A stretch of DNA of 64,000 nt. It comes from a virus. The notes beneath the pieces are model-generated. The model made no database searches, was not told the origin of the DNA, and worked only from the letters and a program-made list of their open reading frames with translations. The DNA lies in IMG/VR virus record IMGVR_UViG_3300042544_001590, positions 62,001-126,000 of that record; one strand, written 5' to 3'. The position numbers were made by a program, and so were the translations under genes. Positions 1 through 64,000 of the stretch are shown here, in pieces; the stretch's first letter is position 1, and every line of letters begins with the position of its first letter.

Positions 1-130
1 GCCTTTGGAAAAGGATTGGCAAAGCGGGACTGTTCGGGCATACATCAACGGCAAGGAAATCTTCGCCGCTCTGGAGAAGGGCAAGAACCAGCCTTGGATT
101 GTGCGCCATGTTGATGATCTGTTCGCATAA
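1..130 (+). CDS. C-terminal end of an unidentified protein (partial)
   Basis: An open frame enters from the left edge and ends with the TAA at 128-130, giving 42 sense codons. The translated end (ATINGKEIFAAL-like stretch, then a Trp and 'VRHVDDLFA') reads like a real protein end with the GC-rich codon use of the following array. No domain is recognisable in this fragment. It is probably the last member of a preceding run of small plus-strand early genes. Confidence 0.6.
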   Translation, partial: PLEKDWQSGTVRAYINGKEIFAALEKGKNQPWIVRHVDDLFA

Positions 131-135
131 TGTTC

Positions 136-435
136 CTAATCAGAATGTTCCTTGATATGACATAATCGACAAAGCCAAGTTATATCAAGAGGTTTGGAAT
201 AATCTTTATGATGCATTTCCTCGCCTATCTCACCACATATACAATTTTCGCGCAATATCTTACCACGTTTTAAATATACATTTGCTGTTGATCGTGCATT
301 AGCTTTCAATCGCTGAATATCACTAAGTTCTGAATGTTTGGTTCTATTGATTCGCATCCATTCAGCACGGCATGATTTACACCAACGTTGATTATTAACC
401 CGCTCATTCACTTTACATTTATTACAATATGTCAT
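136..435 (-). CDS. Small HNH endonuclease (free-standing homing-type)
   Basis: 99 aa. An N-terminal zinc-ribbon-like half carries two CxxC pairs (CNKC and CKSC). The C-terminal half has 'CICG', then 'MHHKDYSKP', then 'CRLCHIKEH', the zinc-bound beta-beta-alpha HNH nuclease pattern of phage homing endonucleases. The ATG at 435 is preferred over an upstream ATG because a CTAAGTATTATT motif lies directly before it, as in other late-type genes here. It is the only minus-strand gene at this end and is AT-richer than the array around it, which suggests a mobile insertion. Confidence 0.75.
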   Translation of the reverse strand: MTYCNKCKVNERVNNQRWCKSCRAEWMRINRTKHSELSDIQRLKANARSTANVYLKRGKILRENCICGEIGEEMHHKDYSKPLDITWLCRLCHIKEHSD

Positions 436-447
436 AATAATACTTAG
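436..447 (-). promoter_or_regulatory. Late/middle-type start motif of the HNH gene
   Basis: Read on the minus strand: CTAAGTATTATT immediately before ATG, matching the motif found at endolysin, ClpP and PhoH starts. Confidence 0.5.
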
Positions 448-486
448 AATATTGTTCCACATTTGTATAGTGGAACAAGTGATGTT

Positions 487-510
487 TAAAAACTAGCCTA
501 GACTGATCAC
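487..510 (+). promoter_or_regulatory. Early start element 1 (14-nt spacing)
   Basis: TAAAAACTAG followed by CTAGACTG and 'ATCAC' before the ATG at 511. The family is described under the finding for 487-5600. Confidence 0.7.
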
Positions 511-648
511 ATGAAGGAACTGCCACCGTGCCACAAAGATTCCCCCCTCCATGATAAATGGCTTGTCATTGTCGCTCAAATGGAGGATGAGGGATGCGAT
601 ACATCCGATGCCCAATCCATAGCCGATATTGAGGTGTTTAAAAACTAG
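511..648 (+). CDS. Small early protein, 45 aa, unknown
   Basis: Begins at the ATG fixed 14 nt after an AAAAACTAG element and ends on the TAG inside the next copy of that element (646-648). Acidic C-terminal half with 'QMEDEGCD'. No known family. The stop lying inside the next gene's element is the pattern of the whole array. Confidence 0.55.
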   Translation: MKELPPCHKDSPLHDKWLVIVAQMEDEGCDTSDAQSIADIEVFKN

Positions 649-665
649 ATTAAGATTTAGCTACC
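639..665 (+). promoter_or_regulatory. Early start element 2 (no ATG at the expected place)
   Basis: TAAAAACTAG, then ATTAAGATTTAGCTACC (17 nt), but position 666 reads AAT instead of ATG. It also supplies the TAG stop of the preceding gene. Confidence 0.55.
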
Positions 666-773
666 AATACAACGCCGGAGCCGCTGCGGAGCGGAGTCCC
701 CCGCAAAGGGACATATAAAAAAGCTTTTGTCGTTCGATTCCCGGATGCATACGGGATAGAGCAAGAGGACTAG
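666..773 (+). pseudogene. Small early ORF with a lost start codon
   Basis: The frame that should begin 17 nt after the element reads AAT ACA ACG and stays open for 35 codons to the TAG at 771-773. Its product has a protein-like end (KKAFVVRFPDAYGIEQED). No ATG, GTG or TTG occurs at the expected position. This could be a mutated start, a sequencing error, or coincidence. The rest of the 649-855 gap holds no ORF that I can support. Confidence 0.35.
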
Positions 774-831
774 CTATCCTTGGACAAGACGAAAGCGGAG
801 GGTTCGAAACCTTCCTCGGGCTTCCTTTTCT

Positions 832-855
832 TAAAAACTAAACCAGAATAACACC
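832..855 (+). promoter_or_regulatory. Early start element 3 (14-nt spacing)
   Basis: TAAAAACTAA, then ACCAGAATAACACC before the ATG at 856. The last base of the nonamer is A instead of G. Confidence 0.65.
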
Positions 856-1026
856 ATGACGAGACAATATACAAACCGACTGCTGGAAATGATCGAAGAT
901 GGTCTGCTTGACAAGGACAACGTGATCATGGCTTGTGTCAAATACATGTCGGAGGACGATGTGGAGGACATGATGAAATGCAACGAATTTCTGGAGGACG
1001 AAGAAGAGGAGGATGAGGACGAATAA
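856..1026 (+). CDS. Small acidic early protein, 56 aa
   Basis: Opens 'MTRQYTNRLLEMIEDG' and ends in a run of Glu/Asp (EDEEEEDEDE). The predicted product is a short helical protein with a strongly acidic tail, a shape often seen in phage proteins that mimic nucleic acid or bind basic host proteins (inference only). Start fixed by the early element. Its TAA stop is the first codon of the next element. Confidence 0.6.
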   Translation: MTRQYTNRLLEMIEDGLLDKDNVIMACVKYMSEDDVEDMMKCNEFLEDEEEEDEDE

Positions 1027-1050
1027 AAACTAGCGTAAGATAGCCTCACC
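1024..1050 (+). promoter_or_regulatory. Early start element 4 (17-nt spacing)
   Basis: TAAAAACTAG CGTAAGATAG CCTCACC before the ATG at 1051. The leading TAA is the stop of the gene ending at 1026. Confidence 0.75.
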
Positions 1051-1275
1051 ATGAAACGATACGCCATAAGATCAAAACAAAAGGAAATAGGATATATCAA
1101 ATTTACAGTTCCCACCATTGAAGTATTACATTTCAATTCTCCTTTCTTTCTTGGATCGTGGTGTGCTGACAATGGAACACTGTGGACATGTTTGGATGAT
1201 GGGAAAAACATTTTTGAGAATGAGAATGAAGCCAAGGAAAGATTGGCCGAAATCATCAAGGAATTGTTCGCTTAA
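1051..1275 (+). CDS. Small early protein, 74 aa, unknown
   Basis: N-terminal 'MKRYAIRSKQKEIGYIKF' suggests a small beta-rich domain. The C-terminal third ('NENEAKERLAEIIKEL') is helical. The layout resembles many phage proteins that present a sheet followed by one helix. No family assigned. The start follows element 4 and the TAA is shared with element 5. Confidence 0.65.
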   Translation: MKRYAIRSKQKEIGYIKFTVPTIEVLHFNSPFFLGSWCADNGTLWTCLDDGKNIFENENEAKERLAEIIKELFA

Positions 1276-1296
1276 AAACTAGACCAGAATAACACC
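1273..1296 (+). promoter_or_regulatory. Early start element 5 (14-nt spacing)
   Basis: TAAAAACTAG ACCAGAATAACACC before the ATG at 1297. The 14-nt segment is almost the same as in element 3. Confidence 0.7.
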
Positions 1297-1452
1297 ATGA
1301 TAATCACATACACCGCAAGATACGCAGATGGTGAAAAAGTCACGTTCACGGGAAAATTCGATGACCTGAAAGACTTTGGGAATTTCGCTCACCGTGAGAG
1401 CAAAAGGCCGAATTACAATGGTGATATGTTCATCATCATTAGCATCGTTTAA
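1297..1452 (+). CDS. Small early protein, 51 aa, unknown
   Basis: Starts 'MIITYTARYADGEKVTFTGKF', an alternating hydrophobic/polar beta pattern, followed by a short linker and a hydrophobic end 'MFIIISIV'. No family recognised. Start set by element 5; the TAA overlaps element 6. Confidence 0.6.
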   Translation: MIITYTARYADGEKVTFTGKFDDLKDFGNFAHRESKRPNYNGDMFIIISIV

Positions 1453-1476
1453 AAACTAGCCTAAGATTATCGCACC
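1450..1476 (+). promoter_or_regulatory. Early start element 6 (17-nt spacing)
   Basis: TAAAAACTAG CCTAAGATTATCGCACC before the ATG at 1477. Confidence 0.75.
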
Positions 1477-1560
1477 ATGAAACAACTCATCCTTGACACC
1501 CTCGCCGCGTTCTTCCTGTTCGCGTTCACTCCCATCGTCCTGTTCATCCTGATCGGATAA
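1477..1560 (+). CDS. Membrane micropeptide, 27 aa
   Basis: After 'MKQLILDTLA' nearly every residue is hydrophobic (AAFFLFAFTPIVLFILIG), so the product is a single membrane helix. The gene is short, but it has a full early element at exact spacing and a stop. A toxic or membrane-modulating early peptide is possible (inference). No family recognised. Confidence 0.6.
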   Translation: MKQLILDTLAAFFLFAFTPIVLFILIG

Positions 1561-1566
1561 CCTTTA

Positions 1567-1593
1567 TAAAAACTAGCGTAAGCTCGTAGCACC
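1567..1593 (+). promoter_or_regulatory. Early start element 7 (17-nt spacing)
   Basis: TAAAAACTAG CGTAAGCTCGTAGCACC before the ATG at 1594. The second block is TAAGCT rather than TAAGAT. Confidence 0.7.
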
Positions 1594-1848
1594 ATGAAAC
1601 TGAAAATAACAAGCACCGCACCAGTCGCAGTCGAAACCTATGTTGAGGGTAATATTGTCCTCGGGCATTTCGAGTACAACGAGGGTGATTCCGCCCTTGG
1701 GGTCAATCCCCACTTTGTCCTTGTCGATGAAGTGTCGGATGACTTCCCAATCCTTTGGGAAGGGCAGGAAGTGACCATTCACAACGGGTGGTTCATCTTC
1801 GATGACGTTCACTTCGGAGAAGTGAAATTCAAGTTCGCCGGATATTAA
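1594..1848 (+). CDS. Small early protein, 84 aa, unknown
   Basis: A beta-rich acidic protein with many aromatic residues ('HNGWFIFDDVHFGEVKF'). No recognised family. The opposite strand is also open here, but only the plus strand has an early element at 17-nt spacing. Confidence 0.65.
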   Translation: MKLKITSTAPVAVETYVEGNIVLGHFEYNEGDSALGVNPHFVLVDEVSDDFPILWEGQEVTIHNGWFIFDDVHFGEVKFKFAGY

Positions 1849-1852
1849 ACCA

Positions 1853-1868
1853 ACCCCGAAAGGGGTTC
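1853..1868 (+). terminator. Short GC hairpin after the 84-aa gene
   Basis: AACCCC-GAAA-GGGGTT: a 6-bp stem with a stable GAAA tetraloop just downstream of the stop, with no T-run. Could be an attenuator or a 3' stabilising hairpin. Confidence 0.4.
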
Positions 1869-1879
1869 AATCCCCCTTA

Positions 1880-1925
1880 TAAAAACTAGCCTAGACTGAT
1901 CTCGTAACCAACACCAACCAACACC
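1880..1925 (+). promoter_or_regulatory. Early start element 8 (long 36-nt spacing)
   Basis: TAAAAACTAG CCTAGACTGATCTCG, then an ACCAACA-repeated leader ending in CACC before the ATG at 1926. This is the only array gene with a substantial leader between element and ATG. Confidence 0.65.
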
Positions 1926-2165
1926 ATGACCAACAAACAAATCATCGCAAAATTCGTGCAAGGCGCAACCAAGGGCAAGAACAGCCTGAAAAGCATGTTC
2001 ATCGAGGGGGATACCCTTTACTCCTATGGCTATCACTTCCCGCTTGCAAGGCGGCAGGAGGGCGGTTTCTGGGTCAACCCTGACCGTTACAGCGTCACCA
2101 CCTCCAAGCAACAAGGTATGGTTCGCGGAGCCATTGTCAACGCGGGTTTCTCTTTCGTGGCATAA
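1926..2165 (+). CDS. Small early protein, 79 aa, unknown
   Basis: Basic N-terminus ('MTNKQIIAKFVQGATKGKN'), followed by a compact beta-like part ('GDTLYSYGYHFPLARRQ'). The second half of the sequence looks like a small domain displaying Gly, Trp and Tyr turns. No family assigned. Opposite- and other-frame ORFs here lack start signals. Confidence 0.65.
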   Translation: MTNKQIIAKFVQGATKGKNSLKSMFIEGDTLYSYGYHFPLARRQEGGFWVNPDRYSVTTSKQQGMVRGAIVNAGFSFVA

Positions 2166-2177
2166 CATGGTGAAAGT

Positions 2178-2207
2178 CCCCTCTCTCTGGTGGTTCGGAG
2201 AGAGGGG
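2178..2207 (+). terminator. Strong hairpin, possible terminator or attenuator
   Basis: A perfect 10-bp stem (CCCCTCTCTC with GAGAGAGGGG) and a 10-nt loop, 12 nt after a stop codon. There is no following T-run, so it may be a processing or attenuation structure rather than a classical terminator. Confidence 0.5.
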
Positions 2208-2217
2208 CAAACCATCT

Positions 2218-2229
2218 TAAAAACTAACT
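2218..2229 (+). promoter_or_regulatory. Early start element 9, truncated (2-nt spacing)
   Basis: TAAAAACTAA followed by only CT before the ATG at 2230. The CTAAGAT and CACC parts are missing. Confidence 0.5.
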
Positions 2230-2328
2230 ATGAGAGAACTCATTCTTATCCTCGCCGTTGTCGGCTTGCTTGCCTCTGGCTTGTGGCCTTTCGCCCTTGT
2301 CCTGTTTATCCTTTATCTCTGGTTTTGA
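2230..2328 (+). CDS. Membrane micropeptide, 32 aa
   Basis: 'MRELILILAVVGLLASG' then 'WPFALVLFILYLWF': one or two tightly packed hydrophobic segments with a single charged pair at the N-terminus. It is the second membrane micropeptide of the array. The element in front of it is truncated, so expression may differ from its neighbours. Function unknown. Confidence 0.5.
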   Translation: MRELILILAVVGLLASGLWPFALVLFILYLWF

Positions 2329-2347
2329 CAAGTCGGATTCCTCCTTT

Positions 2348-2374
2348 TAAAAACTAGCCTAGACTGATTGCACC
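2348..2374 (+). promoter_or_regulatory. Early start element 10 (17-nt spacing)
   Basis: TAAAAACTAG CCTAGACTGATTGCACC before the ATG at 2375. Confidence 0.75.
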
Positions 2375-2689
2375 ATGAGCAACTACCCATTGGAAGATAT
2401 CCTCCGCGCCCGTAAAACCACCATCACGGGAGTCCGTGAAAAGAGCTATGGCAAGCTCCATGAAGTCTATGGGGGCGCACCCTGTGACTGGTCAAAGGCA
2501 CAAGGCGCAACCCATACGCTTTACTGTGGGGAAACGTCCGGCTTGTATGGGCGACCCGGAACCGGAACCCGTCCCGCGAAACTCCTAAAAACCGTTCTCT
2601 ACGTGGGGAACGATGTCACCGACGACGACCAAATCATCTGGGACAAGTGGGACATCAAAACCATCTGGGAAAACGCAAATAAAAACTAG
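2375..2689 (+). CDS. Early protein, 104 aa, unknown
   Basis: Contains 'GKLHEVYGGAPCDW', then 'LYCGETSGLYGRPGTGTRPAK', and ends 'DKWDIKTIWENANKN'. The Gly/Tyr-rich middle resembles a small alpha-beta fold, but I do not recognise a family. It reads through the TAA-like bases of element 11 and stops on its TAG (2687-2689), the second frame closed by the element. Confidence 0.65.
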   Translation: MSNYPLEDILRARKTTITGVREKSYGKLHEVYGGAPCDWSKAQGATHTLYCGETSGLYGRPGTGTRPAKLLKTVLYVGNDVTDDDQIIWDKWDIKTIWENANKN

Positions 2690-2706
2690 ATTAAGATAGC
2701 TGCACC
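2680..2706 (+). promoter_or_regulatory. Early start element 11 (17-nt spacing)
   Basis: TAAAAACTAG ATTAAGATAGCTGCACC before the ATG at 2707. The preceding gene uses the internal TAG, showing that the element's different stops are actually used. Confidence 0.75.
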
Positions 2707-2919
2707 ATGAAAACTCAACAACTTATCCGCCGCCTGAACGTGGTTTTCCGCGATCACAATCTCCCAAAGCAAGAAACGTTTGAAGCTTGTTTTAAGCAAG
2801 CCGAAAGGAATTACTGGCTGAAGGGGAAAGACTTCGTTGCCGCTTGTGAAAGGGCAATGTCCCATGAACAGATTGACAAGGACAACGCGCTTCTCAAAGC
2901 CGCAGGATTCACCGCATAA
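2707..2919 (+). CDS. Small basic early protein, 70 aa
   Basis: Mostly helical and Lys/Arg-rich ('MKTQQLIRRLNVVFRDHNL', 'QAERNYWLKGKDFVAACERAM'). It could bind nucleic acid or a host protein, but no family is recognisable. Its composition and helical periodicity resemble the 57-aa protein at 3651 ('RFNRETFLKACGEA' against 'KQETFEACFKQAERN'), so the two may be distant relatives. Confidence 0.6.
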   Translation: MKTQQLIRRLNVVFRDHNLPKQETFEACFKQAERNYWLKGKDFVAACERAMSHEQIDKDNALLKAAGFTA

Positions 2920-2943
2920 AAACTAGCGCAAAATAGCTGCACC
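2917..2943 (+). promoter_or_regulatory. Early start element 12 (17-nt spacing)
   Basis: TAAAAACTAG CGCAAAATAGCTGCACC before the ATG at 2944. TAAGAT is degenerate (AAAAT). Confidence 0.7.
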
Positions 2944-3333
2944 ATGAAATACATCGCAAATATAATCCCCACGCTTGAAAAGATCGTTTCTACCCGTGAG
3001 GCGAACAGCGTCCCCTCCCAATTGACAAGGGGAGGGGAAATCAGGATTTACCCCGTCTGGAAAGATGGGGAGAAAGTCAAGGGCAAGCGTTTGCTTTCCT
3101 TCAAGCCCTATGTCCACCCCTCCAAAAGCGCGGAAGAGAATCACCGGAACTTGCAAGCGGAAGAGCAAGCGATCCAATCGGTTTTTCCAAGCTATCGCGC
3201 CCCCTCTCTGGCTCAAATCAAAACCCTTGGAAGCGCAATGAAAGCCATGACAAAGGAAATCTTGCGGGACGGTGCGATTGCCGAAAGGGGATTGCCGAAA
3301 GCAAGTGAAGTGTGGTTCGCTCGCCTTGCATAA
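2944..3333 (+). CDS. Early protein, 129 aa, unknown
   Basis: The largest gene of the array. An N-terminal beta-rich part ('GGEIRIYPVWKDGEKVKGKRLL') is followed by helical segments ('AEENHRNLQAEEQAI', 'LGSAMKAMTKEILRDGAI'). No family recognised. Start and stop are both set by flanking elements. Confidence 0.65.
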   Translation: MKYIANIIPTLEKIVSTREANSVPSQLTRGGEIRIYPVWKDGEKVKGKRLLSFKPYVHPSKSAEENHRNLQAEEQAIQSVFPSYRAPSLAQIKTLGSAMKAMTKEILRDGAIAERGLPKASEVWFARLA

Positions 3334-3357
3334 AAACTAGCGTAAGATAGCTGCACC
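3331..3357 (+). promoter_or_regulatory. Early start element 13 (17-nt spacing)
   Basis: TAAAAACTAG CGTAAGATAGCTGCACC before the ATG at 3358: the family consensus. Confidence 0.8.
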
Positions 3358-3582
3358 ATGAAAACACTGATCGGAACTAAAGTATTACACGGATCGCCCG
3401 GATATCAAACGCCGGAAACCATTGCGGAAATCACCCCGAAAGGGCATGACTTCGAGATGGTTTTCGAGTCGGGATTTTTCTCCACCTTGTCCTTGGATGA
3501 ACTCCATGAACTTCAAGACGATGGGGAAGTCCACTTCAAGGAAACACACGGCGGGTTCACCGTCATCACCCTGACCGCATAA
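3358..3582 (+). CDS. Small early protein, 74 aa, unknown
   Basis: A beta-rich acidic protein: 'IGTKVLHGSPGYQTPETIAEI', 'DFEMVFESGFFSTLSLDEL', 'GGFTVITLTA'. The pattern suggests an SH3-like small barrel, but this is only a shape impression. The TAA belongs to element 14. Confidence 0.6.
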   Translation: MKTLIGTKVLHGSPGYQTPETIAEITPKGHDFEMVFESGFFSTLSLDELHELQDDGEVHFKETHGGFTVITLTA

Positions 3583-3589
3583 AAACTAG
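3580..3589 (+). promoter_or_regulatory. Early start element 14, core only
   Basis: TAAAAACTAG followed directly by the 26-bp hairpin repeat instead of CTAAGAT and a start codon. Confidence 0.5.
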
Positions 3590-3614
3590 GGGGGAGCGCA
3601 TCCTACACGCTCAA
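3589..3614 (+). repeat. 26-bp hairpin repeat, copy 1
   Basis: Six G residues then AGCGCATCCTACACGCTCAA, identical over 26 bp to 5078-5103. GAGCG and CGCTC form a 5-bp stem with a 9-nt loop. Confidence 0.75.
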
Positions 3615-3626
3615 CGTCCTAGCGTT

Positions 3627-3650
3627 TAAAAACTAGCCTAAGATACCACC
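3627..3650 (+). promoter_or_regulatory. Early start element 15 (14-nt spacing)
   Basis: TAAAAACTAG CCTAAGATACCACC before the ATG at 3651. Compared with the consensus, 3 nt are removed between TAAGAT and ACC. Confidence 0.75.
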
Positions 3651-3824
3651 ATGACCAAGAAACACTTCGAGATCGTCGCATCCACCATCGCCGCAATGCC
3701 TTCCCATGCTCCAACGCTTCGCACACAGAAGCGTTCATGCGCTCTGGCCTTTGCCGATAGATTCCAAGCGGAATTTCCCCGCTTCAACCGTGAAACTTTC
3801 CTGAAAGCTTGCGGAGAAGCCTGA
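3651..3824 (+). CDS. Small basic early protein, 57 aa
   Basis: Ala/Arg-rich and helical ('MTKKHFEIVASTIAAMP', 'RSCALAFADRFQAEFPRF', 'NRETFLKACGEA'). It resembles small phage proteins built of two or three helices. The C-terminal 'FNRETFLKAC' is like the 70-aa protein at 2707. No known function. Confidence 0.6.
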   Translation: MTKKHFEIVASTIAAMPSHAPTLRTQKRSCALAFADRFQAEFPRFNRETFLKACGEA

Positions 3825-3829
3825 TCGTA

Positions 3830-3856
3830 TAAAAACTAGCCTAAGATAGCTGCACC
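3830..3856 (+). promoter_or_regulatory. Early start element 16 (17-nt spacing)
   Basis: TAAAAACTAG CCTAAGATAGCTGCACC before the ATG at 3857. Confidence 0.8.
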
Positions 3857-3997
3857 ATGATAAACAACATGTTATTCACCACCAGCGGCGTAGTCCTTGC
3901 CTATGCCATCACAAGAGATGCTGCCATCGCCATTTCCCAATTTGCTCGTCGTCCCGTTCGCTGGGGTGATGAATTGATTGGAGCAGAATACGCCTGA
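3857..3997 (+). CDS. Small early protein, 46 aa
   Basis: An N-terminal semi-hydrophobic stretch ('MLFTTSGVVLAYAITRDAAI') is followed by a basic segment ('QFARRPVRWGDEL'). It may be membrane-associated, with the Arg-rich part on the cytoplasmic side. No family recognised. Confidence 0.55.
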   Translation: MINNMLFTTSGVVLAYAITRDAAIAISQFARRPVRWGDELIGAEYA

Positions 3998-4024
3998 TAA
4001 AAACTAGCCTAAGATAGCTGCACC
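3998..4024 (+). promoter_or_regulatory. Early start element 17 (17-nt spacing)
   Basis: TAAAAACTAG CCTAAGATAGCTGCACC before the ATG at 4025, identical to element 16. Confidence 0.8.
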
Positions 4025-4258
4025 ATGAAAACTTACCAATTCAAAGACGGTGAATTCCAATTTTACTACGCGCAATACGGATCGATGGATCGTGACAAGC
4101 GCATCGTATTCCGTGTTCGAGTGGATCGTGACCCCAAGGAAAGGGCAAGAGAGAAGGGCATCACCGGATGGGATCGTATCATTCAAGTCTGGGAAGGACA
4201 AGAGTGGATGATTGATCAGTGGTTTGCCACCCATCAGGGAATGGAAGCCATTGCATAA
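4025..4258 (+). CDS. Small early protein, 77 aa, unknown
   Basis: A highly charged protein with many aromatic residues ('GEFQFYYAQYGSMDRDKRIV', 'RVDRDPKERAREKGITGWD'). Probably a small alpha-beta domain. No family assigned. The start is fixed by element 17 and the stop by element 18. Confidence 0.65.
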   Translation: MKTYQFKDGEFQFYYAQYGSMDRDKRIVFRVRVDRDPKERAREKGITGWDRIIQVWEGQEWMIDQWFATHQGMEAIA

Positions 4259-4282
4259 AAACTAGCGTAAGATTACTGCACC
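4256..4282 (+). promoter_or_regulatory. Early start element 18 (17-nt spacing)
   Basis: TAAAAACTAG CGTAAGATTACTGCACC before the ATG at 4283. Confidence 0.8.
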
Positions 4283-4576
4283 ATGAAACCGAAAACACAG
4301 AAAGAGATCGCACTGAAAGACGGCAGCACGCTTCCCAAGGGTCTGCCCGTCTCCTTCATCGATGGCAAGGACAGCCGTTGCCTTGTTCACTCGCCAAACC
4401 ATAGCGAGCCGTTACAAGTGCGTATTACAAGCGCATTTAAAGCCCCTTCCATGTCATCCTTGGAACGCTGGTCTTATGATAGCGTGTGTAAGACTCCCAC
4501 GGGCAAGCGGGTAGAGCCGGATGGACATGGCCCGGATGGTAGCCCAAGCTGGTTGCTGGTCTATGGTCTGATCTGA
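4283..4576 (+). CDS. Early protein, 97 aa, unknown
   Basis: 'KEIALKDGSTLPKGLPVSFI' and 'KDSRCLVHSPNHSEPLQVRI' suggest a compact beta barrel, perhaps SH3-like, with a basic loop. The C-terminus carries a Gly/Pro-rich turn. No family recognised. Confidence 0.6.
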   Translation: MKPKTQKEIALKDGSTLPKGLPVSFIDGKDSRCLVHSPNHSEPLQVRITSAFKAPSMSSLERWSYDSVCKTPTGKRVEPDGHGPDGSPSWLLVYGLI

Positions 4577-4603
4577 TAAAAACTAGGTTAAAGTATTGCT
4601 ACC
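4577..4603 (+). promoter_or_regulatory. Early start element 19 (17-nt spacing)
   Basis: TAAAAACTAG GTTAAAGTATTGCTACC before the ATG at 4604. Its GCTACC end is the first part of a 42-bp tandem duplication. Confidence 0.7.
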
Positions 4604-4681
4604 ATGAAACCTACCTACGAAGAGAAAGAAGCCTCCGTTGCTACCATGAAACCTACCTACGAAGAGAAAGAAGCCGCCGTT
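4598..4681 (+). repeat. 42-bp tandem duplication spanning a start codon
   Basis: 4598-4639 and 4640-4681 are identical except for one base (CCTCC against CCGCC). Each unit runs from GCTACC through the ATG and 11 further codons, so two in-frame start regions exist, at 4604 and 4646. Confidence 0.9.
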
Positions 4682-4795
4682 CGTTATGAAAACGATTGGT
4701 CTTGGAAATGCCCATGTCCTCCTGAAGATATCCAAGATGATCACAACTTTATCGCTTGGATCGACAATCACGGGGAGTGGATTTATCTCGGATAA
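4604..4795 (+). CDS. Small early protein with duplicated N-terminus, 63 aa
   Basis: The first 28 residues are two copies of a 14-residue unit beginning MKPTYEEKEA. The second copy starts at the in-frame ATG at 4646, so a 49-aa form is possible. The remainder ('WSWKCPCPPEDIQDDHNF', 'WIDNHGEW') is acidic and Trp-rich. The duplication carried the GCTACC leader with it, and the low divergence means it is recent. Confidence 0.65.
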   Translation: MKPTYEEKEASVATMKPTYEEKEAAVRYENDWSWKCPCPPEDIQDDHNFIAWIDNHGEWIYLG

Positions 4796-4819
4796 AAACT
4801 AGCGTAAGATTACTGCACC
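4793..4819 (+). promoter_or_regulatory. Early start element 20 (17-nt spacing)
   Basis: TAAAAACTAG CGTAAGATTACTGCACC before the ATG at 4820, identical to element 18. Confidence 0.8.
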
Positions 4820-5071
4820 ATGAAAAACAAAATCACCAAGCTGAATCGCCTGTTCCCGAACATCAAAGCCGTCTCCACCGTCGAGTGGGATGGGGAGGAA
4901 GGTGGCATCTGGTTCCGTCAGGAAGGTCGTTGCCATACGGATGGAATGCCATACTTCGATTACTACAACGACGAGCAGCAAGTCCATCCCGAGGTCGAGA
5001 AAGCCCTGAAAGGTATGGGCTTGTATGCGGAGCCATACGATGCCGGAACGTGGATGGCATTTGAAGCATGA
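4820..5071 (+). CDS. Small early protein, 83 aa, unknown
   Basis: 'LNRLFPNIKAVSTVEWDGEE' and 'GIWFRQEGRCHTDGMPYFDY' suggest strands and turns; the second half ('EVEKALKGMGLYAEPYD') contains a helix. This order (strands, helix, strand) is common in tiny phage alpha-beta proteins. No family recognised. Followed within 7 nt by the second hairpin repeat. Confidence 0.65.
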   Translation: MKNKITKLNRLFPNIKAVSTVEWDGEEGGIWFRQEGRCHTDGMPYFDYYNDEQQVHPEVEKALKGMGLYAEPYDAGTWMAFEA

Positions 5072-5077
5072 TCAAAA

Positions 5078-5103
5078 GGGGGGAGCGCATCCTACACGCT
5101 CAA
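5078..5103 (+). repeat. 26-bp hairpin repeat, copy 2
   Basis: Identical over 26 bp to 3589-3614. Both copies lie between a stop codon and the next early element. Confidence 0.75.
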
Positions 5104-5108
5104 GCTTT

Positions 5109-5135
5109 TAAAAACTAGGTTAAGATAGCTGCACC
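5109..5135 (+). promoter_or_regulatory. Early start element 21 (17-nt spacing)
   Basis: TAAAAACTAG GTTAAGATAGCTGCACC before the ATG at 5136. Confidence 0.8.
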
Positions 5136-5405
5136 ATGATACCATCCACTTACTACTCCCCGCGCCATAACGAAACCTTCACCGTGATTGTGGAGGAAGT
5201 CCAGCCCCATTGGGCGTGTGCAAGGTTCGCCAAGGTGCGGGTTCAGATTGGGCATTACAACTTCACAGGGGAACACTTCGTTGCCCGTGGACATGGCGAT
5301 GCAATGACGTTAGAAGCCGCCTATGAGATGGCGGTGAATGATGTTGAGCGTGTCGATGTCGAAGGTGTCGAGGAAGATTACTTGATGCTTCACGGATGCG
5401 ATTGA
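5136..5405 (+). CDS. Last gene of the early array, 89 aa, unknown
   Basis: 'YYSPRHNETFTVIVEEVQ' and 'GEHFVARGHGDAMTLEAAYEM' suggest a small alpha-beta domain whose C-terminal part is acidic. No recognised family. A strong terminator begins 11 nt after the stop, so this gene closes the transcription block. Confidence 0.65.
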   Translation: MIPSTYYSPRHNETFTVIVEEVQPHWACARFAKVRVQIGHYNFTGEHFVARGHGDAMTLEAAYEMAVNDVERVDVEGVEEDYLMLHGCD

Positions 5406-5415
5406 TATATCTAAC

Positions 5416-5451
5416 AGCCCCGCTGGTCTTCGGATCGGCGGGGCTTTTTTT
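5416..5451 (+). terminator. Rho-independent terminator of the early array
   Basis: AGCCCCGC (5416-5423) pairs with GCGGGGCT (5438-5445), an 8-bp GC-rich stem followed by a run of seven T. Confidence 0.9.
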
Positions 5452-5563
5452 GTGTCGTGATATATACCTGTTAGATATGGCATAGTGTTTGGCATATATG
5501 GGAAAGGCTTCTGTTAGATATGCCATATCTAACTGTTAGGGGGGGGGGCTGCTCAGAATAGCT

Positions 5564-5600
5564 TAAAAACTAGGGTGGGGGTGGGATGGGGGGTGGTGCC
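5564..5600 (+). promoter_or_regulatory. Early start element 22 with G-rich spacer
   Basis: TAAAAACTAG, then 27 nt dominated by G runs, before GCC-ATG at 5601. CTAAGAT is missing. Confidence 0.4.
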
Positions 5601-5684
5601 ATGGCTAAAATATTTTTTATATATTTTTCCCGTTTTTCCCATATGCGCCCATTTGAAAAAAATTTTTTTTATAAAAATACTTAA
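5601..5684 (+). CDS. Possible 27-aa basic peptide
   Basis: The ATG follows an AAAAACTAG core and opens a short frame rich in Phe, Lys and Arg (MAKIFFIYFSRFSHMRPF). AT-rich DNA readily produces such peptides, so this is only a candidate. It would be a membrane-active or cationic peptide if real. Confidence 0.2.
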   Translation: MAKIFFIYFSRFSHMRPFEKNFFYKNT

Positions 5685-5697
5685 TTTTTCCCATATG

Positions 5698-5711
5698 GAT
5701 TAAATATTACC
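5698..5711 (+). promoter_or_regulatory. Late/middle-type start motif
   Basis: GATTAAATATTACC directly before the ATG at 5712. Confidence 0.55.
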
Positions 5712-6104
5712 ATGAACAAAGACCAACTCATGCTTGAAAGCATCTACATGGAAATAACGAATCTCATTCAGGGGAACTTTGGAGGGGATCGTTACAAAAA
5801 AGAAGCTTTGGACGTATTCAGAAAATACGGGGAAGTTCGGGAAGGGGATGAAGTGGAAGGGGAGGATGCTCTGGTTATTGCAATGCTTTACAATGTGGCA
5901 GGGGATGATTGGGAATATTTCGAGGATTTGAATGGTAATGTCATCATAACCCGATTTGATTCGGAAGACCCCGATTCAAATATCATACATAGGGATTTTG
6001 GCAATGAGGAGGAATTCAATTTGGATGATATTATGAAGCAAGCGGAGAATAACGTAACCTTAACCCCCAAGGAATTTGTTGAGTATATTCACAATGTTCT
6101 GTGA
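5712..6104 (+). CDS. Acidic protein with shared N-terminal tag, 130 aa
   Basis: Begins MNKDQLMLESIYMEI, matching the start of the 284-aa protein at 8944-9798 (MNKDDLSLQQIYQEM) and, more weakly, those at 19419 and 19667. The rest is a strongly acidic, mostly helical small protein with no recognised domain. In T4 a short conserved N-terminal peptide routes internal proteins into the prohead. I infer a similar role for this shared tag, with modest confidence. The preceding AT motif is the late type. Confidence 0.65.
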   Translation: MNKDQLMLESIYMEITNLIQGNFGGDRYKKEALDVFRKYGEVREGDEVEGEDALVIAMLYNVAGDDWEYFEDLNGNVIITRFDSEDPDSNIIHRDFGNEEEFNLDDIMKQAENNVTLTPKEFVEYIHNVL

Positions 6105-6112
6105 TACCGACT

Positions 6113-6943
6113 CTACAAATCGAGTCCAAAATAGTCACTGATAGAATCTTGTATATATTCATCTTCTTCGGGGGTTAATTTATTATAAATATATTTCAAT
6201 CCTTCCACATCCCCATACTCATCAAGATCAGTTTCCAAAATGGACACAATCTTAGGGTTTCCAGAAAATCCTATGTTTTTATCAATTCTTCGGGAATCAC
6301 CCTTTTCATAATGTTTCATCTTTAATTTGGTGATGGAGTCTATTATGTTTCTGAAAGCATCATATGTAGTCCCCCGTATATTAAACATCTTTTTAAATGA
6401 TTCAACTTGATCTGTGGGTATTTTTTCTTCCAAAGGTCCAAATAGTAATATGTGTCCGTTGTTTGATATAATCTGCTTTAATCTCTGTTTTTGAATCGAA
6501 TTTATTTGAAATTTATCTTTTAGCTTATTCCAAAAATTCTTACTATTGATTGTGAGATATTCTTTAAATTTAGTCTTTTCTTTTGTGGATAAATCATTTA
6601 TTAATTCCTCAATTTGAGACTGATTTAGTGTTGATAGGGAATCGGTAATATAATCCTCGTCCGTGAATTTTTGCGTATATCCTCTGGAGCGAATTACCAC
6701 AATTAGCAGACTCTCATAATACCCCAACCAATCTGGCACGTTTTGCAATAGATAATCCAAATCAGAAGAAACATATACCCCCTGAAATGATTTATAATAA
6801 TTAAATTCTCCCCCCCAATTGTTTTTTTTATTAGGTATTAATCCGTTTTTGAGTATGGATCGTTTATATTCTCCCCTTGTTATATGATATAAGATTTCTT
6901 CGGGTTTTGTATTTTCTTCGAAAAATTCTAAAAAGCTTTGCAT
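6113..6943 (-). CDS. ADP-ribosyltransferase-like protein, 276 aa
   Basis: After a short leader (MQSFLEFFEENTKP) comes 'LYHITRGEYKRSILKNGLIP' (residues 19-38), then 'GVYVSSDLDYLL' (about 55-66) and 'LLIVVIR'. A strand with His, a helix ending in 'NGLIP', then a 'VY' strand is the arrangement of ADP-ribosyltransferase and RNA 2'-phosphotransferase folds. The expected catalytic Glu cannot be placed by eye. T4 packages the ART Alt in its capsid; the 'SFLEFFEE' leader here is like a capsid-targeting peptide. The assignment is a structural guess. Late-type motif GGTTAAATAATGAA precedes the ATG. Confidence 0.45.
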   Translation of the reverse strand: MQSFLEFFEENTKPEEILYHITRGEYKRSILKNGLIPNKKNNWGGEFNYYKSFQGVYVSSDLDYLLQNVPDWLGYYESLLIVVIRSRGYTQKFTDEDYITDSLSTLNQSQIEELINDLSTKEKTKFKEYLTINSKNFWNKLKDKFQINSIQKQRLKQIISNNGHILLFGPLEEKIPTDQVESFKKMFNIRGTTYDAFRNIIDSITKLKMKHYEKGDSRRIDKNIGFSGNPKIVSILETDLDEYGDVEGLKYIYNKLTPEEDEYIQDSISDYFGLDL

Positions 6944-6957
6944 TTCATTATTTAACC
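6944..6957 (-). promoter_or_regulatory. Late-type start motif of the ART-like gene
   Basis: Minus strand GGTTAAATAATGAA immediately before ATG at 6943. Confidence 0.55.
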
Positions 6958-7006
6958 GATTTTCCAGTATTCGCCGGAACCCCTACGTGTAATATAGCAA
7001 TTTCGT

Positions 7007-7246
7007 TTATTGATTGCCGGAATCTGTTGGAATATCATTCCATTGTTTGATACATAATTGAGTTGGATATTCTTCCATGGGATAATCCACAATGTTGATT
7101 TGGTGGTCGAATTCACACATCCTACATTCCACCCATATGCATTGGTAATCGATCCCCTTCATGGATGTTGTCATACCCCCCGAATCAACTTCTATGTTAT
7201 CGCTTCCGCATTTGGGGCATGGTTTAGGTTCTTTTTTCGTTTCCAT
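7007..7246 (-). CDS. Lar-like zinc-ribbon protein, 79 aa
   Basis: 'KPCPKCGSDNIEV' near the N-terminus, a second Cys pair 'VECRMC', and 'IKQWND' near the end follow the Lar restriction-alleviation / small zinc-ribbon layout (PCPxCG ... C..C ... WN). I chose the ATG at 7246, which overlaps the upstream stop as TGATG, rather than a longer form. The family includes Rac-prophage Lar, which modulates type I restriction; that role is not shown here. First of a tight minus-strand operon with overlapping genes. Confidence 0.6.
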   Translation of the reverse strand: METKKEPKPCPKCGSDNIEVDSGGMTTSMKGIDYQCIWVECRMCEFDHQINIVDYPMEEYPTQLCIKQWNDIPTDSGNQ

Positions 7247-7446
7247 CAATCTATTTTCCACTCCTCCTCTTTCCATTGGTCATACCAGCTTTCCACTTCT
7301 TCCCATGTTAGATTCCAATCTTCACAGGACATGCAATCAGGATCAAGGCAATCGAAATATCCCGATGTTCCGCTCCACATGAGGAAACCCGTGGGACTCA
7401 CCAATCTCTCGTCGTTGAGCAATGCCTGTCTATGTTCCTCTTTCAT
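7246..7446 (-). CDS. Small acidic Cys-containing protein, 66 aa
   Basis: Trp- and Glu-rich: 'FDCLDPDCMSCEDW' gives three clustered Cys, and the C-terminus 'WEEVESWYDQWKEEEWK' is an acidic amphipathic helix. No family recognised. Overlaps both neighbours by a few bases, so it is translated as part of the operon. Confidence 0.6.
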   Translation of the reverse strand: MKEEHRQALLNDERLVSPTGFLMWSGTSGYFDCLDPDCMSCEDWNLTWEEVESWYDQWKEEEWKID

Positions 7447-7670
7447 TTTCTCAATTCATCCACCAATTCCAAAGCGGCTTTGGCTTGATCCAATTCATCC
7501 TCCACATTTCCGTTCTTTTCAATTTCCTTAATCAGATCATGCAATGCGCTGTATAGCATGATGGATTCCGTCTCCAGCGTTCTACAGAACTCAGGAGTTT
7601 CCCCCGATGCTCTCTTTTGTCCAAAGGTTGGTTTAAAATGTTCTTCCGTTCTAGGTGTTCTTATGTGCAT
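7443..7670 (-). CDS. Small helical protein, 75 aa
   Basis: 'LYSALHDLIKEIEKNGN' and 'LDQAKAALELVDELRK' form two amphipathic helices, similar to small coiled-coil phage proteins. The N-terminal 25 residues are basic. Unknown function. ATGA overlap with the following gene. Confidence 0.6.
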   Translation of the reverse strand: MHIRTPRTEEHFKPTFGQKRASGETPEFCRTLETESIMLYSALHDLIKEIEKNGNVEDELDQAKAALELVDELRK

Positions 7671-7676
7671 ATTATA

Positions 7677-7886
7677 TTATTTTATTGTTTCCCATATTTT
7701 ATCAACTCCCCCACAATCACATAGAAATGCGGGACCGGATAAGGCACACCATCCTTCCACCGATGAACAGCGGGGATCGTGTTCCACATGTTCATTCATG
7801 GTTTTCTGGATTGCCCATGCCGTGGGGAAGTCCAGAAAATCAGGACACTTGGACATACATTGTCGAACTTCTTCGGTTGTTTCCAT
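7677..7886 (-). CDS. Small Cys-rich protein, 69 aa
   Basis: Seven Cys residues arranged as 'CMSKC', 'PRCSSVEGWC' and 'FLCDC' suggest a metal-bound mini-domain. The start is the ATG at 7886, next to the stop of the upstream gene in GAATAATAATATG. It is the second Cys-rich product of the operon. No family recognised. Confidence 0.55.
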   Translation of the reverse strand: METTEEVRQCMSKCPDFLDFPTAWAIQKTMNEHVEHDPRCSSVEGWCALSGPAFLCDCGGVDKIWETIK

Positions 7887-7890
7887 ATTA

Positions 7891-8127
7891 TTATTCGTAT
7901 GGGGAATTGAGGATTTTTCCGCTTCTCCGTATTTCACAGATCATTTCATTTAGGACTGAAGGACAGTGGGTGTTTTCAGGATATTCGTTGGAATTGAAAT
8001 AAAATATCTCCTCATTTTCCATTAATGTTGCTCTATATAATCTTTGAAATTCGCTCAAAGCTGGGGTGGTATCATCAACGTAATCCAGCACCCTTTTCCA
8101 TTTCTTGATTAATTCTTCGTTTGTCAT
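7891..8127 (-). CDS. Orphan copy of a gp23-type N-terminal segment, 78 aa
   Basis: Residues 5-40 (LIKKWKRVLDY ... TPALSEFQRLY ... MENEE) match the start of this phage's own major capsid protein at 44033-45493 (AVAKWRKVLDY ... IPAIRNEHVY ... LLENQE) and the T4 gp23 start (KWKPLLE ... FENQEKDF). In T4 this part of gp23 is the delta region removed by the prohead protease. Here it stands alone with a 30-residue unrelated tail. It could be a scaffold-binding assembly modulator or a decoy acting on related phages. Sequence similarity is directly visible; function is inference. Confidence 0.6.
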   Translation of the reverse strand: MTNEELIKKWKRVLDYVDDTTPALSEFQRLYRATLMENEEIFYFNSNEYPENTHCPSVLNEMICEIRRSGKILNSPYE

Positions 8128-8648
8128 ACCATTTTCTCCTTTAGGAATTCCTTCACATCCTCCTCAAACCAATCCCCATCCTTTCCGTTTGCCCCGTAGT
8201 AATCCCTTACCTTGAGATAGCGATCCTCGTTAATTCCGATCAGGTTCACCTTACCCATGTTCTGCCTGTAGGGGAGATTATCAATGAGAACGTTGTCCTT
8301 GTGGGCAACCCCTTCCTTTTCCACATAGGCACTCCCCCCATAAGCGGTGGGGATCAGGTGTCTTTGGATTTCCTCCCTTGCAATGATATGATCCCTCTCA
8401 AATCCCCACCCCGCTTTCTCGTTGATGGTGTTGGCGTAATCGGTGGTGGATGTTGTTAAGATATATACGTTATCCTTTCCCACAAGTTCCCTTGCATAAT
8501 CAATCAGTCCTTGGGCGCAGGGTCTAATGATCGTGTAATAGGTGTTGAGATCATCCTCCAGAGTGAATTGGATATGTTCTTGGTTGGGATCACGTAGGAG
8601 GGTGTGAATAAGGCATTCATCGATGTCCCAGAAGATTTTGTTTATCAT
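8124..8648 (-). CDS. HAD-superfamily phosphatase, 174 aa
   Basis: 'FWDIDECLIHT' at the N-terminus gives the DxD nucleophile motif (Asp8, Asp10). 'VYILTTST' is motif II, and 'DNVLIDNLPYR' is the Asp-rich motif IV. This is a minimal HAD hydrolase, similar in length to phage 5'-nucleotidases and CTD-phosphatase-like proteins. Substrate unknown; a nucleotide or small protein target is likely. Overlaps the next gene by ATGA. Confidence 0.7.
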   Translation of the reverse strand: MINKIFWDIDECLIHTLLRDPNQEHIQFTLEDDLNTYYTIIRPCAQGLIDYARELVGKDNVYILTTSTTDYANTINEKAGWGFERDHIIAREEIQRHLIPTAYGGSAYVEKEGVAHKDNVLIDNLPYRQNMGKVNLIGINEDRYLKVRDYYGANGKDGDWFEEDVKEFLKEKMV

Positions 8649-8652
8649 ATTT

Positions 8653-8853
8653 TTATTTTTTAAATGCTTTCTGGCAATCCTTTTCGGTGATTCCCAGCTT
8701 TTCGAAGAATTCCCCCAGCGTTATGTCCTTGGCGCAGATACCCACGCAACTGTCATACCACCCTCCGATGGAGAGCCTTTGGGCTGTCTTTGTCCATGTG
8801 ATGTCAATTCCGCTGTATTCCGCGTCCTCCGGTAGATAGATTGTCTTAGGCAT
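8653..8853 (-). CDS. Small hypothetical protein, 66 aa
   Basis: First gene of the minus-strand operon that ends at 7007. 'DITWTKTAQRLSIGGWYDSC' then 'LGEFFEKLGITEKDCQKAF' gives strands and then two helices. No family recognised. The motif GGTAAATTGAATCC before the ATG is a weak late-type signal. Confidence 0.55.
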   Translation of the reverse strand: MPKTIYLPEDAEYSGIDITWTKTAQRLSIGGWYDSCVGICAKDITLGEFFEKLGITEKDCQKAFKK

Positions 8854-8901
8854 GGATTCAATTTACCACTTCCTTCCCATTTGTCAATAACTTGATTCTG
8901 C

Positions 8902-8944
8902 ACGATAAACCCGTTCACTTTATTGTGCATTATCGGTTTATCGT
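8902..8944. repeat. 10-bp inverted repeat with 23-nt loop
   Basis: ACGATAAACC (8902-8911) and GGTTTATCGT (8935-8944) are perfectly complementary. It lies in the gap between the operon start at 8853 and the stop of the next gene at 8944. No T-run; possible operator. Confidence 0.55.
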
Positions 8945-9798
8945 CACATTATGGAGATCGTTCCCATATGCTTTCCGATCATGACGTTGAACATTTCTTC
9001 CAGAGCATATTTGAATTGATTTATATATTCCCAAGCTTCGTCTTCATCTTCCAACCTGTAATTACGCGCCGTGGAATTACCCCATGCTTTCTTATTACTG
9101 TCCTGTAGGAACTTGGGGGGATCGTTGAAATCCAATTCGCCATCGTGCAATAACCAATAAGCGAATGCTTCGTGGTAGAATTCCGTTGGTCTTGTCAATT
9201 TACCCATTCTTGCACTGCGGAATTTACCGATCTTTTGAAAGAAGTCCCTCACATAGAAATCGGAAGCATATCGTAAATCTCTGGAATTGCTTGTGTTTAT
9301 ATTGTAAGCCTGTTCAAATAGATTTTTAAGAATGCTTGAAATTTGCCTATTGATATAATTCAAATCATTATTTGAACGGAATGTGGCGGCAAATGAGTGT
9401 CCAATTCTGTGGGCAATTGTCCATGATGTCAGAGGGACTTTTTCTGCCGCCGCGTTATTGGTGAAAAATACGGTAATCTCATTTCCCTGTGGTTTGGGAA
9501 AATCTTCCCCAGCGGTCAACCCTAATTGTTGGTGTAGATACTCAGGAGTCACCAGACCCCTTTCCGCCTCTTTCCAAGCGTTGGGTTTCTTGACAAAATA
9601 TAAATTGAAATCCCAATTGCCAATGCGATTGAATGAATTTTCCAGCTTCTTCAGTCCTGCGGGAGAAGATAAAATACCAATGGATGCTTTGTCATAACCA
9701 TGTCGGTTTTTCTTGTCCTCCCACTTACCAATCTTTTGTAAATTGGAAAGAGCCATTTCTTGGTAAATTTGTTGTAGGGATAAATCATCCTTGTTCAT
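8944..9798 (-). CDS. Degenerate zincin-like protein with shared N-terminal tag, 284 aa
   Basis: Begins MNKDDLSLQQIYQEM, the tag also seen at 5712. Residues 125-136 read 'SWTIAHRIGHSF': an HxxxH zinc-binding helix in which the catalytic Glu of HExxH is Arg (H130, R131, H134). A later 'EFYHEAFAYW' (about 206-215) could provide the third ligand. This looks like a metallopeptidase fold that has lost normal catalysis or uses another base. The rest is helical. Late-type motif TTCTAAATAAAAGA stands before the ATG. Confidence 0.5.
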   Translation of the reverse strand: MNKDDLSLQQIYQEMALSNLQKIGKWEDKKNRHGYDKASIGILSSPAGLKKLENSFNRIGNWDFNLYFVKKPNAWKEAERGLVTPEYLHQQLGLTAGEDFPKPQGNEITVFFTNNAAAEKVPLTSWTIAHRIGHSFAATFRSNNDLNYINRQISSILKNLFEQAYNINTSNSRDLRYASDFYVRDFFQKIGKFRSARMGKLTRPTEFYHEAFAYWLLHDGELDFNDPPKFLQDSNKKAWGNSTARNYRLEDEDEAWEYINQFKYALEEMFNVMIGKHMGTISIM

Positions 9799-9812
9799 TC
9801 TTTTATTTAGAA
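9799..9812 (-). promoter_or_regulatory. Late-type start motif
   Basis: Minus strand TTCTAAATAAAAGA directly before ATG at 9798. Confidence 0.6.
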
Positions 9813-9829
9813 TTCCCGCTTGACATCCT

Positions 9830-9845
9830 TAAAAACTAGGCTATC
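9830..9845 (+). promoter_or_regulatory. Early start element 23, short (6-nt spacing)
   Basis: TAAAAACTAG GCTATC before the ATG at 9846. Outside the main array; opens the 9.8-12.7 kb gene and tRNA block. Confidence 0.55.
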
Positions 9846-9856
9846 ATGAATCCATC

Positions 9857-10225
9857 ATGGGATTGGCAATTGGATTATCAAAAAGCAGTGACAGCAACTC
9901 AATGCCCCAAACGGCATCAAGTTTAACGATCAATAATTTTCTAAAGATTCCAAAGGAAAAGATTTATGCCCCCAATCCAAACCCTTTCAAGTTCAAGGTT
10001 CTGAGAGAGGAAAAGTTGGAAAGGGGGATGATCCTTCTGGTGAATTACGAGGGATGCACCACTTTCAAGGGAGATAAATTATTATTATTGCGTTGCCACA
10101 TTGATGTGAAATACTTTGGAAAGCTTGATCCCCACATTCTGGGAGACGGTCATATCGTATGTGCGCGATTTGAGCCGACTACGGAAGGATGGAACATGGC
10201 AAGGATGGCTGCAAATTGTTTATAA
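9857..10225 (+). CDS. Hypothetical protein, 122 aa (start uncertain)
   Basis: The main frame carries a credible domain ('KFKVLREEKLERGMILLVNY', 'DPHILGDGHIVCARFEPT'). The ATG best placed after the early element is at 9846, in another frame that gives only 26 residues (MNPSWDWQLDYQKAV...). Either the gene starts at 9857 or an ancestral start was separated by a frameshift. No family recognised. Confidence 0.55.
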   Translation: MGLAIGLSKSSDSNSMPQTASSLTINNFLKIPKEKIYAPNPNPFKFKVLREEKLERGMILLVNYEGCTTFKGDKLLLLRCHIDVKYFGKLDPHILGDGHIVCARFEPTTEGWNMARMAANCL

Positions 10226-10228
10226 ATT

Positions 10229-10681
10229 ATGAAACTCAAAAAGAAACACTTTGAAATAGCCAACACGATTGCCCATTTCGTGGATGGGAATTATTTTCCC
10301 GATTTCAAGGAACCAACAAGGGAACAGATTGATCTCTTTACCCGAATTGAATCCCAAGGTTACAGAGGTATTACGGAAGAACAGAAAAAGATCGTGGAAC
10401 CCATGCTGAATGGAAAAGCGCAATACGATCTACAGATCAAGATGATCCACGAGGAGATTGCGGAGTGGCACATGAACGGATGGGGTTGGTATCCTCCCCT
10501 TGCTGCCATTATCGGAAATGCTTGGAAAGAGCGTTCCCATTGTAAGGTGTATGTGAAAATGTTGCTCAAGCTCATGCGTAACTTCAGAGATAATGGGGGA
10601 TTGCCCGTTCTGGTGGGTTATAGCGGATTTTCCGAAGAATTTAAACAAAAGATGGTTGACAATTACGGTTGTCATGGTTAA
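10229..10681 (+). CDS. Hypothetical protein, 150 aa
   Basis: Helical: 'KKKHFEIANTIAHFVDGNYF', 'LQIKMIHEEIAEWHMNGWG', 'VYVKMLLKLMRNFRDNGG'. Starts 3 nt after the previous stop and is probably co-transcribed. No recognised domain. The initiator-like tRNA starts 14 nt after its stop. Confidence 0.6.
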   Translation: MKLKKKHFEIANTIAHFVDGNYFPDFKEPTREQIDLFTRIESQGYRGITEEQKKIVEPMLNGKAQYDLQIKMIHEEIAEWHMNGWGWYPPLAAIIGNAWKERSHCKVYVKMLLKLMRNFRDNGGLPVLVGYSGFSEEFKQKMVDNYGCHG

Positions 10682-10694
10682 ATATAATTTCAAA

Positions 10695-10766
10695 CGCCGA
10701 ATATATCAGGGGTAGATAAGCTGGCTCATAACCAGAAGGTCGGGGATTCGAATTCCTCTTCGGCAA
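10695..10766 (+). tRNA. tRNA-fMet (CAT), probable initiator
   Basis: Folds as a 72-nt cloverleaf with CTCATAA loop. Hallmarks of bacterial initiators are present: mismatch C1 (10695) against A72 (10765), and A11-U24 in a TATC/GATA D-stem. The variable loop AGGTC also matches that of E. coli tRNA-fMet. Two G-C pairs adjoin the anticodon loop instead of three. The T-arm is GGGGA-TTCGAAT-TCCTC. No CCA is encoded (A73 then CTT), so it needs CCA addition. Confidence 0.8.
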
Positions 10767-10771
10767 CTTTA

Positions 10772-10842
10772 GCGTCTATGGTGTAATGGTAGCATCAAAC
10801 ACTTCCAATGTTTGGGTGTGGATTCAAATTCCACTGGACGCT
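10772..10842 (+). tRNA. tRNA-Gly (TCC)
   Basis: Acceptor GCGTCTA pairs with TGGACGC. Anticodon stem AAACA/TGTTT with loop CTTCCAA; T-arm GTGGA-TTCAAAT-TCCAC. T73 is followed by an encoded CCA (10843-10845). Confidence 0.9.
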
Positions 10843-10847
10843 CCAAT

Positions 10848-10921
10848 TCAGGGATCATATAACGGCAGTATGGAACTCTCCAAAAGTTCTCGTGTGGATT
10901 TGACTTCCTCTCCCTGTGCCA
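10848..10921 (+). tRNA. tRNA-Trp (CCA)
   Basis: Anticodon stem GAACT/AGTTC with loop CTCCAAA. G73 (a Trp identity base) and encoded CCA end the gene. The T-stem has one mismatch, and the first acceptor pair is unpaired. Confidence 0.8.
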
Positions 10922-10926
10922 CTTTC

Positions 10927-11058
10927 ATGAAATACAAAAAGCTACGAAAGAAAATCAAAAATGATACCTCAACCTGCAAGTGGTTGAAATGGTTCAAGTG
11001 GAAAAGAACGTGTAAAGATAAAAAATATGACAATAACGGGACTACCGAAACACCTTGA
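10927..11058 (+). CDS. Small Lys-rich protein, 43 aa
   Basis: 'MKYKKLRKKIKNDTSTCKW' followed by 'LKWFKWKRTCKDKKY': very basic with interspersed Trp. It starts 5 nt after tRNA-Trp. Likely binds nucleic acid if translated. The longer upstream extension of this frame overlaps two tRNAs and is discarded. Confidence 0.45.
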   Translation: MKYKKLRKKIKNDTSTCKWLKWFKWKRTCKDKKYDNNGTTETP

Positions 11059-11374
11059 GAATTACTCCCTAGCAATTTTTGAATACTTTGCCACGGGGGA
11101 AGGTGTCACTACCGAAGTGGAATTATTATCATTTCCCGGACAAAAGCCAACGATTGGGTGGGAGGGATTATCAAACAACATCATACCAGCGGTAATTGAA
11201 AGGAAAGAAACCATGTATGAAAAGGAACATGTGTGGTTGGAATGGAATCCCGAATTCAAGGCAGCGTTTTTCGACAATTTTGGAGTCGGGGACTGGATGC
11301 AATTCCACAATTGCTGTGTGAAGCATGGTTCATGGATGAATCTGGTGAAGAAAGCGCATTATAATTTGTCATGA
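11027..11374 (+). CDS. Hypothetical protein, 115 aa
   Basis: Overlaps the previous gene by 32 nt in another frame. 'EVELLSFPGQKPTIGWEGLS' and 'GVGDWMQFHNCCVKHGSWM' indicate a folded alpha-beta protein. No family known. Its stop overlaps the next start (TCATGA). Confidence 0.6.
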   Translation: MTITGLPKHLENYSLAIFEYFATGEGVTTEVELLSFPGQKPTIGWEGLSNNIIPAVIERKETMYEKEHVWLEWNPEFKAAFFDNFGVGDWMQFHNCCVKHGSWMNLVKKAHYNLS

Positions 11375-11595
11375 AATTCTCCAAGATTAAAAGATTCTGG
11401 ATCACCAATTTCGGAATGCCTGATATATCCTTCGGTATCCACATCTGCATGGACAAAAGGATTGACATCCACTTTCTCTGGTATATGATCAGCTTTGGCA
11501 GAGTTCCCATCTACGAAGAGAAGGGAAAGCTGTTCGCCGCCAGTAATTCCTATCACACCGGAAGATCGAAACGACTGAGAGCGGGAGTGCCTTAA
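11371..11595 (+). CDS. Hypothetical protein, 74 aa
   Basis: 'KIKRFWITNFGMPDISFGIH' then 'FLWYMISFGRVPIYEEKGK'. Basic and aromatic. Its TAA (11593-11595) is the first triplet of early element 24, as in the main array. Confidence 0.55.
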   Translation: MKFSKIKRFWITNFGMPDISFGIHICMDKRIDIHFLWYMISFGRVPIYEEKGKLFAASNSYHTGRSKRLRAGVP

Positions 11596-11616
11596 AAACT
11601 AGAATACAATACGAAT
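11593..11616 (+). promoter_or_regulatory. Early start element 24 (14-nt spacing)
   Basis: TAAAAACTAG AATACAATACGAAT before the ATG at 11617. The spacer resembles the minus-strand copy at 33618. Confidence 0.65.
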
Positions 11617-12075
11617 ATGAATCAAGAATTAATAACACACGACTCGGAGACACTGAAACATGTCAACGAGGTAAGAAACAACATATGGACTCTGATCAAA
11701 GAGTTGGATCATAGGGCGCAAGTTCATGATGCTTCCAAATTTGAAGAACCGGAGAGAAGTATCTTTGCCAGCAACACTTCCAAATTGGCGAAGACCCAAT
11801 ATGGGACGGATGAATATTCCAAGCTGTTGGAGGAAGTGAAACCAGCAATTGAACATCATTACTCAAAAAACACTCACCATCCCGAACATTGGCCGAACGG
11901 CATTGAGGACATGGATTTACTTGATCTTGTTGAAATGTTAGCAGATTGGGCGGCTGCAACAAAAAGAAATAAGAATGGTAACATCCATAAGTCAATCGAA
12001 CATAATCAGGAGAGATTTAAAATAACACCACAATTATCAAAAATTTTCACAAACACTGTAAATAGATATTTTTAA
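11617..12075 (+). CDS. DUF5662-type protein, 152 aa
   Basis: Conserved landmarks: 'HDASKFEEPE' (residues 37-46), 'IEHHYSKNTHHPEHWPNGI' (about 76-94), 'EMLADWAAATKR' and a final 'NTVNRYF'. His/Asp-rich helices of this kind suggest an HD-like metal site. Phages and bacteria carry the family widely, but its substrate is unknown. It has its own early element. Confidence 0.75.
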   Translation: MNQELITHDSETLKHVNEVRNNIWTLIKELDHRAQVHDASKFEEPERSIFASNTSKLAKTQYGTDEYSKLLEEVKPAIEHHYSKNTHHPEHWPNGIEDMDLLDLVEMLADWAAATKRNKNGNIHKSIEHNQERFKITPQLSKIFTNTVNRYF

Positions 12076-12077
12076 AC

Positions 12078-12500
12078 ATGAAACAAGTAAAATTAATCAT
12101 AGCAGCAGCGCATTCCGATACCGTATATTTCAATTATGGGGACGATTACTCGGATATCACACGAATTCTGGTGGAGGATCATTCCCCATGGGAAGAAGTC
12201 GAGGATGATCAAATCTTCGAACTCCAGAACTTTGTGAGTGATTTCAATGTCAGCAAAGAAAGAAAAGCTGGTAAATTCGCTTTCCTAATCGTCAGGGAAG
12301 ATCAGATTTCACCCCAATCAGCAATCAAATCCATTGTTGAGAAAAGGGAAAAGGAATTAAAAGAATCGAGGGAGAAGGAGCGTAAACGCAAGGAAGAAGC
12401 CGAACGCAAGAAACAAGAGAAGGAGATGAAGAAATTGGCGAAGACTAAGGAACAGAAAATCCTGCTTCTGGAACAATTGAAGAAAGAACTTGGAGAGTGA
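12078..12500 (+). CDS. Coiled-coil protein, 140 aa
   Basis: An N-terminal alpha-beta part ('VKLIIAAAHSDTVYFNYGD') is followed from about residue 85 by a long charged helix of Lys/Glu/Arg ('KRKEEAERKKQEKEMKKLAK'). Unknown function. Follows DUF5662 after 2 nt. Confidence 0.6.
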   Translation: MKQVKLIIAAAHSDTVYFNYGDDYSDITRILVEDHSPWEEVEDDQIFELQNFVSDFNVSKERKAGKFAFLIVREDQISPQSAIKSIVEKREKELKESREKERKRKEEAERKKQEKEMKKLAKTKEQKILLLEQLKKELGE

Positions 12501-12658
12501 AAACAGATGAACAATCATTGATCGATGTTTTAGCCAATGCTATAAGACATTCTTTACTATTTCCAAACAATCCAGCAACACCAATTATGAGGGAAGCATT
12601 AGATTTATACGAAAAAAGTAAAAAAGAACTTGAAAAAACAAACCAATCTGCTAAATAA
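12497..12658 (+). CDS. Small helical protein, 53 aa (GTG start)
   Basis: A GTG overlaps the preceding TGA (GTGA). The frame reads 'KTDEQSLIDVLANAI', 'PIMREALDLYEKSKKELEK'. GTG starts are used elsewhere here (17722, 19972, 25702, 34727), so this is plausible. Confidence 0.45.
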   Translation: MKTDEQSLIDVLANAIRHSLLFPNNPATPIMREALDLYEKSKKELEKTNQSAK

Positions 12659-12668
12659 GAATAACGAC

Positions 12669-12731
12669 ATGAGCAACAACCAATATAATAATCAGGAGAA
12701 ACCAACACCGTATCGGTGGGGGCGCGAATGA
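12669..12731 (+). CDS. Possible 20-aa peptide
   Basis: ATG to TGA giving 'MSNNQYNNQEKPTPYRWGRE', placed just before a terminator. Could be a leader peptide or chance. Confidence 0.2.
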   Translation: MSNNQYNNQEKPTPYRWGRE

Positions 12732-12762
12732 TCGTATTGTAATTATACATGTTGAATTCGCA

Positions 12763-12788
12763 CCCCATCTGAAAAGATGGGGTTTTTT
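12763..12788 (+). terminator. Rho-independent terminator
   Basis: CCCCATCT / AGATGGGG 8-bp stem with GAAA loop and six T. Ends the 9.8-12.7 kb block. The next 90 nt hold nothing recognisable before tRNA-Lys. Confidence 0.9.
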
Positions 12789-12880
12789 ATTATCTGAGGG
12801 TTATGTGGCCGAACACATTAAAGTCCGAAAGGGAGATTGTGATGAAACAAGCACACTAAATGTTTTCAATATTTTTTTAT

Positions 12881-12968
12881 GGGTTTGTAGGTAAGTGGTT
12901 GAAACCAACGGACTTTTAATCCGTCTCCGAAAGGAACATCTCAGGTTCGAATCCTGATGAACCCACCA
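12881..12968 (+). tRNA. tRNA-Lys (TTT) with long variable arm
   Basis: Acceptor GGGTTTG pairs with TGAACCC, followed by A73 and encoded CCA. Anticodon stem ACGGA/TCCGT with loop CTTTTAA, a typical Lys loop. The variable region is about 16 nt (CTCCGAAAGGAACATC) and can form its own short stem, which is a class II feature normally found in Leu, Ser and Tyr tRNAs. Confidence 0.75.
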
Positions 12969-12969
12969 T

Positions 12970-13042
12970 ACACATGAACGCACCACGGCTGGGCGGGTGG
13001 ATTGTTACTCCATTGAACTTCGTTCGATCCGAAGCATGTGTG
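12970..13042 (+). tRNA. tRNA-Asn (GTT)
   Basis: Perfect 7-bp acceptor ACACATG/CATGTGT. Anticodon stem GTGGA/TCCAT with loop TTGTTAC; T-arm CTTCG-TTCGATC-CGAAG. G73 fits Asn. No CCA encoded. Confidence 0.8.
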
Positions 13043-13046
13043 CATT

Positions 13047-13121
13047 GATCCCATGGTGAAGTGGTTATCACCCCATACTTTCTATATGGTGTCCCCGATT
13101 CGAATTCGGGTGGGATCACCA
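13047..13121 (+). tRNA. tRNA-Glu (TTC)
   Basis: Acceptor GATCCCA/TGGGATC. Anticodon stem CCATA/TATGG with loop CTTTCTA; T-arm CCCGA-TTCGAAT-TCGGG. A73 and CCA encoded. Confidence 0.9.
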
Positions 13122-13123
13122 AT

Positions 13124-13211
13124 TCTACAGTTCCTTAGTGGTCGAAAGGACTTGCCTTGTAAGCAAGATGCGTAAGCACATCGCCAGTTCGAATCTGGCC
13201 TGTAGATCATT
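13124..13211 (+). tRNA. tRNA-Thr (TGT) with long variable arm
   Basis: Perfect acceptor TCTACAG/CTGTAGA. Anticodon stem CTTGC/GCAAG with loop CTTGTAA, a typical Thr loop; T-arm GCCAG-TTCGAAT-CTGGC. The variable region is 15 nt (ATGCGTAAGCACATC) with complementary GATG/CATC ends, again class II. No CCA encoded. The exact 3' end is set within a few bases. Confidence 0.75.
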
Positions 13212-13218
13212 TTTTAAT

Positions 13219-13305
13219 GTGTTGTCTCTAATGATGGTGAATTAGGACGGTCTGTAAAATCGTTGCCTTCGGGCTTAGGGGATTCGAATTCCTCACAACA
13301 CACCA
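13219..13305 (+). tRNA. tRNA-Tyr (GTA)
   Basis: Acceptor GTGTTGT/ACAACAC. Anticodon loop CTGTAAA; variable arm TGCCTTCGGGCTTAG (expected for bacterial Tyr); T-arm GGGGA-TTCGAAT-TCCTC. A73 and CCA encoded. Confidence 0.9.
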
Positions 13306-13307
13306 TA

Positions 13308-13383
13308 CAGGGATTGATGTAACTTGGTAGCATGAGACATTTGGATTGTCTTTGTTCGGATTCAACTTCCGAGTCCCTGACCA
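13308..13383 (+). tRNA. tRNA-Pro (TGG)
   Basis: Acceptor CAGGGAT/GTCCCTG. Anticodon stem AGACA/TGTCT with loop TTTGGAT; T-arm TCGGA-TTCAACT-TCCGA. A73 and CCA encoded. Confidence 0.9.
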
Positions 13384-13392
13384 TTTTATAAT

Positions 13393-13472
13393 AGCTGCGT
13401 AGTGTAATGGTTCAGCACTGACGGTTTTGATCCGTCCAGAGTATCAGGGTTCAATTCCCACCGCAGCCACCA
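13393..13472 (+). tRNA. tRNA-Gln (TTG)
   Basis: Anticodon stem GACGG/CCGTC with loop TTTTGAT. Acceptor GCTGCG pairs with CGCAGC with an open first pair, as in many Gln tRNAs. A73 and CCA encoded. The T-stem is weak in its outer two pairs. Confidence 0.8.
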
Positions 13473-13473
13473 T

Positions 13474-14574
13474 TTAACTTACTCTAGATTTTGCATCATC
13501 AATTTCAGAACCCATTTTAGGTAGTGTAAAGTGTTCTTTACCTATTTCATAACCACCATACGGATCAATTCCCTGTTTTTTAATATTATTCAAAAATTCT
13601 TTATATTCGGGATTTGTATTGGTGGCATTGGTATATGTAGGCATTACCGCAACTCTACCATCGACCATATTAAATTGTATTTGACCTCCCATAAATATAG
13701 TCTTTGCTGCTGCCAATTGAACCCAATCATCCCACAATCTTTGTGAATACGCAGATTTTGTCACCACTCCAATAGCCTTGACAAAATCTATATAATCTTT
13801 TATAATTTGTTCACCCTTTGGTGATAGATTGTTGGTTTTAACCCCCTTTTCCGTTTTGAATGTTGGGGATTCTATCTGTTTTCCGCTGGTATCGGTAATT
13901 GATATGGGAAATCCATATATATCAGCATTGATATTATCAATACATCCCAATTTACCTGATAATAATTGAACTGAAAATGCAGCTTTAACTGTGGATGCAC
14001 CACTAAAATTTTTGATTAAAAATTTATATAATTCAAATTCATTATCGATAAGTCCTTTATTATAAATATTATCATATAAAAAATTTCTATTTTTCCAAAG
14101 ACTTTTTATATACCCCGATGCACCTTTGTAAAACCAATCCTTAACAGATTGTTTGATTCCGTTCAACCCTATAATATAGTCCACTGGTATATCTTTACCG
14201 TCAGTCTCCTTCACATATGCCACATAAACGGGAAACAAATTTCTAAATTTAGGCCAGCTAGTTCCAACAGTTCCAACCACCAAACTCAATACAAAAAACA
14301 TATTTTCTGCACTTTCACTCGCAAATTTATTAATAGCTGGGTTGTAATCGCAAAAAGATGATTTAGCATTCATCAAATCAGATTGATTTATTATGATAGT
14401 ATTTTCCTCCCCTTTATCGGTTCCCCGCTTATTAGGAATTATTACATCAATACCACCAATATTTGTTATAGTGTGGTTGGGATTTTTTTCAGCGGCAATT
14501 TTGGGGTCAAACGCCTCAATTAAAATTTTATATTTTGTATTTCGCATTTGGAAATATTCATAGAAACTGATCAT
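13474..14574 (-). CDS. Hypothetical protein, 366 aa, possible internal head protein
   Basis: Starts 'MISFYEYFQMRNTKYKILIEAF', a leader resembling T4 capsid-targeting peptides (aromatic-rich, followed by LxE-A, the T4 prohead protease site type). The body ('IDVIIPNKRG', 'LWDDWVQLAAAKTIF', 'GQIQFNMVDGRVAVM') is an unrecognised alpha-beta protein. Late motif CTAAATAATACC stands before the ATG. The internal-protein role is inference. Confidence 0.6.
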   Translation of the reverse strand: MISFYEYFQMRNTKYKILIEAFDPKIAAEKNPNHTITNIGGIDVIIPNKRGTDKGEENTIIINQSDLMNAKSSFCDYNPAINKFASESAENMFFVLSLVVGTVGTSWPKFRNLFPVYVAYVKETDGKDIPVDYIIGLNGIKQSVKDWFYKGASGYIKSLWKNRNFLYDNIYNKGLIDNEFELYKFLIKNFSGASTVKAAFSVQLLSGKLGCIDNINADIYGFPISITDTSGKQIESPTFKTEKGVKTNNLSPKGEQIIKDYIDFVKAIGVVTKSAYSQRLWDDWVQLAAAKTIFMGGQIQFNMVDGRVAVMPTYTNATNTNPEYKEFLNNIKKQGIDPYGGYEIGKEHFTLPKMGSEIDDAKSRVS

Positions 14575-14606
14575 GGTATTATTTAGTATATTAATTAAAT
14601 ATAGAT
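14575..14606. promoter_or_regulatory. Divergent pair of late/middle start motifs
   Basis: Minus strand CTAAATAATACC (14575-14586) serves the gene starting at 14574. Plus strand TTAATTAAATATAGAT (14591-14606) serves the CCA-enzyme gene at 14607. Confidence 0.6.
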
Positions 14607-16133
14607 ATGATCAGATTTCATAAATTATATCGCCAACTCATGCGGGAATACGTGGAGGATTTCGATGAAAAGTGGGAAAAGGCTGTTTCTGAATCGGAAG
14701 AACTTCAGGTTGCTTTGGATTTGATGAAGAATATCAAGGCGAAATTACAAGGAGAAATCTATATCGTTGGGGGGGTTCCCCGCGATCTTCTCATGGGCAA
14801 TACCATTGATGATGTGGATTTGGCTACCAACATTCCCGTGGAGGAATTGGAGAAACATTTTGAATTGAGAAACATTTCCAAGAACGATTCCCAACCCGTC
14901 TATGCCATTCTCTGGAAAGGTTATGTTTATGATCTGGCAAAATTCCGCACCGATTCTGGTGATATCGGGAGACAATCCAACGTATCAACTGAAACCGATT
15001 CATTTGAAAAGGATTCTGAGCGAAGAGATTTAACGATAAATTCTTTTGGTCTGGATGAAGAGGGTAAGATCGTGGATTATCAGGGTGGTCTGGAAGATTT
15101 GAAGAACAAGATCGTTCGTGCCGTGGGAGATGCCAAACAAAGATTTCTGGAAGACGCTACGAGAATCCTCCGTGTCTTTCGATTTGCTGCCAAGATGGAT
15201 TTTGAAATTGAGGATAATACCAAGAGGGCAGCAATTGAATTGAAACATCTCCTCCAAGACCCCAAGGCAATTTCCCAAGAAAGCATTTCCAAGGAATTTT
15301 TCAAGGCAGCAAAAACGGGACAAACGCTTGCAAATTTCCTGAAGAAATTACAGGACACGAAAATCCTCCATGACATCCTTCCCGAATTTACCACGATGGA
15401 AGGATTTGATCATGATCCCCAACACCACCCCGAAGGGGATTCCCAAGTTCTGGGTCACATCTACGAATGTCTAAAGGCATCCCCATACAAAGACCCTGTG
15501 ATCAATCTAGCTGTGCTTTTCCATGACTTCGGCAAAGCCACAACCAGAGGAAAGAAAGACAATGGTTTTAGCAATTATCATGGACACGAATCGGCGGGAG
15601 TTCCCATTGTAGAGGAAATCTTCAAACGCTTGCGCTTTGCTGAATTATCCCCCCAAGATAAAAAGAACATATTGGCGGCAGTTGATAAACACATGCTTGT
15701 CCATAATCTGGATAAGTTAAACATCAAGACTCTCACCAAGCTGATTCAGAACTCATCATGGGAAACCATCAAAGCGGTGGGCTATTGCGATGAAGCGTCC
15801 CGTGGTTCCGGTCTTTTCAACAAACAGGAATTTTGGGAGAAGATCAAAAGGGCGGAAGAAAAGGTTTCCAATATCGGGGGATCGGAAGATGAAACCAGAA
15901 AACGCCTGAAACAATATTTCAGTGGGGATAAATTGATGCAATGGTTTCCAATTCTCGTCAAGGATAAATCCAAATTCAAGGATATCACAGCAGCCTTACA
16001 GGAATATGTTTTAGAGGAATTGAATGCTGGGCGTGAGCCGAATGAAGAGGAAATGAAAACAATCGCTTCGGGCATTTTAAAGGGGAACCAATTCAATGAA
16101 TGGTTTTCCCACTATTCAAAGTTCGTGCTGTAA
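14607..16133 (+). CDS. cca: CCA-adding enzyme (tRNA nucleotidyltransferase) with HD domain
   Basis: 508 aa. Class II nucleotidyltransferase head: 'GGVPRD' (55-60), metal-binding 'DDVD' (68-71) and 'RRDLTIN' (139-145), then the neck and body helices ('RILRVFRFAAKM'). An HD domain follows ('LFHDFGKATT', about 304-313, and 'HGHESAG'), as in bacterial enzymes with phosphohydrolase activity. It would add or repair CCA on tRNA 3' ends, which three of the ten tRNAs encoded just upstream need. The N-terminal 30 residues (MIRFHKLYRQLMREY...) are extra compared with most family members. The C-terminus overlaps a minus-strand gene. Confidence 0.92.
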   Translation: MIRFHKLYRQLMREYVEDFDEKWEKAVSESEELQVALDLMKNIKAKLQGEIYIVGGVPRDLLMGNTIDDVDLATNIPVEELEKHFELRNISKNDSQPVYAILWKGYVYDLAKFRTDSGDIGRQSNVSTETDSFEKDSERRDLTINSFGLDEEGKIVDYQGGLEDLKNKIVRAVGDAKQRFLEDATRILRVFRFAAKMDFEIEDNTKRAAIELKHLLQDPKAISQESISKEFFKAAKTGQTLANFLKKLQDTKILHDILPEFTTMEGFDHDPQHHPEGDSQVLGHIYECLKASPYKDPVINLAVLFHDFGKATTRGKKDNGFSNYHGHESAGVPIVEEIFKRLRFAELSPQDKKNILAAVDKHMLVHNLDKLNIKTLTKLIQNSSWETIKAVGYCDEASRGSGLFNKQEFWEKIKRAEEKVSNIGGSEDETRKRLKQYFSGDKLMQWFPILVKDKSKFKDITAALQEYVLEELNAGREPNEEEMKTIASGILKGNQFNEWFSHYSKFVL

Positions 16134-16445
16134 CGGTTGATCGGATGTGACGCGGTGTTTCTTACCCTCATCATCCAGATATTTGTCAAGCACCATGGTC
16201 AGGTAGTCCGCAAACCAACAGATCACGGAAGCGTAGAATCCCCAAAGTGGAATCTCCCAAATGTGGGCAGACCAGAACGATCCAAAGAACATCCCCACCC
16301 AAAATCCCATGCACATGCAGCATTTGAGAAGCTTTTCGAAGAACCCCCAATGTCTGAGATAGACACGGATAGGCTCAAGGATTGATCCGTATTTCAGGAT
16401 CAAGCAACAGCCGATTAAAACGAATGATTGAAACCAGAGGCTCAT
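16116..16445 (-). CDS. Small membrane protein with CxxCxGFW motif, 109 aa
   Basis: Three or four hydrophobic segments. 'LLKCCMCMGFWVGMFFG' matches the cysteine-Gly-Phe-Trp signature of a small membrane family (DUF1360-like) found in phages and sporulating bacteria. The C-terminus is polar. It converges with and overlaps the end of cca by 18 nt. Function unknown. Confidence 0.6.
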   Translation of the reverse strand: MSLWFQSFVLIGCCLILKYGSILEPIRVYLRHWGFFEKLLKCCMCMGFWVGMFFGSFWSAHIWEIPLWGFYASVICWFADYLTMVLDKYLDDEGKKHRVTSDQPLQHEL

Positions 16446-16651
16446 CCAAGGAGTAATTCCTTTTTCTCCTGTTGTTCGGCAATTACCTTAACACCATCGG
16501 AAAGTTCAAGTGCTTCTTCTTTTGTCATGGTGACTTTTTTCCCGAAATCATCAAGAATTTCCACCATGCCATTACCAACATCCGTAACAACTGGACACTT
16601 TTTTCCTTTGCAACATAATTGAACACTATTATTTGACAATACTTTAATCAT
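16442..16651 (-). CDS. Small conserved phage protein, 69 aa
   Basis: 'VQLCCKGKKCPVV' followed by 'VEILDDFGKKVTMTKEEAL' is a pattern I associate with small proteins of T4-like marine phages: a Cys-bearing start and a small beta domain. Function unknown. ATGA overlap with the membrane-protein gene. Confidence 0.6.
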   Translation of the reverse strand: MIKVLSNNSVQLCCKGKKCPVVTDVGNGMVEILDDFGKKVTMTKEEALELSDGVKVIAEQQEKKELLLG

Positions 16652-16662
16652 AACTTTATTAC

Positions 16663-17037
16663 TTATTCAAACAATTCCTCAATTCTACTCTTTTCTCTTG
16701 GAATATGGACATGAACTTTCAAACCTTTTTCTTTGGCGTATTTGATCATATGTGCAGTTCCTCTGCTTGAACCATCCCAGACTGCTACCAGAGCGTCCGC
16801 ATAGTCGCCCATTTGACAGTTTCTCAAAGTCCCCGCCTTACGCCCCAGATTATCCCAATCGGCGGGAAATTCCTTGATCGGAACATCATTCTCCTTTGCC
16901 CATTGTTCTCCCATGGTATCCACACCACGGGCTTTCCCTGATACGATTTCCGTAGGTGTCCATGAACAGGTTTCCATAGCTTTAAGCACATCATCGTAAT
17001 GGATACCTTCGCGGCTCCCAGCCACTATCGTTCTCAT
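16663..17037 (-). CDS. SLOG-superfamily (DUF2493/YspA-like) protein, 124 aa
   Basis: 'MRTIVAGSREG' (Rossmann-like first strand), 'EIVSGKARGVDTMGEQWA' (about 31-48), 'ADWDNLGRKAGTLRNCQM' and 'VAVWDGSSRGTAHMI' give the complete SLOG nucleotide-ligand pocket. SLOG proteins bind nucleotide-derived ligands, and relatives take part in nucleotide signalling defence. Ligand here is unknown. Adjacent to thyX. Confidence 0.85.
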   Translation of the reverse strand: MRTIVAGSREGIHYDDVLKAMETCSWTPTEIVSGKARGVDTMGEQWAKENDVPIKEFPADWDNLGRKAGTLRNCQMGDYADALVAVWDGSSRGTAHMIKYAKEKGLKVHVHIPREKSRIEELFE

Positions 17038-17038
17038 A

Positions 17039-17680
17039 TCAATATCCCCAAGCCTTCAGAGTATGTTCAAACGGATTTCCTTCAAGGTTTTTAACCAATT
17101 CAAGCATTTGTTGTGCGATTTCCCGAGTTTCTTGCTGAGTGTCGCTTTTCAGTCGCAATTCCCACATATGAATGAATGCCAACAGTGATCCAGTCCAGAT
17201 GAATTGTGTCTCCAAGCAAAGCGGGAGTATGACTCTGGCTTGCTCTTTGGCAACACCAGCATCACACAATTCCACATACAATTTCTTTCCCCATTCAATA
17301 TGATCATCCATTTTATCAATCAAATCGGGTCTGTCCAATAGACCATCACTCCCTTGTTTAGATGAAGATGATTGCTTTCTAAGCTCCTTGATATGATAAT
17401 AATTATCGGAAAAATCTACATATCTCCCACTAATACTATTGGCTGATAAGCCAACCTGATGTTTGAAAAGCTGTCGTTCCACAAAGATAGGACATTCAAT
17501 TCTGAATTGTAATTGGGGATGTCTAAACGGTGCGGTGTGTTTATGCTCCACTAAATACTTGATCAGCTTTTCATCTTTCTCATCCAAAATATCTTTATTT
17601 TTCCCAAAAGAAACTCTAGCTGCATTGACGATCATTAAATCGTCCCCAAAGTGTGAAATAAGTTCTGCTTTCATTTTCAT
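17039..17680 (-). CDS. thyX: Flavin-dependent thymidylate synthase ThyX
   Basis: Converts dUMP to dTMP using FAD, NADPH and methylenetetrahydrofolate. 213 aa, typical length. 'HTAPFRHPQLQFRIECPIFV' and the ThyX signature are clear, but the RHR at the start of RHRx7S reads KHQ (KHQVGLSANSISGRY). C-terminal 'ARVILPLCLETQF' is the conserved Arg-bearing region. Start at ATG 17680 rather than an upstream TTG. Ensures dTMP for phage DNA together with NrdAB. Confidence 0.92.
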   Translation of the reverse strand: MKMKAELISHFGDDLMIVNAARVSFGKNKDILDEKDEKLIKYLVEHKHTAPFRHPQLQFRIECPIFVERQLFKHQVGLSANSISGRYVDFSDNYYHIKELRKQSSSSKQGSDGLLDRPDLIDKMDDHIEWGKKLYVELCDAGVAKEQARVILPLCLETQFIWTGSLLAFIHMWELRLKSDTQQETREIAQQMLELVKNLEGNPFEHTLKAWGY

Positions 17681-17708
17681 CAATATAACAAAATATTCCT
17701 CAATGTCA

Positions 17709-17721
17709 ACTAAATATTATT
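17709..17721 (+). promoter_or_regulatory. Late/middle-type start motif before a GTG start
   Basis: ACTAAATATTATT directly before GTG at 17722. Confidence 0.6.
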
Positions 17722-18129
17722 GTGACCACCGTTAATAAAAACACCTTTCCTGACACAATATATCTTAAAGATTTGGGTATCCATAAAGGGACTCGAAAAT
17801 TTGAGTTGGGGGAGAATTTTCGTTGTTTTTATAATAATCATTTGATCACCGTTAAAAAAGGATTCATCACGGATGGTATCAGTTCCCCGAAATTCGCTTG
17901 GCCTATTGTCGGCCCATTCGGAGGAGCATTTCCAGCAGCATTGGTGCATGATTGGTGTTTCTCCCCCTTCAACCACAAATTCACTTGGAAGGAATCCAAT
18001 TGGATGTTTTTAGAATTAATGAAAGAAGCTGGAGTGTCCCTTCCCATGAGATGGACGATCTATTCCGCCGTCGTTGCTGGGTCTTACCCAATTTGGAAAA
18101 AGAGATTTGAAAAATACGGTTTGGACTAA
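17722..18129 (+). CDS. DUF1353 protein, 135 aa (GTG start)
   Basis: 'VKKGFITDGISSPKFAWPI' then 'GAFPAALVHDWCFSPF' and 'KESNWMFLELMKEAGV' are the three conserved blocks of DUF1353, a phage family often next to lysis genes. The HDW motif and acidic residues suggest a hydrolase-like site. The next gene is the endolysin, and its CTAAGTATT motif overlaps this stop. A lysis-accessory role is inferred. Confidence 0.8.
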   Translation: MTTVNKNTFPDTIYLKDLGIHKGTRKFELGENFRCFYNNHLITVKKGFITDGISSPKFAWPIVGPFGGAFPAALVHDWCFSPFNHKFTWKESNWMFLELMKEAGVSLPMRWTIYSAVVAGSYPIWKKRFEKYGLD

Positions 18130-18137
18130 GTATTTTT
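18126..18137 (+). promoter_or_regulatory. Late/middle-type start motif of the endolysin
   Basis: CTAAGTATTTTT directly before ATG at 18138; contains the stop of the preceding gene. Confidence 0.6.
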
Positions 18138-18713
18138 ATGAATAGCGACGAAATTAAAAAAATGCAGAAAAAAATCGGTGTTGTAGCTGATGGATTTTGG
18201 GGGCCGAAGTCACAAGCAGCTTGTAAAGCATATCTTCGTTCTTTGATGCCTAAAAACAATCCATGGCCAAAAAGTGATCAAGCATCCCTAACTAAATTTT
18301 ACGGAAAACCCGGAGATGAATCAAATCTTGTAATGATCAACTTCCCATATCCCATGTATTATAGTGGTAAATTGGTTACTAAAACTCGCGTCAATAAAAA
18401 ATGCGCGGATTCTTTGGTGAGAGTGCTTAACAATATTAAAAATATAATCCCAAAGTATCCACATATTAAAGACGATGCAGAAGACTACTATGGTGTTTTC
18501 AACTTCCGCTTGAAGCGTGGTGGCTCTTCATATTCGCTACACGCCTATGGTGCCGCCATTGATTTGGATGCAGATGATAATACTTTCCGTGATAGTTGGC
18601 CAATGAAAGCCGACATGCCATTGGAGATTATGGAAGAATTTGCAAAGGAAGGATGGATTGCCGCTGGAGTTTTTTGGGGATATGACGCACAGCATTTTCA
18701 GGCTACGAAATAA
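18138..18713 (+). CDS. Endolysin: peptidoglycan-binding and M15 peptidase domains
   Basis: 191 aa. Residues 5-35 ('IKKMQKKIGVVADGFWGPKSQ') form a peptidoglycan-binding helix bundle. The C-terminal domain has the M15 metallopeptidase zinc motifs 'SLHAYGAAIDLDAD' (SxHxxGxAxD) and 'WGYDAQHFQ' (final His). 'EEFAKEGWIAAGVFWG' is typical of VanY/L-Ala-D-Glu endopeptidase lysins. It cleaves peptide cross-links of peptidoglycan at lysis. No signal peptide, so a holin is needed. Confidence 0.88.
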   Translation: MNSDEIKKMQKKIGVVADGFWGPKSQAACKAYLRSLMPKNNPWPKSDQASLTKFYGKPGDESNLVMINFPYPMYYSGKLVTKTRVNKKCADSLVRVLNNIKNIIPKYPHIKDDAEDYYGVFNFRLKRGGSSYSLHAYGAAIDLDADDNTFRDSWPMKADMPLEIMEEFAKEGWIAAGVFWGYDAQHFQATK

Positions 18714-19388
18714 TTAATCTTTGGGATACCAATTAATATCAGGGTCTAATACGCTATCAACACGCAACCCTTCAGCGTATTCATCAACCCAATCAGTTCT
18801 AGTCATACACCCATCCTCATCATCGTTATCCCAACGGTGAGGTGGTTTGAATTTACCATTCATCGGAGTAATCCACATGTAGAAAGGGCTTTTACTCACT
18901 CTTTCCACTATCGCTGGTTCTCCATTATATTCAATCTTTCTACCAATAAGTTCTTCTCGCCAAAATCTGGAATGAAAATTGATTGGTCCTTCCACAAATT
19001 CAATTAAAGATGCTTTGGCTTTGTGATAGGCATAATCCTCTGATCCTCCAAATTCGAAAAAGGGAACACCGTTTCTACTAATCACAGTATTACAAGTAAA
19101 TCTGACACTGGTTTCATCCCATTTTGTTTTTGTCCACGCCTTTTTAGTCTGTGAAATCTCCCAATTTGGAGCATTTCCTCTTACTCCGTGGCAATTAATA
19201 ACTTCAATATCCAAATCATCTGGAATATAATAATCTTTAACCCTTTCGTAATTATCCTTGATCTCATAGCAAGCGTAGTCCTCATCATTGTAGCCATTAT
19301 ATCTCACAACCTGATATGGCTTTCCATATAATTCAAAATCCCAATCAACGTAACTCGTATCATATTCCATCAGTTCTCTGTATGTCAT
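18714..19388 (-). CDS. Hypothetical protein, 224 aa
   Basis: Rich in Trp, Tyr and Asp ('YVDWDFELYGKPYQVVRYNG', 'NFHSRFWREELIGRKIEYNG'). The second half repeats a strand-rich pattern (about residues 150-190). No domain recognised. Converges on the endolysin gene with no gap. Confidence 0.6.
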   Translation of the reverse strand: MTYRELMEYDTSYVDWDFELYGKPYQVVRYNGYNDEDYACYEIKDNYERVKDYYIPDDLDIEVINCHGVRGNAPNWEISQTKKAWTKTKWDETSVRFTCNTVISRNGVPFFEFGGSEDYAYHKAKASLIEFVEGPINFHSRFWREELIGRKIEYNGEPAIVERVSKSPFYMWITPMNGKFKPPHRWDNDDEDGCMTRTDWVDEYAEGLRVDSVLDPDINWYPKD

Positions 19389-19418
19389 AAAGATAATTTA
19401 CCAGAGAATTACAAGATG

Positions 19419-19670
19419 TCAACTATATCCAAGCTTTTTCAGAAACCGAAACACGGGATCAACGGCAACTTCCCCCAAATGTGCCAGATATTGGCGTTCA
19501 TCTTTCAGGGATTTCACCATAACTTTTCCATTTTTCTCCACATAACGGATAAATCCTTTTTTCACAGCATCGTCCAAAAGCTCAAACAAACGGCGAGTCT
19601 TGCCATGTTTGGCAATTTCCTCAATGATTTCCCCCACCATCTCTTCCAATAATTCCTGATCCTTGTTCAT
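19419..19670 (-). CDS. Small protein with shared N-terminal tag, 83 aa
   Basis: Starts MNKDQELLEEMVGEI, related to the MNKD tags at 5712 and 9798. The rest ('KTRRLFELLDDAVKKGFI', 'VEKNGKVMVKSLKDERQYL') resembles a winged-helix-like helix-helix-strand unit. Overlaps the upstream gene by ATGT. Unknown function. Confidence 0.55.
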   Translation of the reverse strand: MNKDQELLEEMVGEIIEEIAKHGKTRRLFELLDDAVKKGFIRYVEKNGKVMVKSLKDERQYLAHLGEVAVDPVFRFLKKLGYS

Positions 19671-19972
19671 GTTAATTTTTCTTTTAATTTTCCAAATGCC
19701 AATCTCACGGCATTATTTATCGGAGAATCCCCCACATATTCCGATTCGATCTCTTGAATTAATTTAAGAATACCCACCGCTTCCTCTTCCTGTTCTCCAT
19801 AGACGTTGGTAGTCATTAGAGGGGGTGCCATCCCGATTGTCTGTTTATTATAAGATAATTTAGTCCCCGCTTCATCGGGAACCGTTTGTTTGGGAACCCT
19901 TTGAGGGGGGTTGAATCCCGATTGATATTCCAAAATAATATCGGAATAGATGTTTGTTAATTCTCTGTCCAC
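19667..19972 (-). CDS. Hypothetical protein, 101 aa (GTG start)
   Basis: Starts 'DRELTNIYSDIILEYQSGF', which has the IY.. and ILE-Y elements of a possible head-targeting leader with an IxE cleavage-like site. The middle is Pro/Thr-rich and unstructured; the end is helical. Late motif ATCTAAATAATAAT stands right before the GTG. Confidence 0.55.
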   Translation of the reverse strand: MDRELTNIYSDIILEYQSGFNPPQRVPKQTVPDEAGTKLSYNKQTIGMAPPLMTTNVYGEQEEEAVGILKLIQEIESEYVGDSPINNAVRLAFGKLKEKLT

Positions 19973-19986
19973 ATTATTATTTAGAT
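19973..19986 (-). promoter_or_regulatory. Late-type start motif before a GTG start
   Basis: Minus strand ATCTAAATAATAAT directly before GTG at 19972. Confidence 0.6.
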
Positions 19987-20005
19987 TTACAAGCTAGATT
20001 TGTAT

Positions 20006-20018
20006 GTTAAGTATAGAT
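20006..20018 (+). promoter_or_regulatory. Middle-type start motif of clpP
   Basis: GTTAAGTATAGAT directly before ATG at 20019; decides this start over the ATG at 20004, which lies inside the motif. Confidence 0.55.
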
Positions 20019-20660
20019 ATGAAGTGGCGTTACCGAAACGAAGAAGAGAAGGAGAACACAAATGCATTTCAAATGCCTCAAATTATCATAAATTCTTCAG
20101 ACGGGGAAGAAACCCAATCTCCCCAAGGAATCCGCGTCATTAACAATAAAATTTTATTTTATGCGGATGTTGATGAGGGGGCAATGTTAGAACTCAACAG
20201 GGTTCTTCTGGAAACGGATTTGAAGCTCCAGAGTGTTGCCCTTGGTTTGGATGGTGGGTATGAGCCTATCATCAATCTTCATTTGAACACCTATGGGGGC
20301 AGTATCTTTGCAGCATTCTCCACGGTGGATACCATCCGTAGGCTAAAATCCAAGGTCTATACCCACATTGATGGTAGCGTAGCAAGTGCTGGAACTTTGG
20401 TTTCTGCCATTGGTCATAAGAGATATATGGGGCAACATGCCCATCTTCTGATTCATCAATTGAGTTCCGGTGTATATGGAAAGTTTTCTGAGATGGAGGA
20501 TGAGATTTTCAATTGCACAAATTTGATGAAACTTTTGAAAGATTTCTATAAAAAGAATACGAAGCTTCCCATGAAAAAATTGGACGAGCTTTTGAAGAGG
20601 GACATCTGGCTCAATGCGGAGGAATGCCTACAATACGGAATCGTTGATGAGATCATTTAA
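20019..20660 (+). CDS. clpP: ClpP-like serine protease
   Basis: 213 aa. 'DGSVASAGTLVSAIGHKRYM' contains the catalytic Ser in the SxASAG context, 'AHLLIHQLSSGVYG' the catalytic His, and 'DIWLNAEECLQYGIVDEI' is the typical ClpP end with Asp. The N-terminal 40 residues are charged and extra. Phage ClpP homologues act in head maturation or host protein turnover; no Clp ATPase is seen nearby. Confidence 0.88.
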   Translation: MKWRYRNEEEKENTNAFQMPQIIINSSDGEETQSPQGIRVINNKILFYADVDEGAMLELNRVLLETDLKLQSVALGLDGGYEPIINLHLNTYGGSIFAAFSTVDTIRRLKSKVYTHIDGSVASAGTLVSAIGHKRYMGQHAHLLIHQLSSGVYGKFSEMEDEIFNCTNLMKLLKDFYKKNTKLPMKKLDELLKRDIWLNAEECLQYGIVDEII

Positions 20661-20742
20661 AGCTTGATTTTTGGAATCTCCGTGCCATTATTTAGCACAG
20701 CGAACAACCAAAATTCAAAACGATAATCAGCGAAAACGAGAG

Positions 20743-20759
20743 ATAAATAATCAGGCAAT
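20743..20759 (+). promoter_or_regulatory. Late/middle-type start motif of nrdB
   Basis: ATAAATAATCAGGCAAT before ATG at 20760. Confidence 0.5.
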
Positions 20760-21734
20760 ATGAGCATTTTTGACGAACAGATAAGCAGGAAACCAAACAA
20801 ATACCCTTGGACAGAACAATTCATTGAAGCCATGCACAATGGCTTTTGGACTGATAAGGAGTTCTCTTTTAAGAGTGATCTACATCAGTTCAAGACTCAA
20901 CTCACGGATCAGGAGCGGGAAATCATCGTGAGAACATTATCCGCCATTGGACAGATTGAAGTTGCTGTAAAAACATTTTGGGCAAAGCTTGGGGATAATC
21001 TTCCCCATCCATCCCTATCTGATTTAGGTTTCGTCATGGCGAATGTTGAGGTGATTCATAATAATGCATATGAACGATTGTTAGATGTATTGGGGTTGAA
21101 TGATGTATTTGAAGAAAATCTCAAATTGGACTGGATTCAGGGAAGGGTTAAATATCTTAAAAAATATACCCATCGTTTCTACAAGGATTCCAAGAAACAA
21201 TATCTTTATGCTCTGATTCTTTTCACGTTGTTTGTTGAAAACGTATCCCTATTTTCTCAATTTTATATCATTAATTGGTTTGCTCGGTATAAAAACGTTC
21301 TCAAAGATACTGATCAACAGGTTCGATATACGAGAAATGAAGAACTGATACATGGGCTGGTTGGTGTCAAATTGATCAATACTATTAGAGAAGAGTTACC
21401 AGAATTATTTGATCAAGAATTGGAAGAAAAAATATATCAAGAAGCTGAACAAGCATTTATTTCAGAATCCAAGATTGTGGATTGGATGATTAACGGAATT
21501 GATGAAAAGGGGCTAACTGCTCCGATCCTCAAAGAATTTATTAAAAACAGGATCAATGAATCGTTGGTTCAAATTGGATTTAAGAAAATTTTTGATATTG
21601 ATGAGGATTTATTGGAAGAGACTTCGTGGTTTGATGAAGAATTATTGGGATCAAACGCCACAGATTTTTTCCACTCAAAGCCCGTAGAATACGCTAAAAA
21701 ATCACAAAATTACGACGAAGACGAATTATTTTAA
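20760..21734 (+). CDS. nrdB: Ribonucleotide reductase class I, small subunit
   Basis: 324 aa. 'IGQIEVAVKTFW' (first metal ligand region, Glu), 'EVIHNNAYERLL' (ExxH and the radical-type Tyr four residues after His), 'VENVSLFSQF' and 'RNEELIHG' (second ExxH) give the di-metal core. Forms the radical used by NrdA to reduce ribonucleotides. The C-terminus ends 'NYDEDELF', a NrdA-binding tail. Followed after 4 nt by nrdA. Confidence 0.93.
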   Translation: MSIFDEQISRKPNKYPWTEQFIEAMHNGFWTDKEFSFKSDLHQFKTQLTDQEREIIVRTLSAIGQIEVAVKTFWAKLGDNLPHPSLSDLGFVMANVEVIHNNAYERLLDVLGLNDVFEENLKLDWIQGRVKYLKKYTHRFYKDSKKQYLYALILFTLFVENVSLFSQFYIINWFARYKNVLKDTDQQVRYTRNEELIHGLVGVKLINTIREELPELFDQELEEKIYQEAEQAFISESKIVDWMINGIDEKGLTAPILKEFIKNRINESLVQIGFKKIFDIDEDLLEETSWFDEELLGSNATDFFHSKPVEYAKKSQNYDEDELF

Positions 21735-21738
21735 TTAT

Positions 21739-23391
21739 ATGACAAGAGAAGACTATTACTGGTTGAACGAGGACTCCATCAAATTTTTGGAGAGAGGATA
21801 TCTAAAAGAAGGGCAAACCGCACTTGAAAGGATTGATGAGATTGCAAACACAGCGGAAAAGATATTGGGGATCAAAGGATTTTCCAAAAAATTTCAAGGT
21901 TATATGGCGAAAGGTTATTACAGCCTTGCCACTCCTGTTTGGATGAATTTTGGAAATAAGCGTGGAAATCCCATCTCCTGCTTTAATAGTTATGTTGGGG
22001 ATAGTATTGAAAATTTCCTAATCAAACAAGCTGAAGTTGGTATGATGACCAAAGTGGGGGGCGGAACCTCTGGATACTTTGGTGATATTCGTCCCCGTGG
22101 TTCCAAGATTTCCACTGGTGGTGTCGCGGAAGGTGCTGTTCGTTGCATGGAATTGTTTGACACTGTTACAAGTATTGTGAGTCAGGGTAGCGCACGTAGG
22201 GGAAGCTTTGCCGCATATCTTCCGATTGATCACGATGACTTTGATGAATTTATGAAAATCCGTTCGGAGGGACACCCGATCCAAGATATGTCAATTGGTA
22301 TTTGTGTATCCGATGAATGGATGAAATCCATGCTTGATGGAGATAAAGAAAAAAGACATAGGTGGGGGGCAGTTATTAAAAAGCGTAATGAGACAGGTTA
22401 TCCCTATGTGTTCTTCACCGACAACGCCAACAACCAAAAACCACAGGTTTACAAGGACAAAGGATATGATATCAAATCCAGTAATCTTTGCTCTGAAATC
22501 TTTCTCCCCTCATCTGCCGATGAATCGTTTGTGTGTTGTCTATCATCTCTAAACCTGCTTTGGTGGGAAGAGATTAAGGAGACGGATGCTGTTGAGACGA
22601 TGGTGATGTTTCTTGATGCTGTGATGAGTGAATTCATTGAGAAAAATGCTGATAGTATTTTGATGAAAGCTGCTTATAATTTCGCCAAGAACCATAGGGC
22701 ATTGGGAATGGGCGTTCTTGGATATCATAGCTATCTCCAATCTAAAATGATTGCATGGGAAAGTATGGATGCTCATTTTGAGAATCTTGAAATCTTTTCA
22801 GAGATTCGCAAACGTGCTGATAAAGCGACGGAAGAATTGGCTCAAATGTTTGGAGAGCCGGAAGTCCTAAAAGGTTATGGTCGTCGGAATACCACCACAT
22901 TAGCAGTTGCTCCGACAACAAGTTCAGCATTTATTCTTGGACAAGTTTCCCCATCCATTGAACCTCTCAATTCCAATTACTTCGTGAAGAATTTGGCTAA
23001 AGGTAAATTCACATATAAGAATCCCCATCTCATCGAATTGTTGAAATCGAAAGACAAAAATAGCAAGGATATTTGGAAAGATATTTTATCTCATGGTGGA
23101 AGTGTCCAACATTTGGATTTCCTGTCTCAAGAGGAAAAAGATATATTCAAAACGTTTGCTGAGATTTCCCAAAAAGAAATCATTGTTCAAGCAGCACAAC
23201 GTGGTAAATTTATTGATCAGGGGCAATCCCTAAATGTCATGATTCCAGCGGGAACCAAACCAAAGGACATCAATCAACTCATGATCTTCGCTTGGGAACA
23301 AGGGATTAAATCTCTCTATTACCAACGCTCATCAAATCCGAGTCAAGATTTGGCAAGATCAATTATGAATTGCAAGTCCTGTGAAGGTTAG
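21739..23391 (+). CDS. nrdA: Ribonucleotide reductase class I, large subunit (compact)
   Basis: 550 aa, against about 750 in E. coli. The catalytic barrel is intact: 'PISCFNSYVGD' (first redox Cys), 'NLCSEIFLP' (active-site Asn, Cys, Glu), 'FVCCLSSLNL' (second redox Cys), 'SLYYQRSS' (radical-transfer Tyr pair), and the C-terminal 'NCKSCEG' Cys pair. The N-terminal ATP-cone is missing, so dATP overall inhibition should be absent. Converges with the baseplate gene by 4 nt. Confidence 0.93.
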   Translation: MTREDYYWLNEDSIKFLERGYLKEGQTALERIDEIANTAEKILGIKGFSKKFQGYMAKGYYSLATPVWMNFGNKRGNPISCFNSYVGDSIENFLIKQAEVGMMTKVGGGTSGYFGDIRPRGSKISTGGVAEGAVRCMELFDTVTSIVSQGSARRGSFAAYLPIDHDDFDEFMKIRSEGHPIQDMSIGICVSDEWMKSMLDGDKEKRHRWGAVIKKRNETGYPYVFFTDNANNQKPQVYKDKGYDIKSSNLCSEIFLPSSADESFVCCLSSLNLLWWEEIKETDAVETMVMFLDAVMSEFIEKNADSILMKAAYNFAKNHRALGMGVLGYHSYLQSKMIAWESMDAHFENLEIFSEIRKRADKATEELAQMFGEPEVLKGYGRRNTTTLAVAPTTSSAFILGQVSPSIEPLNSNYFVKNLAKGKFTYKNPHLIELLKSKDKNSKDIWKDILSHGGSVQHLDFLSQEEKDIFKTFAEISQKEIIVQAAQRGKFIDQGQSLNVMIPAGTKPKDINQLMIFAWEQGIKSLYYQRSSNPSQDLARSIMNCKSCEG

Positions 23392-24977
23392 CCCTTCTGC
23401 GGTTTCTTCTTCTCATGCATCTGCGGCATTGCTTGGGCAACCGAATTGTGGACATTGATACCATTACTGTGGGCATCCTTGCGAACATCCTCATTGGCTT
23501 CCATGAGCTTCAACGGTAGATTGTTGAAGTGGTGGCTGTGAGGATACGTCACAATCAAGTCATCGGCGGCTCTGGCATACACTGGATAAAAGGCTCCCGC
23601 TATCTCACACTCCCCGATAAACAGGCTGCGATTCGTTGTTGTGGCGAACCTACCGGACACCAGTGTATTTTCCGTCTGCTGCACCTCCAGAGGGGCTGTA
23701 ACGCCCTGTAGGTATGTCTGACCCTCCACGGCAAGACCCCCTCCTACGATTAAGTTATTTTTAACTCCAAGGGATGATTCAACATAAACCTGTCTGTTCG
23801 TCCTAAGAACAATAGTTTTCATGGATTGTAATTCAATTGCATTTTCTGATCCAATGTGAACACCGTGGGAAGCATTTAGGTTTATTTTTTTAAATCCAGC
23901 TTTTAAAGTGGCTCCCCCCAATTCCGTGGCTCCCGTAGTCTTCAGAGAAATGCCACCTGAACCCACGATACGATTGTAGGAATTACCCACGATCTTGGTG
24001 TCCTGACCACATGGGAAATTGGAAGAATTATCTATTTCCTCCACATGAGGAATATAATCGTGGTTCTTATATACACCAGTATCCCCAACAAGCATTTCAA
24101 AGGGTTGGCTTCTACCTTTTTCATCAATGCGAACGGAAGGATAATCATTGAAAACTGCACCCACCGTCTCAACCTTATTTCGTTTGACGATGATATGTTC
24201 ATCCCCCCCATCCCCCATCTTTTCCTCAATTGGGGTGAGTTCTTCCTGAATTGCCAAGACCTTATCGGCAATATTCTGTGCTTCCTCTTCCGGTTCCCAT
24301 TCCCCGTTTTCCGTAGCTGCCGATTTCTTCGCACCAAATTCCAGAACACCGGGAGCTTTTGATCCTTGTTGACCAGCACTCTTGGAAATATCCTCTTCCT
24401 TTACATCTTTATTGCTTGCTGGTTTGGTCTTGCCATGATCGGGAACGGGGGAATAATCGGTTACTTCATCAATGGATGATAACCTTCGGGGTAATTTTTT
24501 ATAACCACTGAACTTATTCTCCACCACATAGACCTTGGAACCGATTACTGGATTGTCTGCACGTTCTCCCTCCAAATCGGTATTGACACCGTTCGGTCCA
24601 GATACTCCCCCACGCTTGATCTTGAATTTGGAATTGACCAGTGCCACAGATTTGAAGGTGTCTTTCCATTGTTGGAATGCTTCCAACTCATCATCCTTTA
24701 AAAATCCCTTGAAATCGTAGCGTGTATTACCAACACGATTGGTTTGAACACCTTTGACGAATTTATTATCATCATTGAGAACCGTTTCAAAATTATCATT
24801 GATGACATGGGTTTGCTTATTGTTAGTAGCAAGCTCCGAATTAACCAGATTGTTCATCAGAACATTACTACCCGATCTTTGAGAAAGCTGAACACTTTCG
24901 TTATCGGTTGAATTTGTGATCACCAAAGAGCCACCCCTTTGATTAAACACCGTTCTATTTCTATAAATCTTGCTCAT
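23388..24977 (-). CDS. Baseplate hub spike, gp5-like beta-helix part
   Basis: 529 aa. The C-terminal half has the repeating short beta pattern of gp5 spikes ('GGISLKTTGATELGGATLKA', 'NLNASHGVHIGSENAIEL', 'VYVESSLGVKNNLIVGGG'). It ends with 'YPHSHHF', possibly a metal-binding tip. The N-terminal half is charged linker. With the next gene it forms a two-gene version of the T4 hub needle, without an obvious lysozyme domain. ATG overlaps the upstream stop. Confidence 0.7.
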   Translation of the reverse strand: MSKIYRNRTVFNQRGGSLVITNSTDNESVQLSQRSGSNVLMNNLVNSELATNNKQTHVINDNFETVLNDDNKFVKGVQTNRVGNTRYDFKGFLKDDELEAFQQWKDTFKSVALVNSKFKIKRGGVSGPNGVNTDLEGERADNPVIGSKVYVVENKFSGYKKLPRRLSSIDEVTDYSPVPDHGKTKPASNKDVKEEDISKSAGQQGSKAPGVLEFGAKKSAATENGEWEPEEEAQNIADKVLAIQEELTPIEEKMGDGGDEHIIVKRNKVETVGAVFNDYPSVRIDEKGRSQPFEMLVGDTGVYKNHDYIPHVEEIDNSSNFPCGQDTKIVGNSYNRIVGSGGISLKTTGATELGGATLKAGFKKINLNASHGVHIGSENAIELQSMKTIVLRTNRQVYVESSLGVKNNLIVGGGLAVEGQTYLQGVTAPLEVQQTENTLVSGRFATTTNRSLFIGECEIAGAFYPVYARAADDLIVTYPHSHHFNNLPLKLMEANEDVRKDAHSNGINVHNSVAQAMPQMHEKKKPQKG

Positions 24978-25702
24978 TAGTTTTCAAAATCGTTTGGATA
25001 ATAAGGGGAAATCTTGTTATCATTGTCGGTTCTATTTATCAGTGTCAGTCCACGGAAATCCTGTGACACGCCAAAGTAAATGGGAAAGTTCAAATCTCCC
25101 AGATAATGGAACACCCAAACCTTGGAACCCACTTCGGGAATACCAAACATTCCTTTAGATTTGTTGGTGAAATTATTTGATTTATATCCAAACGCATAGG
25201 GATTGCATTTCACACTAAAAACATCCAGAGGAGTTGCAAACGCATCAGATACCATAGTATCCCTGTTTTCATATAAAAATGAGGGGGAGAACGATCCTCC
25301 GCTCAGAGTGGGGACTTCCGTATTATTATTTTCATATGTTTCCGAATAGTTACTGTCCGTTATAACAGCCAAACCATCCCCATCTTGTTTGAAGTATCGT
25401 CCATTACCAGATTCACCCATGAGGGGATAACATGGTTCTGCCCATGGGATATGTGTTGAAATCTCTTCGTAAATCTTGATATCAACCCAAGTATCATCGG
25501 GGTTGTTGAGTCCGGGTCTTTGGACGTTCATCTCCTCATATTTCTCAAACCACTCGTCAAAGGGTTGGTTCGACAATTCGGGAATGAATATCTTAACCCG
25601 ATTCATTTTCAGGGGATCATTGTTCTTGACCACGATCCCACGGTAGAACGATTCGTCGTTCCTTCTCGCTTCATTACCCAATCCCGATCCGCGAATAAAC
25701 AC
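24977..25702 (-). CDS. Baseplate hub OB-fold protein, gp5 N-terminal-like (GTG start)
   Basis: 241 aa. 'YRGIVVKNNDPLKMNRVKIFIPELS' carries the gp5/VgrG OB-fold opening; 'GMFGIPEVGSKVWVFHYLGDLNFPIYFG' is the conserved second part. Connects the hub to the spike encoded by the next gene. The start is GTG at 25702 with TATTAAGTATTGTT before it. Confidence 0.75.
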   Translation of the reverse strand: MFIRGSGLGNEARRNDESFYRGIVVKNNDPLKMNRVKIFIPELSNQPFDEWFEKYEEMNVQRPGLNNPDDTWVDIKIYEEISTHIPWAEPCYPLMGESGNGRYFKQDGDGLAVITDSNYSETYENNNTEVPTLSGGSFSPSFLYENRDTMVSDAFATPLDVFSVKCNPYAFGYKSNNFTNKSKGMFGIPEVGSKVWVFHYLGDLNFPIYFGVSQDFRGLTLINRTDNDNKISPYYPNDFEN

Positions 25703-25716
25703 AACAATACTTAATA
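25703..25716 (-). promoter_or_regulatory. Late/middle-type start motif before a GTG start
   Basis: Minus strand TATTAAGTATTGTT directly before GTG at 25702. Confidence 0.55.
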
Positions 25717-25723
25717 AGGTATC

Positions 25724-26866
25724 TTACATGACCAACATCAAAGGAGGGTCCATCGTGCCGTATCCACCTTCAACAAGGAAATTTTCAAGTTCTTTCTTCT
25801 CTTCCAAACCTTCTGAAAGAACGTTGGAACCATCAATGACCCCCCCTCCGGGTAGGGGGGTGTTGGATATCTTAGTGAGTATCCGACCCCACATAATCTT
25901 TGACATGGCCGTAGCGTATTCCAAAATCCATTTTTCCTTCACTAAATCCCTCAATGGTCTTTCCACATAACATGTGAGCAACCCATAGAATTGGGTATTC
26001 TTCGGCTGGGGAATCAAACGGAGATATTGTGTTCTTGCATCAAAATAGATGTCCCGACGAGTGGCAAACATTTTTTCGCGGGTATCAATCCAATCCTTGA
26101 CGGTGTGCCAAGACAGGATATCAAATCCATAGTTACCCAGCGAATAAGCATGATAACTTTGTTGTGCCATGGTTTGTTCAACGGAGAACAGTGTGTTTAC
26201 GCCCGTAGTAGAACCTTCCTCAAAGGCGATAACATCAACTACTTTACGGTAATCCATGACATCATAATCAAACATATTATTAAATGTGTTCACATCATCC
26301 TGTTGTTCACACTGTATTGTGAACGGTTTTTGGTAAGACTGTTGGAACAACACACCCAAACCAGCATCAAATTCCACGATAAGATCATACGTGGTTTGAT
26401 CAATGATCTGCATGGAAGTAATACCATCGGAAGGAACAGCACCACTCAATGCTGACGAAGCGGTGAAATATGCACTTGGAATCGTTGAAAGGGAAACATA
26501 CAAAGGTGTGGGAAGCGTAACTTCGTAATCCGGTTGTGGTCCTGTTCTTTTATCATTAAGCTTTTCAGATGGGGTGTAACCGGAATTTGCTACCGTAAAA
26601 AGGTGATCTAACCGCAAGCCTTTGTTACCCTCATATAATCGGCTGTCAAACAGAAGATATTCCTTAGTGTAACCACTATATACTGTATAGAAGTCAACCG
26701 CCATTGATATAGCTTCATACAACTGATCATAATGCAATTCCACATTAATCATAGGATGTCCCAAAGTTCTAAGGATACGTTCTCCAAGTCTTTGGTAGCA
26801 TTCTATTTTAGAATTCAGATTCGTTGACATGAATGCTGAAATCGGTTCCACTTGACATAAACTCAT
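25724..26866 (-). CDS. Neck / head-completion protein (gp13-like), with replaced 5' end
   Basis: 380 aa. Start region 'SNLNSKIECYQRLGERILRTLGHP' style and 'SGYTKEYLLFDSRLYEG' match neck/structural proteins of T4-like phages next to the portal. Codons 1-45 have a second, displaced copy at 28569-28706 encoding the same residues. This means the 5' end now attached to the gene came in with the neighbouring homing endonuclease. The promoter motif GATTAAATACTACT precedes the ATG. Assignment to gp13 rather than another neck protein is tentative. Confidence 0.6.
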   Translation of the reverse strand: MSLCQVEPISAFMSTNLNSKIECYQRLGERILRTLGHPMINVELHYDQLYEAISMAVDFYTVYSGYTKEYLLFDSRLYEGNKGLRLDHLFTVANSGYTPSEKLNDKRTGPQPDYEVTLPTPLYVSLSTIPSAYFTASSALSGAVPSDGITSMQIIDQTTYDLIVEFDAGLGVLFQQSYQKPFTIQCEQQDDVNTFNNMFDYDVMDYRKVVDVIAFEEGSTTGVNTLFSVEQTMAQQSYHAYSLGNYGFDILSWHTVKDWIDTREKMFATRRDIYFDARTQYLRLIPQPKNTQFYGLLTCYVERPLRDLVKEKWILEYATAMSKIMWGRILTKISNTPLPGGGVIDGSNVLSEGLEEKKELENFLVEGGYGTMDPPLMLVM

Positions 26867-26880
26867 AGTAGTATTTAATC
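26867..26880 (-). promoter_or_regulatory. Late-type start motif of the neck gene
   Basis: Minus strand GATTAAATACTACT directly before ATG at 26866; part of the imported segment. Confidence 0.6.
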
Positions 26881-26886
26881 AACCAT

Positions 26887-28572
26887 ATGAAATCAACGAA
26901 AAAATTAACATTGGAGGTCTTTATCCAAAGATCAAACGAAGCGCATAATAATTTTTATGACTATTCTAAATCAGAATATAAAAACGCAAATACTAAATTA
27001 ACCATAACTTGCCCAACCCATGGAGAATTCATACAGAAACCAGCGGATCACATGCGAGGATGTGGGTGTGTGTTATGTGGGAATTATAAAAACACGAGAT
27101 TGAAACCTTTTGAGCAATTCCTAGAAGAAGCTAATAAAAAACATGATAATTTTTATGATTATAGTAAAAGCATTTATATAAATTCCACCACTAAGATTAA
27201 CATAATTTGTCCTATTCATGGGGATTTCACACAAATTCCAAATTCTCATATTTCGGGTCAGGGATGTCCTAAATGTGGTCATTATAAAAATACAAATAAA
27301 AAGAACACCGAAGACTTTATTAAACGCTCTACGATTATACACAACAATAAATACGATTATTCAAAAGTTGAATATGATGGTAATAAGAAAAAGGTTATTA
27401 TAATATGCCCAACCCATGGAGAATTCATCCAAATTCCAAATGCACATTTACGGGGGGCTGGATGTTGGAACTGTAGTGTTGATTATAGAATGAACGAAAA
27501 AAGATCAAACAGTAAAGATTTTATAGAAAAAGCCAACATAGCCCATCAAAACAAATATGATTATTCATTAGTTAATTATTATAATAATTATCAAAAAATT
27601 CCCATAAAATGTCCTAAGCATGGGATATTCAATCAAAATCCGGGAAACCATTTACAAGGTGCTGGGTGTCCAAAATGCTCTTCAATTGAAAGTAAGTCTG
27701 AAACAAAAATAAAATCTATATTAGAGGAAACGGGAATCGATTTTATACAACAAGATAGAACTTTAATCAACCCATTTGAGATAGATTTCGTAATTCCTGA
27801 TTATAAAATTGGAATTGAGTTTAACGGTATTTACTATCATTCGGAAGATAATGGAGGTAAAAATAAAAAATACCATCTGAATAAAACAGATCGGTGTGAA
27901 AAAGAGGGATATCAATTAATCCATATTTTCGAAAATGAATACATACAAAAATATAATTTGTTGAGATTTAAAATAAAATCACTATTAAATAAAAATAAAT
28001 ATCGCATATTTGCTAGGAAGTGTATTGTCCGAGAAATAACACCTCAAGAGAAATGCAGATTTAATAAAAAATATCACATACAAGGGGATTCCCAATCATG
28101 TGTTAATTTGGGGTTGTTTTATAAAGAGAGGTTGGTTCAAGTTATGACTTTTTCTAAAAGAAGAAAAGCATTAGGTTCTAAACACGTTAAAGGTGAATAT
28201 GAACTTTCCAGAATGTCTTCTATGAAAGGATTTACCATTGTGGGTGGCGCATCCAAGCTATTAAAACATTTTGAGAAACATTATAATCCTAAGAAGTTAA
28301 TCTCTTATGCTGATAGAAGGTGGAGTAAAGGAGATGTGTATTATAAAATGGGGTTTTCATTTATTAGAAACACCCCACCAAATTATTGGTATTTTTATAA
28401 AAAACGCGCTGATAAGCCATTACACCACCGATACAAATTCGCTAAACATACTCTTGAAAAACAATTGGAAATATTTGACCCAAATTTAACAGAGTGGGAA
28501 AACATGAAAAACAATCATTATGATCGTATCTGGGACTCTGGTAATATGCTATTTGAAAAGGTGTATGATTAA
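26887..28572 (+). CDS. Homing endonuclease with four zinc-finger-like repeats and EDxHD/Vsr-type nuclease
   Basis: 561 aa. Four repeats of about 60 residues (roughly 9-65, 74-130, 138-192, 203-257) each contain 'YDYS', 'CPxHGxF', 'PxxH' and 'GCxxC'. A PDDEXK-like nuclease core follows: 'FEIDFVIPDYKIGIEFNGIYYHSE' (acidic and His residues of the EDxHD type), then a C-terminal domain ('GGASKLLKHFEKHYNPKKLI', 'SYADRRWSKGDVYYKMGF'). AT-rich, no Shine-Dalgarno, inserted in the neck gene. A homologue lies at 41757. Confidence 0.8.
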   Translation: MKSTKKLTLEVFIQRSNEAHNNFYDYSKSEYKNANTKLTITCPTHGEFIQKPADHMRGCGCVLCGNYKNTRLKPFEQFLEEANKKHDNFYDYSKSIYINSTTKINIICPIHGDFTQIPNSHISGQGCPKCGHYKNTNKKNTEDFIKRSTIIHNNKYDYSKVEYDGNKKKVIIICPTHGEFIQIPNAHLRGAGCWNCSVDYRMNEKRSNSKDFIEKANIAHQNKYDYSLVNYYNNYQKIPIKCPKHGIFNQNPGNHLQGAGCPKCSSIESKSETKIKSILEETGIDFIQQDRTLINPFEIDFVIPDYKIGIEFNGIYYHSEDNGGKNKKYHLNKTDRCEKEGYQLIHIFENEYIQKYNLLRFKIKSLLNKNKYRIFARKCIVREITPQEKCRFNKKYHIQGDSQSCVNLGLFYKERLVQVMTFSKRRKALGSKHVKGEYELSRMSSMKGFTIVGGASKLLKHFEKHYNPKKLISYADRRWSKGDVYYKMGFSFIRNTPPNYWYFYKKRADKPLHHRYKFAKHTLEKQLEIFDPNLTEWENMKNNHYDRIWDSGNMLFEKVYD

Positions 28573-28706
28573 TGTAACTCCACATTAATCATAGGATGTC
28601 CCAAGGTTCTTAAAATCCGCTCCCCCAAACGCTGGTAGCACTCAATCTTGGAATTGAGATTGGTGGACATGAAAGCGGAAATTGGTTCAACTTGGCAGAG
28701 ACTCAT
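28569..28706 (-). pseudogene. Displaced original 5' end of the neck gene (45 codons)
   Basis: From the ATG at 28706 to a TAA created at the insertion junction (28569-28571), it encodes exactly the first 45 residues of the neck protein (MSLCQVEPIS ... NVELH). By hand count about 28 of 135 bases differ from the active copy, all synonymous. It keeps its own late motif (GTTAAATAATTCT, 28707-28719), so a 45-aa peptide may still be made. Confidence 0.9.
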
Positions 28707-28737
28707 AGAATTATTTAACAAGATGCTAAATAATAAT
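28707..28737. promoter_or_regulatory. Divergent late motifs between neck remnant and structural gene
   Basis: Minus strand GTTAAATAATTCT serves the remnant at 28706. Plus strand CTAAATAATAAT (28726-28737) serves the gene at 28738. Confidence 0.6.
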
Positions 28738-29052
28738 ATGGAATCCAATAACGGCTCAACTTTTTATAATCCAAACACTTCTCGAAATTTCGTAACAACC
28801 ATTAATACTGGATTGTCCGGATTTCAGTCTTTTACTTGCTCTGAAGTATTGGTAATTAATAGAACTGGACAGGATGTTTATCTATATGATAGTGGTGACA
28901 CTGGGGATACAAACAGACTTCTAATTTTAGATGATGAGTCAATCGTAATCAGGGGAGTTAGCAATAGTTCCTCTTTAAGTGCTAAAACCGCTACTGGCAG
29001 TGGTGATTTATATTATCGCGCATCCAAATTCAGCAATTACAATCAAGGATAA
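28738..29052 (+). CDS. Small beta-rich structural protein, 104 aa
   Basis: 'SGFQSFTCSEVLVINRTGQDVYLY' then 'LLILDDESIVIRGVSNSS' is the pattern of small virion decoration or fibre-adaptor domains. The ATG at 28738 is chosen because the late motif directly precedes it; an upstream ATG in frame runs into the neck remnant. Stop overlaps the next start (TAATG). Confidence 0.6.
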   Translation: MESNNGSTFYNPNTSRNFVTTINTGLSGFQSFTCSEVLVINRTGQDVYLYDSGDTGDTNRLLILDDESIVIRGVSNSSSLSAKTATGSGDLYYRASKFSNYNQG

Positions 29053-29888
29053 TGGCAGGGATACCGTCAATAGCAAATATTAATAGATTTATTGAATCTG
29101 GGCTTGGACGTTCTTTAGACCCAGACGCTAAAGGATACATTAATTCAGTTGTCGCTGCTGGTGGGACGGTTAGTGGGACGCAGAGGGCAGCAATCAACAC
29201 ATTCTACAAGACAGGAAAAGCCGATGGCTGGTATTCCTCTCTGAAACGCGTGTATCTGCCAATCTGGGGAGTTGCTGCACCCAACGCCATCGACATGATT
29301 GCGAGGGGAAGCGGCACGTTCACGGGCACTGTGACGCACGGAGCGGGATATGTTCAAAGCAACGGGACGACCGGGTATTTCCGCACAGGAACCGCGTTTT
29401 CAACAGAAGGGCTAAGCGCGGCTGATGGATACATCTTCGGGCTTCACTACACCGCGAACACCACGAATCCAGCGGTGTGCATCGGGTCGGGAAACACGAA
29501 CACCTGCTACTACTTCATGACGACCACAACCGCCACGGCGCGTTGGTGCAACTCTGCATCCGGCTCAAGCATCGCCACCACGCGGACAGGAATCTTTTCA
29601 TTCTCCCGCAAGTCAGGCGTGCGGACATTTTGGAGACGCGCAACAAGCGGCAGGACGGTGCTTGTAACATCTACCGACGCAGACGCCGGAACCATTTCCG
29701 CAAGCCCTGTTTTAGCAATGGCGAACAATGGAACCGACGTCGCCGCGACCTTTAACCCGCAGTTTTACGACGACGGGCAAAAGGGTGCTTATGGCTTTGG
29801 CCTTGGCCTAACAAACGCTCAGGACTTATCTTTCACGGCATCACTTAAAACACTTTGGGAAACCTGCACCGGACTTACACTACCATGA
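29052..29888 (+). CDS. Fibre-like / virion surface protein, 278 aa
   Basis: Low-charge, Thr/Gly/Ser-rich beta protein ('GTFTGTVTHGAGYVQSNGTTGYF', 'SGRTVLVTSTDADAGTI'). The second half looks like a jelly-roll/LamG-like carbohydrate-binding domain. The N-terminal helix ('ANINRFIESGLGRSLDPDAK') may attach to the virion. From about 29150 to 30150 the DNA is clearly GC-richer than its surroundings, suggesting transfer of a receptor-binding module. Confidence 0.5.
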   Translation: MAGIPSIANINRFIESGLGRSLDPDAKGYINSVVAAGGTVSGTQRAAINTFYKTGKADGWYSSLKRVYLPIWGVAAPNAIDMIARGSGTFTGTVTHGAGYVQSNGTTGYFRTGTAFSTEGLSAADGYIFGLHYTANTTNPAVCIGSGNTNTCYYFMTTTTATARWCNSASGSSIATTRTGIFSFSRKSGVRTFWRRATSGRTVLVTSTDADAGTISASPVLAMANNGTDVAATFNPQFYDDGQKGAYGFGLGLTNAQDLSFTASLKTLWETCTGLTLP

Positions 29889-30196
29889 TCGGATTCGTAG
29901 TCACTCCAGAACAAGCACAGACGGTCAACGCCGCTATCGCAGAAGCGCAGACAATCCGTGGTATGCCCGTGTTTTGGTTGGCTGGGAGCAACCCGATCTA
30001 CACTGGAGAACACGCGGGAGAATGCTTTATTCCATGCGACGACGAAACGCTCTCCACACCCCTTATCGGACACCCTCCGCAGACCCCGCAGGACTTCCCT
30101 GAGTTCGCCACGATCATTGAATCAATGGGTGGGCTAGATGCTCGCATTGATATTCCCAATGAAGAATTGGTTTCCCCGATTTCAATTGATGAGTAA
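29885..30196 (+). CDS. Small fibre-associated protein, 103 aa
   Basis: ATGA overlap with the previous stop fixes the start at 29885. 'IGFVVTPEQAQTVNAAIAEA' and 'IYTGEHAGECFIPCDDETL' suggest a small alpha-beta chaperone or tip protein. Such a gene directly after a fibre gene is often an assembly chaperone (inference). The GC-rich composition continues for most of it. Confidence 0.5.
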   Translation: MIGFVVTPEQAQTVNAAIAEAQTIRGMPVFWLAGSNPIYTGEHAGECFIPCDDETLSTPLIGHPPQTPQDFPEFATIIESMGGLDARIDIPNEELVSPISIDE

Positions 30197-30212
30197 TATT
30201 TTGTAATTCATA

Positions 30213-30226
30213 GATTAAATAATATT
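30213..30226 (+). promoter_or_regulatory. Late-type start motif of the PAS gene
   Basis: GATTAAATAATATT directly before ATG at 30227. Confidence 0.6.
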
Positions 30227-30901
30227 ATGGATTTTTACGATTTTGTTCAACAACACGCCAATTTTATAAAAATTATTCTAGGGGCGATTGGTGCCATTAT
30301 ATTGACTTGGAAACAACTCAGGACTTTTATTGTCAAAAAATATAAGGAACGTCAGGAATATATTAAATCTCGGAATTCCATACCAGAATCTTTAAAAAAT
30401 ATTCAAGGAACTGTGTCAAATATTGATGATCGTTTAAAAAATGTGGAATATGAAATATCCCCGAATGGTGGGGGTTCCATGCGGGATTCTGTGAAAATAA
30501 TCAAAGCTGAAATAGAGGCTATGTTTTGGCTCAATCCCAAACCATCGTTTAGAGTTACCTCCAAAGGTCTTAATATTATGGTGAATGAAGCATATTGTAA
30601 TCTGTGTGCAACATCATCAGAAGAATTGCTTAGATTAAATTGGAAAAATTTCGTGGAAGACGAACATCAACTTGATGATTACATGCGTAGATGGGAGGAT
30701 TCAACCGATGTATTTTCACAGTTTTCTGGTAAATTAAAATTTAAAAACTCCAAAGGCGAATATATGGGCGAGTGGATTGTGAAAGTCCGTCCTTTGGGGG
30801 CAATCGATTCGGGAAACGATTTCCTGTGGCATGGGACAATTTACCCCTTTGATCAGAAATCAAAGGAATATGCCAAGACTTATGGTATTCCTTTGAGTTA
30901 A
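30227..30901 (+). CDS. Membrane-anchored PAS-domain protein, 224 aa
   Basis: Residues 13-27 ('FIKIILGAIGAIILT') form one membrane helix after a short N-terminus, followed by a basic and coiled-coil linker (about 30-100). The C-terminal part has a PAS-fold sequence: 'PSFRVTSKGLNIMVNEAYCN', 'EELLRLNWKNFV', 'GKLKFKNSKGEYMGEWIVKV'. The single N-terminal helix and overall length resemble T4 holin T. It could sense a signal for lysis timing or act on host signalling; both are inference. Confidence 0.6.
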   Translation: MDFYDFVQQHANFIKIILGAIGAIILTWKQLRTFIVKKYKERQEYIKSRNSIPESLKNIQGTVSNIDDRLKNVEYEISPNGGGSMRDSVKIIKAEIEAMFWLNPKPSFRVTSKGLNIMVNEAYCNLCATSSEELLRLNWKNFVEDEHQLDDYMRRWEDSTDVFSQFSGKLKFKNSKGEYMGEWIVKVRPLGAIDSGNDFLWHGTIYPFDQKSKEYAKTYGIPLS

Positions 30902-32706
30902 ACCTCCGCTGGTGGTGCTTCAGGAACATCCGCTGGTGGTTCTTCCCCTCCTAGATCAGCTTCTTCCCCATCACCTATTGCTGCTGGTCCGCCGCCGAAG
31001 TCTGGAACGCCGCCACCACCGCCTCCACCACCCATATCAGGCATACCACCTTCGCCACCACCTTCAGCTTGTTGAGCTAAAAGATTGCGCCACTCGGGAC
31101 CCGATGACCTGATTTGCTCGATTTCAAACATGTGTTCCGCTTCCACCTTCTTAAAGTGTAGGTTGGCAAGGATATCGGAATCTTTCCAATCCAGATATTT
31201 CTTCATAGCATAGATTGTGGATACCATTTCATTACCCGTGATATTATTGAAAGTCTCGATCTTGAGATTGAGCTTCTGGCTCTCCCGCATATCATAGAAA
31301 TTGGTGGGAACATTGAATTCCACGCGGATATTGTCATCGAACAAATCCCAATCATCGAACATGTCCTTGAACTTGAGGTGTGTGATAAACGCTCTCTTGA
31401 TACCTTGGGCAAAGCGTTGTTGTTGACGAATGATCATCTTGGCAAACTTCAGTTCTTCCCGAAGCATCTCCGTTCCATCATTATAACCCGTTTCATTATT
31501 CAAACGAGAAGTTGGAGTCTTGAGAGAACGATACAATTTCTTGATGAACCAATCCAGAGCATCCAAATTACCATCCGACATTTGACCACCAAATGTCTCA
31601 ACAGTAGTTGCTTCTTGTCCCTGTCTCTTGGCAAACCAGAACGAATCCAAGGTGGATTGCGGGGCGTATTTCTTGACGATATCCCCTTGGTCGATGTCAA
31701 AGGTCTTGGTTGACCAGTATTGGCTCTGTAGCTTGCGTAGGTAGGCTTCCGCTTGAGGAACGGGCAATCTCCCCACATCCACGTTAAAGAGGAAGCGGAG
31801 GGGCGCGTGAACCATCCTGTGGATCACCACGGAATCCTCAATCATGGAAAGCTGTCTATAAGCTCTGCGGCAATTCTCAATGAAAGGAATAATAAAATCT
31901 TTGGTTTCATTGTATTGCCCACTGTTCACATAAAGGACTTGGTTCTGTTCAAAGGGAATGTATTCGTAGCGTTCCACTTTTTTGTTATCAACGCTGGAAA
32001 AGATCGGCTTCTTGTAAATGAACGCTTTCACCAACATCGTCTGGATGTTGTCATATACGGGATCAAATTGTTCGGCAGGAAGATTCTTGATAGCCACAAC
32101 CCCTTGTTTAATATAATCATCTTTTAGAATCAATTCAAAGAACAGTTCCCCTTCAATGAGAAATTGTCTAAAATAATTCCACCCATTGTCTTCCAGTTCC
32201 ATCATGGCAACGAAACGGGAGAATTCCTTCTCAATCTCTTCTTTCTTTTCTGATTCCAGATCGGTGTTGCGGATTGTGAGGGTTACAATCTCCCCATTCT
32301 CATCCACATTGATCGTCTCATCACAAATCTCATCCATGGCATCTGCCACTTCGGAGTAAGCGGCAATCATGCGGTAATCCCGCAAACGTCCGGGTTTCTC
32401 CTCCGAAGCTTGGGAATACATCAAATCCGTAAAGGACTTGTCTTGATAGATGGCGGAAAATGCCGTGTTGTTCCAGTCGTTATTAAGAGCTACGGAATTA
32501 CGAGCAATCGCTTCCGGTCTGCGTAAACCAATCTTCTGGAAATATTTATATTTTGTATTCTTCGCTTCGTCAGGAGTCTTCTCAATGAAATTCCCACGAT
32601 TCTTCAGATAGGACTGCATGTTCCTATCAAAAGTGGAACCTTTACCGTCATTACTAACGTAGGATTTATTTGAAGATTGTGTAGAAGAACTGTCGGAACC
32701 CGCCAT
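30898..32706 (-). CDS. Portal protein, T4 gp20-like
   Basis: 602 aa. 'RDYRMIAAYSEVADAMDEICDE' (about 108-129), 'APLRFLFNVDVGRLPVPQAEAYL', 'SFWFAKRQGQEATTVETFGG' and 'LDWFIKKLYRSLKTPTSRL' follow the T4 portal family. Forms the dodecameric DNA gate of the head. The C-terminal about 70 residues are an unusual Gly- and Pro-rich tail. Late motif CCTAAATAATAAGT directly before ATG. Confidence 0.92.
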   Translation of the reverse strand: MAGSDSSSTQSSNKSYVSNDGKGSTFDRNMQSYLKNRGNFIEKTPDEAKNTKYKYFQKIGLRRPEAIARNSVALNNDWNNTAFSAIYQDKSFTDLMYSQASEEKPGRLRDYRMIAAYSEVADAMDEICDETINVDENGEIVTLTIRNTDLESEKKEEIEKEFSRFVAMMELEDNGWNYFRQFLIEGELFFELILKDDYIKQGVVAIKNLPAEQFDPVYDNIQTMLVKAFIYKKPIFSSVDNKKVERYEYIPFEQNQVLYVNSGQYNETKDFIIPFIENCRRAYRQLSMIEDSVVIHRMVHAPLRFLFNVDVGRLPVPQAEAYLRKLQSQYWSTKTFDIDQGDIVKKYAPQSTLDSFWFAKRQGQEATTVETFGGQMSDGNLDALDWFIKKLYRSLKTPTSRLNNETGYNDGTEMLREELKFAKMIIRQQQRFAQGIKRAFITHLKFKDMFDDWDLFDDNIRVEFNVPTNFYDMRESQKLNLKIETFNNITGNEMVSTIYAMKKYLDWKDSDILANLHFKKVEAEHMFEIEQIRSSGPEWRNLLAQQAEGGGEGGMPDMGGGGGGGGVPDFGGGPAAIGDGEEADLGGEEPPADVPEAPPAEV

Positions 32707-32719
32707 ACTTATTATTTAG
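32707..32719 (-). promoter_or_regulatory. Late-type start motif of the portal gene
   Basis: Minus strand CTAAATAATAAGT directly before ATG at 32706. Confidence 0.65.
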
Positions 32720-32746
32720 GGTGAATCTTCAATTATTCAATGAAAT

Positions 32747-33055
32747 CTATTTGGGTATTTCAAAAGTGGAACCATCTGGTAATTGAACTGCTGTTGTGGA
32801 CGATGGTAACATACCAGTCTCAATCGCATCATATAAAGCATCTGGAAAATATTGTTGTTGATACTCGCTCATCGGAAATTTAAAAGTTACTGGTTCTCCA
32901 CCACGAGAATATCCCATCAACATTTCCAATTCACCATCCGGCGTTCTGGTTGAAAGATTTCCAAATTCATCTTGCTCCAATTTAACAATACCTGATTGTT
33001 CGGAATACATCTCGGTTATGAGATTTGAAATTGCAAGTTGATCTTTCGTGGTCAT
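32747..33055 (-). CDS. Hypothetical protein, 102 aa
   Basis: 'GIVKLEQDEFGNLSTRTPDG' and 'TTAVQLPDGSTFEIPK' suggest small beta hairpins; the middle is Gly/Pro/Tyr-rich. Motif TTAAATATAAAT precedes the ATG, so it belongs to the late class. No family recognised. Confidence 0.55.
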   Translation of the reverse strand: MTTKDQLAISNLITEMYSEQSGIVKLEQDEFGNLSTRTPDGELEMLMGYSRGGEPVTFKFPMSEYQQQYFPDALYDAIETGMLPSSTTAVQLPDGSTFEIPK

Positions 33056-33070
33056 ATTTATATTTAACTA

Positions 33071-33271
33071 TTAATCGCCTTTTTCATACTTTTCAATCAT
33101 TTCAGCCACAAATTTTGGGGTTATTGGGTGTTCTTTTGTCCACAAAGATTTCCAAAATTTATTATTGTTATAAATAGATAGTCCCCATTCCCCATTTTCA
33201 TCGTCTTGTTTATTCAAAACCCACCCATACTCAACATCATCCACTGTGATTTTTCTGTGTTTCTTTTTCAT
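33071..33271 (-). CDS. Small hypothetical protein, 66 aa
   Basis: 'HRKITVDDVEYGWVLNKQDD' then 'NKFWKSLWTKEHPITPKFVAEMI'. A small alpha-beta protein, probably co-transcribed with the YopX-like gene immediately upstream (1 nt apart). Unknown function. Confidence 0.55.
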   Translation of the reverse strand: MKKKHRKITVDDVEYGWVLNKQDDENGEWGLSIYNNNKFWKSLWTKEHPITPKFVAEMIEKYEKGD

Positions 33272-33272
33272 T

Positions 33273-33617
33273 TTAAATCAATTCAGGATTTTCAAAAATA
33301 TTCCCAATAATCTCTCTATCACATACATCAAGCAACCAACAACCCAATCCACCATTAGATTCAAGAACAAACCTCGATTCGGTATTTTCCCACACAACTT
33401 CAAATAGATCATCGATATCCGTAGAACCAAATGATATAATATCACCCTCATAAATCTCAACTTCATTTTTATCGAGAAGACCTGTCCACTGCTGGATGAC
33501 AAATTCTTCGCTTGGATGTGGTGTGTAAATCTGTCCTGATACGAAATCTCCGTCCATGAAAGCTTTGAACTCCTTATCAACTTTATCCCAAACACGAAAT
33601 TTAAATTTTCGATTCAT
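33273..33617 (-). CDS. YopX-family protein, 114 aa
   Basis: 'KFKFRVWDKVDKEFKAF', 'QQWTGLLDKNEVEIYEGDI' and 'REIIGNIFENPELI' are the three YopX signatures (PF09643). Common in phages, function unknown. It is the only minus-strand gene here with a complete AAAAACTAG early element (14-nt spacing), so it is an early gene within a late region. A second YopX gene lies at 57407. Confidence 0.85.
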   Translation of the reverse strand: MNRKFKFRVWDKVDKEFKAFMDGDFVSGQIYTPHPSEEFVIQQWTGLLDKNEVEIYEGDIISFGSTDIDDLFEVVWENTESRFVLESNGGLGCWLLDVCDREIIGNIFENPELI

Positions 33618-33641
33618 GAGATGAGTGTATTCTAGTTTTTA
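33618..33641 (-). promoter_or_regulatory. Early start element 25 on the minus strand (14-nt spacing)
   Basis: Minus strand TAAAAACTAG AATACACTCATCTC before ATG at 33617. Confidence 0.7.
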
Positions 33642-33647
33642 AGAAAA

Positions 33648-34727
33648 TCAAGCGGAACTCACCCACCCAGCGTCATTTGCCGTCACAAAAACATGATTAC
33701 CCGACAAATCAGCGAAATAATTGGAACTTAGTGCCACTGTGACAATATTATCATTCACCGTAGTAATCACGTTCTCTGGCAATTGATATGCAGAAATCGT
33801 GGGGAACTTGGCAGTGTCAATCTCAGTATATACCAATTCGGGAATGTCATAAGCTCCCGACAGATACCATGTATTATTATAATTAAATCGCTTTCCATAG
33901 AATTGGAAATTCCTATCGTTCAGTTCCGTGACAACCAGAGAATCCCCTTGGTGAATGCCATTGATGAAATAATTGGTAAATTCGGGATATGCGCTGATTG
34001 ATACGCTGTCTGTCACCACACCTTCGGCACTGATCGCATCAAAGAGATTGTAATCACAAAAGCGATTACTGACAGGGAGAGCATGGAAGTCAGCGTTCAC
34101 CACATAGATCGGTGCTTGGGTCTGGTTGTAATCCTTGAACAGCCATCCCTTGACCGTGAAAGAGGTGGAAGCGGAAATTCTCCATTTCACATCAGGAGAT
34201 AAGTCCTTGGGATTTTCATAGGAAATATCTCCTGACCACTGGATTTCCGAACGAATCTCATCTATGAAAGGCATGTTGAATTTCTCAGGAACTTTCCAAG
34301 ACACCATGATATATGGGTTACAATTCACCACGAAATTCTGAATGATTTGATCCAAATCCTCCTTGAAATAACAGATGATATTCACTTCCAAAGTGAGATT
34401 CACCGGAATTGGTTGGGGGATTTTAGCCATCCGGTTGGTGGAATCCAACTGTTTTCTATAAATGAATTGATCTTTGTTGTGAATGCGGGATGGATCACGC
34501 GCCAACGAAGTTTGCTCAATTGTCACCACAGGCAGGGTGAGCGTCTTGGCTCTGTCGCTCAGGTCATGTATAACACGCTGTTTCGGTCCATTGACATAGC
34601 GAACCTCAATCTTTTCCTTTGCTTGCCTTGTGCGAGCGTCATAGCGATATACAAAAGCATCGTCAAACGCTGCAACGAACAGGTTGAGGAGTTGGGAATT
34701 TTCAAAGAAATAGCTGTAATCGTTCAC
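33648..34727 (-). CDS. Tail protein, T4 gp15-like (proximal tail sheath stabiliser), GTG start
   Basis: 359 aa. 'KEKIEVRYVNGPKQRVIHDL' and 'LTLPVVTIEQTSLARDPSRI', then 'WRISASTSFTVKGWLF' in the second third, match the conserved parts of gp15-type tail terminator proteins. The C-terminal about 130 residues are extra and beta-rich. Motif TTGATTAAATAAGAAGTA before the GTG at 34727. The assignment relies on motif memory, so moderate confidence. Confidence 0.6.
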   Translation of the reverse strand: MNDYSYFFENSQLLNLFVAAFDDAFVYRYDARTRQAKEKIEVRYVNGPKQRVIHDLSDRAKTLTLPVVTIEQTSLARDPSRIHNKDQFIYRKQLDSTNRMAKIPQPIPVNLTLEVNIICYFKEDLDQIIQNFVVNCNPYIMVSWKVPEKFNMPFIDEIRSEIQWSGDISYENPKDLSPDVKWRISASTSFTVKGWLFKDYNQTQAPIYVVNADFHALPVSNRFCDYNLFDAISAEGVVTDSVSISAYPEFTNYFINGIHQGDSLVVTELNDRNFQFYGKRFNYNNTWYLSGAYDIPELVYTEIDTAKFPTISAYQLPENVITTVNDNIVTVALSSNYFADLSGNHVFVTANDAGWVSSA

Positions 34728-34743
34728 TACTTCTTATTTAATC
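34728..34743 (-). promoter_or_regulatory. Late-type start motif before a GTG start
   Basis: Minus strand GATTAAATAAGAAGTA directly before GTG at 34727. Confidence 0.6.
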
Positions 34744-34750
34744 AACAAAC

Positions 34751-34779
34751 AAGCCCATCCCGTAGAAGGAGATGGGCTT
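34751..34779 (-). terminator. Hairpin terminator between primase zinc-finger gene and tail gene
   Basis: AAGCCCATC pairs with GATGGGCTT (9 bp, 11-nt loop). On the minus strand it is followed by GTTTGTTG. Separates an early replication block from the late tail gene. Confidence 0.65.
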
Positions 34780-34819
34780 GGAACTAAACTGGTGATCGAA
34801 ACCACTCAGTTGTCTCCAT

Positions 34820-35116
34820 TTAAAACGGAAATTCTGGATTGTCAAGAGCATATTGATCTGAATATTTATAAATTACATATTTTTTCAGAACTCTCTTGGT
34901 ATTTTTCGATCTACGCAGGAGTTCACGAATACCTCCTGATTTGCCGCACCCAAAACAATGGAAAAATTTTGGAGTTCTGGTATGTATCACACAAGATGGT
35001 GTTTTTTCGTCGTGGAATGGGCATAAAATGTGAATTGCTCCATTTTTATTCTTCCACCCTATGGAAGTCTTTGATTTTTTCCAATCCGATCTTGAAGTTG
35101 ATAATTCCAAATTCAT
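34820..35116 (-). CDS. Stand-alone DnaG-type (CHC2) primase zinc finger, 98 aa
   Basis: 'GAIHILCPFHDEKTPSCVIH' followed by 'FHCFGCGKSGGIREL' is the CHC2 zinc-binding domain that recognises the template start site in DnaG primases. The polymerase (Toprim) domain is missing, and no frameshifted continuation is seen. It may work in trans with a primase elsewhere, or as a DNA-binding adaptor. Overlaps its upstream neighbour by ATGA. Confidence 0.8.
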   Translation of the reverse strand: MNLELSTSRSDWKKSKTSIGWKNKNGAIHILCPFHDEKTPSCVIHTRTPKFFHCFGCGKSGGIRELLRRSKNTKRVLKKYVIYKYSDQYALDNPEFPF

Positions 35117-35328
35117 GGCATATTCTCAGGAACGGAATCTGAGTAAATCCCATCCTTTCGCCTCTCCCACCCACCTTTCAAATCAATACCATAGAAAGCG
35201 ATGGGGTATTTGATCCATTTCTTATTATACCAATATGGATTTTTACCAATTTGCCATTTCCAGAGTGATCCATATTTGGCTTGAATGTGCCAAATTCCAA
35301 TTCTTATGTTAATCCAACAGTCGCTCAT
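35113..35328 (-). CDS. Small hypothetical protein, 71 aa
   Basis: Trp/Tyr/Lys-rich ('WINIRIGIWHIQAKYGSLW', 'NPYWYNKKWIKYPIAFYGI'). ATG at 35328 is chosen, just after the stop of the AAA gene in TTTTTAATAATATG. No family recognised. Confidence 0.5.
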   Translation of the reverse strand: MSDCWINIRIGIWHIQAKYGSLWKWQIGKNPYWYNKKWIKYPIAFYGIDLKGGWERRKDGIYSDSVPENMP

Positions 35329-35332
35329 ATTA

Positions 35333-36592
35333 TTAAAAATTTCCAAATCCCAATGCTCTTTCCTGTTTTTTCAGCGGAGACTCAAACTCCTCAAGATTGA
35401 ATATATCACACAATGGAATTTCTTCGGTAAAGGTGTGTTCGATCCCACAGTGTTCGGACAACCTATTGGCTTCCTTGGTGGAAAGCTTGTCAAAGTGGTG
35501 GGATAGGTGCAATCTACCCTTCCGCAATAACGCATCATCAATCGCCCTGATATCAGCATTCATGGTTGCTATGATTTTGAGTTTTAAAGAATCCTTCAAA
35601 AATCCATCTGTGAGATTGAGAATGTTCGTCGTTGCAGTGCTTCTATCGCCACAAAGAATCTGTTCTGCATCTTCCACGATTAGGACGTTACCTTGATTTT
35701 GTAACATGAATGATACAAAGCTTGGTTCTGCTATGATATTCACCATGGATGGGGGGACGTAAATTACATCTTCATCGCAATGGGTGATGAGATTTTTGAT
35801 GTAGTTCGTCTTGCCGCAGCCGGGATGCCCATAAAAAACCATCAGATTGTTTGATTCTTCCTCAAAAAATTTAAGAATCTTTTCATGGGGAAAATCATCA
35901 CCATAATATAGAGAGTAATCATCGTCTTTGATGGGTATGTTCTTGAAACTCGTCTTCTGTTTCGTCAACCCATGCTGAGTCTGGGCAATCATATAAAAGC
36001 TCTTCTCCGAAGCGGGTAGAAACAGAAATTCCTCATCAACAAATTCCTTCAAAAATTCCTCAATCATCTTTCGATTCTTAACCAGAGGAGAAAAACTGAT
36101 AGTAACCCCCCCGTTATTTGGCGTAAACACATCCCCATCGTCATCCTCTTTCTCAATCTTATCTTCCGGCATACCGAACGTTGCTCGAACCATAAGCGTC
36201 AGATCATCACAGAAATAGTATCCCGTGTTGTATTCGTTGATCTTATATTGCTGGGTGACATCAAAATTCCATTTTCTCAGGAACTCATGGATTCTCTCAA
36301 GCTGCTGCTTGTCGAAAAGATAGTCCTCAATTGCCAGAGAAACATAGGAAATGTTCCCATATTTCTGCTCAAATTCTTGGGGGTAATCAGAAGAACCAAG
36401 GAATTTACCCTGATGGGAAACCCAGAACACGTTTTCCAACGAGTTGTCGATTATTGTTTTTAATTTAGTCACTTTATTCTTTTTATTCTTTTTATATATT
36501 TCTGAATATTCCATTTCTACTTTCACACTTCCTTCTAAAAATTTTTCAAGCTGTGCTGGATTCACAATTGGAATTTTATTAATATCAATCAT
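35333..36592 (-). CDS. AAA+ ATPase, 419 aa
   Basis: Walker A 'GHPGCGKT' (about 255-262), Walker B 'VLIVEDAEQIL', sensor-1 'IIATMNADI' and an arginine-finger-like 'LLRKGRL'. The N-terminal 250 residues hold a separate regulatory domain. Similar ATPases sit beside helicases in T4-like phages; role unknown, probably remodelling of a nucleoprotein complex. ATG at 36592 is preferred over a TTG two codons upstream. Overlaps no gene; the helicase stop is 3 nt away. Confidence 0.8.
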   Translation of the reverse strand: MIDINKIPIVNPAQLEKFLEGSVKVEMEYSEIYKKNKKNKVTKLKTIIDNSLENVFWVSHQGKFLGSSDYPQEFEQKYGNISYVSLAIEDYLFDKQQLERIHEFLRKWNFDVTQQYKINEYNTGYYFCDDLTLMVRATFGMPEDKIEKEDDDGDVFTPNNGGVTISFSPLVKNRKMIEEFLKEFVDEEFLFLPASEKSFYMIAQTQHGLTKQKTSFKNIPIKDDDYSLYYGDDFPHEKILKFFEEESNNLMVFYGHPGCGKTNYIKNLITHCDEDVIYVPPSMVNIIAEPSFVSFMLQNQGNVLIVEDAEQILCGDRSTATTNILNLTDGFLKDSLKLKIIATMNADIRAIDDALLRKGRLHLSHHFDKLSTKEANRLSEHCGIEHTFTEEIPLCDIFNLEEFESPLKKQERALGFGNF

Positions 36593-36594
36593 AT

Positions 36595-38220
36595 TCAATT
36601 AAATCTATCGAGAAAGAACTTGGGAAGCTTTCGTTTATTGCGCTGAACTGCATCAAAGATAGAACCATCTAAAATATATGTTTCGCAATAATCATCTTCC
36701 GAACGGACACCGCGCCCACAAGCTTGCACCAGAGTCTTCAACATCATATTACCATACCAGTCTTTGTCAAGCTTCATCAGTTTCTCCACACGCACATCCT
36801 TGGTTGGTAGCCATGGTGCCTTCAGGATGATCTGGAATCGCGCCAGATCGCCTTTTAGGTCAACACCGTAGGTCATGGAAGGGGATACCAGAACAGTAGG
36901 TTCATCCGATTCCTCATGCATTTCCAAAAGCTGCTCATTATTCACTCCCGGTTCCCGACAAAGTAGCCGATCCGAATTAATATTATCCCGAATGTAATCG
37001 GTAAGATATTGGGTATGGGTGTGAATGATTCCCTTTTCCTCTCCATGGTGTTCCAAAATCCCCTTGATTTGTTTCACCAGAGTTGGAAGCATGGATTTTA
37101 GATTTTGAAAATTCAGCTTTTGTTTAGCCATGATATGAATCGGGGATTTCTCAGGCTCGAAATCAGTTCCAATGTGTAGATATTCATAATCCTTAATTCC
37201 CAGAGATTTGCAATACGCATCAGGATCAATGATCGTTGCGGACATAATCACCACTTTCTCCGCATGGGAGAATAGGTGTTTGGAAAGGACATCAACTTTC
37301 AGGGGAATGAAACGGATACCATATTCCACCCTCTCAATGATGTAATCACTGTCATAGAAAGATTCGGAAAGTAATCCCAGAGAATTGAAAAGATTTGTAA
37401 GTTTGGTGTATTCCTGTTTCTTTTTATTGAATTGGATAATGTCTTTCTTGGCAGTATTGGATGAGAACCATTCCTTATAATCCGCGCAAGATGTTTCCAC
37501 TTTCTCAATCAGGGAATTAACCCATGAGAGAACCTTGGGCTTGTTCTTATCATCATTGGGGAATGGTGTCACCAACGTCTGCGTCTTCATCAGGAATGGT
37601 ATATCCACCTCACATGTGAATTGGCTCACCAATTGCTCTTCCAATTCCGATCCCTCATCACACACCATCACCTGTCTTGTCTTGAGATGGTTGGGAAGGG
37701 AGAAGAACATGCTGTAATTCAGGGCGGCGAACTTGGAAGTAAGCATGTCATTCCTATTATTGTAATAAGGGCAGCGATTCGCTTTCCAACATTCGTTCTT
37801 CTGGTTTGCAACGTAGATACAGGGAGCAACATCAACCGACAGGGTATCATCCACATCACATTGGTAATTACTCTTGCCTTTCAGCATTCCCGTATCATCA
37901 AAGGTCATCTGATATTGGTCTTGTAGGGATTTTGTGATTGTTAAAGCATAACAACCAAAGGGTTCAATATCGGATACCAATGCTGCCCCCTCTTCGCTGA
38001 AGATGCTGTAATTTCTCACGATTCGTTCAAATTCAGCAGGAACATCCTTGGAGACATTGCCAAGTGTCTTCGCCAAGTGCGTTTTACCAACACCCGTATC
38101 AGCATGAACGATTACGAATTTCTTACCATTCTCAAATGCTTTTTCAATGGCATTGAGAGCTTTGGCTTGTTTGTCACGGGGATTGAATCCCTCTGGAAAG
38201 TTTAATATTAGATTATTCAT
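36595..38220 (-). CDS. DinG/XPD-type helicase with Fe-S cysteines, 541 aa
   Basis: Walker A 'ADTGVGKT' (40-47); cysteines in 'NYQCDVDD', 'APCIYV', 'NECWKANRCPYY' form an iron-sulphur cluster-like set; DEAH box variant 'CDEGSE'; 'SATIIDPDAYC' (motif III); 'QACGRGVRSEDD' (motif VI). 5'-3' DNA helicase family, likely in replication or repair. ATG follows AAATAA. Confidence 0.88.
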   Translation of the reverse strand: MNNLILNFPEGFNPRDKQAKALNAIEKAFENGKKFVIVHADTGVGKTHLAKTLGNVSKDVPAEFERIVRNYSIFSEEGAALVSDIEPFGCYALTITKSLQDQYQMTFDDTGMLKGKSNYQCDVDDTLSVDVAPCIYVANQKNECWKANRCPYYNNRNDMLTSKFAALNYSMFFSLPNHLKTRQVMVCDEGSELEEQLVSQFTCEVDIPFLMKTQTLVTPFPNDDKNKPKVLSWVNSLIEKVETSCADYKEWFSSNTAKKDIIQFNKKKQEYTKLTNLFNSLGLLSESFYDSDYIIERVEYGIRFIPLKVDVLSKHLFSHAEKVVIMSATIIDPDAYCKSLGIKDYEYLHIGTDFEPEKSPIHIMAKQKLNFQNLKSMLPTLVKQIKGILEHHGEEKGIIHTHTQYLTDYIRDNINSDRLLCREPGVNNEQLLEMHEESDEPTVLVSPSMTYGVDLKGDLARFQIILKAPWLPTKDVRVEKLMKLDKDWYGNMMLKTLVQACGRGVRSEDDYCETYILDGSIFDAVQRNKRKLPKFFLDRFN

Positions 38221-38225
38221 TTATT

Positions 38226-38483
38226 TTATTTCTTACCACCATCCCATTTAACCAATTCCACTTTGGATGGCTCATCGACATACCCCACAACCCACCACCT
38301 TCGACCTTCATCTGCTATTAATAGAACCAGTTCATCCGATAATGCAAAATGGGAAAAATCTTTTCTACTATTTTTCTGTTTGATAAAGAAATCTGAAGAT
38401 AAAAGTTCTTCGGTGTTTTTGAACTCAAAAGTTGTTGGGTCGAGTCCCGACCAAAATCCCGGAATGTGTTGTTTAAACGTCAT
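38226..38483 (-). CDS. Hypothetical protein, 85 aa
   Basis: 'PGFWSGLDPTTFEFKNTEEL', 'LSDELVLLIADEGRRWWVVGYVDE': a beta-rich small domain. No family recognised. First of the run of replication genes read leftwards. Confidence 0.55.
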   Translation of the reverse strand: MTFKQHIPGFWSGLDPTTFEFKNTEELLSSDFFIKQKNSRKDFSHFALSDELVLLIADEGRRWWVVGYVDEPSKVELVKWDGGKK

Positions 38484-38513
38484 AAGTGGATATTACCACA
38501 ACCGAATAAAATG

Positions 38514-38843
38514 TCAACCCGTGATGACGTAAAGGTGATTATCGAAGAATTTGGACGCTTCCGATTTGTTCAGCATCCGCATTTTCCAATACACCTCTTC
38601 CGTTCGGGGACAGAACGCACTCAGGGCATAATCAAAAATAAATCCCCCGTCCGTGAGCTTGATATCATAAGGATATGAGATTTCCCATTCCTTGACTTCC
38701 CCACTTTCATCAATTTTAAATTTTACGAAATTCTGCTTGGTGTTGAACATTTGTATTTTTCCCTCCCGAATTGTTCGGGAATTTAGAACAAATTTCACAT
38801 CACGGAAAATCAGTTGTTTTAGGTGTTCTTCAATTCTAATCAT
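38514..38843 (-). CDS. Hypothetical protein, 109 aa
   Basis: 'EHLKQLIFRDVKFVLNSRTI' and 'VKFKIDESGEVKEWEISYPY', 'GGFIFDYALSAFCPRTEEVY'. Looks like a phage protein with a small barrel followed by a helix ('NKSEASKFFDNHLYVI'). Unknown function. Coupled to the upstream gene by ATGA. Confidence 0.55.
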   Translation of the reverse strand: MIRIEEHLKQLIFRDVKFVLNSRTIREGKIQMFNTKQNFVKFKIDESGEVKEWEISYPYDIKLTDGGFIFDYALSAFCPRTEEVYWKMRMLNKSEASKFFDNHLYVITG

Positions 38844-39253
38844 TTGGGAAAGGGGTCGAGGTTCAATTCGATATCCATGTATCGCATTTTTTCATTGGCA
38901 CTCATAGGGTAAATTTTTTCATTAAAGAATGGCCAAAAATTATCATCTGCTGGCATTTGTTGGACGAGGTAGCACATATCCATTGATATATTTCTATAAG
39001 ATTGCATAAAAATATCCCATGCAACCACGATATTATGTTGGCGTTCATTGATCTTTTTTGGTTCCAGAGAACCTTGATACTGAAGAGTTCTCAATCCGTT
39101 TTCAGAACGCAAAATCTCGTAGCTATTCGTGCATAGCATCTGGCGAAGCTCCGGTCTTCCGGGGGCGCGTTCCGGTCTTCTGCGGACAATCATCAGGTCA
39201 CAGATATTGCTTTTCAGCAAACGCTGTAACTCAGTCCGTTTTATTAGTCTCAT
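38840..39253 (-). CDS. Hypothetical protein, 137 aa
   Basis: 'LLKSNICDLMIVRRRPERAPG' (basic, Pro-rich loop) then 'NGLRTLQYQGSLEPKKINE' and a helical end. Overlaps the GroES-like gene by 23 nt, so the two are tightly coupled. No family recognised. Confidence 0.55.
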   Translation of the reverse strand: MRLIKRTELQRLLKSNICDLMIVRRRPERAPGRPELRQMLCTNSYEILRSENGLRTLQYQGSLEPKKINERQHNIVVAWDIFMQSYRNISMDMCYLVQQMPADDNFWPFFNEKIYPMSANEKMRYMDIELNLDPFPK

Positions 39254-39656
39254 TTACTTCACAAACGCCAAACATGCGTTGCTCATTCAAGAACAGTCCG
39301 TTCTTCACTTTTCCGTATCCTTTGACTTCCAGATTACTCACACCACTTCCCATTCCGCTGGGAAACACCACAATCTCCCCAACTTCCGTGAAGAGAACAT
39401 TTGGCCCCTTCAAAATAACTTTGCCTTTGCGCCACATCTTATCCACATTATTGATGGGAATTAGGAGACTACCACGCTGAACAAAATCTCCCGAATCTTG
39501 AGTATTCTGAGCCAGATCACAATATTCCACAAGCATCACATCATCCATCAGACGGGAGAGGATATAATCATCCATTCCGAAGTCGGTGGGAAGGTTTGGA
39601 TCATTTAGATCAATGTGGGATTTTTGGGGTGCTAACTTATCAATGCTTACTGTCAT
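39231..39656 (-). CDS. GroES-like co-chaperonin (T4 gp31-like), 141 aa
   Basis: 'LMDDVMLVEYCDLA' (first strand), then a mobile-loop-like region, 'RKGKVILKGPN', 'TEVGEIVVFPSGMGSG' and 'FLNEQRMFGVCEV' follow the order and spacing of GroES/gp31 strands. In T4, gp31 replaces GroES to fold gp23. A similar role with the capsid protein at 44033 is expected. Late motif GAATAAATATTCCC lies before the ATG. Confidence 0.7.
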   Translation of the reverse strand: MTVSIDKLAPQKSHIDLNDPNLPTDFGMDDYILSRLMDDVMLVEYCDLAQNTQDSGDFVQRGSLLIPINNVDKMWRKGKVILKGPNVLFTEVGEIVVFPSGMGSGVSNLEVKGYGKVKNGLFLNEQRMFGVCEVNETNKTD

Positions 39657-39670
39657 GGGAATATTTATTC
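39657..39670 (-). promoter_or_regulatory. Late-type start motif of the GroES-like gene
   Basis: Minus strand GAATAAATATTCCC directly before ATG at 39656; near-identical to the one before the gp4-like gene at 48051. Confidence 0.6.
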
Positions 39671-39940
39671 ATCTTTTTTGGAAGGCAAGCGTTTTTTAGA
39701 AATATAATTAATTCTCTTCCGTTTCAGCTTGGGTATCACATTCTCAAAAAATTGAAATCGCTCCTCATCCGTCTCAAAAATTGAACTATATTTATTTACA
39801 GTCTCGTTGGCATAGTTCAACAGATCATTATCATAGAAACTCAAATAGCGAGTCACCATGTAAGGGGAGAACTCTTCCAATAGTTCGTTGGTCATTTCTC
39901 CTTTTTTATCAAAGAGCATGTGGTTGATTGAATTAAACAT
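39665..39940 (-). CDS. Clamp-loader A-subunit-like protein (gp62-like), 91 aa
   Basis: 'EFSPYMVTRYLSFYDNDLLNYANE' and 'RFQFFENVIPKLKRKRINYISK' resemble the conserved part of phage clamp loader subunit A (PF16790): a 'PxxVNRxLS' segment, then a 'YANE' and a 'K+KR' segment. It is shorter than T4 gp62 (187 aa), as in many environmental T4-like phages. Large subunit not in this window. Overlaps the GT11 gene by 8 nt. Confidence 0.55.
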   Translation of the reverse strand: MFNSINHMLFDKKGEMTNELLEEFSPYMVTRYLSFYDNDLLNYANETVNKYSSIFETDEERFQFFENVIPKLKRKRINYISKKRLPSKKDE

Positions 39941-40700
39941 CGTGTAATATCATATCCTTTCTGTAAATATCCCCATGCTCCCTCCCATCGGCAAACCATT
40001 TGGATGGAAAGTGACAGGTTTTTCTACCAATCAAAGATGCCCACCAAGAGAAAGTGGAATTGCTTCCTACTATGATATCACATTTACTCATTGATGTAAA
40101 TGAATCCAGATCGGAATTGAAAATCGGTATTTGTAATTTAAAATTGGAAAATTCCTCCAACACATGAGCAGGGGAATCTGTAAACCCTACAAGATTGTAA
40201 TTTTCAAATTCATGTAAAAGATGATTAAAATATTCAGTGTTGCAAACGTGATGGATGTTTCTATGAAGCATGTAATCTCCTCGTCTGATATGAACACCAA
40301 CCAATGGAATATGGGAACCCTTCTGAGTCCTAAAAGAAGTATTATCAATATCGGGTAAATTTAACAAAGATATAAATTCATCCTTAACATCCTCGAAATA
40401 TTTCAGGGATTGGAAATACCCATGAAGGGAAACACTCCCATGGACAAAAGGTAATTCATTGTAATTAAATCTTTGCTCATGCACGGGAATGACATCTCTG
40501 GTAAATGGTAAGGAACCATACTCAAAATTGCAAAAGATCGTATCTTTATAGGATAGCACATGATTGCCCTGTCCAGCGTTCCAATTATCGGGAACGATGA
40601 TTAGCTTCTTCCCATGCTTCTTGGCATAGGCGTATCCCGCAGCAATGATGAATAGCTGGTTTCCCAGACCACCAATTGGATGAACGTAACAATTATTCAT
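39933..40700 (-). CDS. Glycosyltransferase family 11 (fucosyltransferase-like), 255 aa
   Basis: 'GGLGNQLFIIAAGYAYAKKHGK' at the start, 'PLVGVHIRRGDYM' (GDP-binding HxRRGDY) and 'VGSNSTFSWWASLIGRKT' are the three GT11 signatures of alpha-1,2-fucosyltransferases. Would move a fucose-like residue from GDP-sugar to a glycan. It lies apart from the main carbohydrate cluster. Confidence 0.85.
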   Translation of the reverse strand: MNNCYVHPIGGLGNQLFIIAAGYAYAKKHGKKLIIVPDNWNAGQGNHVLSYKDTIFCNFEYGSLPFTRDVIPVHEQRFNYNELPFVHGSVSLHGYFQSLKYFEDVKDEFISLLNLPDIDNTSFRTQKGSHIPLVGVHIRRGDYMLHRNIHHVCNTEYFNHLLHEFENYNLVGFTDSPAHVLEEFSNFKLQIPIFNSDLDSFTSMSKCDIIVGSNSTFSWWASLIGRKTCHFPSKWFADGREHGDIYRKDMILHDV

Positions 40701-40757
40701 GGAGGTATCTTAACATTCCAAGAAAGGATGTCAAGCGTGTGTTAAAATATGCAAAAT

Positions 40758-40774
40758 CGGACGGAAAACGTCCG
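40758..40774. terminator. Hairpin terminator
   Basis: CGGACG-GAAAA-CGTCCG with six T on the plus strand and ATTTT on the minus strand. Placed just past the stop of the 150-aa late gene (40779). Confidence 0.75.
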
Positions 40775-40778
40775 TTTT

Positions 40779-41231
40779 TTAATATCCAAGCAACCTCTTG
40801 CGGCGGGTATCAGGAGTGGACGCTGAGAACGTTTCCGAGAACGCCGAAACGGGAACCGTAGTGACGGAACTAAGGAATGAGAAAACGGAATAGGAATTGT
40901 CCGTATTAACAACCGCCATATCGGTGAGGTGGAGGGAAGACGGGATGTTGAACACCGATCCAAGGACGTTTACAGTGACGTTTGGATATGTGGCAAGGGA
41001 GAATGCCGATGCGGTGTGAACGGTGCTACCCACGGAGAAATCAACGGGGGAGAAAGCGAGTCCTACATCAGTGGTGGAAAGGGAAACGACACCAACTTGG
41101 CGAGAAGTCACAACAACATTCGCACCGGAGAGATAGGTGACACCTGTGGCAGATAGGGAGGTGCTGGCGAGGTTTGGGGTTCCGGTTTTTTGGGCGGAAA
41201 GTAGAACGGTTTGGAACGTGTATAGGCTCAT
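40779..41231 (-). CDS. Ser/Thr/Val-rich virion-type protein, 150 aa
   Basis: Nearly all beta-forming residues ('SLSATGVTYLSGANVVVTSR', 'NVTVNVLGSVFNIPSSLHL'), only a few charges, and a basic end 'DTRRKRLLGY'. With the late motif CTAAATAATACT directly before the ATG, this suggests a structural protein. Its GC content is higher than neighbours. No family recognised. Confidence 0.55.
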   Translation of the reverse strand: MSLYTFQTVLLSAQKTGTPNLASTSLSATGVTYLSGANVVVTSRQVGVVSLSTTDVGLAFSPVDFSVGSTVHTASAFSLATYPNVTVNVLGSVFNIPSSLHLTDMAVVNTDNSYSVFSFLSSVTTVPVSAFSETFSASTPDTRRKRLLGY

Positions 41232-41243
41232 AGTATTATTTAG
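41232..41243 (-). promoter_or_regulatory. Late-type start motif
   Basis: Minus strand CTAAATAATACT directly before ATG at 41231; overlaps the preceding stop. Confidence 0.65.
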
Positions 41244-41674
41244 TGAATTGGGTAATTATTTTCAAAGTATTCTATGAATTTGGCAGACACCGCATCTTTA
41301 CCATCTTTGATATTATCAAGCTCAATTTTTTCCAAATCTTCAGCCACCCTTTGATATTCGGATTGGGGAATTTTAAATCTTGGTAGGGACAGGATTTTAA
41401 TCCATTTGACTACCAATGGTGTCTTCTCAACATTTGAATATTTTAAATCAAAAATTTTATCGTTATAATAAGCACCCAAATCATCACACAACCAATTTCG
41501 CTCATTATCCCAATAAATACTACCCTCTTCGTTTTTATCAAACCATCCCCTAAACCAATCCAATAAATCTAAACGCTTTGCTGTTTTTTCTTTTGAATAT
41601 GGGGTTTCAACATAAAATGCGTCTATTTCTGCCAATTCGTATGCTTTTTGGATTGCGGTTTCTGATACTGTCAT
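41240..41674 (-). CDS. Hypothetical protein, 144 aa
   Basis: Charged helical protein ('ETAIQKAYELAEIDAFYVET', 'EKTAKRLDLLDWFRGWFDKN', 'SEYQRVAEDLEKIELDNIK'). No domain recognised. Faces away from the homing endonuclease genes, with an 82-bp AT-rich gap. Confidence 0.55.
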   Translation of the reverse strand: MTVSETAIQKAYELAEIDAFYVETPYSKEKTAKRLDLLDWFRGWFDKNEEGSIYWDNERNWLCDDLGAYYNDKIFDLKYSNVEKTPLVVKWIKILSLPRFKIPQSEYQRVAEDLEKIELDNIKDGKDAVSAKFIEYFENNYPIH

Positions 41675-41743
41675 GTATTAATTTAACATAATTTTTAAAT
41701 TTGTCAATATTTTTATTGAAATCTGTTTTTGTTCTGATAGTCT

Positions 41744-41756
41744 GTTAAGTAATAAC
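41744..41756 (+). promoter_or_regulatory. Middle-type start motif of the second homing endonuclease
   Basis: GTTAAGTAATAAC directly before ATG at 41757; same core as before phoH at 61181. Confidence 0.55.
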
Positions 41757-43208
41757 ATGGCTAGAATTTACAAAACAGATGAAGTGATCAAACTTTTCAA
41801 GGATAAACATGGGGATCGGTATGATTATTCTAAATTTGTTTATCCCGGTAAAAAGAATGATAAAGGGATTGTGATCTGTAGAGAGCATGGTGAATTTCTG
41901 ACTTCCAAACAATATCATTTAAAAGGGTGTGGTTGCCCCGAATGTGTTGGTGTTCCAAGAGGAGGTTTTAAACGGAGAACCCAAGAACAATTCATGGAAG
42001 AATTGAAAGAAAAATATCTAAAATTTTATGATTATGATTTTTCAAAATTCATATATAAGAACAATACTACCAAAGGAACTATCATATGCCCCAAACACGG
42101 GGAATTTCAAATCACACCCAAACACCTTTTGATGAGACAGTATGGTTGTTCGGAGTGTTCAGGGAAGAAAAGATTAACAATTGAAAAGATCAGGGAATTG
42201 ACATCCTATCAAATTCCCGATCAGGAATACACCAATAATAAAACACATATTAAAGCTGTTTGTGAATTGCACGGGGAATGGTTGGTGCGACCAGATAACC
42301 TACTTCATGCTAAAACGAGGTGTCCTGTATGTGCGGAGAATCTATCCAAGATTGAAGAAGAACTTAGGGAATTTGTTAAAACAGAGTTGGACGTTACCAT
42401 TATCACAAATGATAAACAAATTCTAGATAAAAAAGAATTGGATATCCTATCCCACAAACATAACATTGCAATTGAAATGAATGGTTTGTTTTGTCATTCG
42501 GAGGAAGGAGGTAAGGACAAACATTACCACCTACACAAGACGAATAAGTGCTTAGAGTCTGGTATTCGTTTATTTCATATATTTGAGGATGAATGGCGGA
42601 ATAAACAGGAGATTTGGAAATCCATTATTAGATATAATTTTAAAATGGTTCCCAATAAAATCCATGCTAGAAAATGTGAAATCAGATTGGTTGATAATTT
42701 CACCACCAAACAATTCTTAACAGATAATCATCTACAAGGATATTCTAATTGTTCTGTTTCTGTGGGACTTTATCATAATGATCAATTGGTATCCATATTA
42801 ACTTTTGGTAAGAGTAGATTCGATAAAAACGTGGAATGGGAGCTTATCCGTTTCGCCAATGTATTGAATACATCAGTAGTCGGTGGATTCCAGAAATTGT
42901 TCAAACACTTCATCAAGACTTACAATCCAAATTCCATTGTATCATATGCAGATAAACGATACTCAATTGGTAATGTATATCGTAGTGTTGGGATGGAAGA
43001 GATTGAAAACGATGCTGTTAATTATTATTATTTCAATAAGCGAGAAGGTGTTAGATATTCTCGCCATCAGTTCCAGAAACATAAGCTGAAAGATAAGTTA
43101 CCAATCTTTGATGAGTCCTTGAGTGAGGGTGATAATATGAAATTAAATGATTTTTACAGAATCTATGATTGTGGTAATTATAAATTTGTGTGGAGGAAAT
43201 CCTTGTAA
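41757..43208 (+). CDS. Homing endonuclease, zinc-finger-like repeats and EDxHD/Vsr-type nuclease
   Basis: 483 aa, homologous to the protein at 26887. Three N-terminal repeats with 'YDYSKF', 'CxxHGEF', 'H' and 'GCxxC'. Nuclease core 'KKELDILSHKHNIAIEMNGLFCHSEE' and the C-terminal domain ('GGFQKLFKHFIKTYNPNSIV', 'SYADKRYSIGNVYRSVG'). Inserted between a hypothetical gene and the end of the capsid gene, in tandem with a GIY-YIG gene. Confidence 0.8.
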   Translation: MARIYKTDEVIKLFKDKHGDRYDYSKFVYPGKKNDKGIVICREHGEFLTSKQYHLKGCGCPECVGVPRGGFKRRTQEQFMEELKEKYLKFYDYDFSKFIYKNNTTKGTIICPKHGEFQITPKHLLMRQYGCSECSGKKRLTIEKIRELTSYQIPDQEYTNNKTHIKAVCELHGEWLVRPDNLLHAKTRCPVCAENLSKIEEELREFVKTELDVTIITNDKQILDKKELDILSHKHNIAIEMNGLFCHSEEGGKDKHYHLHKTNKCLESGIRLFHIFEDEWRNKQEIWKSIIRYNFKMVPNKIHARKCEIRLVDNFTTKQFLTDNHLQGYSNCSVSVGLYHNDQLVSILTFGKSRFDKNVEWELIRFANVLNTSVVGGFQKLFKHFIKTYNPNSIVSYADKRYSIGNVYRSVGMEEIENDAVNYYYFNKREGVRYSRHQFQKHKLKDKLPIFDESLSEGDNMKLNDFYRIYDCGNYKFVWRKSL

Positions 43209-43222
43209 TAATTGATTCCGGT

Positions 43223-43235
43223 ATTAAGTATTACT
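43223..43235 (+). promoter_or_regulatory. Middle-type start motif of the GIY-YIG gene
   Basis: ATTAAGTATTACT directly before ATG at 43236; selects this start over an ATG 24 nt upstream. Confidence 0.55.
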
Positions 43236-44012
43236 ATGTTCAAGAAACAATTCAAATTATACGTCACCATCAATAAAATCAATGGTAAGGTCTATGGTGG
43301 AAAACATTATTGGTATCCAAAAACCAGATACATGGGATCAGGTTACAGGTTGAGACAGTCTATCAACAAATACGGGAGAGAGAATTTTGAAACAAGATGG
43401 TTTAATTTAAAGATTGATACCCCAGAAGATTTGGATAGATTGGAAATAAAATTAATCAGGAGATTACATCATAAATTCGGTAAGAGCAATTGTTATAATA
43501 TTCAAAAAGGTGGTAGGGGTGGTTATTACACCGAATACATGGACGAGAATGAATTGGAAGAGGTTTATTCTAAAATAAGCAATGGTCTTAAAGAAAAATA
43601 TAAAGACCCAGAACATTACGAGAAATGGAAGGAGTCCCTAAAGAAAAGGAAAGCTACGATGGATTTGAGAAAATCCAAAGAAGGTAAGTCTGAAAAAGAA
43701 ATCAAAAAGAGACAGTTCATGCTAGATAATGGGTTTGGCATAGTCACGTATGAAATATTATATCCCGATGGTAAATCTGTTGTTGAGAGTAAAACGCTCA
43801 GAGATTTTCTAACTGAGTATAAAACAGAAGATCATGTGTTTTCTCGTATCAGATCAAATGGTGAGTATATGTTTAAGAAGAGAACCAAGCTCACAAAACA
43901 TCCATTTCCAGTTAAGACAATTATAAAATATATATCAGAGATACGAACATTCAATACCTATAAAAACGAGGAAACCCGAGGGTCTTCGGCACCTCGGGTT
44001 TCAGATTTTTAG
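43236..44012 (+). CDS. GIY-YIG homing endonuclease, 258 aa
   Basis: 'FKLYVTINKINGKVYGGKHYWYP' (GIY-YIG strand pair), then 'SGYRLRQSINKYGRENFETRWF' (Arg and Tyr), 'LIRRLHHKFGKSNCYNIQKGG' (catalytic Glu region just before). The C-terminal part is basic and DNA-binding. The last about 14 codons read through the hairpin that terminates the capsid gene from the other strand. Seg-like free-standing endonucleases often sit beside the gene they cut. Confidence 0.82.
   Translation: MFKKQFKLYVTINKINGKVYGGKHYWYPKTRYMGSGYRLRQSINKYGRENFETRWFNLKIDTPEDLDRLEIKLIRRLHHKFGKSNCYNIQKGGRGGYYTEYMDENELEEVYSKISNGLKEKYKDPEHYEKWKESLKKRKATMDLRKSKEGKSEKEIKKRQFMLDNGFGIVTYEILYPDGKSVVESKTLRDFLTEYKTEDHVFSRIRSNGEYMFKKRTKLTKHPFPVKTIIKYISEIRTFNTYKNEETRGSSAPRVSDF
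43971..44002. terminator. Bidirectional terminator hairpin at the capsid gene end
   Basis: GAAACCCGAGG (43971-43981) pairs with CCTCGGGTTTC (43992-44002), an 11-bp stem. Plus-strand side has AGATTTTTAG; minus-strand side has CTCGTTTTTA. Lies inside the end of the GIY-YIG reading frame. Confidence 0.8.
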
Positions 44013-44032
44013 CTTTTGCTTGGATATTAGAC

Positions 44033-45493
44033 TTACAGGTAAGTACTAACCGATCCGGGCGTAAACGCAGTTCCAAGACCTTTTACGATGATAAGGTGGT
44101 AATAGAGCGATGCACCAAAAATGTTGTTCACAATCCCGTAACGAGTCATAAGACCCACACGAGGAGCGAAATCATTTGGTCCAATCGTTCTTTGCACCAT
44201 GATCGGGATATACGGACAGTATATCAGACCAGTATCATAGTATTCAGAACCCTTGTAACCCAACAGCGCATATTCGACACCAGCACCGGAATTCGGAGCA
44301 TTGGTGTAGTAGTTAGGCGAGTAGAGCGAGGAGTTCTGAACTTCAGTCCTAGTATCACGATACACAGTCCAGCGGCTACCAACAGTACCAACTTTTGCGA
44401 TACCAACACCAGCCGTCGAAACGGTGCCATTGATTTCGTAAACCTTAAAGTCGGGAAGCATTTCGAGGATGCTGCAAACGCGGGGAGTGGCGATAACAAA
44501 GTTAGCGGCACCTCTACGGTTACGAGCAGCCATACGACCACTTTCGATAATAAGGCGTTGATAGAAGGTAAGATTCCTTTCAGCAGTCCAACGTCCATCC
44601 GCACTAACAGGACTCCAGATGGAGAAACCTGCGCCAGCACCAGCATTGAAGGCTGTTTGGATCATACGCATCACAACTTCGCGGTCGATTTCGGCTTGGA
44701 TTTCATACGACATTGCGTTCGTAAGTTCTCCATCGATATCGATACCGTTCATGTTTTTGATGTCTTGTTCCAACTCAACACTCCAACGAGTAGCAAGCCT
44801 ACGTGTTCCGGCCTCAACAGCGGTCTTTTCAAACTTGAGTTCGATCTGAGGGATTTTGCCCGTCAATTCGTAGTTACTCAGGAGTTCTGCAATACCACGG
44901 TCTTGATCTGCGAACGTCCACTCGGCATGACCCGAAAGGAAACCAGCAGATGTGCCAGTGAAACGTGTGTCCAGAAGTTGAAAACCAAGTTCGTCGTCGG
45001 GAAGACCTGCGCCACCGGAGTAAGCGTCGGTACCGTTACCACGAGAGGTGGAGGTGAAGGATTTACCGTCGATTCCATCAGCACCAAGGGTATCACCTTG
45101 ATAAGCATAACGGAGAGCGAAGGCAAGTCCGACTGGACCACCCATGGGTTGAACACCCACGATTTCGTTAGAGATCAATTCAGGGAAAGTACGCCGAATC
45201 ATAGGAATCAGAATCTTTGGCAGACGAGCATCACCGGGGGCATAGTTATCGCTGTTAGCGATACCATTGCCAAGGGAAGCAGCCGCACCAAACACACCAC
45301 CGCTAGCGGCAGTATTCGATTCTTGGTAGCACCACTGTTCTTGGTTTTCCAGAAGCATGGCAGTAGTCTTGTAAACGTGTTCGTTACGAATAGCTGGGAT
45401 CGAGTCCGAGCTATAATCGAGAACTTTACGCCACTTGGCAACTGCTTGTTGCATCTTGGAGCCTTGGATATCAGTAGATGGTAGATTATTCAT
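44033..45493 (-). CDS. Major capsid protein, T4 gp23-like
   Basis: 486 aa. N-terminal 'QAVAKWRKVLDY' and 'LLENQEQW', then 'MIRRTFPELISNEIVGVQPM' with 'GPVGLAFALRYAY', 'RWSVELEQDIKNMNGIDIDG' and 'MSYEIQAEIDREVVMRM' are the gp23 landmarks. Forms the capsid hexamers; the N-terminal segment is probably trimmed by the gp21-like protease. No TAAATA motif before the ATG (TCAAATATATG), so it may use a stronger upstream start. Confidence 0.95.
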   Translation of the reverse strand: MNNLPSTDIQGSKMQQAVAKWRKVLDYSSDSIPAIRNEHVYKTTAMLLENQEQWCYQESNTAASGGVFGAAASLGNGIANSDNYAPGDARLPKILIPMIRRTFPELISNEIVGVQPMGGPVGLAFALRYAYQGDTLGADGIDGKSFTSTSRGNGTDAYSGGAGLPDDELGFQLLDTRFTGTSAGFLSGHAEWTFADQDRGIAELLSNYELTGKIPQIELKFEKTAVEAGTRRLATRWSVELEQDIKNMNGIDIDGELTNAMSYEIQAEIDREVVMRMIQTAFNAGAGAGFSIWSPVSADGRWTAERNLTFYQRLIIESGRMAARNRRGAANFVIATPRVCSILEMLPDFKVYEINGTVSTAGVGIAKVGTVGSRWTVYRDTRTEVQNSSLYSPNYYTNAPNSGAGVEYALLGYKGSEYYDTGLIYCPYIPIMVQRTIGPNDFAPRVGLMTRYGIVNNIFGASLYYHLIIVKGLGTAFTPGSVSTYL

Positions 45494-45556
45494 ATATTTG
45501 ACTTTCTATTCACATTGTTCAGGAATTACTTCCTCATAGTGCGGGGTGGAAATTGT

Positions 45557-46444
45557 TTACCTACGGAATGTTTGTTTTTTCAAAACATCCAGATAGGGAT
45601 CAGATTCTTCATCCGTATTAGTATTTATCTTTTCCGTGACAATTTTTTGTTCTTTCACGAAATCGGGCTTATGTTTGCGATTTTGAACCGCTTCTTCCTT
45701 GATGGTTTCCAGTTGCTTTTTCTCTTGTTTTTCGAAAAGGCGAACGGTGTAATCAAAGTTCTCCTGAATGAATTGCAGGGACTTGTCTCCCAGAGCCTTC
45801 TTAACAAAGTTCTTTTTGGTTTCGGGATACTTGGAAGTTCTGGCTTCAAGGAAGAGCTTGACTTCAGACTTGTTCTTGGATTCAGTAAGAACTCTCATGC
45901 TCTTTTCAAGCTCTTCGTTTCTCTTGCGGAGCTTGTCGATTTCGGTCTTGCCTTCCACGATGGCACCCGAAACGGATTCCTTCATGACAGCAAGATCAAT
46001 TGCGAAAACCTTCTTGAGATTTTCCAGAACATTCATCGCAGTCTTATTCTTAACAGCTTGTTTAATATCTGCTGTTGGAACGGACTCTTCAATGAATTCA
46101 TCGAGGAAAGCACTAACGGATTCGGTGAGTTGTTTCTTGAACTTGAGGAGATCACCGTTCTGTTCACGCTCATACTTTTTAATAACCTTGACAAGCTTTG
46201 CGGTCTTATCCCTATCAAAAGCTTCCATGATCTTCTTCATCTTGAGAGTGCGATCCTTATCAACAGATGACATGAGGGTTTTGAGCTTGGATGCATAGAC
46301 ATCATCCTGTTCCAAAAGGGCAGCTTCAACAGCCAGATCAATTTTGGCTTCAAGGGATTCCTGAATCGCCTTTACGGATTCATCACTGAGTCCCAAGCTT
46401 TTTTGGATGTCTTCCGAGAAAAGGTTCGTGCTTTTTTTCTTCAT
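45557..46444 (-). CDS. Prohead scaffold, T4 gp22-like
   Basis: 295 aa, predominantly helical and charged ('IDLAVEAALLEQDDVYASKL', 'KIDKLRKRNEELEKSMRVL'), the expected build of the scaffolding core. The ATG at 46444 directly follows CTCTAAATAATAAT; an upstream in-frame start is therefore discarded. Position between capsid and protease genes matches T4 order 21-22-23. Confidence 0.8.
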   Translation of the reverse strand: MKKKSTNLFSEDIQKSLGLSDESVKAIQESLEAKIDLAVEAALLEQDDVYASKLKTLMSSVDKDRTLKMKKIMEAFDRDKTAKLVKVIKKYEREQNGDLLKFKKQLTESVSAFLDEFIEESVPTADIKQAVKNKTAMNVLENLKKVFAIDLAVMKESVSGAIVEGKTEIDKLRKRNEELEKSMRVLTESKNKSEVKLFLEARTSKYPETKKNFVKKALGDKSLQFIQENFDYTVRLFEKQEKKQLETIKEEAVQNRKHKPDFVKEQKIVTEKINTNTDEESDPYLDVLKKQTFRR

Positions 46445-46456
46445 ATTATTATTTAG
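46445..46456 (-). promoter_or_regulatory. Late-type start motif of the scaffold gene
   Basis: Minus strand CTAAATAATAAT directly before ATG at 46444. Confidence 0.7.
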
Positions 46457-46481
46457 AGATTGGGTATGAATTTTTTGAAAA

Positions 46482-46883
46482 TCAGAACAAAGGATTGTCA
46501 ATTTCTTGAGCGATCCGATTCTGTATTTTAGAATTTATCACTTGTTTAAGATGTTTGTGGGCTTCCGCGTGATTATTGGTCATAATGGCCTCAATGAATT
46601 TGGACAGTGTGGTGGATTCCTTCACACAATTGTTGACGGTCTTTCCGCCTTTCTTTTTGGTGCCTTGTTTCTTATAACCTTTCCAACATGCTTTCTTTTC
46701 CTCGTCCTCTTGATTGGCTTCTTCATTATCCTCATCAAAAGCATTGCCGCGATTATACGATCCCTTGCCTTTCTTCGGCTTTTCGGTTTTGGTCGCAGGG
46801 GCAAAATGCTTGCGCTGTTTCACTTCAGGGCCGTCGAAAACGTGTTTGCCCTGTTTCTTCAAATGTTTATATGTTTTACCCAT
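46482..46883 (-). CDS. Prohead core protein, 133 aa
   Basis: 'ACWKGYKKQGTKKKGGKTVN' with 'NCVKES' and 'LSKFIEAIMTNNHAEAHKHL', 'VINSKIQNRIAQEIDNPLF'. Both parts are recurrent in T4-like phages (a 'CWKGY' adaptor and the gp67/gp68-like core helix ending in 'PLF'). Very basic N-terminal half. Likely an internal head component packaged with the scaffold. Confidence 0.7.
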   Translation of the reverse strand: MGKTYKHLKKQGKHVFDGPEVKQRKHFAPATKTEKPKKGKGSYNRGNAFDEDNEEANQEDEEKKACWKGYKKQGTKKKGGKTVNNCVKESTTLSKFIEAIMTNNHAEAHKHLKQVINSKIQNRIAQEIDNPLF

Positions 46884-46895
46884 GATATTATTTAG
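46884..46895 (-). promoter_or_regulatory. Late-type start motif of the core-protein gene
   Basis: Minus strand CTAAATAATATC directly before ATG at 46883. Confidence 0.7.
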
Positions 46896-47554
46896 ATTGA
46901 ATTGATAAATTTTATGATCTGTGCGCGAAGATAATTATCAACATCGTGTTTGGGGAGGGTTTTGAGGGATTTACCAAAGTCTTCATAGATTTGTTCAAAT
47001 CTTCCATCTTGATTAACCACAAAACTAGCACTCTCCAAAATCCCATTAACAAAAGCCTTTGGGTAAGAAGGATCAGCAACAGCATCAATGGCTACTAAAT
47101 GCATATTCTGGACGACACTATAATTTTGATTTTCACTTAATTGTCCAAGCGCACGAGTGGACATCCCGATCTTAACGCCATCATTGATGAGGGAACGAAG
47201 GATTTGACCTGTTGGTGTTGATAGAACTTTTGCTTTACCGATGAAATAATCATCAACTTCCGATAGTTCCGTAACCAAGTGGCAAGCTCTTTCAAGATTA
47301 ACATCAGCACTGGATGGGTGATTGAGTTCTCCCATGGCGCGTCCCGGCATGATCATTTCATTAACATATCGTTGGACTTCTGTTCTAGTGTCGTCCAATT
47401 TATACATGCGAGAATTTTTGTTAATTTGATTACAACCTATAAATGGGCCTTTCACATATAGGTTAGATGCACTGTTTCTATTTGATTGTTCTTCAATAAC
47501 TTCAAAGTTATCAAACACATCAGGATTTTCAGCAATCAACTTTAATTTAAGCAT
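46892..47554 (-). CDS. Prohead protease, T4 gp21-like
   Basis: 220 aa. 'AMGELNHPSSADVNLERACH' carries the catalytic His as in T4 'ALGELNHP'; 'VKIGMSTRALGQL' carries the Ser; 'VAIDAVADPSYPKAFV' the third conserved block. It trims scaffold and capsid N-termini during maturation. Motif ATGAATAAATAAGGAT before the ATG. Confidence 0.9.
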   Translation of the reverse strand: MLKLKLIAENPDVFDNFEVIEEQSNRNSASNLYVKGPFIGCNQINKNSRMYKLDDTRTEVQRYVNEMIMPGRAMGELNHPSSADVNLERACHLVTELSEVDDYFIGKAKVLSTPTGQILRSLINDGVKIGMSTRALGQLSENQNYSVVQNMHLVAIDAVADPSYPKAFVNGILESASFVVNQDGRFEQIYEDFGKSLKTLPKHDVDNYLRAQIIKFINSI

Positions 47555-47568
47555 ATCCTTATTTATTC
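47555..47568 (-). promoter_or_regulatory. Late-type start motif of the protease gene
   Basis: Minus strand GAATAAATAAGGAT directly before ATG at 47554. Confidence 0.6.
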
Positions 47569-47586
47569 ATAAGGAATACAATTTCA

Positions 47587-48051
47587 TTAATTTAGCTCTT
47601 TTTCCGTGATAATAATGAACTCCATGCCATGTTTCTTTGCAAATTCCTTTGCAAATTTTATCTTGTCTTGTAAGTTTTGGAAAGCCACCTGTTCATATAA
47701 CAAATTCGCCTTCTTCTTACCCTTCCCAGCTTTCGGCTCTTGCGTCTGCTTCCAAGGCTTGACTTCCACCAGATATTTTTTGACAATATCCCCCTCCTGT
47801 ATCTTTACATAAGCGTCCACAAAATAAGTCCGTGTCTTTTGCTGAAGAGTGTCCCTGTAGGGAATTTTAATTTCCTCACTTCCCCACTCCACCACATTGG
47901 GATTATTATCACAAAAACGGAAAAATTTCAATTCCAAACCGGATCGGTATATGATATTATCAATCTTACCGACATATTTCTGAATATTTTTCGGAACATA
48001 AAATCCTTGGTGGAACTTCTTATTCCTTTTTGATAATCCCAAAGAACCCAT
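47587..48051 (-). CDS. Head completion nuclease-like protein, T4 gp4-like
   Basis: 154 aa. 'FHQGFYVPKNIQKYVGKIDN' and 'IIYRSGLELKFFRFCDNNPN', 'VVEWGSEEIKIPY', 'TYFVDAYVKI' and 'YLVEVKPWKQ' follow T4 gp4 block by block. It has the Glu, Asp and ExK arrangement of a PD-(D/E)XK nuclease. Completes heads before tail joining. Confidence 0.88.
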   Translation of the reverse strand: MGSLGLSKRNKKFHQGFYVPKNIQKYVGKIDNIIYRSGLELKFFRFCDNNPNVVEWGSEEIKIPYRDTLQQKTRTYFVDAYVKIQEGDIVKKYLVEVKPWKQTQEPKAGKGKKKANLLYEQVAFQNLQDKIKFAKEFAKKHGMEFIIITEKELN

Positions 48052-48065
48052 GGGAATATTTATTC
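48052..48065 (-). promoter_or_regulatory. Late-type start motif of the gp4-like gene
   Basis: Minus strand GAATAAATATTCCC directly before ATG at 48051. Confidence 0.6.
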
Positions 48066-48449
48066 TTCGATAAGAGGTTCTTCTACAATCACAGGCTCCA
48101 CAATCGCTTCTGGTTCATGTATTTTTTCAGATATTTTTACACCTTCCATACCGAAGGTAATGACCTTCGGTTTTTCTGATTTGCATCTAATATCCATAAC
48201 TCCATTAGATTCTAGAATATCATTGAATGCTGTAGCTGCTTTGAAATGTTTCTCGAATACATCTTCCAAAACTCCTTTTACTAAAAGTTCATTTATAACT
48301 GATTCTAGTCTATCATTAGGCAAACCCCAAAAATATTCAAAAGAATTATTCAATGAGGAAACAGCGACCTTTAAAGCTCTTATTGTATTATCAGCTAATT
48401 TCTCAATCTGACCAATATCTTTTTCTAGTTGTGTTTTGTTTGTAATCAT
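48060..48449 (-). CDS. Hypothetical protein, 129 aa
   Basis: N-terminal two thirds are helical ('LEKDIGQIEKLADNTIRALK', 'LESVINELLVKGVLEDVFEK'), the end is acidic and Pro-rich ('EPEAIVEPVIVEEPLIEE'). The stop TAA lies in the late motif of the gp4-like gene. Start overlaps the fibre stop by ATGA. Possibly fibre-associated. Confidence 0.55.
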   Translation of the reverse strand: MITNKTQLEKDIGQIEKLADNTIRALKVAVSSLNNSFEYFWGLPNDRLESVINELLVKGVLEDVFEKHFKAATAFNDILESNGVMDIRCKSEKPKVITFGMEGVKISEKIHEPEAIVEPVIVEEPLIEE

Positions 48450-50983
48450 AAATACGTGAGGGTTAACCCTTGTGGGATAAATAAGGATAGATTTAGGTTT
48501 TCGTTTGTTCTACAGCCTACATAGGTTTGAGTTCCAGCAGTTCCAGTTTTCACTGTAGGACCACCGGAAATAGTCTCTATTAAAGTTCTATTATTATAGA
48601 AAGAAACATTTCCTAATCCATCGCTGTAAATTTCGATATAATTTACCGGGTATGGCCATCCCGCCATACTGTAAAGCGGAAGTGTTGTTTGGTTTAATGT
48701 TGTTCCATTATGAACCATTCCATATAACTCTCTATTAAAAATAAATACACCAATCCCCGCCTCAGTAAGTGGTTCAAATGTGGCATTTCCACGGTTGCCA
48801 CCAAATCTTACATATCCTTCCGCATTAGCGGCAATGCTTTGGTTGCTACCGTAAGTATGAGTGATTCTAAATCCAAGAACCAATTCTCTATCGAAGTATA
48901 TACCACTATTTCCATTACTGGCATGAAATCCACCGGGAGGACAATAGGTAAAGGGTGAGTATCCACCCGAATATATAGACGCCCTATTTCCTGAAACTGT
49001 CGAGGTATTGCAAGTAAGGGTATTGGAACTGTAACTAGATGCTGCTCCACTTCCCGAATTAGCAGCATTCCATCCTGTATTCTGATCTATACGAATAGAC
49101 CAACTACCAAATGCCTGAGTATATAAAAGATCACCCAACCTTTTTGTTATAACAGATTCACCCATGGAAGCTGTCTGATTTGGTGAAGTAATCTGGCCAT
49201 TTACAATTACATCGTCCGTGAAGGTCTTATCTCCTGCTATGCTTTGATCTCCTGTATTATATACAAGATTGGCAGCCGAAACGTTATCGGAAAAGTTAAA
49301 AATTGCACCCGAGCCGACAGCATTTAGTGTGACAGCTCCTGTAGCGTCAACTGTTGCGCTGAAGTAGTTAGAATCATCATAACCAACACGTAATTGTTCA
49401 GCGGTGGAGATTGTGTGAAGACGGGCGGAAGGTGATGTGGTTCCTACTCCCACCCTATTATTCGCAGCATCGACAAAAAGCGTGTTGGTATCGACAGTTA
49501 GATTACCTGTAACTGTGCCACCAGATAGTGGGAGATAATCATTTAAGAGGTAAGATAAGCCAAGATACTGGTTAGCAGAAATAGCACCCACCACAGTAAG
49601 ATCACCATTCATGGTTCCCCCATCTTGGTATTGGGTGGCATTGGTTCCTCCACCAGAAGCATAAACCGTTACATATTTGCGAAGATCGGTCTTTACATTC
49701 TCAATCTTGTCATGGATTTTGGTGTTCCATTCCTTCTCAATTGAGTCCCAATCTTTAACAATTTTACCGGATTTCTTTGTTTCCAGAATGTATTCAACGG
49801 GCTTTTCAGCCTTGATTTTACGAATCTCCGTAAGCAATCCATCCCTACTTTCCTGAATCAAATTTTGAAAATACTTCCTAGCTTCATCGGTAATATCAAG
49901 GGTTTCTTCTTTAACTAATTCCAACTTATCATCAAAATAACTTACGACTTCCCGTTCCTTTTCATCCAGCTTTCTTTCAAATTCTTCGGAAATTTGTATT
50001 ACCTTTTTATCAACGTTACCAACACGGGAAAGGGCTTTCTGAACTCCTTTGTTGAGGGAATTGTTGAGTTCAATATTAGCATCCCGAATAGCGGATATTT
50101 CTTTATCAACGCCTTCAAGCAGCGAACGATCTGCTTTCTTATCCAGCTTGGAATTCAGATTATTATCAATTTCTGAAACCTTTTCGTGGATTTCAACCGC
50201 AATATCCCGAAGTTCCTTATCAACTTTCGGATTAATATTCTTTTCCCACAAATCCTTGACCAATTGCTTAATGGACTTGTCAATCAGTTGGGAAGACTTG
50301 CTAAAGTCCTTTTTCAGAGATTCATCAAGGGAATCACGTATCTCTTCAATCTTGTTATCAATCGTTTCCCGAATCTCCGAATATTTCTCATCATTATTAT
50401 CAAAAACCTCTTTTTTGATTCGTTGAGATATGATCGTAAATTCATCAACCAGATTTTCCCGCGCACTTTCTAGATAACTTTCAAGTGCTTTTTTCTTGGT
50501 TTCCGATTCCTCCCGAATCTGTTTGATTTGGCGGGATTTTTTAAGCTCCAATTCCTTTTTGGCAGCGATCAGGGCATTTTTCTTAGCTTCCTGAATCTGT
50601 AAAAGAATCTCGTTTTTCTGATCTTCAACAACTTCGGGGATGAAAATTTCATCATTTTCCGTTATTGTGATGGATTCCTCTTCGATGGAATCCTCAATTT
50701 TGGATTCAAAAATTTCAACGTAATCACTCTGTTCGTTGAACACAACCTCAAATTTCCCTTTGGTAAGAACAAAGGGATAATTCGCTATCTTACCCCCCAT
50801 CTCAACTGGAATAGACACCACCGGATTGCCGTTGTGTTCGGAAATCTTTTCGACTGGATATTTATTCTTGTTTATCTCGACCTCATAGACACCGAAAAAG
50901 ATTTCTGAAAAATCTTGAACTTTGATGATGTTAAGAGGAGAGTCAGTTAAGGTGGGAGACACCTTTTCGCTAAACAATCTCAT
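48446..50983 (-). CDS. Long coiled-coil tail fibre / receptor-binding protein
   Basis: 845 aa. Residues 1-110 form a beta-rich virion-attachment head. Residues about 115-430 are long Lys/Glu heptad coiled coil ('ELKKSRQIKQIREESETKKK', 'ELRDIAVEIHEKVSEIDNNL'). From about 445 the sequence changes to Gly/Asn/Thr-rich fibre repeats ('GGTVTGNLTVDTNTLFVDAA', 'NRVGVGTTSPSARLHT'). The last 180 residues form a globular tip. Trimeric fibre likely. Late motif GCTAAATAATCATA before the ATG. Confidence 0.75.
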   Translation of the reverse strand: MRLFSEKVSPTLTDSPLNIIKVQDFSEIFFGVYEVEINKNKYPVEKISEHNGNPVVSIPVEMGGKIANYPFVLTKGKFEVVFNEQSDYVEIFESKIEDSIEEESITITENDEIFIPEVVEDQKNEILLQIQEAKKNALIAAKKELELKKSRQIKQIREESETKKKALESYLESARENLVDEFTIISQRIKKEVFDNNDEKYSEIRETIDNKIEEIRDSLDESLKKDFSKSSQLIDKSIKQLVKDLWEKNINPKVDKELRDIAVEIHEKVSEIDNNLNSKLDKKADRSLLEGVDKEISAIRDANIELNNSLNKGVQKALSRVGNVDKKVIQISEEFERKLDEKEREVVSYFDDKLELVKEETLDITDEARKYFQNLIQESRDGLLTEIRKIKAEKPVEYILETKKSGKIVKDWDSIEKEWNTKIHDKIENVKTDLRKYVTVYASGGGTNATQYQDGGTMNGDLTVVGAISANQYLGLSYLLNDYLPLSGGTVTGNLTVDTNTLFVDAANNRVGVGTTSPSARLHTISTAEQLRVGYDDSNYFSATVDATGAVTLNAVGSGAIFNFSDNVSAANLVYNTGDQSIAGDKTFTDDVIVNGQITSPNQTASMGESVITKRLGDLLYTQAFGSWSIRIDQNTGWNAANSGSGAASSYSSNTLTCNTSTVSGNRASIYSGGYSPFTYCPPGGFHASNGNSGIYFDRELVLGFRITHTYGSNQSIAANAEGYVRFGGNRGNATFEPLTEAGIGVFIFNRELYGMVHNGTTLNQTTLPLYSMAGWPYPVNYIEIYSDGLGNVSFYNNRTLIETISGGPTVKTGTAGTQTYVGCRTNENLNLSLFIPQGLTLTYL

Positions 50984-50997
50984 TATGATTATTTAGC
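50984..50997 (-). promoter_or_regulatory. Late-type start motif of the fibre gene
   Basis: Minus strand GCTAAATAATCATA directly before ATG at 50983. Confidence 0.65.
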
Positions 50998-51068
50998 GAA
51001 ACAAAATCTAAATCAAGGAAAAAAGTTATTTATTGTTGAAATAAATTACCGATAATATCCCATAACAA

Positions 51069-51866
51069 TTATTCATAAATATTAAATTCTTTCAATTCTT
51101 TTAATTGTTGTTTTAATGATGTTGTCACCATGCATCTTATATTTTGTAAATTTCTATAACATTTACCACCAATTTTTGGAGTTATCGACATTTTTAAATC
51201 AAAGACATCTGAAATCATATTAATCAAATTATACTTTGATACGATCTCTGGTGAATGTAAAATGGCAACACCCTCCCAAAATGATTCATATTCTAAAAAT
51301 TGATTTATTTTTTTACACAACTCTAAACATGTGACACCATTCCAATAATGATCGACATATCCATGGACATTTTGTTCGCGTTTAGACTTACACCATTCAA
51401 TTAATGATAATTTATTATTAATTTCTTCACCAATAATAGAAGTCCTGATGATAGATAAATTTGGTGCTTCGCCTAATAATTTAGATTTACCATAATCATC
51501 ATCACAATCAGGAGAAGATGATTCATTATAATATCCATCTTTACCACTAAAAACGCAATCAGTTGTTATATGAATAACATTACACCCATTTTCCATTTTA
51601 AATTTAGATAAAATATGGGGGAATATGGTATTAACTTTATACATATCATCTGTATCTGGATTTCGTTGTTTGATAATACCAGCAGCATTAATTATGACAT
51701 CAACACTGGAAACATTTGATGTTAAAAAATGTAATATAATTTCATGAGATGATGTTAAATCTAACATCTCTCTATCTACTGGCAATACCGCATAACCTTT
51801 TTGTCTAAAATATTTGACGCAATATTTCCCCAACATTCCAGTGCTTCCAAATACTATAATTTTCAT
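51069..51866 (-). CDS. RmlD/CapF-like sugar nucleotide reductase (SDR), 265 aa
   Basis: 'IIVFGSTGMLGKYCVKYF' (NAD(P)-binding glycine motif), 'VDVIINAAGIIKQRNPD'-type second strand, 'ITTDCVFSGKDG' and 'DYGKSKLLGE' (YxxxK catalytic pair) match the RmlD/CapF branch of extended SDR enzymes. Reduces a 4-keto-6-deoxy nucleotide sugar. Coupled by ATGA overlap to the dehydratase-like gene upstream, so they probably form one pathway. Confidence 0.8.
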   Translation of the reverse strand: MKIIVFGSTGMLGKYCVKYFRQKGYAVLPVDREMLDLTSSHEIILHFLTSNVSSVDVIINAAGIIKQRNPDTDDMYKVNTIFPHILSKFKMENGCNVIHITTDCVFSGKDGYYNESSSPDCDDDYGKSKLLGEAPNLSIIRTSIIGEEINNKLSLIEWCKSKREQNVHGYVDHYWNGVTCLELCKKINQFLEYESFWEGVAILHSPEIVSKYNLINMISDVFDLKMSITPKIGGKCYRNLQNIRCMVTTSLKQQLKELKEFNIYE

Positions 51867-52792
51867 GGTTTAAAATAATTTTTAGATTTTAAATATTTCT
51901 CAAGTTCTATATATTCAAGTGAATTATCTCTTGAAGAATATTCATTTTTAAAAAATTCCACAGCATTTGAATCTTTATCTGGATACATCAAATAAACATC
52001 ATCAGTATATTCGTAACTCATTCTTCTAATTTCTTCGGAAGAAGCCATAATTTCATGAATCTTTTCACCAGTCCTAGGTTCAGAAATGTCATATTTCAAC
52101 CCAAATTTTTCTTTATAAATATTGAAAAGATCAACCACATAAAAAGATTTTAATTCTGGGATAACATTACATCCTCTATATTTCAAAGATTTTAGAATCA
52201 AGTCGATTGCATCTTCGACATCCAAAAGAAATCTAGTCATTCCATCCCCATAAAGAGAAAGTGTTTTACCATTTTTGATGTATTCCCATATCAAAGGGAT
52301 AATCGATCCCGTGGAATTCATCACATTACCATATACAGCAGTGGTCAAATTGCAATTTGATTTTCCAGCTATAAAACATTCACCAGCTACATACTTCATT
52401 GCACCGTAAATCGTGGTAGCTGCTCTGCTTTTATCAGAAGAAATGAAACAAGCAGATTTGAAATTATTTTCTTCTGCTGCAATTCTAGAATTTATCGCAC
52501 CGTCAATAATGATCTTCGAAGCTTCCTCATAATTATCATTACAAGCTTCGATTTGCTTCAAAGATGCTGCGAAAATACCAACAGTGTGTCCCTTGGATTT
52601 TCTCGTCAATAGATCACGATTGCGAATATCCCCAACCACAAAATTTACATTGGGATATTCTTTTTTCAGATAATAATGCTTAGACTCGTCTCTTGAATAA
52701 ACCGTAATATCATTATTATCATGAAGACGACGAATCAGATTTCTCCCAAGAAATCCAGCACCCCCTGTTATAAAAATTCTCTCACCAGTCAT
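51863..52792 (-). CDS. Nucleotide-sugar dehydratase/epimerase (CapE/PseB-like), 309 aa
   Basis: 'IFITGGAGFLGRNLIRRLHD' (GxxGxxG), 'NFVVGDIRNRDLL', 'FISSDKSRAATTIYGAMKYVAGE' (YxxxK) and 'LYGDGMTRFLLDVEDAIDLI' agree with the UDP-GlcNAc 4,6-dehydratase group that starts FucNAc or pseudaminic-type sugar synthesis. With the reductase this could make a UDP-linked deoxyaminosugar. Substrate not provable here. Confidence 0.75.
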   Translation of the reverse strand: MTGERIFITGGAGFLGRNLIRRLHDNNDITVYSRDESKHYYLKKEYPNVNFVVGDIRNRDLLTRKSKGHTVGIFAASLKQIEACNDNYEEASKIIIDGAINSRIAAEENNFKSACFISSDKSRAATTIYGAMKYVAGECFIAGKSNCNLTTAVYGNVMNSTGSIIPLIWEYIKNGKTLSLYGDGMTRFLLDVEDAIDLILKSLKYRGCNVIPELKSFYVVDLFNIYKEKFGLKYDISEPRTGEKIHEIMASSEEIRRMSYEYTDDVYLMYPDKDSNAVEFFKNEYSSRDNSLEYIELEKYLKSKNYFKP

Positions 52793-53336
52793 AAATCATT
52801 TGTTTGTTTCTTGAAATCTTTTTACAAATTGTAACACCGGGATTGAATGGTAGGGTAACAATTTCAAATTCATCAATTATATTTTGTTTTATATATTTTG
52901 CTGTCTTATAAACATCTTCACATTGTTCTCTATTTGTCATACTCCAATCCCAAGGATATGTATCATGGAAAAATATAAATCCATCTTCAATCACACGATC
53001 TTTTACATTGATAAAATCTTTTAAAGATTGTTCGTGGGAATGATCAGCATCAATGAATACGACATCAAATTGTTCAGTATTTAAAGATTTAAAATAATCA
53101 TCCGTTGTCGTTTGATGATACTCCATGTTATTCTCTAAACGAAATTCAGCAGGAATCATATCAACGCCAGTTGCTTTCTTACAATGTTTAGCGAGGGTAA
53201 TAAAATTACCACCGTGTCTCACACCTAGTTCTAGATAGTGTTCAGGACGAATCCATTTGAACAATAGATCAAAAAATTCGGTATGAGCGAATGTCTCAGC
53301 AGGAGGTGGAACGTTTCTTAAATGTATGGGTTGCAT
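52782..53336 (-). CDS. SAM-dependent methyltransferase, 184 aa
   Basis: 'YLELGVRHGGNFITLAKHC' (motif I), 'FDVVFIDADHSHEQSLKDF' (motif II/III) and 'GFIFFHDTYPWD' match the Methyltransf_24 group that modifies sugars or sugar-like metabolites. Start overlaps the preceding stop as TAATG. Probably adds methyl groups to the glycan made by this cluster. Confidence 0.75.
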   Translation of the reverse strand: MQPIHLRNVPPPAETFAHTEFFDLLFKWIRPEHYLELGVRHGGNFITLAKHCKKATGVDMIPAEFRLENNMEYHQTTTDDYFKSLNTEQFDVVFIDADHSHEQSLKDFINVKDRVIEDGFIFFHDTYPWDWSMTNREQCEDVYKTAKYIKQNIIDEFEIVTLPFNPGVTICKKISRNKQMIYDW

Positions 53337-54070
53337 TATCTATATTCTTCTTTTACTTTCCAATCATTATGGAATATTGTCCATAATGCTCGCTCAATCA
53401 TATGAGCTTCCCCAACAATAACATCCCATCCAAGAATGTCAAGAATTCGTTGGTAAAATTTCTTTGAATATTTTAAAATGTATTCTTTCGGAATGATGTA
53501 ATTGACACCCGGTGCGAATCTGAACCATTCAGGAATCTCAGGATTCTCCCACATATCATTGAAAAAATCATTAATATTTGAGTAATATTTCCCAGCATGT
53601 TTTCCAAAATACCAAGAGTTATTGATTTCCATGTAGCTGTTATTATCTCCAATTCTATTGGCAATCCCATTAATCCTGTGGGGTTCACTGGTAAAGTCCT
53701 GAATCTCTGTGAATGTCGTGTTATTAGCAACGCTTAGGAAAAATTCTTCTGTGCAATTCCCATTGGAAATCACTCGACCATTCTCATCATATCGTGGTGT
53801 TCCCGTATCTTTTTGATTCATTAGACAGGCACGACAGAACAAAGTGGAATCGGGGAGATTATCATAATTCTCAAGAATGAAGTGGAACATGTCATAAACA
53901 TTCTGTCCCACATTCTTCTGGCGTTTCACCTTATCTGATTCGGGAAACCGATGATAACGATCATAAATCAAATAATTCTCACACCATTTATCGACCCAAG
54001 ATTCTTCAATATTATCAGGTAGCCAATTGTAATCACTGATGACTACAAAATTTTTATGTATTTTTTTCAT
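53336..54070 (-). CDS. DUF3431-type putative glycosyltransferase, 244 aa
   Basis: 'NVGQNVYDMFHFILENYDNL' with 'PDSTLFCRACLMNQ' resembles the central part of DUF3431, and 'RFAPGVNYIIPKEYI' the end; it is a divergent paralogue of the next upstream gene. The family is predicted to be glycosyltransferase-like. Starts MKKI like its paralogue. Confidence 0.55.
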   Translation of the reverse strand: MKKIHKNFVVISDYNWLPDNIEESWVDKWCENYLIYDRYHRFPESDKVKRQKNVGQNVYDMFHFILENYDNLPDSTLFCRACLMNQKDTGTPRYDENGRVISNGNCTEEFFLSVANNTTFTEIQDFTSEPHRINGIANRIGDNNSYMEINNSWYFGKHAGKYYSNINDFFNDMWENPEIPEWFRFAPGVNYIIPKEYILKYSKKFYQRILDILGWDVIVGEAHMIERALWTIFHNDWKVKEEYR

Positions 54071-54078
54071 AATTAATT

Positions 54079-54654
54079 TTAAAAATTTTCATTGAATATA
54101 TATCCCCACAATCTTTCCATTATATGAGCTTCATTTGGATTGGAATTTGTGTTGGACATCGTATTTAATAATTTGTCGTAAAATGACAAAGGATGTTTCT
54201 TTATTGTCTCTTTTGAAATCATAAATTGTGCGCCGGGAGTAAATCTTACAATATCAGTGTGTTTTATATTGATATTATGCTCCTCGCAAAAAGAGGGTAT
54301 TTTACCATGCGATTCATTGTAGATACAACCAGATATTATACCATTCAATGGTATAAAATCAGTCTCTGGAATTAATTTATTAATATGATCAATATTGATA
54401 ACGCCATGATCGAATGGATTTCCTTGTAAAAATATAATAAAATCTTCTAATGTATCATATTTATCAACTATATGATGTAAATATGTATGTGCCTCGCGTC
54501 CAACATTAATTAATTTGTTGCCATTTCCTATATCCCCCTTTTCATATAGGTATGTTGTGTGTTTTAAATCACTCAACCAATCTATATTTTCTTTATATCT
54601 AGCCACAACTACTCCAATAGTAGGAACATAAATATTATCATTTATTTTTTTCAT
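54079..54654 (-). CDS. DUF3431 protein (putative glycosyltransferase), 191 aa
   Basis: 'GVVVARYKENIDWL', 'LINVGREAHTYLHHIVDKYDTL', 'IIFLQGNPFDHG' and 'VRFTPGAQFMISKETI' cover the conserved DUF3431 blocks. Its paralogue is the gene at 53336. Probable glycan transferase of unknown specificity. Confidence 0.75.
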   Translation of the reverse strand: MKKINDNIYVPTIGVVVARYKENIDWLSDLKHTTYLYEKGDIGNGNKLINVGREAHTYLHHIVDKYDTLEDFIIFLQGNPFDHGVINIDHINKLIPETDFIPLNGIISGCIYNESHGKIPSFCEEHNINIKHTDIVRFTPGAQFMISKETIKKHPLSFYDKLLNTMSNTNSNPNEAHIMERLWGYIFNENF

Positions 54655-54702
54655 AATTTGTAATCTTATTATTATAATAATTATCTTTTGATGTAGAGTA
54701 AT

Positions 54703-55689
54703 TTAAATATTTTTCAATTTTAACATCGCATGTTTTACTGCCATCCACATATCTAAATATTTATATTGGGCGAGACGACCTATGAATATCACACCATTTT
54801 CATTTTTCACCAATTCTTCATATTTTTTATAAATATAATTACTATCACCGAATGGTATCGGGTAAAATGGTATATCATTTTTTGTAGCTTGTCTGGGATA
54901 TTCTTCTGTCACAATGGTATCGCAACCATTATGTTCAAAATTGAACACGCTATGATCATAAGAGCGAGTATGTTTTGTTTGCATATTGCATTCATTAATA
55001 ATAGGAATTTTTCTCGGGAATTTCTCTAAACTATTTTCAAAATCCAAAGTTCGATATGGTAATTCACCATAGCAGTATTGATAATATTCATCAATTTTCC
55101 CAGTATAAATCACCAAATCACACTCATATTTTTTCCATTGATTTTTTTCTGAATTTAAATATATGTCAACACCTTCTAACATTTTTTCGAACATTTTCGT
55201 GTAACCTTTTTTGGGAATACATTGATATTTTTGACCCTCAAACCAAGTAGGATTTTCACAATCTTTAGTTTTTGGTATTCTGTTTGTGATAGTAGATGGA
55301 ATTTGATCGAATGAAACACCCCATTGTTTTTCAGAATAATCTTTGAAAATATGCTCGACAATTTCTTCTTGTGATAATTCTCTTCCTATTTCGTTTATAG
55401 TTTTTTTGCTATATGGGAGAGATATCATACCTAGTTTGGTATTAGCTTTAGGTTGATACTTAAAATCGAACCAATCTGTATATTTTGAAAGAAATTCGAA
55501 TACTTCTTCATCATCAGTGTGGAAAATATGTGGTCCATATTGATGAATTAAGACATCTCCATATTTAATATCTGCACAATTACCACCAATATGATTTCTA
55601 GTATCAAAAATTTTTATATCATGTTTATGCTTTAATAAAGCAGCAGCAGTAATACCAGATAATCCACAACCTACTATATTTATTTTCAT
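54703..55689 (-). CDS. glf: UDP-galactopyranose mutase
   Basis: 328 aa, slightly shorter than typical 360-390. 'INIVGCGLSGITAAALLKHK' (FAD-binding), 'IGGNCADIKYGDVLIHQYGPHIFHT' region (Gly, His contacts), 'YSEKQWGVSFDQIP' and 'GRLAQYKYLDMWMAV' are signature segments. Converts UDP-galactopyranose to UDP-galactofuranose, giving a donor for galactofuranosyl transfer. Confidence 0.9.
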   Translation of the reverse strand: MKINIVGCGLSGITAAALLKHKHDIKIFDTRNHIGGNCADIKYGDVLIHQYGPHIFHTDDEEVFEFLSKYTDWFDFKYQPKANTKLGMISLPYSKKTINEIGRELSQEEIVEHIFKDYSEKQWGVSFDQIPSTITNRIPKTKDCENPTWFEGQKYQCIPKKGYTKMFEKMLEGVDIYLNSEKNQWKKYECDLVIYTGKIDEYYQYCYGELPYRTLDFENSLEKFPRKIPIINECNMQTKHTRSYDHSVFNFEHNGCDTIVTEEYPRQATKNDIPFYPIPFGDSNYIYKKYEELVKNENGVIFIGRLAQYKYLDMWMAVKHAMLKLKNI

Positions 55690-55720
55690 GATTTATATTT
55701 ATAAAATCTAAATGACATCT

Positions 55721-56530
55721 TTACATTCCAACGCTGAATTCATCAGACATCAATTTCTTCTTCACCAATTCTTCCTTGTTATCCAGAATATATTTTGGCA
55801 ATCCTATTTCATCAATTCTCCATCCTGATTTTCTCCATTCCATATATTGCTGATGGTAAACAGGATGCTTAAAATCATCAATTTTTTTCTGGACACCTCC
55901 GAGAGCATTGAAATGCCATCCCCCATTTTCAACATATGTGTATCGATATTCCATTTTTCTCCTAGTTCTTAAATGATTTAAACATTCGTTTTTGATATTT
56001 TCATATCTTGTGACAATTGGACCAGTGAAATATGTCCAATTTTCGTCGGTTCTAACGTTTAGATACTCTATATAACAATTGTTAATCATTGGTTTCAATA
56101 TTTGATTTCCTTGCGGATTAAGATTTAAATTGAAATTCCATATTTCATCTAAATCGCAGACATAACAAATATCATCATCATGTAAATGGGTCAATGCTTT
56201 TTTGATATGTTCTTTTTGATAAAATTCAATCAACCAGCAAATATGTTCATGTGTAACATTATCACTGCTCATAGCCATTTCCAAATATTCTTGATCACAC
56301 TCTAAATCTCTGGTATTTTTTGGAGAATCCATCACTTTATGGTGAATGATCTTATGATTGAATTTCTCGAAGCGTTCTTTATTTTCTTCATAATAAAGAG
56401 GCTTATCAACACCACTAAATGTCTTGTTCGCTTCGATCAATATAAATTTATCGACATATGGATCGAGAATATTCAATCTCAATTCCAACATATCAAGTTC
56501 GTTATTAAAGCTAAAAATATCGTAAATCAT
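55721..56530 (-). CDS. Glycosyltransferase family 17, 269 aa
   Basis: 'IYDIFSFNNELDMLELRLNIL' at the start, 'VDKFILIEANKTFSGVDKPL' and 'DDDICYVCDLDEIWNF' (acidic metal site) match GT17 (N-acetylglucosaminyltransferase III-like). ATG at 56530 overlaps the preceding TGA as ATGA; chosen over an ATG two codons upstream. Confidence 0.82.
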   Translation of the reverse strand: MIYDIFSFNNELDMLELRLNILDPYVDKFILIEANKTFSGVDKPLYYEENKERFEKFNHKIIHHKVMDSPKNTRDLECDQEYLEMAMSSDNVTHEHICWLIEFYQKEHIKKALTHLHDDDICYVCDLDEIWNFNLNLNPQGNQILKPMINNCYIEYLNVRTDENWTYFTGPIVTRYENIKNECLNHLRTRRKMEYRYTYVENGGWHFNALGGVQKKIDDFKHPVYHQQYMEWRKSGWRIDEIGLPKYILDNKEELVKKKLMSDEFSVGM

Positions 56531-57420
56531 TTCCAAAATTCGGGGTTATGTTTCTTATATTCTTCAAATTCAACCACGCATTCTTCCCATGTAAAGAGAT
56601 TTCCTCCACGATCCAGATAATTATGGTTTCTAAAGATATTGTAACCACAAGACCAATATCCATCGGAAATATTATATCTACCCCAATACTTGGGTGCTAG
56701 AATATATTTTACAGTATCGCTCAATAGAGTAGCGAAATATGGGAAGCTGGAATTCGATAAAATCAGATAATGCGCGTTCTTAATGATTGTGAAATCAGTA
56801 GCAATATCAAAATGCTTCACCTCAAAATCAGGAAATTGTCGGGATGCTCTTTCAACATCATCCGTAATCACCACAAATCTAAAATTAGGATTGATCTGTA
56901 ACATTCTATCAATTGCATCACTCCAATACTTCCCATTCAGATGAAAATGAAACACGCTTGCATATTCACCGCCACGATAATTGATAATGCAAATGTTTGG
57001 ATCTGAATAATCATAGCAATCTTTTTCTGGTTTGATTTTCAACCATTGACGAATTTCATCCTTACGATGAATGATGCGATTTTCTGATTGAAAGATGCCA
57101 TCAATTTTAGTGTTATCTTGGATAAGTTCCAAATTGGGATCATCGATTGTCACATTGGAACCGTTGGGAAGAACATTATATCTTTCCTTAAAATAATGTT
57201 GGATACCATCTGGAAGCGTGTCGGGCGGTCCACCTTCTCTCCCTGAACCACCCGTAACAGATAGTCCAAAATCCAAATCCATGAAGTCCAAACACTTGAA
57301 CTTGTGGGGATTCATGATTCCAAAATCATATCCTTTATCCTTGGCAACCACTCGCGTTGTTACATAACACGCAAGCTGATTACCCAATCCTTGACCGTCA
57401 TAAATTTCAGTTACTATCAT
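56527..57420 (-). CDS. GT11-like glycosyltransferase, 297 aa
   Basis: 'DGQGLGNQLACYVTTRVVAK' matches the N-terminal GT11 motif; 'CIINYRGGEYASVFHFHLNG' replaces the usual HxRRGDY with a variant; 'ILSNSSFPYFATLLSD' is the third motif. A divergent fucosyltransferase-type enzyme, clearly different from the one at 39933. Confidence 0.75.
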   Translation of the reverse strand: MIVTEIYDGQGLGNQLACYVTTRVVAKDKGYDFGIMNPHKFKCLDFMDLDFGLSVTGGSGREGGPPDTLPDGIQHYFKERYNVLPNGSNVTIDDPNLELIQDNTKIDGIFQSENRIIHRKDEIRQWLKIKPEKDCYDYSDPNICIINYRGGEYASVFHFHLNGKYWSDAIDRMLQINPNFRFVVITDDVERASRQFPDFEVKHFDIATDFTIIKNAHYLILSNSSFPYFATLLSDTVKYILAPKYWGRYNISDGYWSCGYNIFRNHNYLDRGGNLFTWEECVVEFEEYKKHNPEFWK

Positions 57421-57805
57421 TTGTCAAAAGTTCTGGATTTTCAAAAATATTACCAATAATTTCATATTGATTGGCATCAACACATGGATATCTATTTGCA
57501 ATCTCTTTATTATGTTGTCTAACTCTAGTGTTTAGAGGATTATTTGTGATATAAAATTCCTCCAAAAAATCTTGATTCTCAACTTTACAGATATCCCCCT
57601 CGTAAATTTTCACATCATTCTTATCAGTCAATCCTGTATATTTTTGTATGACGATATCATATCGTTCTTCCTCTAAATATTCAGTCCAATCATAGTGATC
57701 ATGATTATAAATCAATTTTCCAGTTGCGGTGATGGCAAAATCATGAGAGTTTAACCATTCGCCAGTTATTTTATTCCAAATTCTAAATTCGTATTCTGTT
57801 TTCAT
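57407..57805 (-). CDS. YopX-family protein, 132 aa
   Basis: 'YEFRIWNKITGEWLN', 'IQKYTGLTDKNDVKIYEGDI' and 'YEIIGNIFENPELL' are complete YopX landmarks. It is inserted among glycosyltransferase genes and overlaps both neighbours slightly (14 and 23 nt). Paralogue of the protein at 33273. Function unknown. Confidence 0.85.
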   Translation of the reverse strand: MKTEYEFRIWNKITGEWLNSHDFAITATGKLIYNHDHYDWTEYLEEERYDIVIQKYTGLTDKNDVKIYEGDICKVENQDFLEEFYITNNPLNTRVRQHNKEIANRYPCVDANQYEIIGNIFENPELLTNDSN

Positions 57806-58490
57806 ATTTTTCCTTACAATAATTAATTTCTTCTTCTAAATTTCTGTTATACCTACTACTGATCTGATTTTCATGACAACGATTCGTAACCAAACAATCT
57901 TCAAGTATCGTAGGTAATCCGTATCGTTCTCCCAGACGATGGTAGTATGCCACATCCATGAGCATTGTCAAGTTTTGATCAAATAATTCAATGTTTTCGT
58001 TGCGAAACGCAAGAACGGATGGGGAACTGATCGTGTTTATACCTTCCAATAAATAATTATTCCAAGAAGGAACCATAGGTCTTTCAAATTTTATACCATC
58101 TCTCGTGTGGTTACACCCACAAACAGCCCAATTTATGTTATTATCCTGAAATGCTTTATTCAAAGCCTCTAAACATTTATGAGTGAACATGAAATCATCT
58201 TGAAACATGATCTTGATAATTTCACCTTCAGCCTTTTTTAAGGTATTATTAAGATTAGCTACTCCATTACCATAATTTTCATCATATTTGAAATATCGTA
58301 AAGTGTAATCCTTTTTCGATTCCTTTAAACAGTAATCAAAAATATCATTATTTATACTATGATCCGAAATTACAATTTCGTAATTCTGAAAGGTTTGAAT
58401 TTGTATAGAATATATCAGGTCTTTCAAATATTGAAGACCAAATCCGTGCTGTTCCCAAACGGGAATGCATATGGAAAATCTAGGTTTCAA
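57783..58490 (-). CDS. Glycosyltransferase family 2, 235 aa (TTG start)
   Basis: 'RFSICIPVWEQHGFGLQYLK' start, 'YEIVISDHSINND' (nucleotide-binding), 'IIKIMFQDDFMF' (metal-binding acidic pair) and 'NIELFDQNLTMLMDVAYYHRL' fit GT2. A TTG at 58490 overlaps the upstream TGA (TTGA) and starts the domain exactly; the longer frame to 58544 overlaps the neighbour by more than 50 nt and adds no domain sequence. Confidence 0.75.
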   Translation of the reverse strand: MKPRFSICIPVWEQHGFGLQYLKDLIYSIQIQTFQNYEIVISDHSINNDIFDYCLKESKKDYTLRYFKYDENYGNGVANLNNTLKKAEGEIIKIMFQDDFMFTHKCLEALNKAFQDNNINWAVCGCNHTRDGIKFERPMVPSWNNYLLEGINTISSPSVLAFRNENIELFDQNLTMLMDVAYYHRLGERYGLPTILEDCLVTNRCHENQISSRYNRNLEEEINYCKEKYENRIRI

Positions 58491-59296
58491 AGCTTCCAAC
58501 TCCAAATATATCGTTCCAAATCCTCCCACTTCGTATCCCCACAAACAAAATCAGAATGCTTACGATTGTTTTCGTAATATGGATGTTTCTCTCTCACCGT
58601 ATTCTCATGAGGTAGATGCCATGAAATCGCATCCTTATTTCCGACTCTCAGAATACCCCAACCCATCTTCTGAAATCTAGCCAGAATCTCATCATCTTCA
58701 TAACCCCATCCTTTGAAATTTGGGTTATACCCATTACATTCAACGAATACATCCTTTTTGAACATCACCATCCCACCTTTGCTATGAGGGTGTGCGACCA
58801 GAAAATTCTCATCCTGATCATAAGGAATCGGTTTAAGTGTTTGGGATTTTTCCAATAGATCAACCAAGGATTGATCTACGGCGAACATTTCAAACATAGG
58901 TTGCTTCAAATGGATGAACATTCCATTGTAAGGATACACGATCCCAACATTCTCATCAAACAATTGCTTTGCTTCCAAAATAAATTTTGGATCGACAATC
59001 ACATCAGTATCTCCCGCAATCAGATACTCCACATCCAGAATCTTGGACATCTCATTGAATGCCTTGGTTCGCCAATATACATCGTGGTTCTCCATGAACA
59101 GACCCTTACAATCGTATTGCTTGCAGAGTCTCTTGAAGTCCTTATCCAATTCCTTGTCATCATTCAAAATGGCGATCTGGAGATTTTCAGAATTCTCACG
59201 ATAGAATTTCACAACCATTTCCAGATTGCGAAAGCGGTCATCCACATCCCTACGGAAATGGATCATCAAGCCAATGTTATTTAAATCTGTTTTCAT
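58487..59296 (-). CDS. Glycosyltransferase, GT7 C-terminal type, 269 aa
   Basis: 'MVVKFYRENSENLQIAILND', 'YLIAGDTDVIVDPKFI' (DxD) and 'GGMVMFKKDVFVECNGYNPNF' followed by 'GWGYEDDEILARFQ' is the galactosyltransferase-like GT7C acceptor and metal site. Ends 'WSWKL'. Confidence 0.82.
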   Translation of the reverse strand: MKTDLNNIGLMIHFRRDVDDRFRNLEMVVKFYRENSENLQIAILNDDKELDKDFKRLCKQYDCKGLFMENHDVYWRTKAFNEMSKILDVEYLIAGDTDVIVDPKFILEAKQLFDENVGIVYPYNGMFIHLKQPMFEMFAVDQSLVDLLEKSQTLKPIPYDQDENFLVAHPHSKGGMVMFKKDVFVECNGYNPNFKGWGYEDDEILARFQKMGWGILRVGNKDAISWHLPHENTVREKHPYYENNRKHSDFVCGDTKWEDLERYIWSWKL

Positions 59297-59532
59297 TTTT
59301 TAAAATCATTCAAACTCAACCGAACCGATTCCATAATTCTATTACATTCTTTTCGATAATCACCCCACTTCCAAAATTCCCAAAAATATGGTTTTTTCAT
59401 ATTCGGGACACAATTCAATTCATATATATTTTCATTTTTATCTATATTATTTTGAATCATGTTAATGATTTTTTCAGATAATTTTTGATGTGACCAATAA
59501 TCAACTTTGATTGTTTTAATTTCTTTCACCAT
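59293..59532 (-). CDS. Small hypothetical protein, 79 aa
   Basis: 'MVKEIKTIKVDYWSHQKLSE' then 'PYFWEFWKWGDYRKECNRIM'. Aromatic-rich helical protein inside the glycosyltransferase run. ATG at 59532 sits by the TGA of the upstream gene. Unknown function. Confidence 0.5.
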   Translation of the reverse strand: MVKEIKTIKVDYWSHQKLSEKIINMIQNNIDKNENIYELNCVPNMKKPYFWEFWKWGDYRKECNRIMESVRLSLNDFKK

Positions 59533-59534
59533 AA

Positions 59535-60377
59535 TCAAGATACTCTCACATTTTTCAAAAAAGTCAATACCTCTTTTTCATCTGTATCCCGAACACCATC
59601 GCTTCCAAACGGATAAACACCGAATTTTTCCTTGAAATATTCCATGGAATTCCGAATATTATCACCCCATTTCTGCATGGATTCGGGAGTCTTGATGGAC
59701 GAATTTTCCTCTGAACACGCTTGCTCTTCAATGTAATCCAAAGAATTTGCCAAGTCTGCCCACCACCAATAAGGAGTGGAATATCCTTTCAGGGCAAGAT
59801 CATAGCTATGGGAAACATGATCAAAAGCGTTTCGGAATTTCTCGTCAATTAGACCGACATCTTCCAGACACTTGCGGGAATAGTAACAGAACGCTCCCAC
59901 ACAATGCTGATTGAAAGCTAGGGAGAAATCCCCATAATCCACAACCAATCGGGGACAGGGCTTACCGTGGGAGATGCCGTTTTTGTTGGCTGGTCCGTGG
60001 TAGCCAAACATTAGGTGTTGGATGCCGCTCTTCTTGGATGCTTCAATATAAGCATTAAAAATTCCGTTATCAATTATTCGCATATCATCTTCCATGATAA
60101 AGATATGGTCACATCCTTGATTCAAAAGATGTCGCATCGCGTTGTTTTTTGATGTAGCAACCCCCAAATTCTCAGGATTTTTGATATATGTCAGAGTGGT
60201 TTCAGGAAATCTACTGATACATTTGGTTCTAAATCCGTCTCTCCACTCATATGTAAATTCGTCTCCATCATTCACAACAACGACATGATCTACCATGTGG
60301 TGCCAAAAATCAAAAGCCTCTGAAAAAGTGTCTCTTGGTTGTTTGGTTATGATTGCCAATCCAATTTTCTCACTCAT
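59535..60377 (-). CDS. Glycosyltransferase family 2-like, 280 aa
   Basis: 'IGLAIITKQPRDTFSEAFDF', 'HIFIMEDDMRIIDNGIFNAY' (acidic metal site), 'NLGVATSKNNAMRHLL' and 'FRNAFDHVSHSYDLALKGY' fit GT2/GT-A folds. Probable transferase of unknown sugar. First transferase gene after the kinase-like gene upstream. Confidence 0.75.
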   Translation of the reverse strand: MSEKIGLAIITKQPRDTFSEAFDFWHHMVDHVVVVNDGDEFTYEWRDGFRTKCISRFPETTLTYIKNPENLGVATSKNNAMRHLLNQGCDHIFIMEDDMRIIDNGIFNAYIEASKKSGIQHLMFGYHGPANKNGISHGKPCPRLVVDYGDFSLAFNQHCVGAFCYYSRKCLEDVGLIDEKFRNAFDHVSHSYDLALKGYSTPYWWWADLANSLDYIEEQACSEENSSIKTPESMQKWGDNIRNSMEYFKEKFGVYPFGSDGVRDTDEKEVLTFLKNVRVS

Positions 60378-60380
60378 ATT

Positions 60381-61118
60381 TTAAAATTTGATGTTCTTGA
60401 TCTGATCTGTCAAATTCTTATATTGCTGATCCTTCTCAATCCAAAGCCCTTGGTCTTTCAGCATTTGCTCCATCATCTCCAGATTCTTGGGATCGAGAAC
60501 GCTTTCTCCCGTCTCAATCAGATTACCTTTCTGGTCAATGAACTCTCCAATCCACGCAATGCGGTCATCGATATTTGACATATTTTCAATCGGAATAATG
60601 GCCGGACAATCTTCAGCAATGAAGAACGGGGTGTTCCCCAAATGATCTGAGTATTGTTCAAAAAGTCCCGCAAAGATATCATCAATTTCTTTAATATATT
60701 CAAGATTCGTATCACGCAACTCATCAGCAACAACTTTGATAGTAGGATCATATTTAATCCAGAAAATAATATCAAGATTTTTCAGGGAGCGGCGAACGAT
60801 ATCAACTGTAACCCCCAAAACATCTTCAGATACCAAATCTTTTTCGGCTGCATGTAATGTGTAAGCAAGACAGTCCAAGGGGCAGCGATCATGAATAATA
60901 TGTTTTACATCCTTATGAGTATCCAAAGATTGTGTGAGATGATCGAGAATCAATAATTGTGTTTCTTCCGTGGTATTGGAAGAATGGGAAAGATTGTTTT
61001 CCTTGATTACATCCCGATATGTTTTAGCTGGTGTGGCATACATAGGCCATTTCTGTAAAAATGCTTTTAGTAGTGTTGACTTGCCGACCGCTGATGTTCC
61101 TGAGAAGGATATTTTCAT
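60381..61118 (-). CDS. P-loop nucleoside kinase-like / AAA_28 protein, 245 aa
   Basis: 'ISFSGTSAVGKSTLLKAFLQ' (Walker A), 'HIIHDRCPLDCLAYTLHAAE' (lid Asp-Arg), then 'IIFWIKYDPTIKV' match the NadR/AAA_28 kinase group. Could phosphorylate a nucleoside, sugar or NAD precursor. ATG at 61118 follows GTTAAGTTTAATCATT; a longer frame upstream is rejected. Confidence 0.7.
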   Translation of the reverse strand: MKISFSGTSAVGKSTLLKAFLQKWPMYATPAKTYRDVIKENNLSHSSNTTEETQLLILDHLTQSLDTHKDVKHIIHDRCPLDCLAYTLHAAEKDLVSEDVLGVTVDIVRRSLKNLDIIFWIKYDPTIKVVADELRDTNLEYIKEIDDIFAGLFEQYSDHLGNTPFFIAEDCPAIIPIENMSNIDDRIAWIGEFIDQKGNLIETGESVLDPKNLEMMEQMLKDQGLWIEKDQQYKNLTDQIKNIKF

Positions 61119-61134
61119 AATGATTAAACTTAAC
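61119..61134 (-). promoter_or_regulatory. Middle-type start motif of the kinase-like gene
   Basis: Minus strand GTTAAGTTTAATCATT directly before ATG at 61118. Confidence 0.55.
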
Positions 61135-61163
61135 AGGAGATTATTAAATTGCAAGCGATTTTC

Positions 61164-61180
61164 GTTAAGTAATAATACAC
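61164..61180 (+). promoter_or_regulatory. Middle-type start motif of phoH
   Basis: GTTAAGTAATAATACAC directly before ATG at 61181. Confidence 0.55.
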
Positions 61181-61918
61181 ATGGCTACCAAAAAAGCACC
61201 TCGCAGGAGGAAAGAGTTGGATATCACAGATGAAATCACCGATCATTACAAAAAGAACTTTGATCTGTCTAATATAGACCTCAAAAGGTTGCCACACTTA
61301 ACTGATAATCAAATAAGATTTTATCAATTAACACAAAATCCCAAGACTAATATGGTGTTCGTGGATGGCCCCGCAGGGTCCGCCAAAACTCAAGTAGCTG
61401 TTTACGGTGCATTGGAATTATTAAAAAACAGACAAGTTGATAGGATCATCTATGTCAGGACAATAGTGGAAAGTGCTTCTCGTTCTCTAGGGGCGTTACC
61501 CGGAGAGCTTTCGGATAAATTTTTATACTTCTCAATGCCTCTTATTGATAAACTGAATGAGATGACAAGCATTTCTACATATAAAGCATTGATGGAACAA
61601 GAATACATTAAAGCCATGCCCGTCAACTTTATCCGAGGATTAACATTCCATAATAGTGCTGTTATTATAGATGAAAGCCAAAATGCAACGAAAAAGGAAC
61701 TTTCCAGTTGCTTATCCAGATTTGGTAGGGGTTCCCACTACTTTGTAATTGGAGATACCAAGCAAAATGATATCAACGACTCAGGATTTAAAGAAGTCTT
61801 TGATAAATTTGACCAAGAATTCTCAAGAAAAAATGAAATCCACTGCTTGAAATTTGATAATACTGATATTGTCAGATCACCGATCTTACGTCACATCACT
61901 CAAATTCTCGGCGTGTAA
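61181..61918 (+). CDS. phoH: PhoH-like ATPase
   Basis: 245 aa. 'MVFVDGPAGSAKTQVAVYGA' (Walker A), 'IIYVRTIVESASRSLGALPG', 'AVIIDESQNATKKELSSCLS' (Walker B) and 'YFVIGDTKQND' (GD-K motif) are standard. P-loop ATPase common in T4-like phages, often linked to RNA metabolism. The only plus-strand gene in the right end. Confidence 0.93.
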   Translation: MATKKAPRRRKELDITDEITDHYKKNFDLSNIDLKRLPHLTDNQIRFYQLTQNPKTNMVFVDGPAGSAKTQVAVYGALELLKNRQVDRIIYVRTIVESASRSLGALPGELSDKFLYFSMPLIDKLNEMTSISTYKALMEQEYIKAMPVNFIRGLTFHNSAVIIDESQNATKKELSSCLSRFGRGSHYFVIGDTKQNDINDSGFKEVFDKFDQEFSRKNEIHCLKFDNTDIVRSPILRHITQILGV

Positions 61919-61920
61919 TA

Positions 61921-62322
61921 TTACCGTCTAACCAACGGGTAAATATCATATTCTTCATCCCACATGTAGCAAGCTAATTTCCGTTTTGGTTTGGATATCA
62001 GCTTATATTTGATGATGCTTACAACATCATCAATGGAAATCTTTTCATTTTTCTTCTTACGCTTCAACATGAAGAACTTGAGAACCTTTTCATTCAGGGA
62101 TTTCTCATAATCTTTCACAACTTGATGTTTGACTTGTTTATATTTCTCCTGAATGTTTGTCACATCTTCGGATGGAAATCCTCGTCCTCCTGACATATCC
62201 CAAACAGCGTTTAGGTAATGTGTTGCCAGATGTCCAGCAATTTTTGTGGCTTCTTCTTTCTCTTCCATAGTCATCTCTTTGAGATGTTTTGCTGCGTTAT
62301 TCAATTCGTTTATATTAACCAT
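61921..62322 (-). CDS. Hypothetical protein, 133 aa
   Basis: Helical: 'VNINELNNAAKHLKEMTMEE', 'KEEATKIAGHLATHYLNAVW', 'VVKDYEKSLNEKVLKFFMLK'. Basic C-terminal half. ATG at 62322 follows the upstream stop by a few bases. No family recognised. Confidence 0.55.
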   Translation of the reverse strand: MVNINELNNAAKHLKEMTMEEKEEATKIAGHLATHYLNAVWDMSGGRGFPSEDVTNIQEKYKQVKHQVVKDYEKSLNEKVLKFFMLKRKKKNEKISIDDVVSIIKYKLISKPKRKLACYMWDEEYDIYPLVRR

Positions 62323-62326
62323 AATT

Positions 62327-62563
62327 TTATCCTTCAATTACTCCCCCTTTGGGAGCAGTTCTCATATCAGCGGAATACCTCACAGCACCGCCCGTTTTCT
62401 GCCCATGAAATTCGTTCAGAAGCTCTGTCATATCAATGCTCTTGGCACCAAATACATGTTGCTCGTAAATGTTTCCAATCTCTGCATTGATTCGATCCTG
62501 CCCCCAAGCGTCCAAAATGGCACCAGCAGAACCCCCGTATTTTTGTGAAAAGTGTCCGCTCAT
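62327..62563 (-). CDS. Small hypothetical protein, 78 aa
   Basis: 'SGHFSQKYGGSAGAILDAWG' and 'GAKSIDMTELLNEFHGQKTG'. Gly-rich with two short helices. Late motif TTAATAATAAATAAAAAT in front of the ATG. Unknown function. Confidence 0.5.
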   Translation of the reverse strand: MSGHFSQKYGGSAGAILDAWGQDRINAEIGNIYEQHVFGAKSIDMTELLNEFHGQKTGGAVRYSADMRTAPKGGVIEG

Positions 62564-62577
62564 ATTTTTATTTATTA
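62564..62577 (-). promoter_or_regulatory. Late-type start motif
   Basis: Minus strand TAATAAATAAAAAT directly before ATG at 62563. Confidence 0.5.
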
Positions 62578-63359
62578 TTATTCACCAAATTTTCAATGAT
62601 GTTCTTACATTCAGCCGAATAACCAGCCTCGATATCATAGATTTTAGCATCTAAATCCATCAGACAAACGAAAGGGGAATGAGTTGCCACGATGATCTGA
62701 TAATCTTTAGACATGCGCTTCAGAAGAGCAAACAGTTCCATCTGCTTGGGCAACGACAATGCCCTCTCAGGCTCATCCAGAAGCAATGTAACCCTACCTG
62801 TGCGTGGGAGAGAGCGAATGTAATCAACTTCTCCGACTTGGGCGGGATGGGAAGAAACATACTTGGTAAGATCGGGAGGGGTCTTGAGCATGTTGAAGAG
62901 CTTATTGAGCTTTTTCATTCGATACTGGCCCGATGACGGCTTCTCAATCATGGCATCCATGTGTTCCTCTTCCGTGGTCATACCATCTTCCGATGAAATT
63001 TCCTTATGGGTAAACCAAGCCCATTGGTCAATCTTCACATCTCCCTCGTTATAGAATGTGGCAGTTCCGTCCCATCCCACGATACAATCGGATTGACCGG
63101 GAGAATATGCGCGATACACATAAGGAAAATGACTTTTCTGTTGCGCTCCCAAAGCAAGTTCAGAGGAAATCCTTGACCATCCTGCAAATCCATTGGGAAT
63201 GCCACAATATGCTTTGAGCATTTTTAGAACACTGGTCTTACCTCCCCCGTTACTCGATGATAAAATATTTAGTCCTTCCGTGAAATGAAACTCAATACCC
63301 GGATGAAAATTCGGGAGTTCCGTGGCGTATCCGTTTAGTATTTTAATACTTGAAATCAT
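62568..63359 (-). CDS. ABC-type (AAA_21-like) ATPase, 263 aa
   Basis: 'GLNILSSSNGGGKTSVLKML' (Walker A), 'PSSGQYRMKKL' (signature-like), 'RVTLLLDEPERALSLPKQ' (Walker B) and 'IIVATHSPFVCLMD' (H-loop). A non-transporter ATPase of the SMC/RecF-like AAA_21 type; similar proteins occur in phage accessory and defence systems. No membrane domain. No nuclease partner (OLD/Toprim) visible next to it. Confidence 0.8.
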   Translation of the reverse strand: MISSIKILNGYATELPNFHPGIEFHFTEGLNILSSSNGGGKTSVLKMLKAYCGIPNGFAGWSRISSELALGAQQKSHFPYVYRAYSPGQSDCIVGWDGTATFYNEGDVKIDQWAWFTHKEISSEDGMTTEEEHMDAMIEKPSSGQYRMKKLNKLFNMLKTPPDLTKYVSSHPAQVGEVDYIRSLPRTGRVTLLLDEPERALSLPKQMELFALLKRMSKDYQIIVATHSPFVCLMDLDAKIYDIEAGYSAECKNIIENLVNNNK

Positions 63360-63360
63360 A

Positions 63361-63723
63361 TCATTTCACTCCCCAAGATGTTCCATTAAACCACTCATGT
63401 CCCGATGGGTTATTCAGCGTTGCTTCCCTACGTTTGAAAGGTTCCGGTTGAACGGGTTGTTGCGCGATTTGTTCAGCCTTCAATCTTTCAATTGATTCTC
63501 TTTTCATTCGCTCCATTTCACTATCAATTTTATTGATTTCTTCTTGGTATTCTTCGGTTGTTAAATATTCACCAAAAAGAGGATACCAATCTCTTCCAAC
63601 CAATACATCATCATCGTCATTGTTTACAGAACTGACATGGGAATCATCTTTAAGATCATCCGTTTCGTCCGTTGTTGTAAACCTGAAATTCTCATCCTCC
63701 TGTGCTTTGATTTCCACTTGCAT
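63361..63723 (-). CDS. Hypothetical protein, 120 aa
   Basis: Acidic start ('MQVEIKAQEDENFRFTTTDE') and a helical middle ('EYQEEINKIDSEMERMKRES') and 'HEWFNGTSWGVK' end. ATG at 63723 is chosen because CCATAAATCCTATC lies before it; a TTG upstream is less likely. Unknown function. Confidence 0.5.
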   Translation of the reverse strand: MQVEIKAQEDENFRFTTTDETDDLKDDSHVSSVNNDDDDVLVGRDWYPLFGEYLTTEEYQEEINKIDSEMERMKRESIERLKAEQIAQQPVQPEPFKRREATLNNPSGHEWFNGTSWGVK

Positions 63724-63752
63724 GATAGGATTTATGGAGACGTTTAGGAATG

Positions 63753-64000
63753 TCAAGGAATTGATATTTGTTCAGTGGAAGGATTATAAATAAAATGTTG
63801 TAAAGTCCGTTGTAAAGTCCCATTATTATTAGTTAATATATATACGTCCACATTTATAGTACCATCTCGATTATTTCCAGTAATTTTAATACTTCCCACA
63901 GTATTATAACCAGCATCTTCCAATGCATACCTAATTTGGTCGGTGCTGGAAGCAAGCTGTCTGTCTGGTCCTCTAACTCTTTTAGCTGTCCTAGTTTTCG
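63753..64000 (-). CDS. C-terminal end of an unidentified protein (partial)
   Basis: Open frame entering from the right edge and ending at TGA (63753-63755). The end reads 'GPDRQLASSTDQIRYALEDAGYNTV' in two blocks and 'INVDVYILTNNNGTLQRTLQ', an alpha-beta pattern. No family recognised. Confidence 0.5.
   Translation of the reverse strand, partial: KTRTAKRVRGPDRQLASSTDQIRYALEDAGYNTVGSIKITGNNRDGTINVDVYILTNNNGTLQRTLQHFIYNPSTEQISIP

Follow-up and report, generated by a model that had tools for sequence, protein, structure and literature searches.

Free-standing endonucleases of phages usually lie between genes, because insertion into an essential gene kills the phage unless an intron or intein is spliced. 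The stretch of DNA analysed here (hereafter the window; 64,000 nucleotides, bases 62001–126000 of a virus record of 207,489 bases) raises the question of how a homing endonuclease could enter the coding sequence of an essential tail-connector gene in a large phage and leave that gene whole. An endonuclease gene lies there between two copies of the start of the neck gene, one attached to the gene and one displaced. The locus has the following parts (L-numbers such as L002 denote compared loci or contigs):

25724–26866, minus strand: neck gene (head-tail connector, Ad2-like), 380 codons, apparently a functional chimera
26732–26764, minus strand: codons 35–45 of the attached copy, native-like, silently different from the displaced copy at two positions (codons 43 and 44)
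26765–26866, minus strand: codons 1–34 of the rebuilt 5′ end, imported to judge from third-position identity, tree and GC
26867–26886, no strand: 20-bp intergenic strip between the rebuilt neck gene and the endonuclease, containing TTAAATA
26887–28572, plus strand: Hef-like homing endonuclease, 561 aa, intact ORF (phrog_559, DUF723, Mom)
28572–28706, minus strand: displaced neck codons 1–45, original to judge from identity to L002/L010 and tree, ended by an immediate TAA
28707–28737, no strand: original intergenic/promoter region of the neck gene, same as the relatives' upstream DNA (CATATTATTATTTAG...TTAAATAATTCT)
28738–29052, plus strand: divergent neighbour gene with an ESNNGS N-terminus, in the same position as in relatives

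Two copies of the neck gene start

The neck gene matched the head-tail adaptor Ad2 (phrog_211, E=6e-23) and shared 94% protein identity over its full length with its closest relatives, the loci L002–L011 (n=10). Its start and the endonuclease ORF are divergent and 20 bp apart; on the far side, the TAA stop of the endonuclease ORF overlaps the displaced copy by one base. An earlier note on this DNA had reported that the first 45 codons occur twice, and our recount bears this out: the attached (26732–26866) and the displaced copy (28572–28706), both on the minus strand, agree in all 45 residues, and every one of the 28 differences among their 135 bases is silent. For the displaced fragment the note had given 28569–28706, of which the end is correct and the start is off by 3 nt.

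The 28 differences comprise 24 third-position and four first-position changes, the latter in Leu/Arg codons. Only 21% of random single changes would be silent, and 28 silent changes out of 28 have a probability of ~7e-20 under no selection, which argues that the two copies accumulated their differences in functional genes, prior to their meeting in a single genome; their union appears to be recent. The differences are unevenly spread, affecting 22 of the 32 degenerate codons within codons 1–34 and none of the seven within codons 35–42 (p=0.0013), and they reappear, again silently, in codons 43 and 44. The right-hand junction is confirmed by contig L048, which is identical to window positions 27083–33706 at 6624 of 6624 bases, and the window contig is the sole source of the left junction. 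Among 46 other neck-gene loci found in a search of viral contigs, with the identical contig L048 set aside, none carried a second copy of the neck N-terminus; a duplication in relatives free of the endonuclease, which the earlier note had named as evidence against its reading, was absent from them. Our phages collection contained no relatives of the neck gene.

The loci L002–L011 have neither an endonuclease at the neck gene nor the duplication, i.e., they represent empty sites in close relatives and permit the comparison that the earlier note had proposed. Their first 135 nt matched the displaced copy at 124–126 positions (126 for L002, 124 for L010) and the attached copy at 107–108. At third codon positions, the attached codons 1–34 agreed with L002 in 12 of 34 and with L010 in 13 of 34 cases, against 220 and 213 of 323 from codon 56 onward (Fisher, p=2.4e-4 and p=2.3e-3, respectively); the displaced codons 1–34 reached 29/34 and 27/34. 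In a tree of 102 columns, the displaced copy, L002 and L010 formed one clade (95/89) and the attached copy grouped with L017/L018 (85/88). When the attached copy was constrained to the clade of the close relatives, the AU test was borderline with these only 102 columns (p=0.052). The GC content of codons 1–34 of the attached copy was 36%, compared with 42% in the remainder of the gene.

The flanking DNA agrees with this division. Upstream of the displaced copy lies the relatives' DNA, including the start of the divergent ESNNGS gene, and the 20 bp upstream of the attached copy resemble no relative's upstream DNA apart from TTAAATA. Because both the 5′ ends and the upstream DNA of the relatives match the displaced side, we take the displaced copy to be the original start of the neck gene and the attached start to be imported, as in a terminus-replacing element, where the displaced end is native and the attached end foreign. 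The earlier note had proposed just this: its view of the displaced copy is borne out by synteny, nucleotide identity and tree, and its view of an imported start with a promoter-like element, set apart by the endonuclease, by the upstream DNA and the third-position tests. No donor of the attached 5′ end was found, and an exact search with a 27-base stretch of it gave no match.

The imported tract is shorter than the duplication. Only codons 1 to about 34 appear foreign, and the endonuclease junction lies at codon 45; the gene is native from nt 166 on, and codons 35–45 exist twice in native-like form. The proposal that the insert had entered after codon 45 holds for this junction and fails for the import of all 45 codons. 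A conservation peak at the insertion site was considered as the cause of the identical codons 35–42 and rejected, as sliding conservation had no peak there. Nor is the gene restored by splicing in the manner of a group I intron or intein, since the rebuilt neck gene is continuous and the displaced copy ends in an immediate TAA.

The endonuclease and its relatives

The endonuclease is a full-length match to the family phrog_559 (E=3e-165, protein residues 75–559) and combines zinc-ribbon repeats, an EDxHD/Vsr-like nuclease (aa 269–360) and a Mom/GNAT-like C-terminal domain, with matches to DUF723 and Mom. A Vsr/EDxHD core is present: E272, E298, D300, E311, H318 and H330 were invariant in 17 homologues. 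The nuclease domain is shared with PDB 3R3P, a "mobile intron protein" (profile E=8e-6), which we take to be the EDxHD homing endonuclease I-Bth0305I; 3R3P is intron-encoded, and its solved chain of 105 residues has neither the zinc-ribbon array nor the Mom-like domain. The gene has a GC content of 30.7% compared with 39.5% for the window. Relatives in named phages, e.g., Tenacibaculum phage PTm1 and Bacillus phage AR9, are annotated as Hef-like homing endonucleases (32–37% identity).

Mom of phage Mu is a DNA-modification protein. It was the best Foldseek match of the C-terminal domain (8bv8, E=2.5e-7; model pLDDT 85, pTM 0.53), and a Mom-like domain of the family was also seen at window positions 28024–28485 (endonuclease aa 380–533; PF25680, E=2e-6). 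On the basis of this model, the endonuclease could carry a DNA-base-modifying domain that protects its own genome. A second intact Hef-like endonuclease gene lies at 41757–43208 of the window, with 86–89% identical copies in related phages and no terminus duplication beside it. A third copy, outside the window at record position 201771–202643 (G000:C1), contains an in-frame TGA and is apparently decaying.

To compare this arrangement with other insertions, we searched 700 nt on either side of 109 non-redundant endonucleases of the family for matching sequence, with 262 further long ORFs of those loci as controls; a hit had to be a direct repeat adjoining the ORF at both ends. Such repeats flanked 7 of the 109 endonucleases and none of the 262 controls (p=1.6e-4). 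Two of the seven repeat a terminator only; for the five with coding gene-terminus repeats, p=0.002. Both values are indicative only, since the adjacency criterion was fixed after the first cases had been seen.

Besides the window's neck gene, the five coding cases are L079, L051, L186 and L056. At L079 (same contig as L129), the 5′ end of a gp6-like baseplate gene is duplicated across the endonuclease; the displaced end begins with MANKGISY, like the MANQGISY of endonuclease-free relatives, and adjoins gp25 as it does in them, and the attached start reads MSKKISY. The cut end of this displaced copy has 38 bases identical to the attached one, with divergence beyond. At L051, 30 codons of a 5′–3′ exonuclease gene are displaced and are slightly nearer to L267 and L266 than the attached ones (62 vs 57 and 53 vs 47 of 90 nt). 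In both other 5′-end cases, the displaced end thus again appears to be the native one, at L051 by a slight difference. The remaining two are 3′-end versions, with the last 24 codons of a DUF5856 gene at L186, for which no empty-site relative was found, and the last codons of a tail sheath gene at L056. As gene-end cases we rejected L087 and Yersinia phage phiR1-37 (L192), where only a terminator hairpin is repeated, and L052, L137, L157 and L082, which show no gene end directly repeated next to the endonuclease. Scanning bacterial and archaeal genomes yielded five relatives of the endonuclease and no further case. In each of the three 5′-end cases, a stop codon directly at the junction (window 28572, L079 ~4602, L051 ~5074) ends the displaced fragment. 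In the window and at L079, 26–38 bases of the displaced fragment, at or next to the cut end, are identical to the attached copy. At L157 (2830–2917), a Hef-like gene directly follows a gene with a tail-sheath-like C-terminus, without duplication; compared with L056, this may indicate the tail sheath as a second favoured neighbourhood of Hef-like genes.

Apart from the window's own and those of L048/L049, the closest endonuclease is that of L035 (48–49%), and another close one, that of L050, shares 43–44%. Both directly follow the neck gene of other phages, which suggests that this enzyme lineage targets the neck gene. At L035, the final ~57 nt of the neck gene abruptly depart from those of the endonuclease-free L036/L037, the preceding stretch is nearly identical, and no displaced copy of the 3′ end is left at this locus; by this pattern, L035 looks like a clean version of the same terminus-replacement process.

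The family also bears on a further proposal of the earlier note, that the silent differences would make the rebuilt site uncuttable. The sequences do not support this: no more than two silent changes (codons 43–44) fall inside the 33 bp next to the insertion point, and the rebuilt gene of L079 shows no difference from the native one within 38 bp of the junction. Were the target wholly inside codons 1–45, the displaced copy would still contain it; a target that spares the element itself must therefore span codon 45/46. Of the endonuclease-free loci, L010 carries the rebuilt type of codons 43–44, GAA TTG, and L002 the displaced type. Protection of the rebuilt neck site by silent recoding is possible from these positions; it leaves L079 unexplained.

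Mechanism, rival explanations and known parallels

We consider it probable that codon 45/46 of the neck gene was the entry point of a Hef-like homing endonuclease, which brought along a promoter-like element and about 34 codons from the neck gene of a more distant phage. The comparisons with relatives place the original 5′ end beyond the endonuclease and a foreign 5′ end on the gene, the hybrid being intact and encoding the same N-terminus. During co-infection, the endonuclease would cut the recipient neck gene around codon 45, and a donor genome with the endonuclease beside its own neck gene would serve as the repair template, from which both the endonuclease and the donor 5′ end would be copied. 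The gene side would be rejoined by homology, switching at about codon 35; on the far side, the joint would be closed at the endonuclease stop codon with little homology, if any, apart from the shared TAATG. As the foreign tract ends at about codon 34 and the junction lies at codon 45, a single clean double-strand-break repair cannot explain both sets of native-like codons 35–45; we infer two separate joints, a homologous one within about codons 35–55 and the little-homology one at the stop codon. The short doubled native stretch (codons 35–45) is not fully explained by this reading. With a full-length neck gene kept, the insertion would be harmless. The 45 stranded codons, which adjoin the break directly, might serve as a second homology arm in later homing, as proposed for the yeast WHO elements, in which homing replaces the 3′ end of FBA1 and the displaced fragment is modelled as such an arm (Coughlan et al. 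2020, PMC7282813).

It is conceivable, if rather unlikely, that an established WHO-like element is at work, in which endonuclease, rebuilt terminus and displaced fragment came as one unit from a phage with this layout already in place and the flanks were then swapped for local DNA by homologous homing. The difference in codons 43–44 next to identical codons 35–42 points to a donor that was itself a hybrid by then; the same layout recurs with other endonucleases, and a displaced fragment without nonsynonymous change fits a recent arrival as well as an arm renewed at each homing. However, no second phage with this neck insertion was found apart from the identical contig L048, and no donor either. 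We regard it as improbable that the endonuclease was a passenger, brought with the gene start by ordinary illegitimate recombination between co-infecting phages at a break of other origin. Phage genomes are mosaic, and free-standing endonucleases are able to cut away from their own gene (PMC2988022), but the direct repeats at both ends were confined to endonuclease ORFs (7/109 vs 0/262), and in two further groups of phages the same neck gene has a close homologue of the enzyme as its neighbour.

A tandem duplication of the 5′ end and subsequent silent changes, e.g., to escape cutting, would explain the identical proteins without a donor. We give it very little credence, as a non-functional displaced copy should gain nonsynonymous changes and has none (p ~7e-20), and the excess of change is restricted to attached codons 1–34, with foreign DNA upstream of them as well; divergence after duplication was rejected on these grounds. 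Least credible of all is a chimera of metagenome assembly: the left junction occurs in the window contig only, yet a second contig has the right one without a mismatch (6624/6624), the hybrid gene reads in frame over its full length, and there are independent parallel cases.

The favoured reading, entry with a replacement 5′ end, has close parallels outside phages. Like the WHO elements, the neck locus has a zinc-finger endonuclease between an intact target gene with a replaced terminus and a displaced fragment of the old one, and the gene is whole without an intron or intein. The WHO elements differ by the 3′ end, the intein-derived enzyme, the eukaryotic nucleus and cleavage that has been shown, the phage case being known from sequence. 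In mobile ORFs of fungal mitochondrial DNA (Allomyces atp6; Glomus atp6, atp9, cox2 and nad3), C-terminal ends are replaced and the native ones stranded; the stranded terminus is 91–98% identical to relatives, the inserted one has diverged to 64–81%, and the protein is nearly unchanged (PMC3630166). At the neck gene, too, the stranded terminus beyond the endonuclease matches the relatives, the inserted one has diverged and the protein is unchanged; the fungal cases differ by C-terminal ends, LAGLIDADG/GIY-YIG enzymes and mitochondria, compared with a 5′ end plus promoter-like element in a dsDNA phage. The Allomyces atp6 analogy drawn in the earlier note is apt, but the closest worked-out mechanism is that of the yeast WHO elements, and both replace 3′ ends where here a 5′ end was exchanged. 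The anatomy of the phage insertions seems the same in principle as that of these elements, but it involves both 5′ and 3′ ends and a Hef/EDxHD-type enzyme.

Hef of the T4-related phage U5 is a free-standing gene with nrdB as its target (PMC2988022); the likeness to this family runs via the annotated Hef-like relatives, not U5 Hef itself, and the literature searched held no report of terminus replacement by Hef. For phage terminus-replacing endonucleases in general, we found no report in open PMC text, and priority is not certain. We would suggest only tentatively, and with some doubt, that Hef-like endonucleases across phages form a general terminus-swapping class that homes into coding sequence with a replacement 5′ or 3′ end, never leaving the gene broken, and retains the native end that it displaced for use as a second homology arm. 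The neck case and its parallels nevertheless point to a third entry route for homing endonucleases, that of bringing a replacement gene end, and connect the endonucleases of phages with a route already described in yeast and in the mitochondria of fungi. The displaced native terminus would be a footprint for recognising and dating earlier homing into coding sequence, and terminus replacement a source of mosaic gene ends in phages.

Sequence motifs around the locus deserve mention as well. On the antisense strand of the imported codons (window 26841–26886), TTGACA is followed ~16 bp further by TTTAAT, and the displaced copy has TTGGCA in place of TTGACA. The imported 5′ end may be the source of the endonuclease promoter; this pair of motifs was absent from the list of the standard scan. 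Late-promoter-like TAAATA elements lie ~5–8 bp before the starts at window positions 26866, 28706, 28738, 30227 and 32706, and a TTAAATA-type element also precedes the portal and other genes of the window. With a spacing of 5–8 bp, late transcripts would be leaderless or nearly so.
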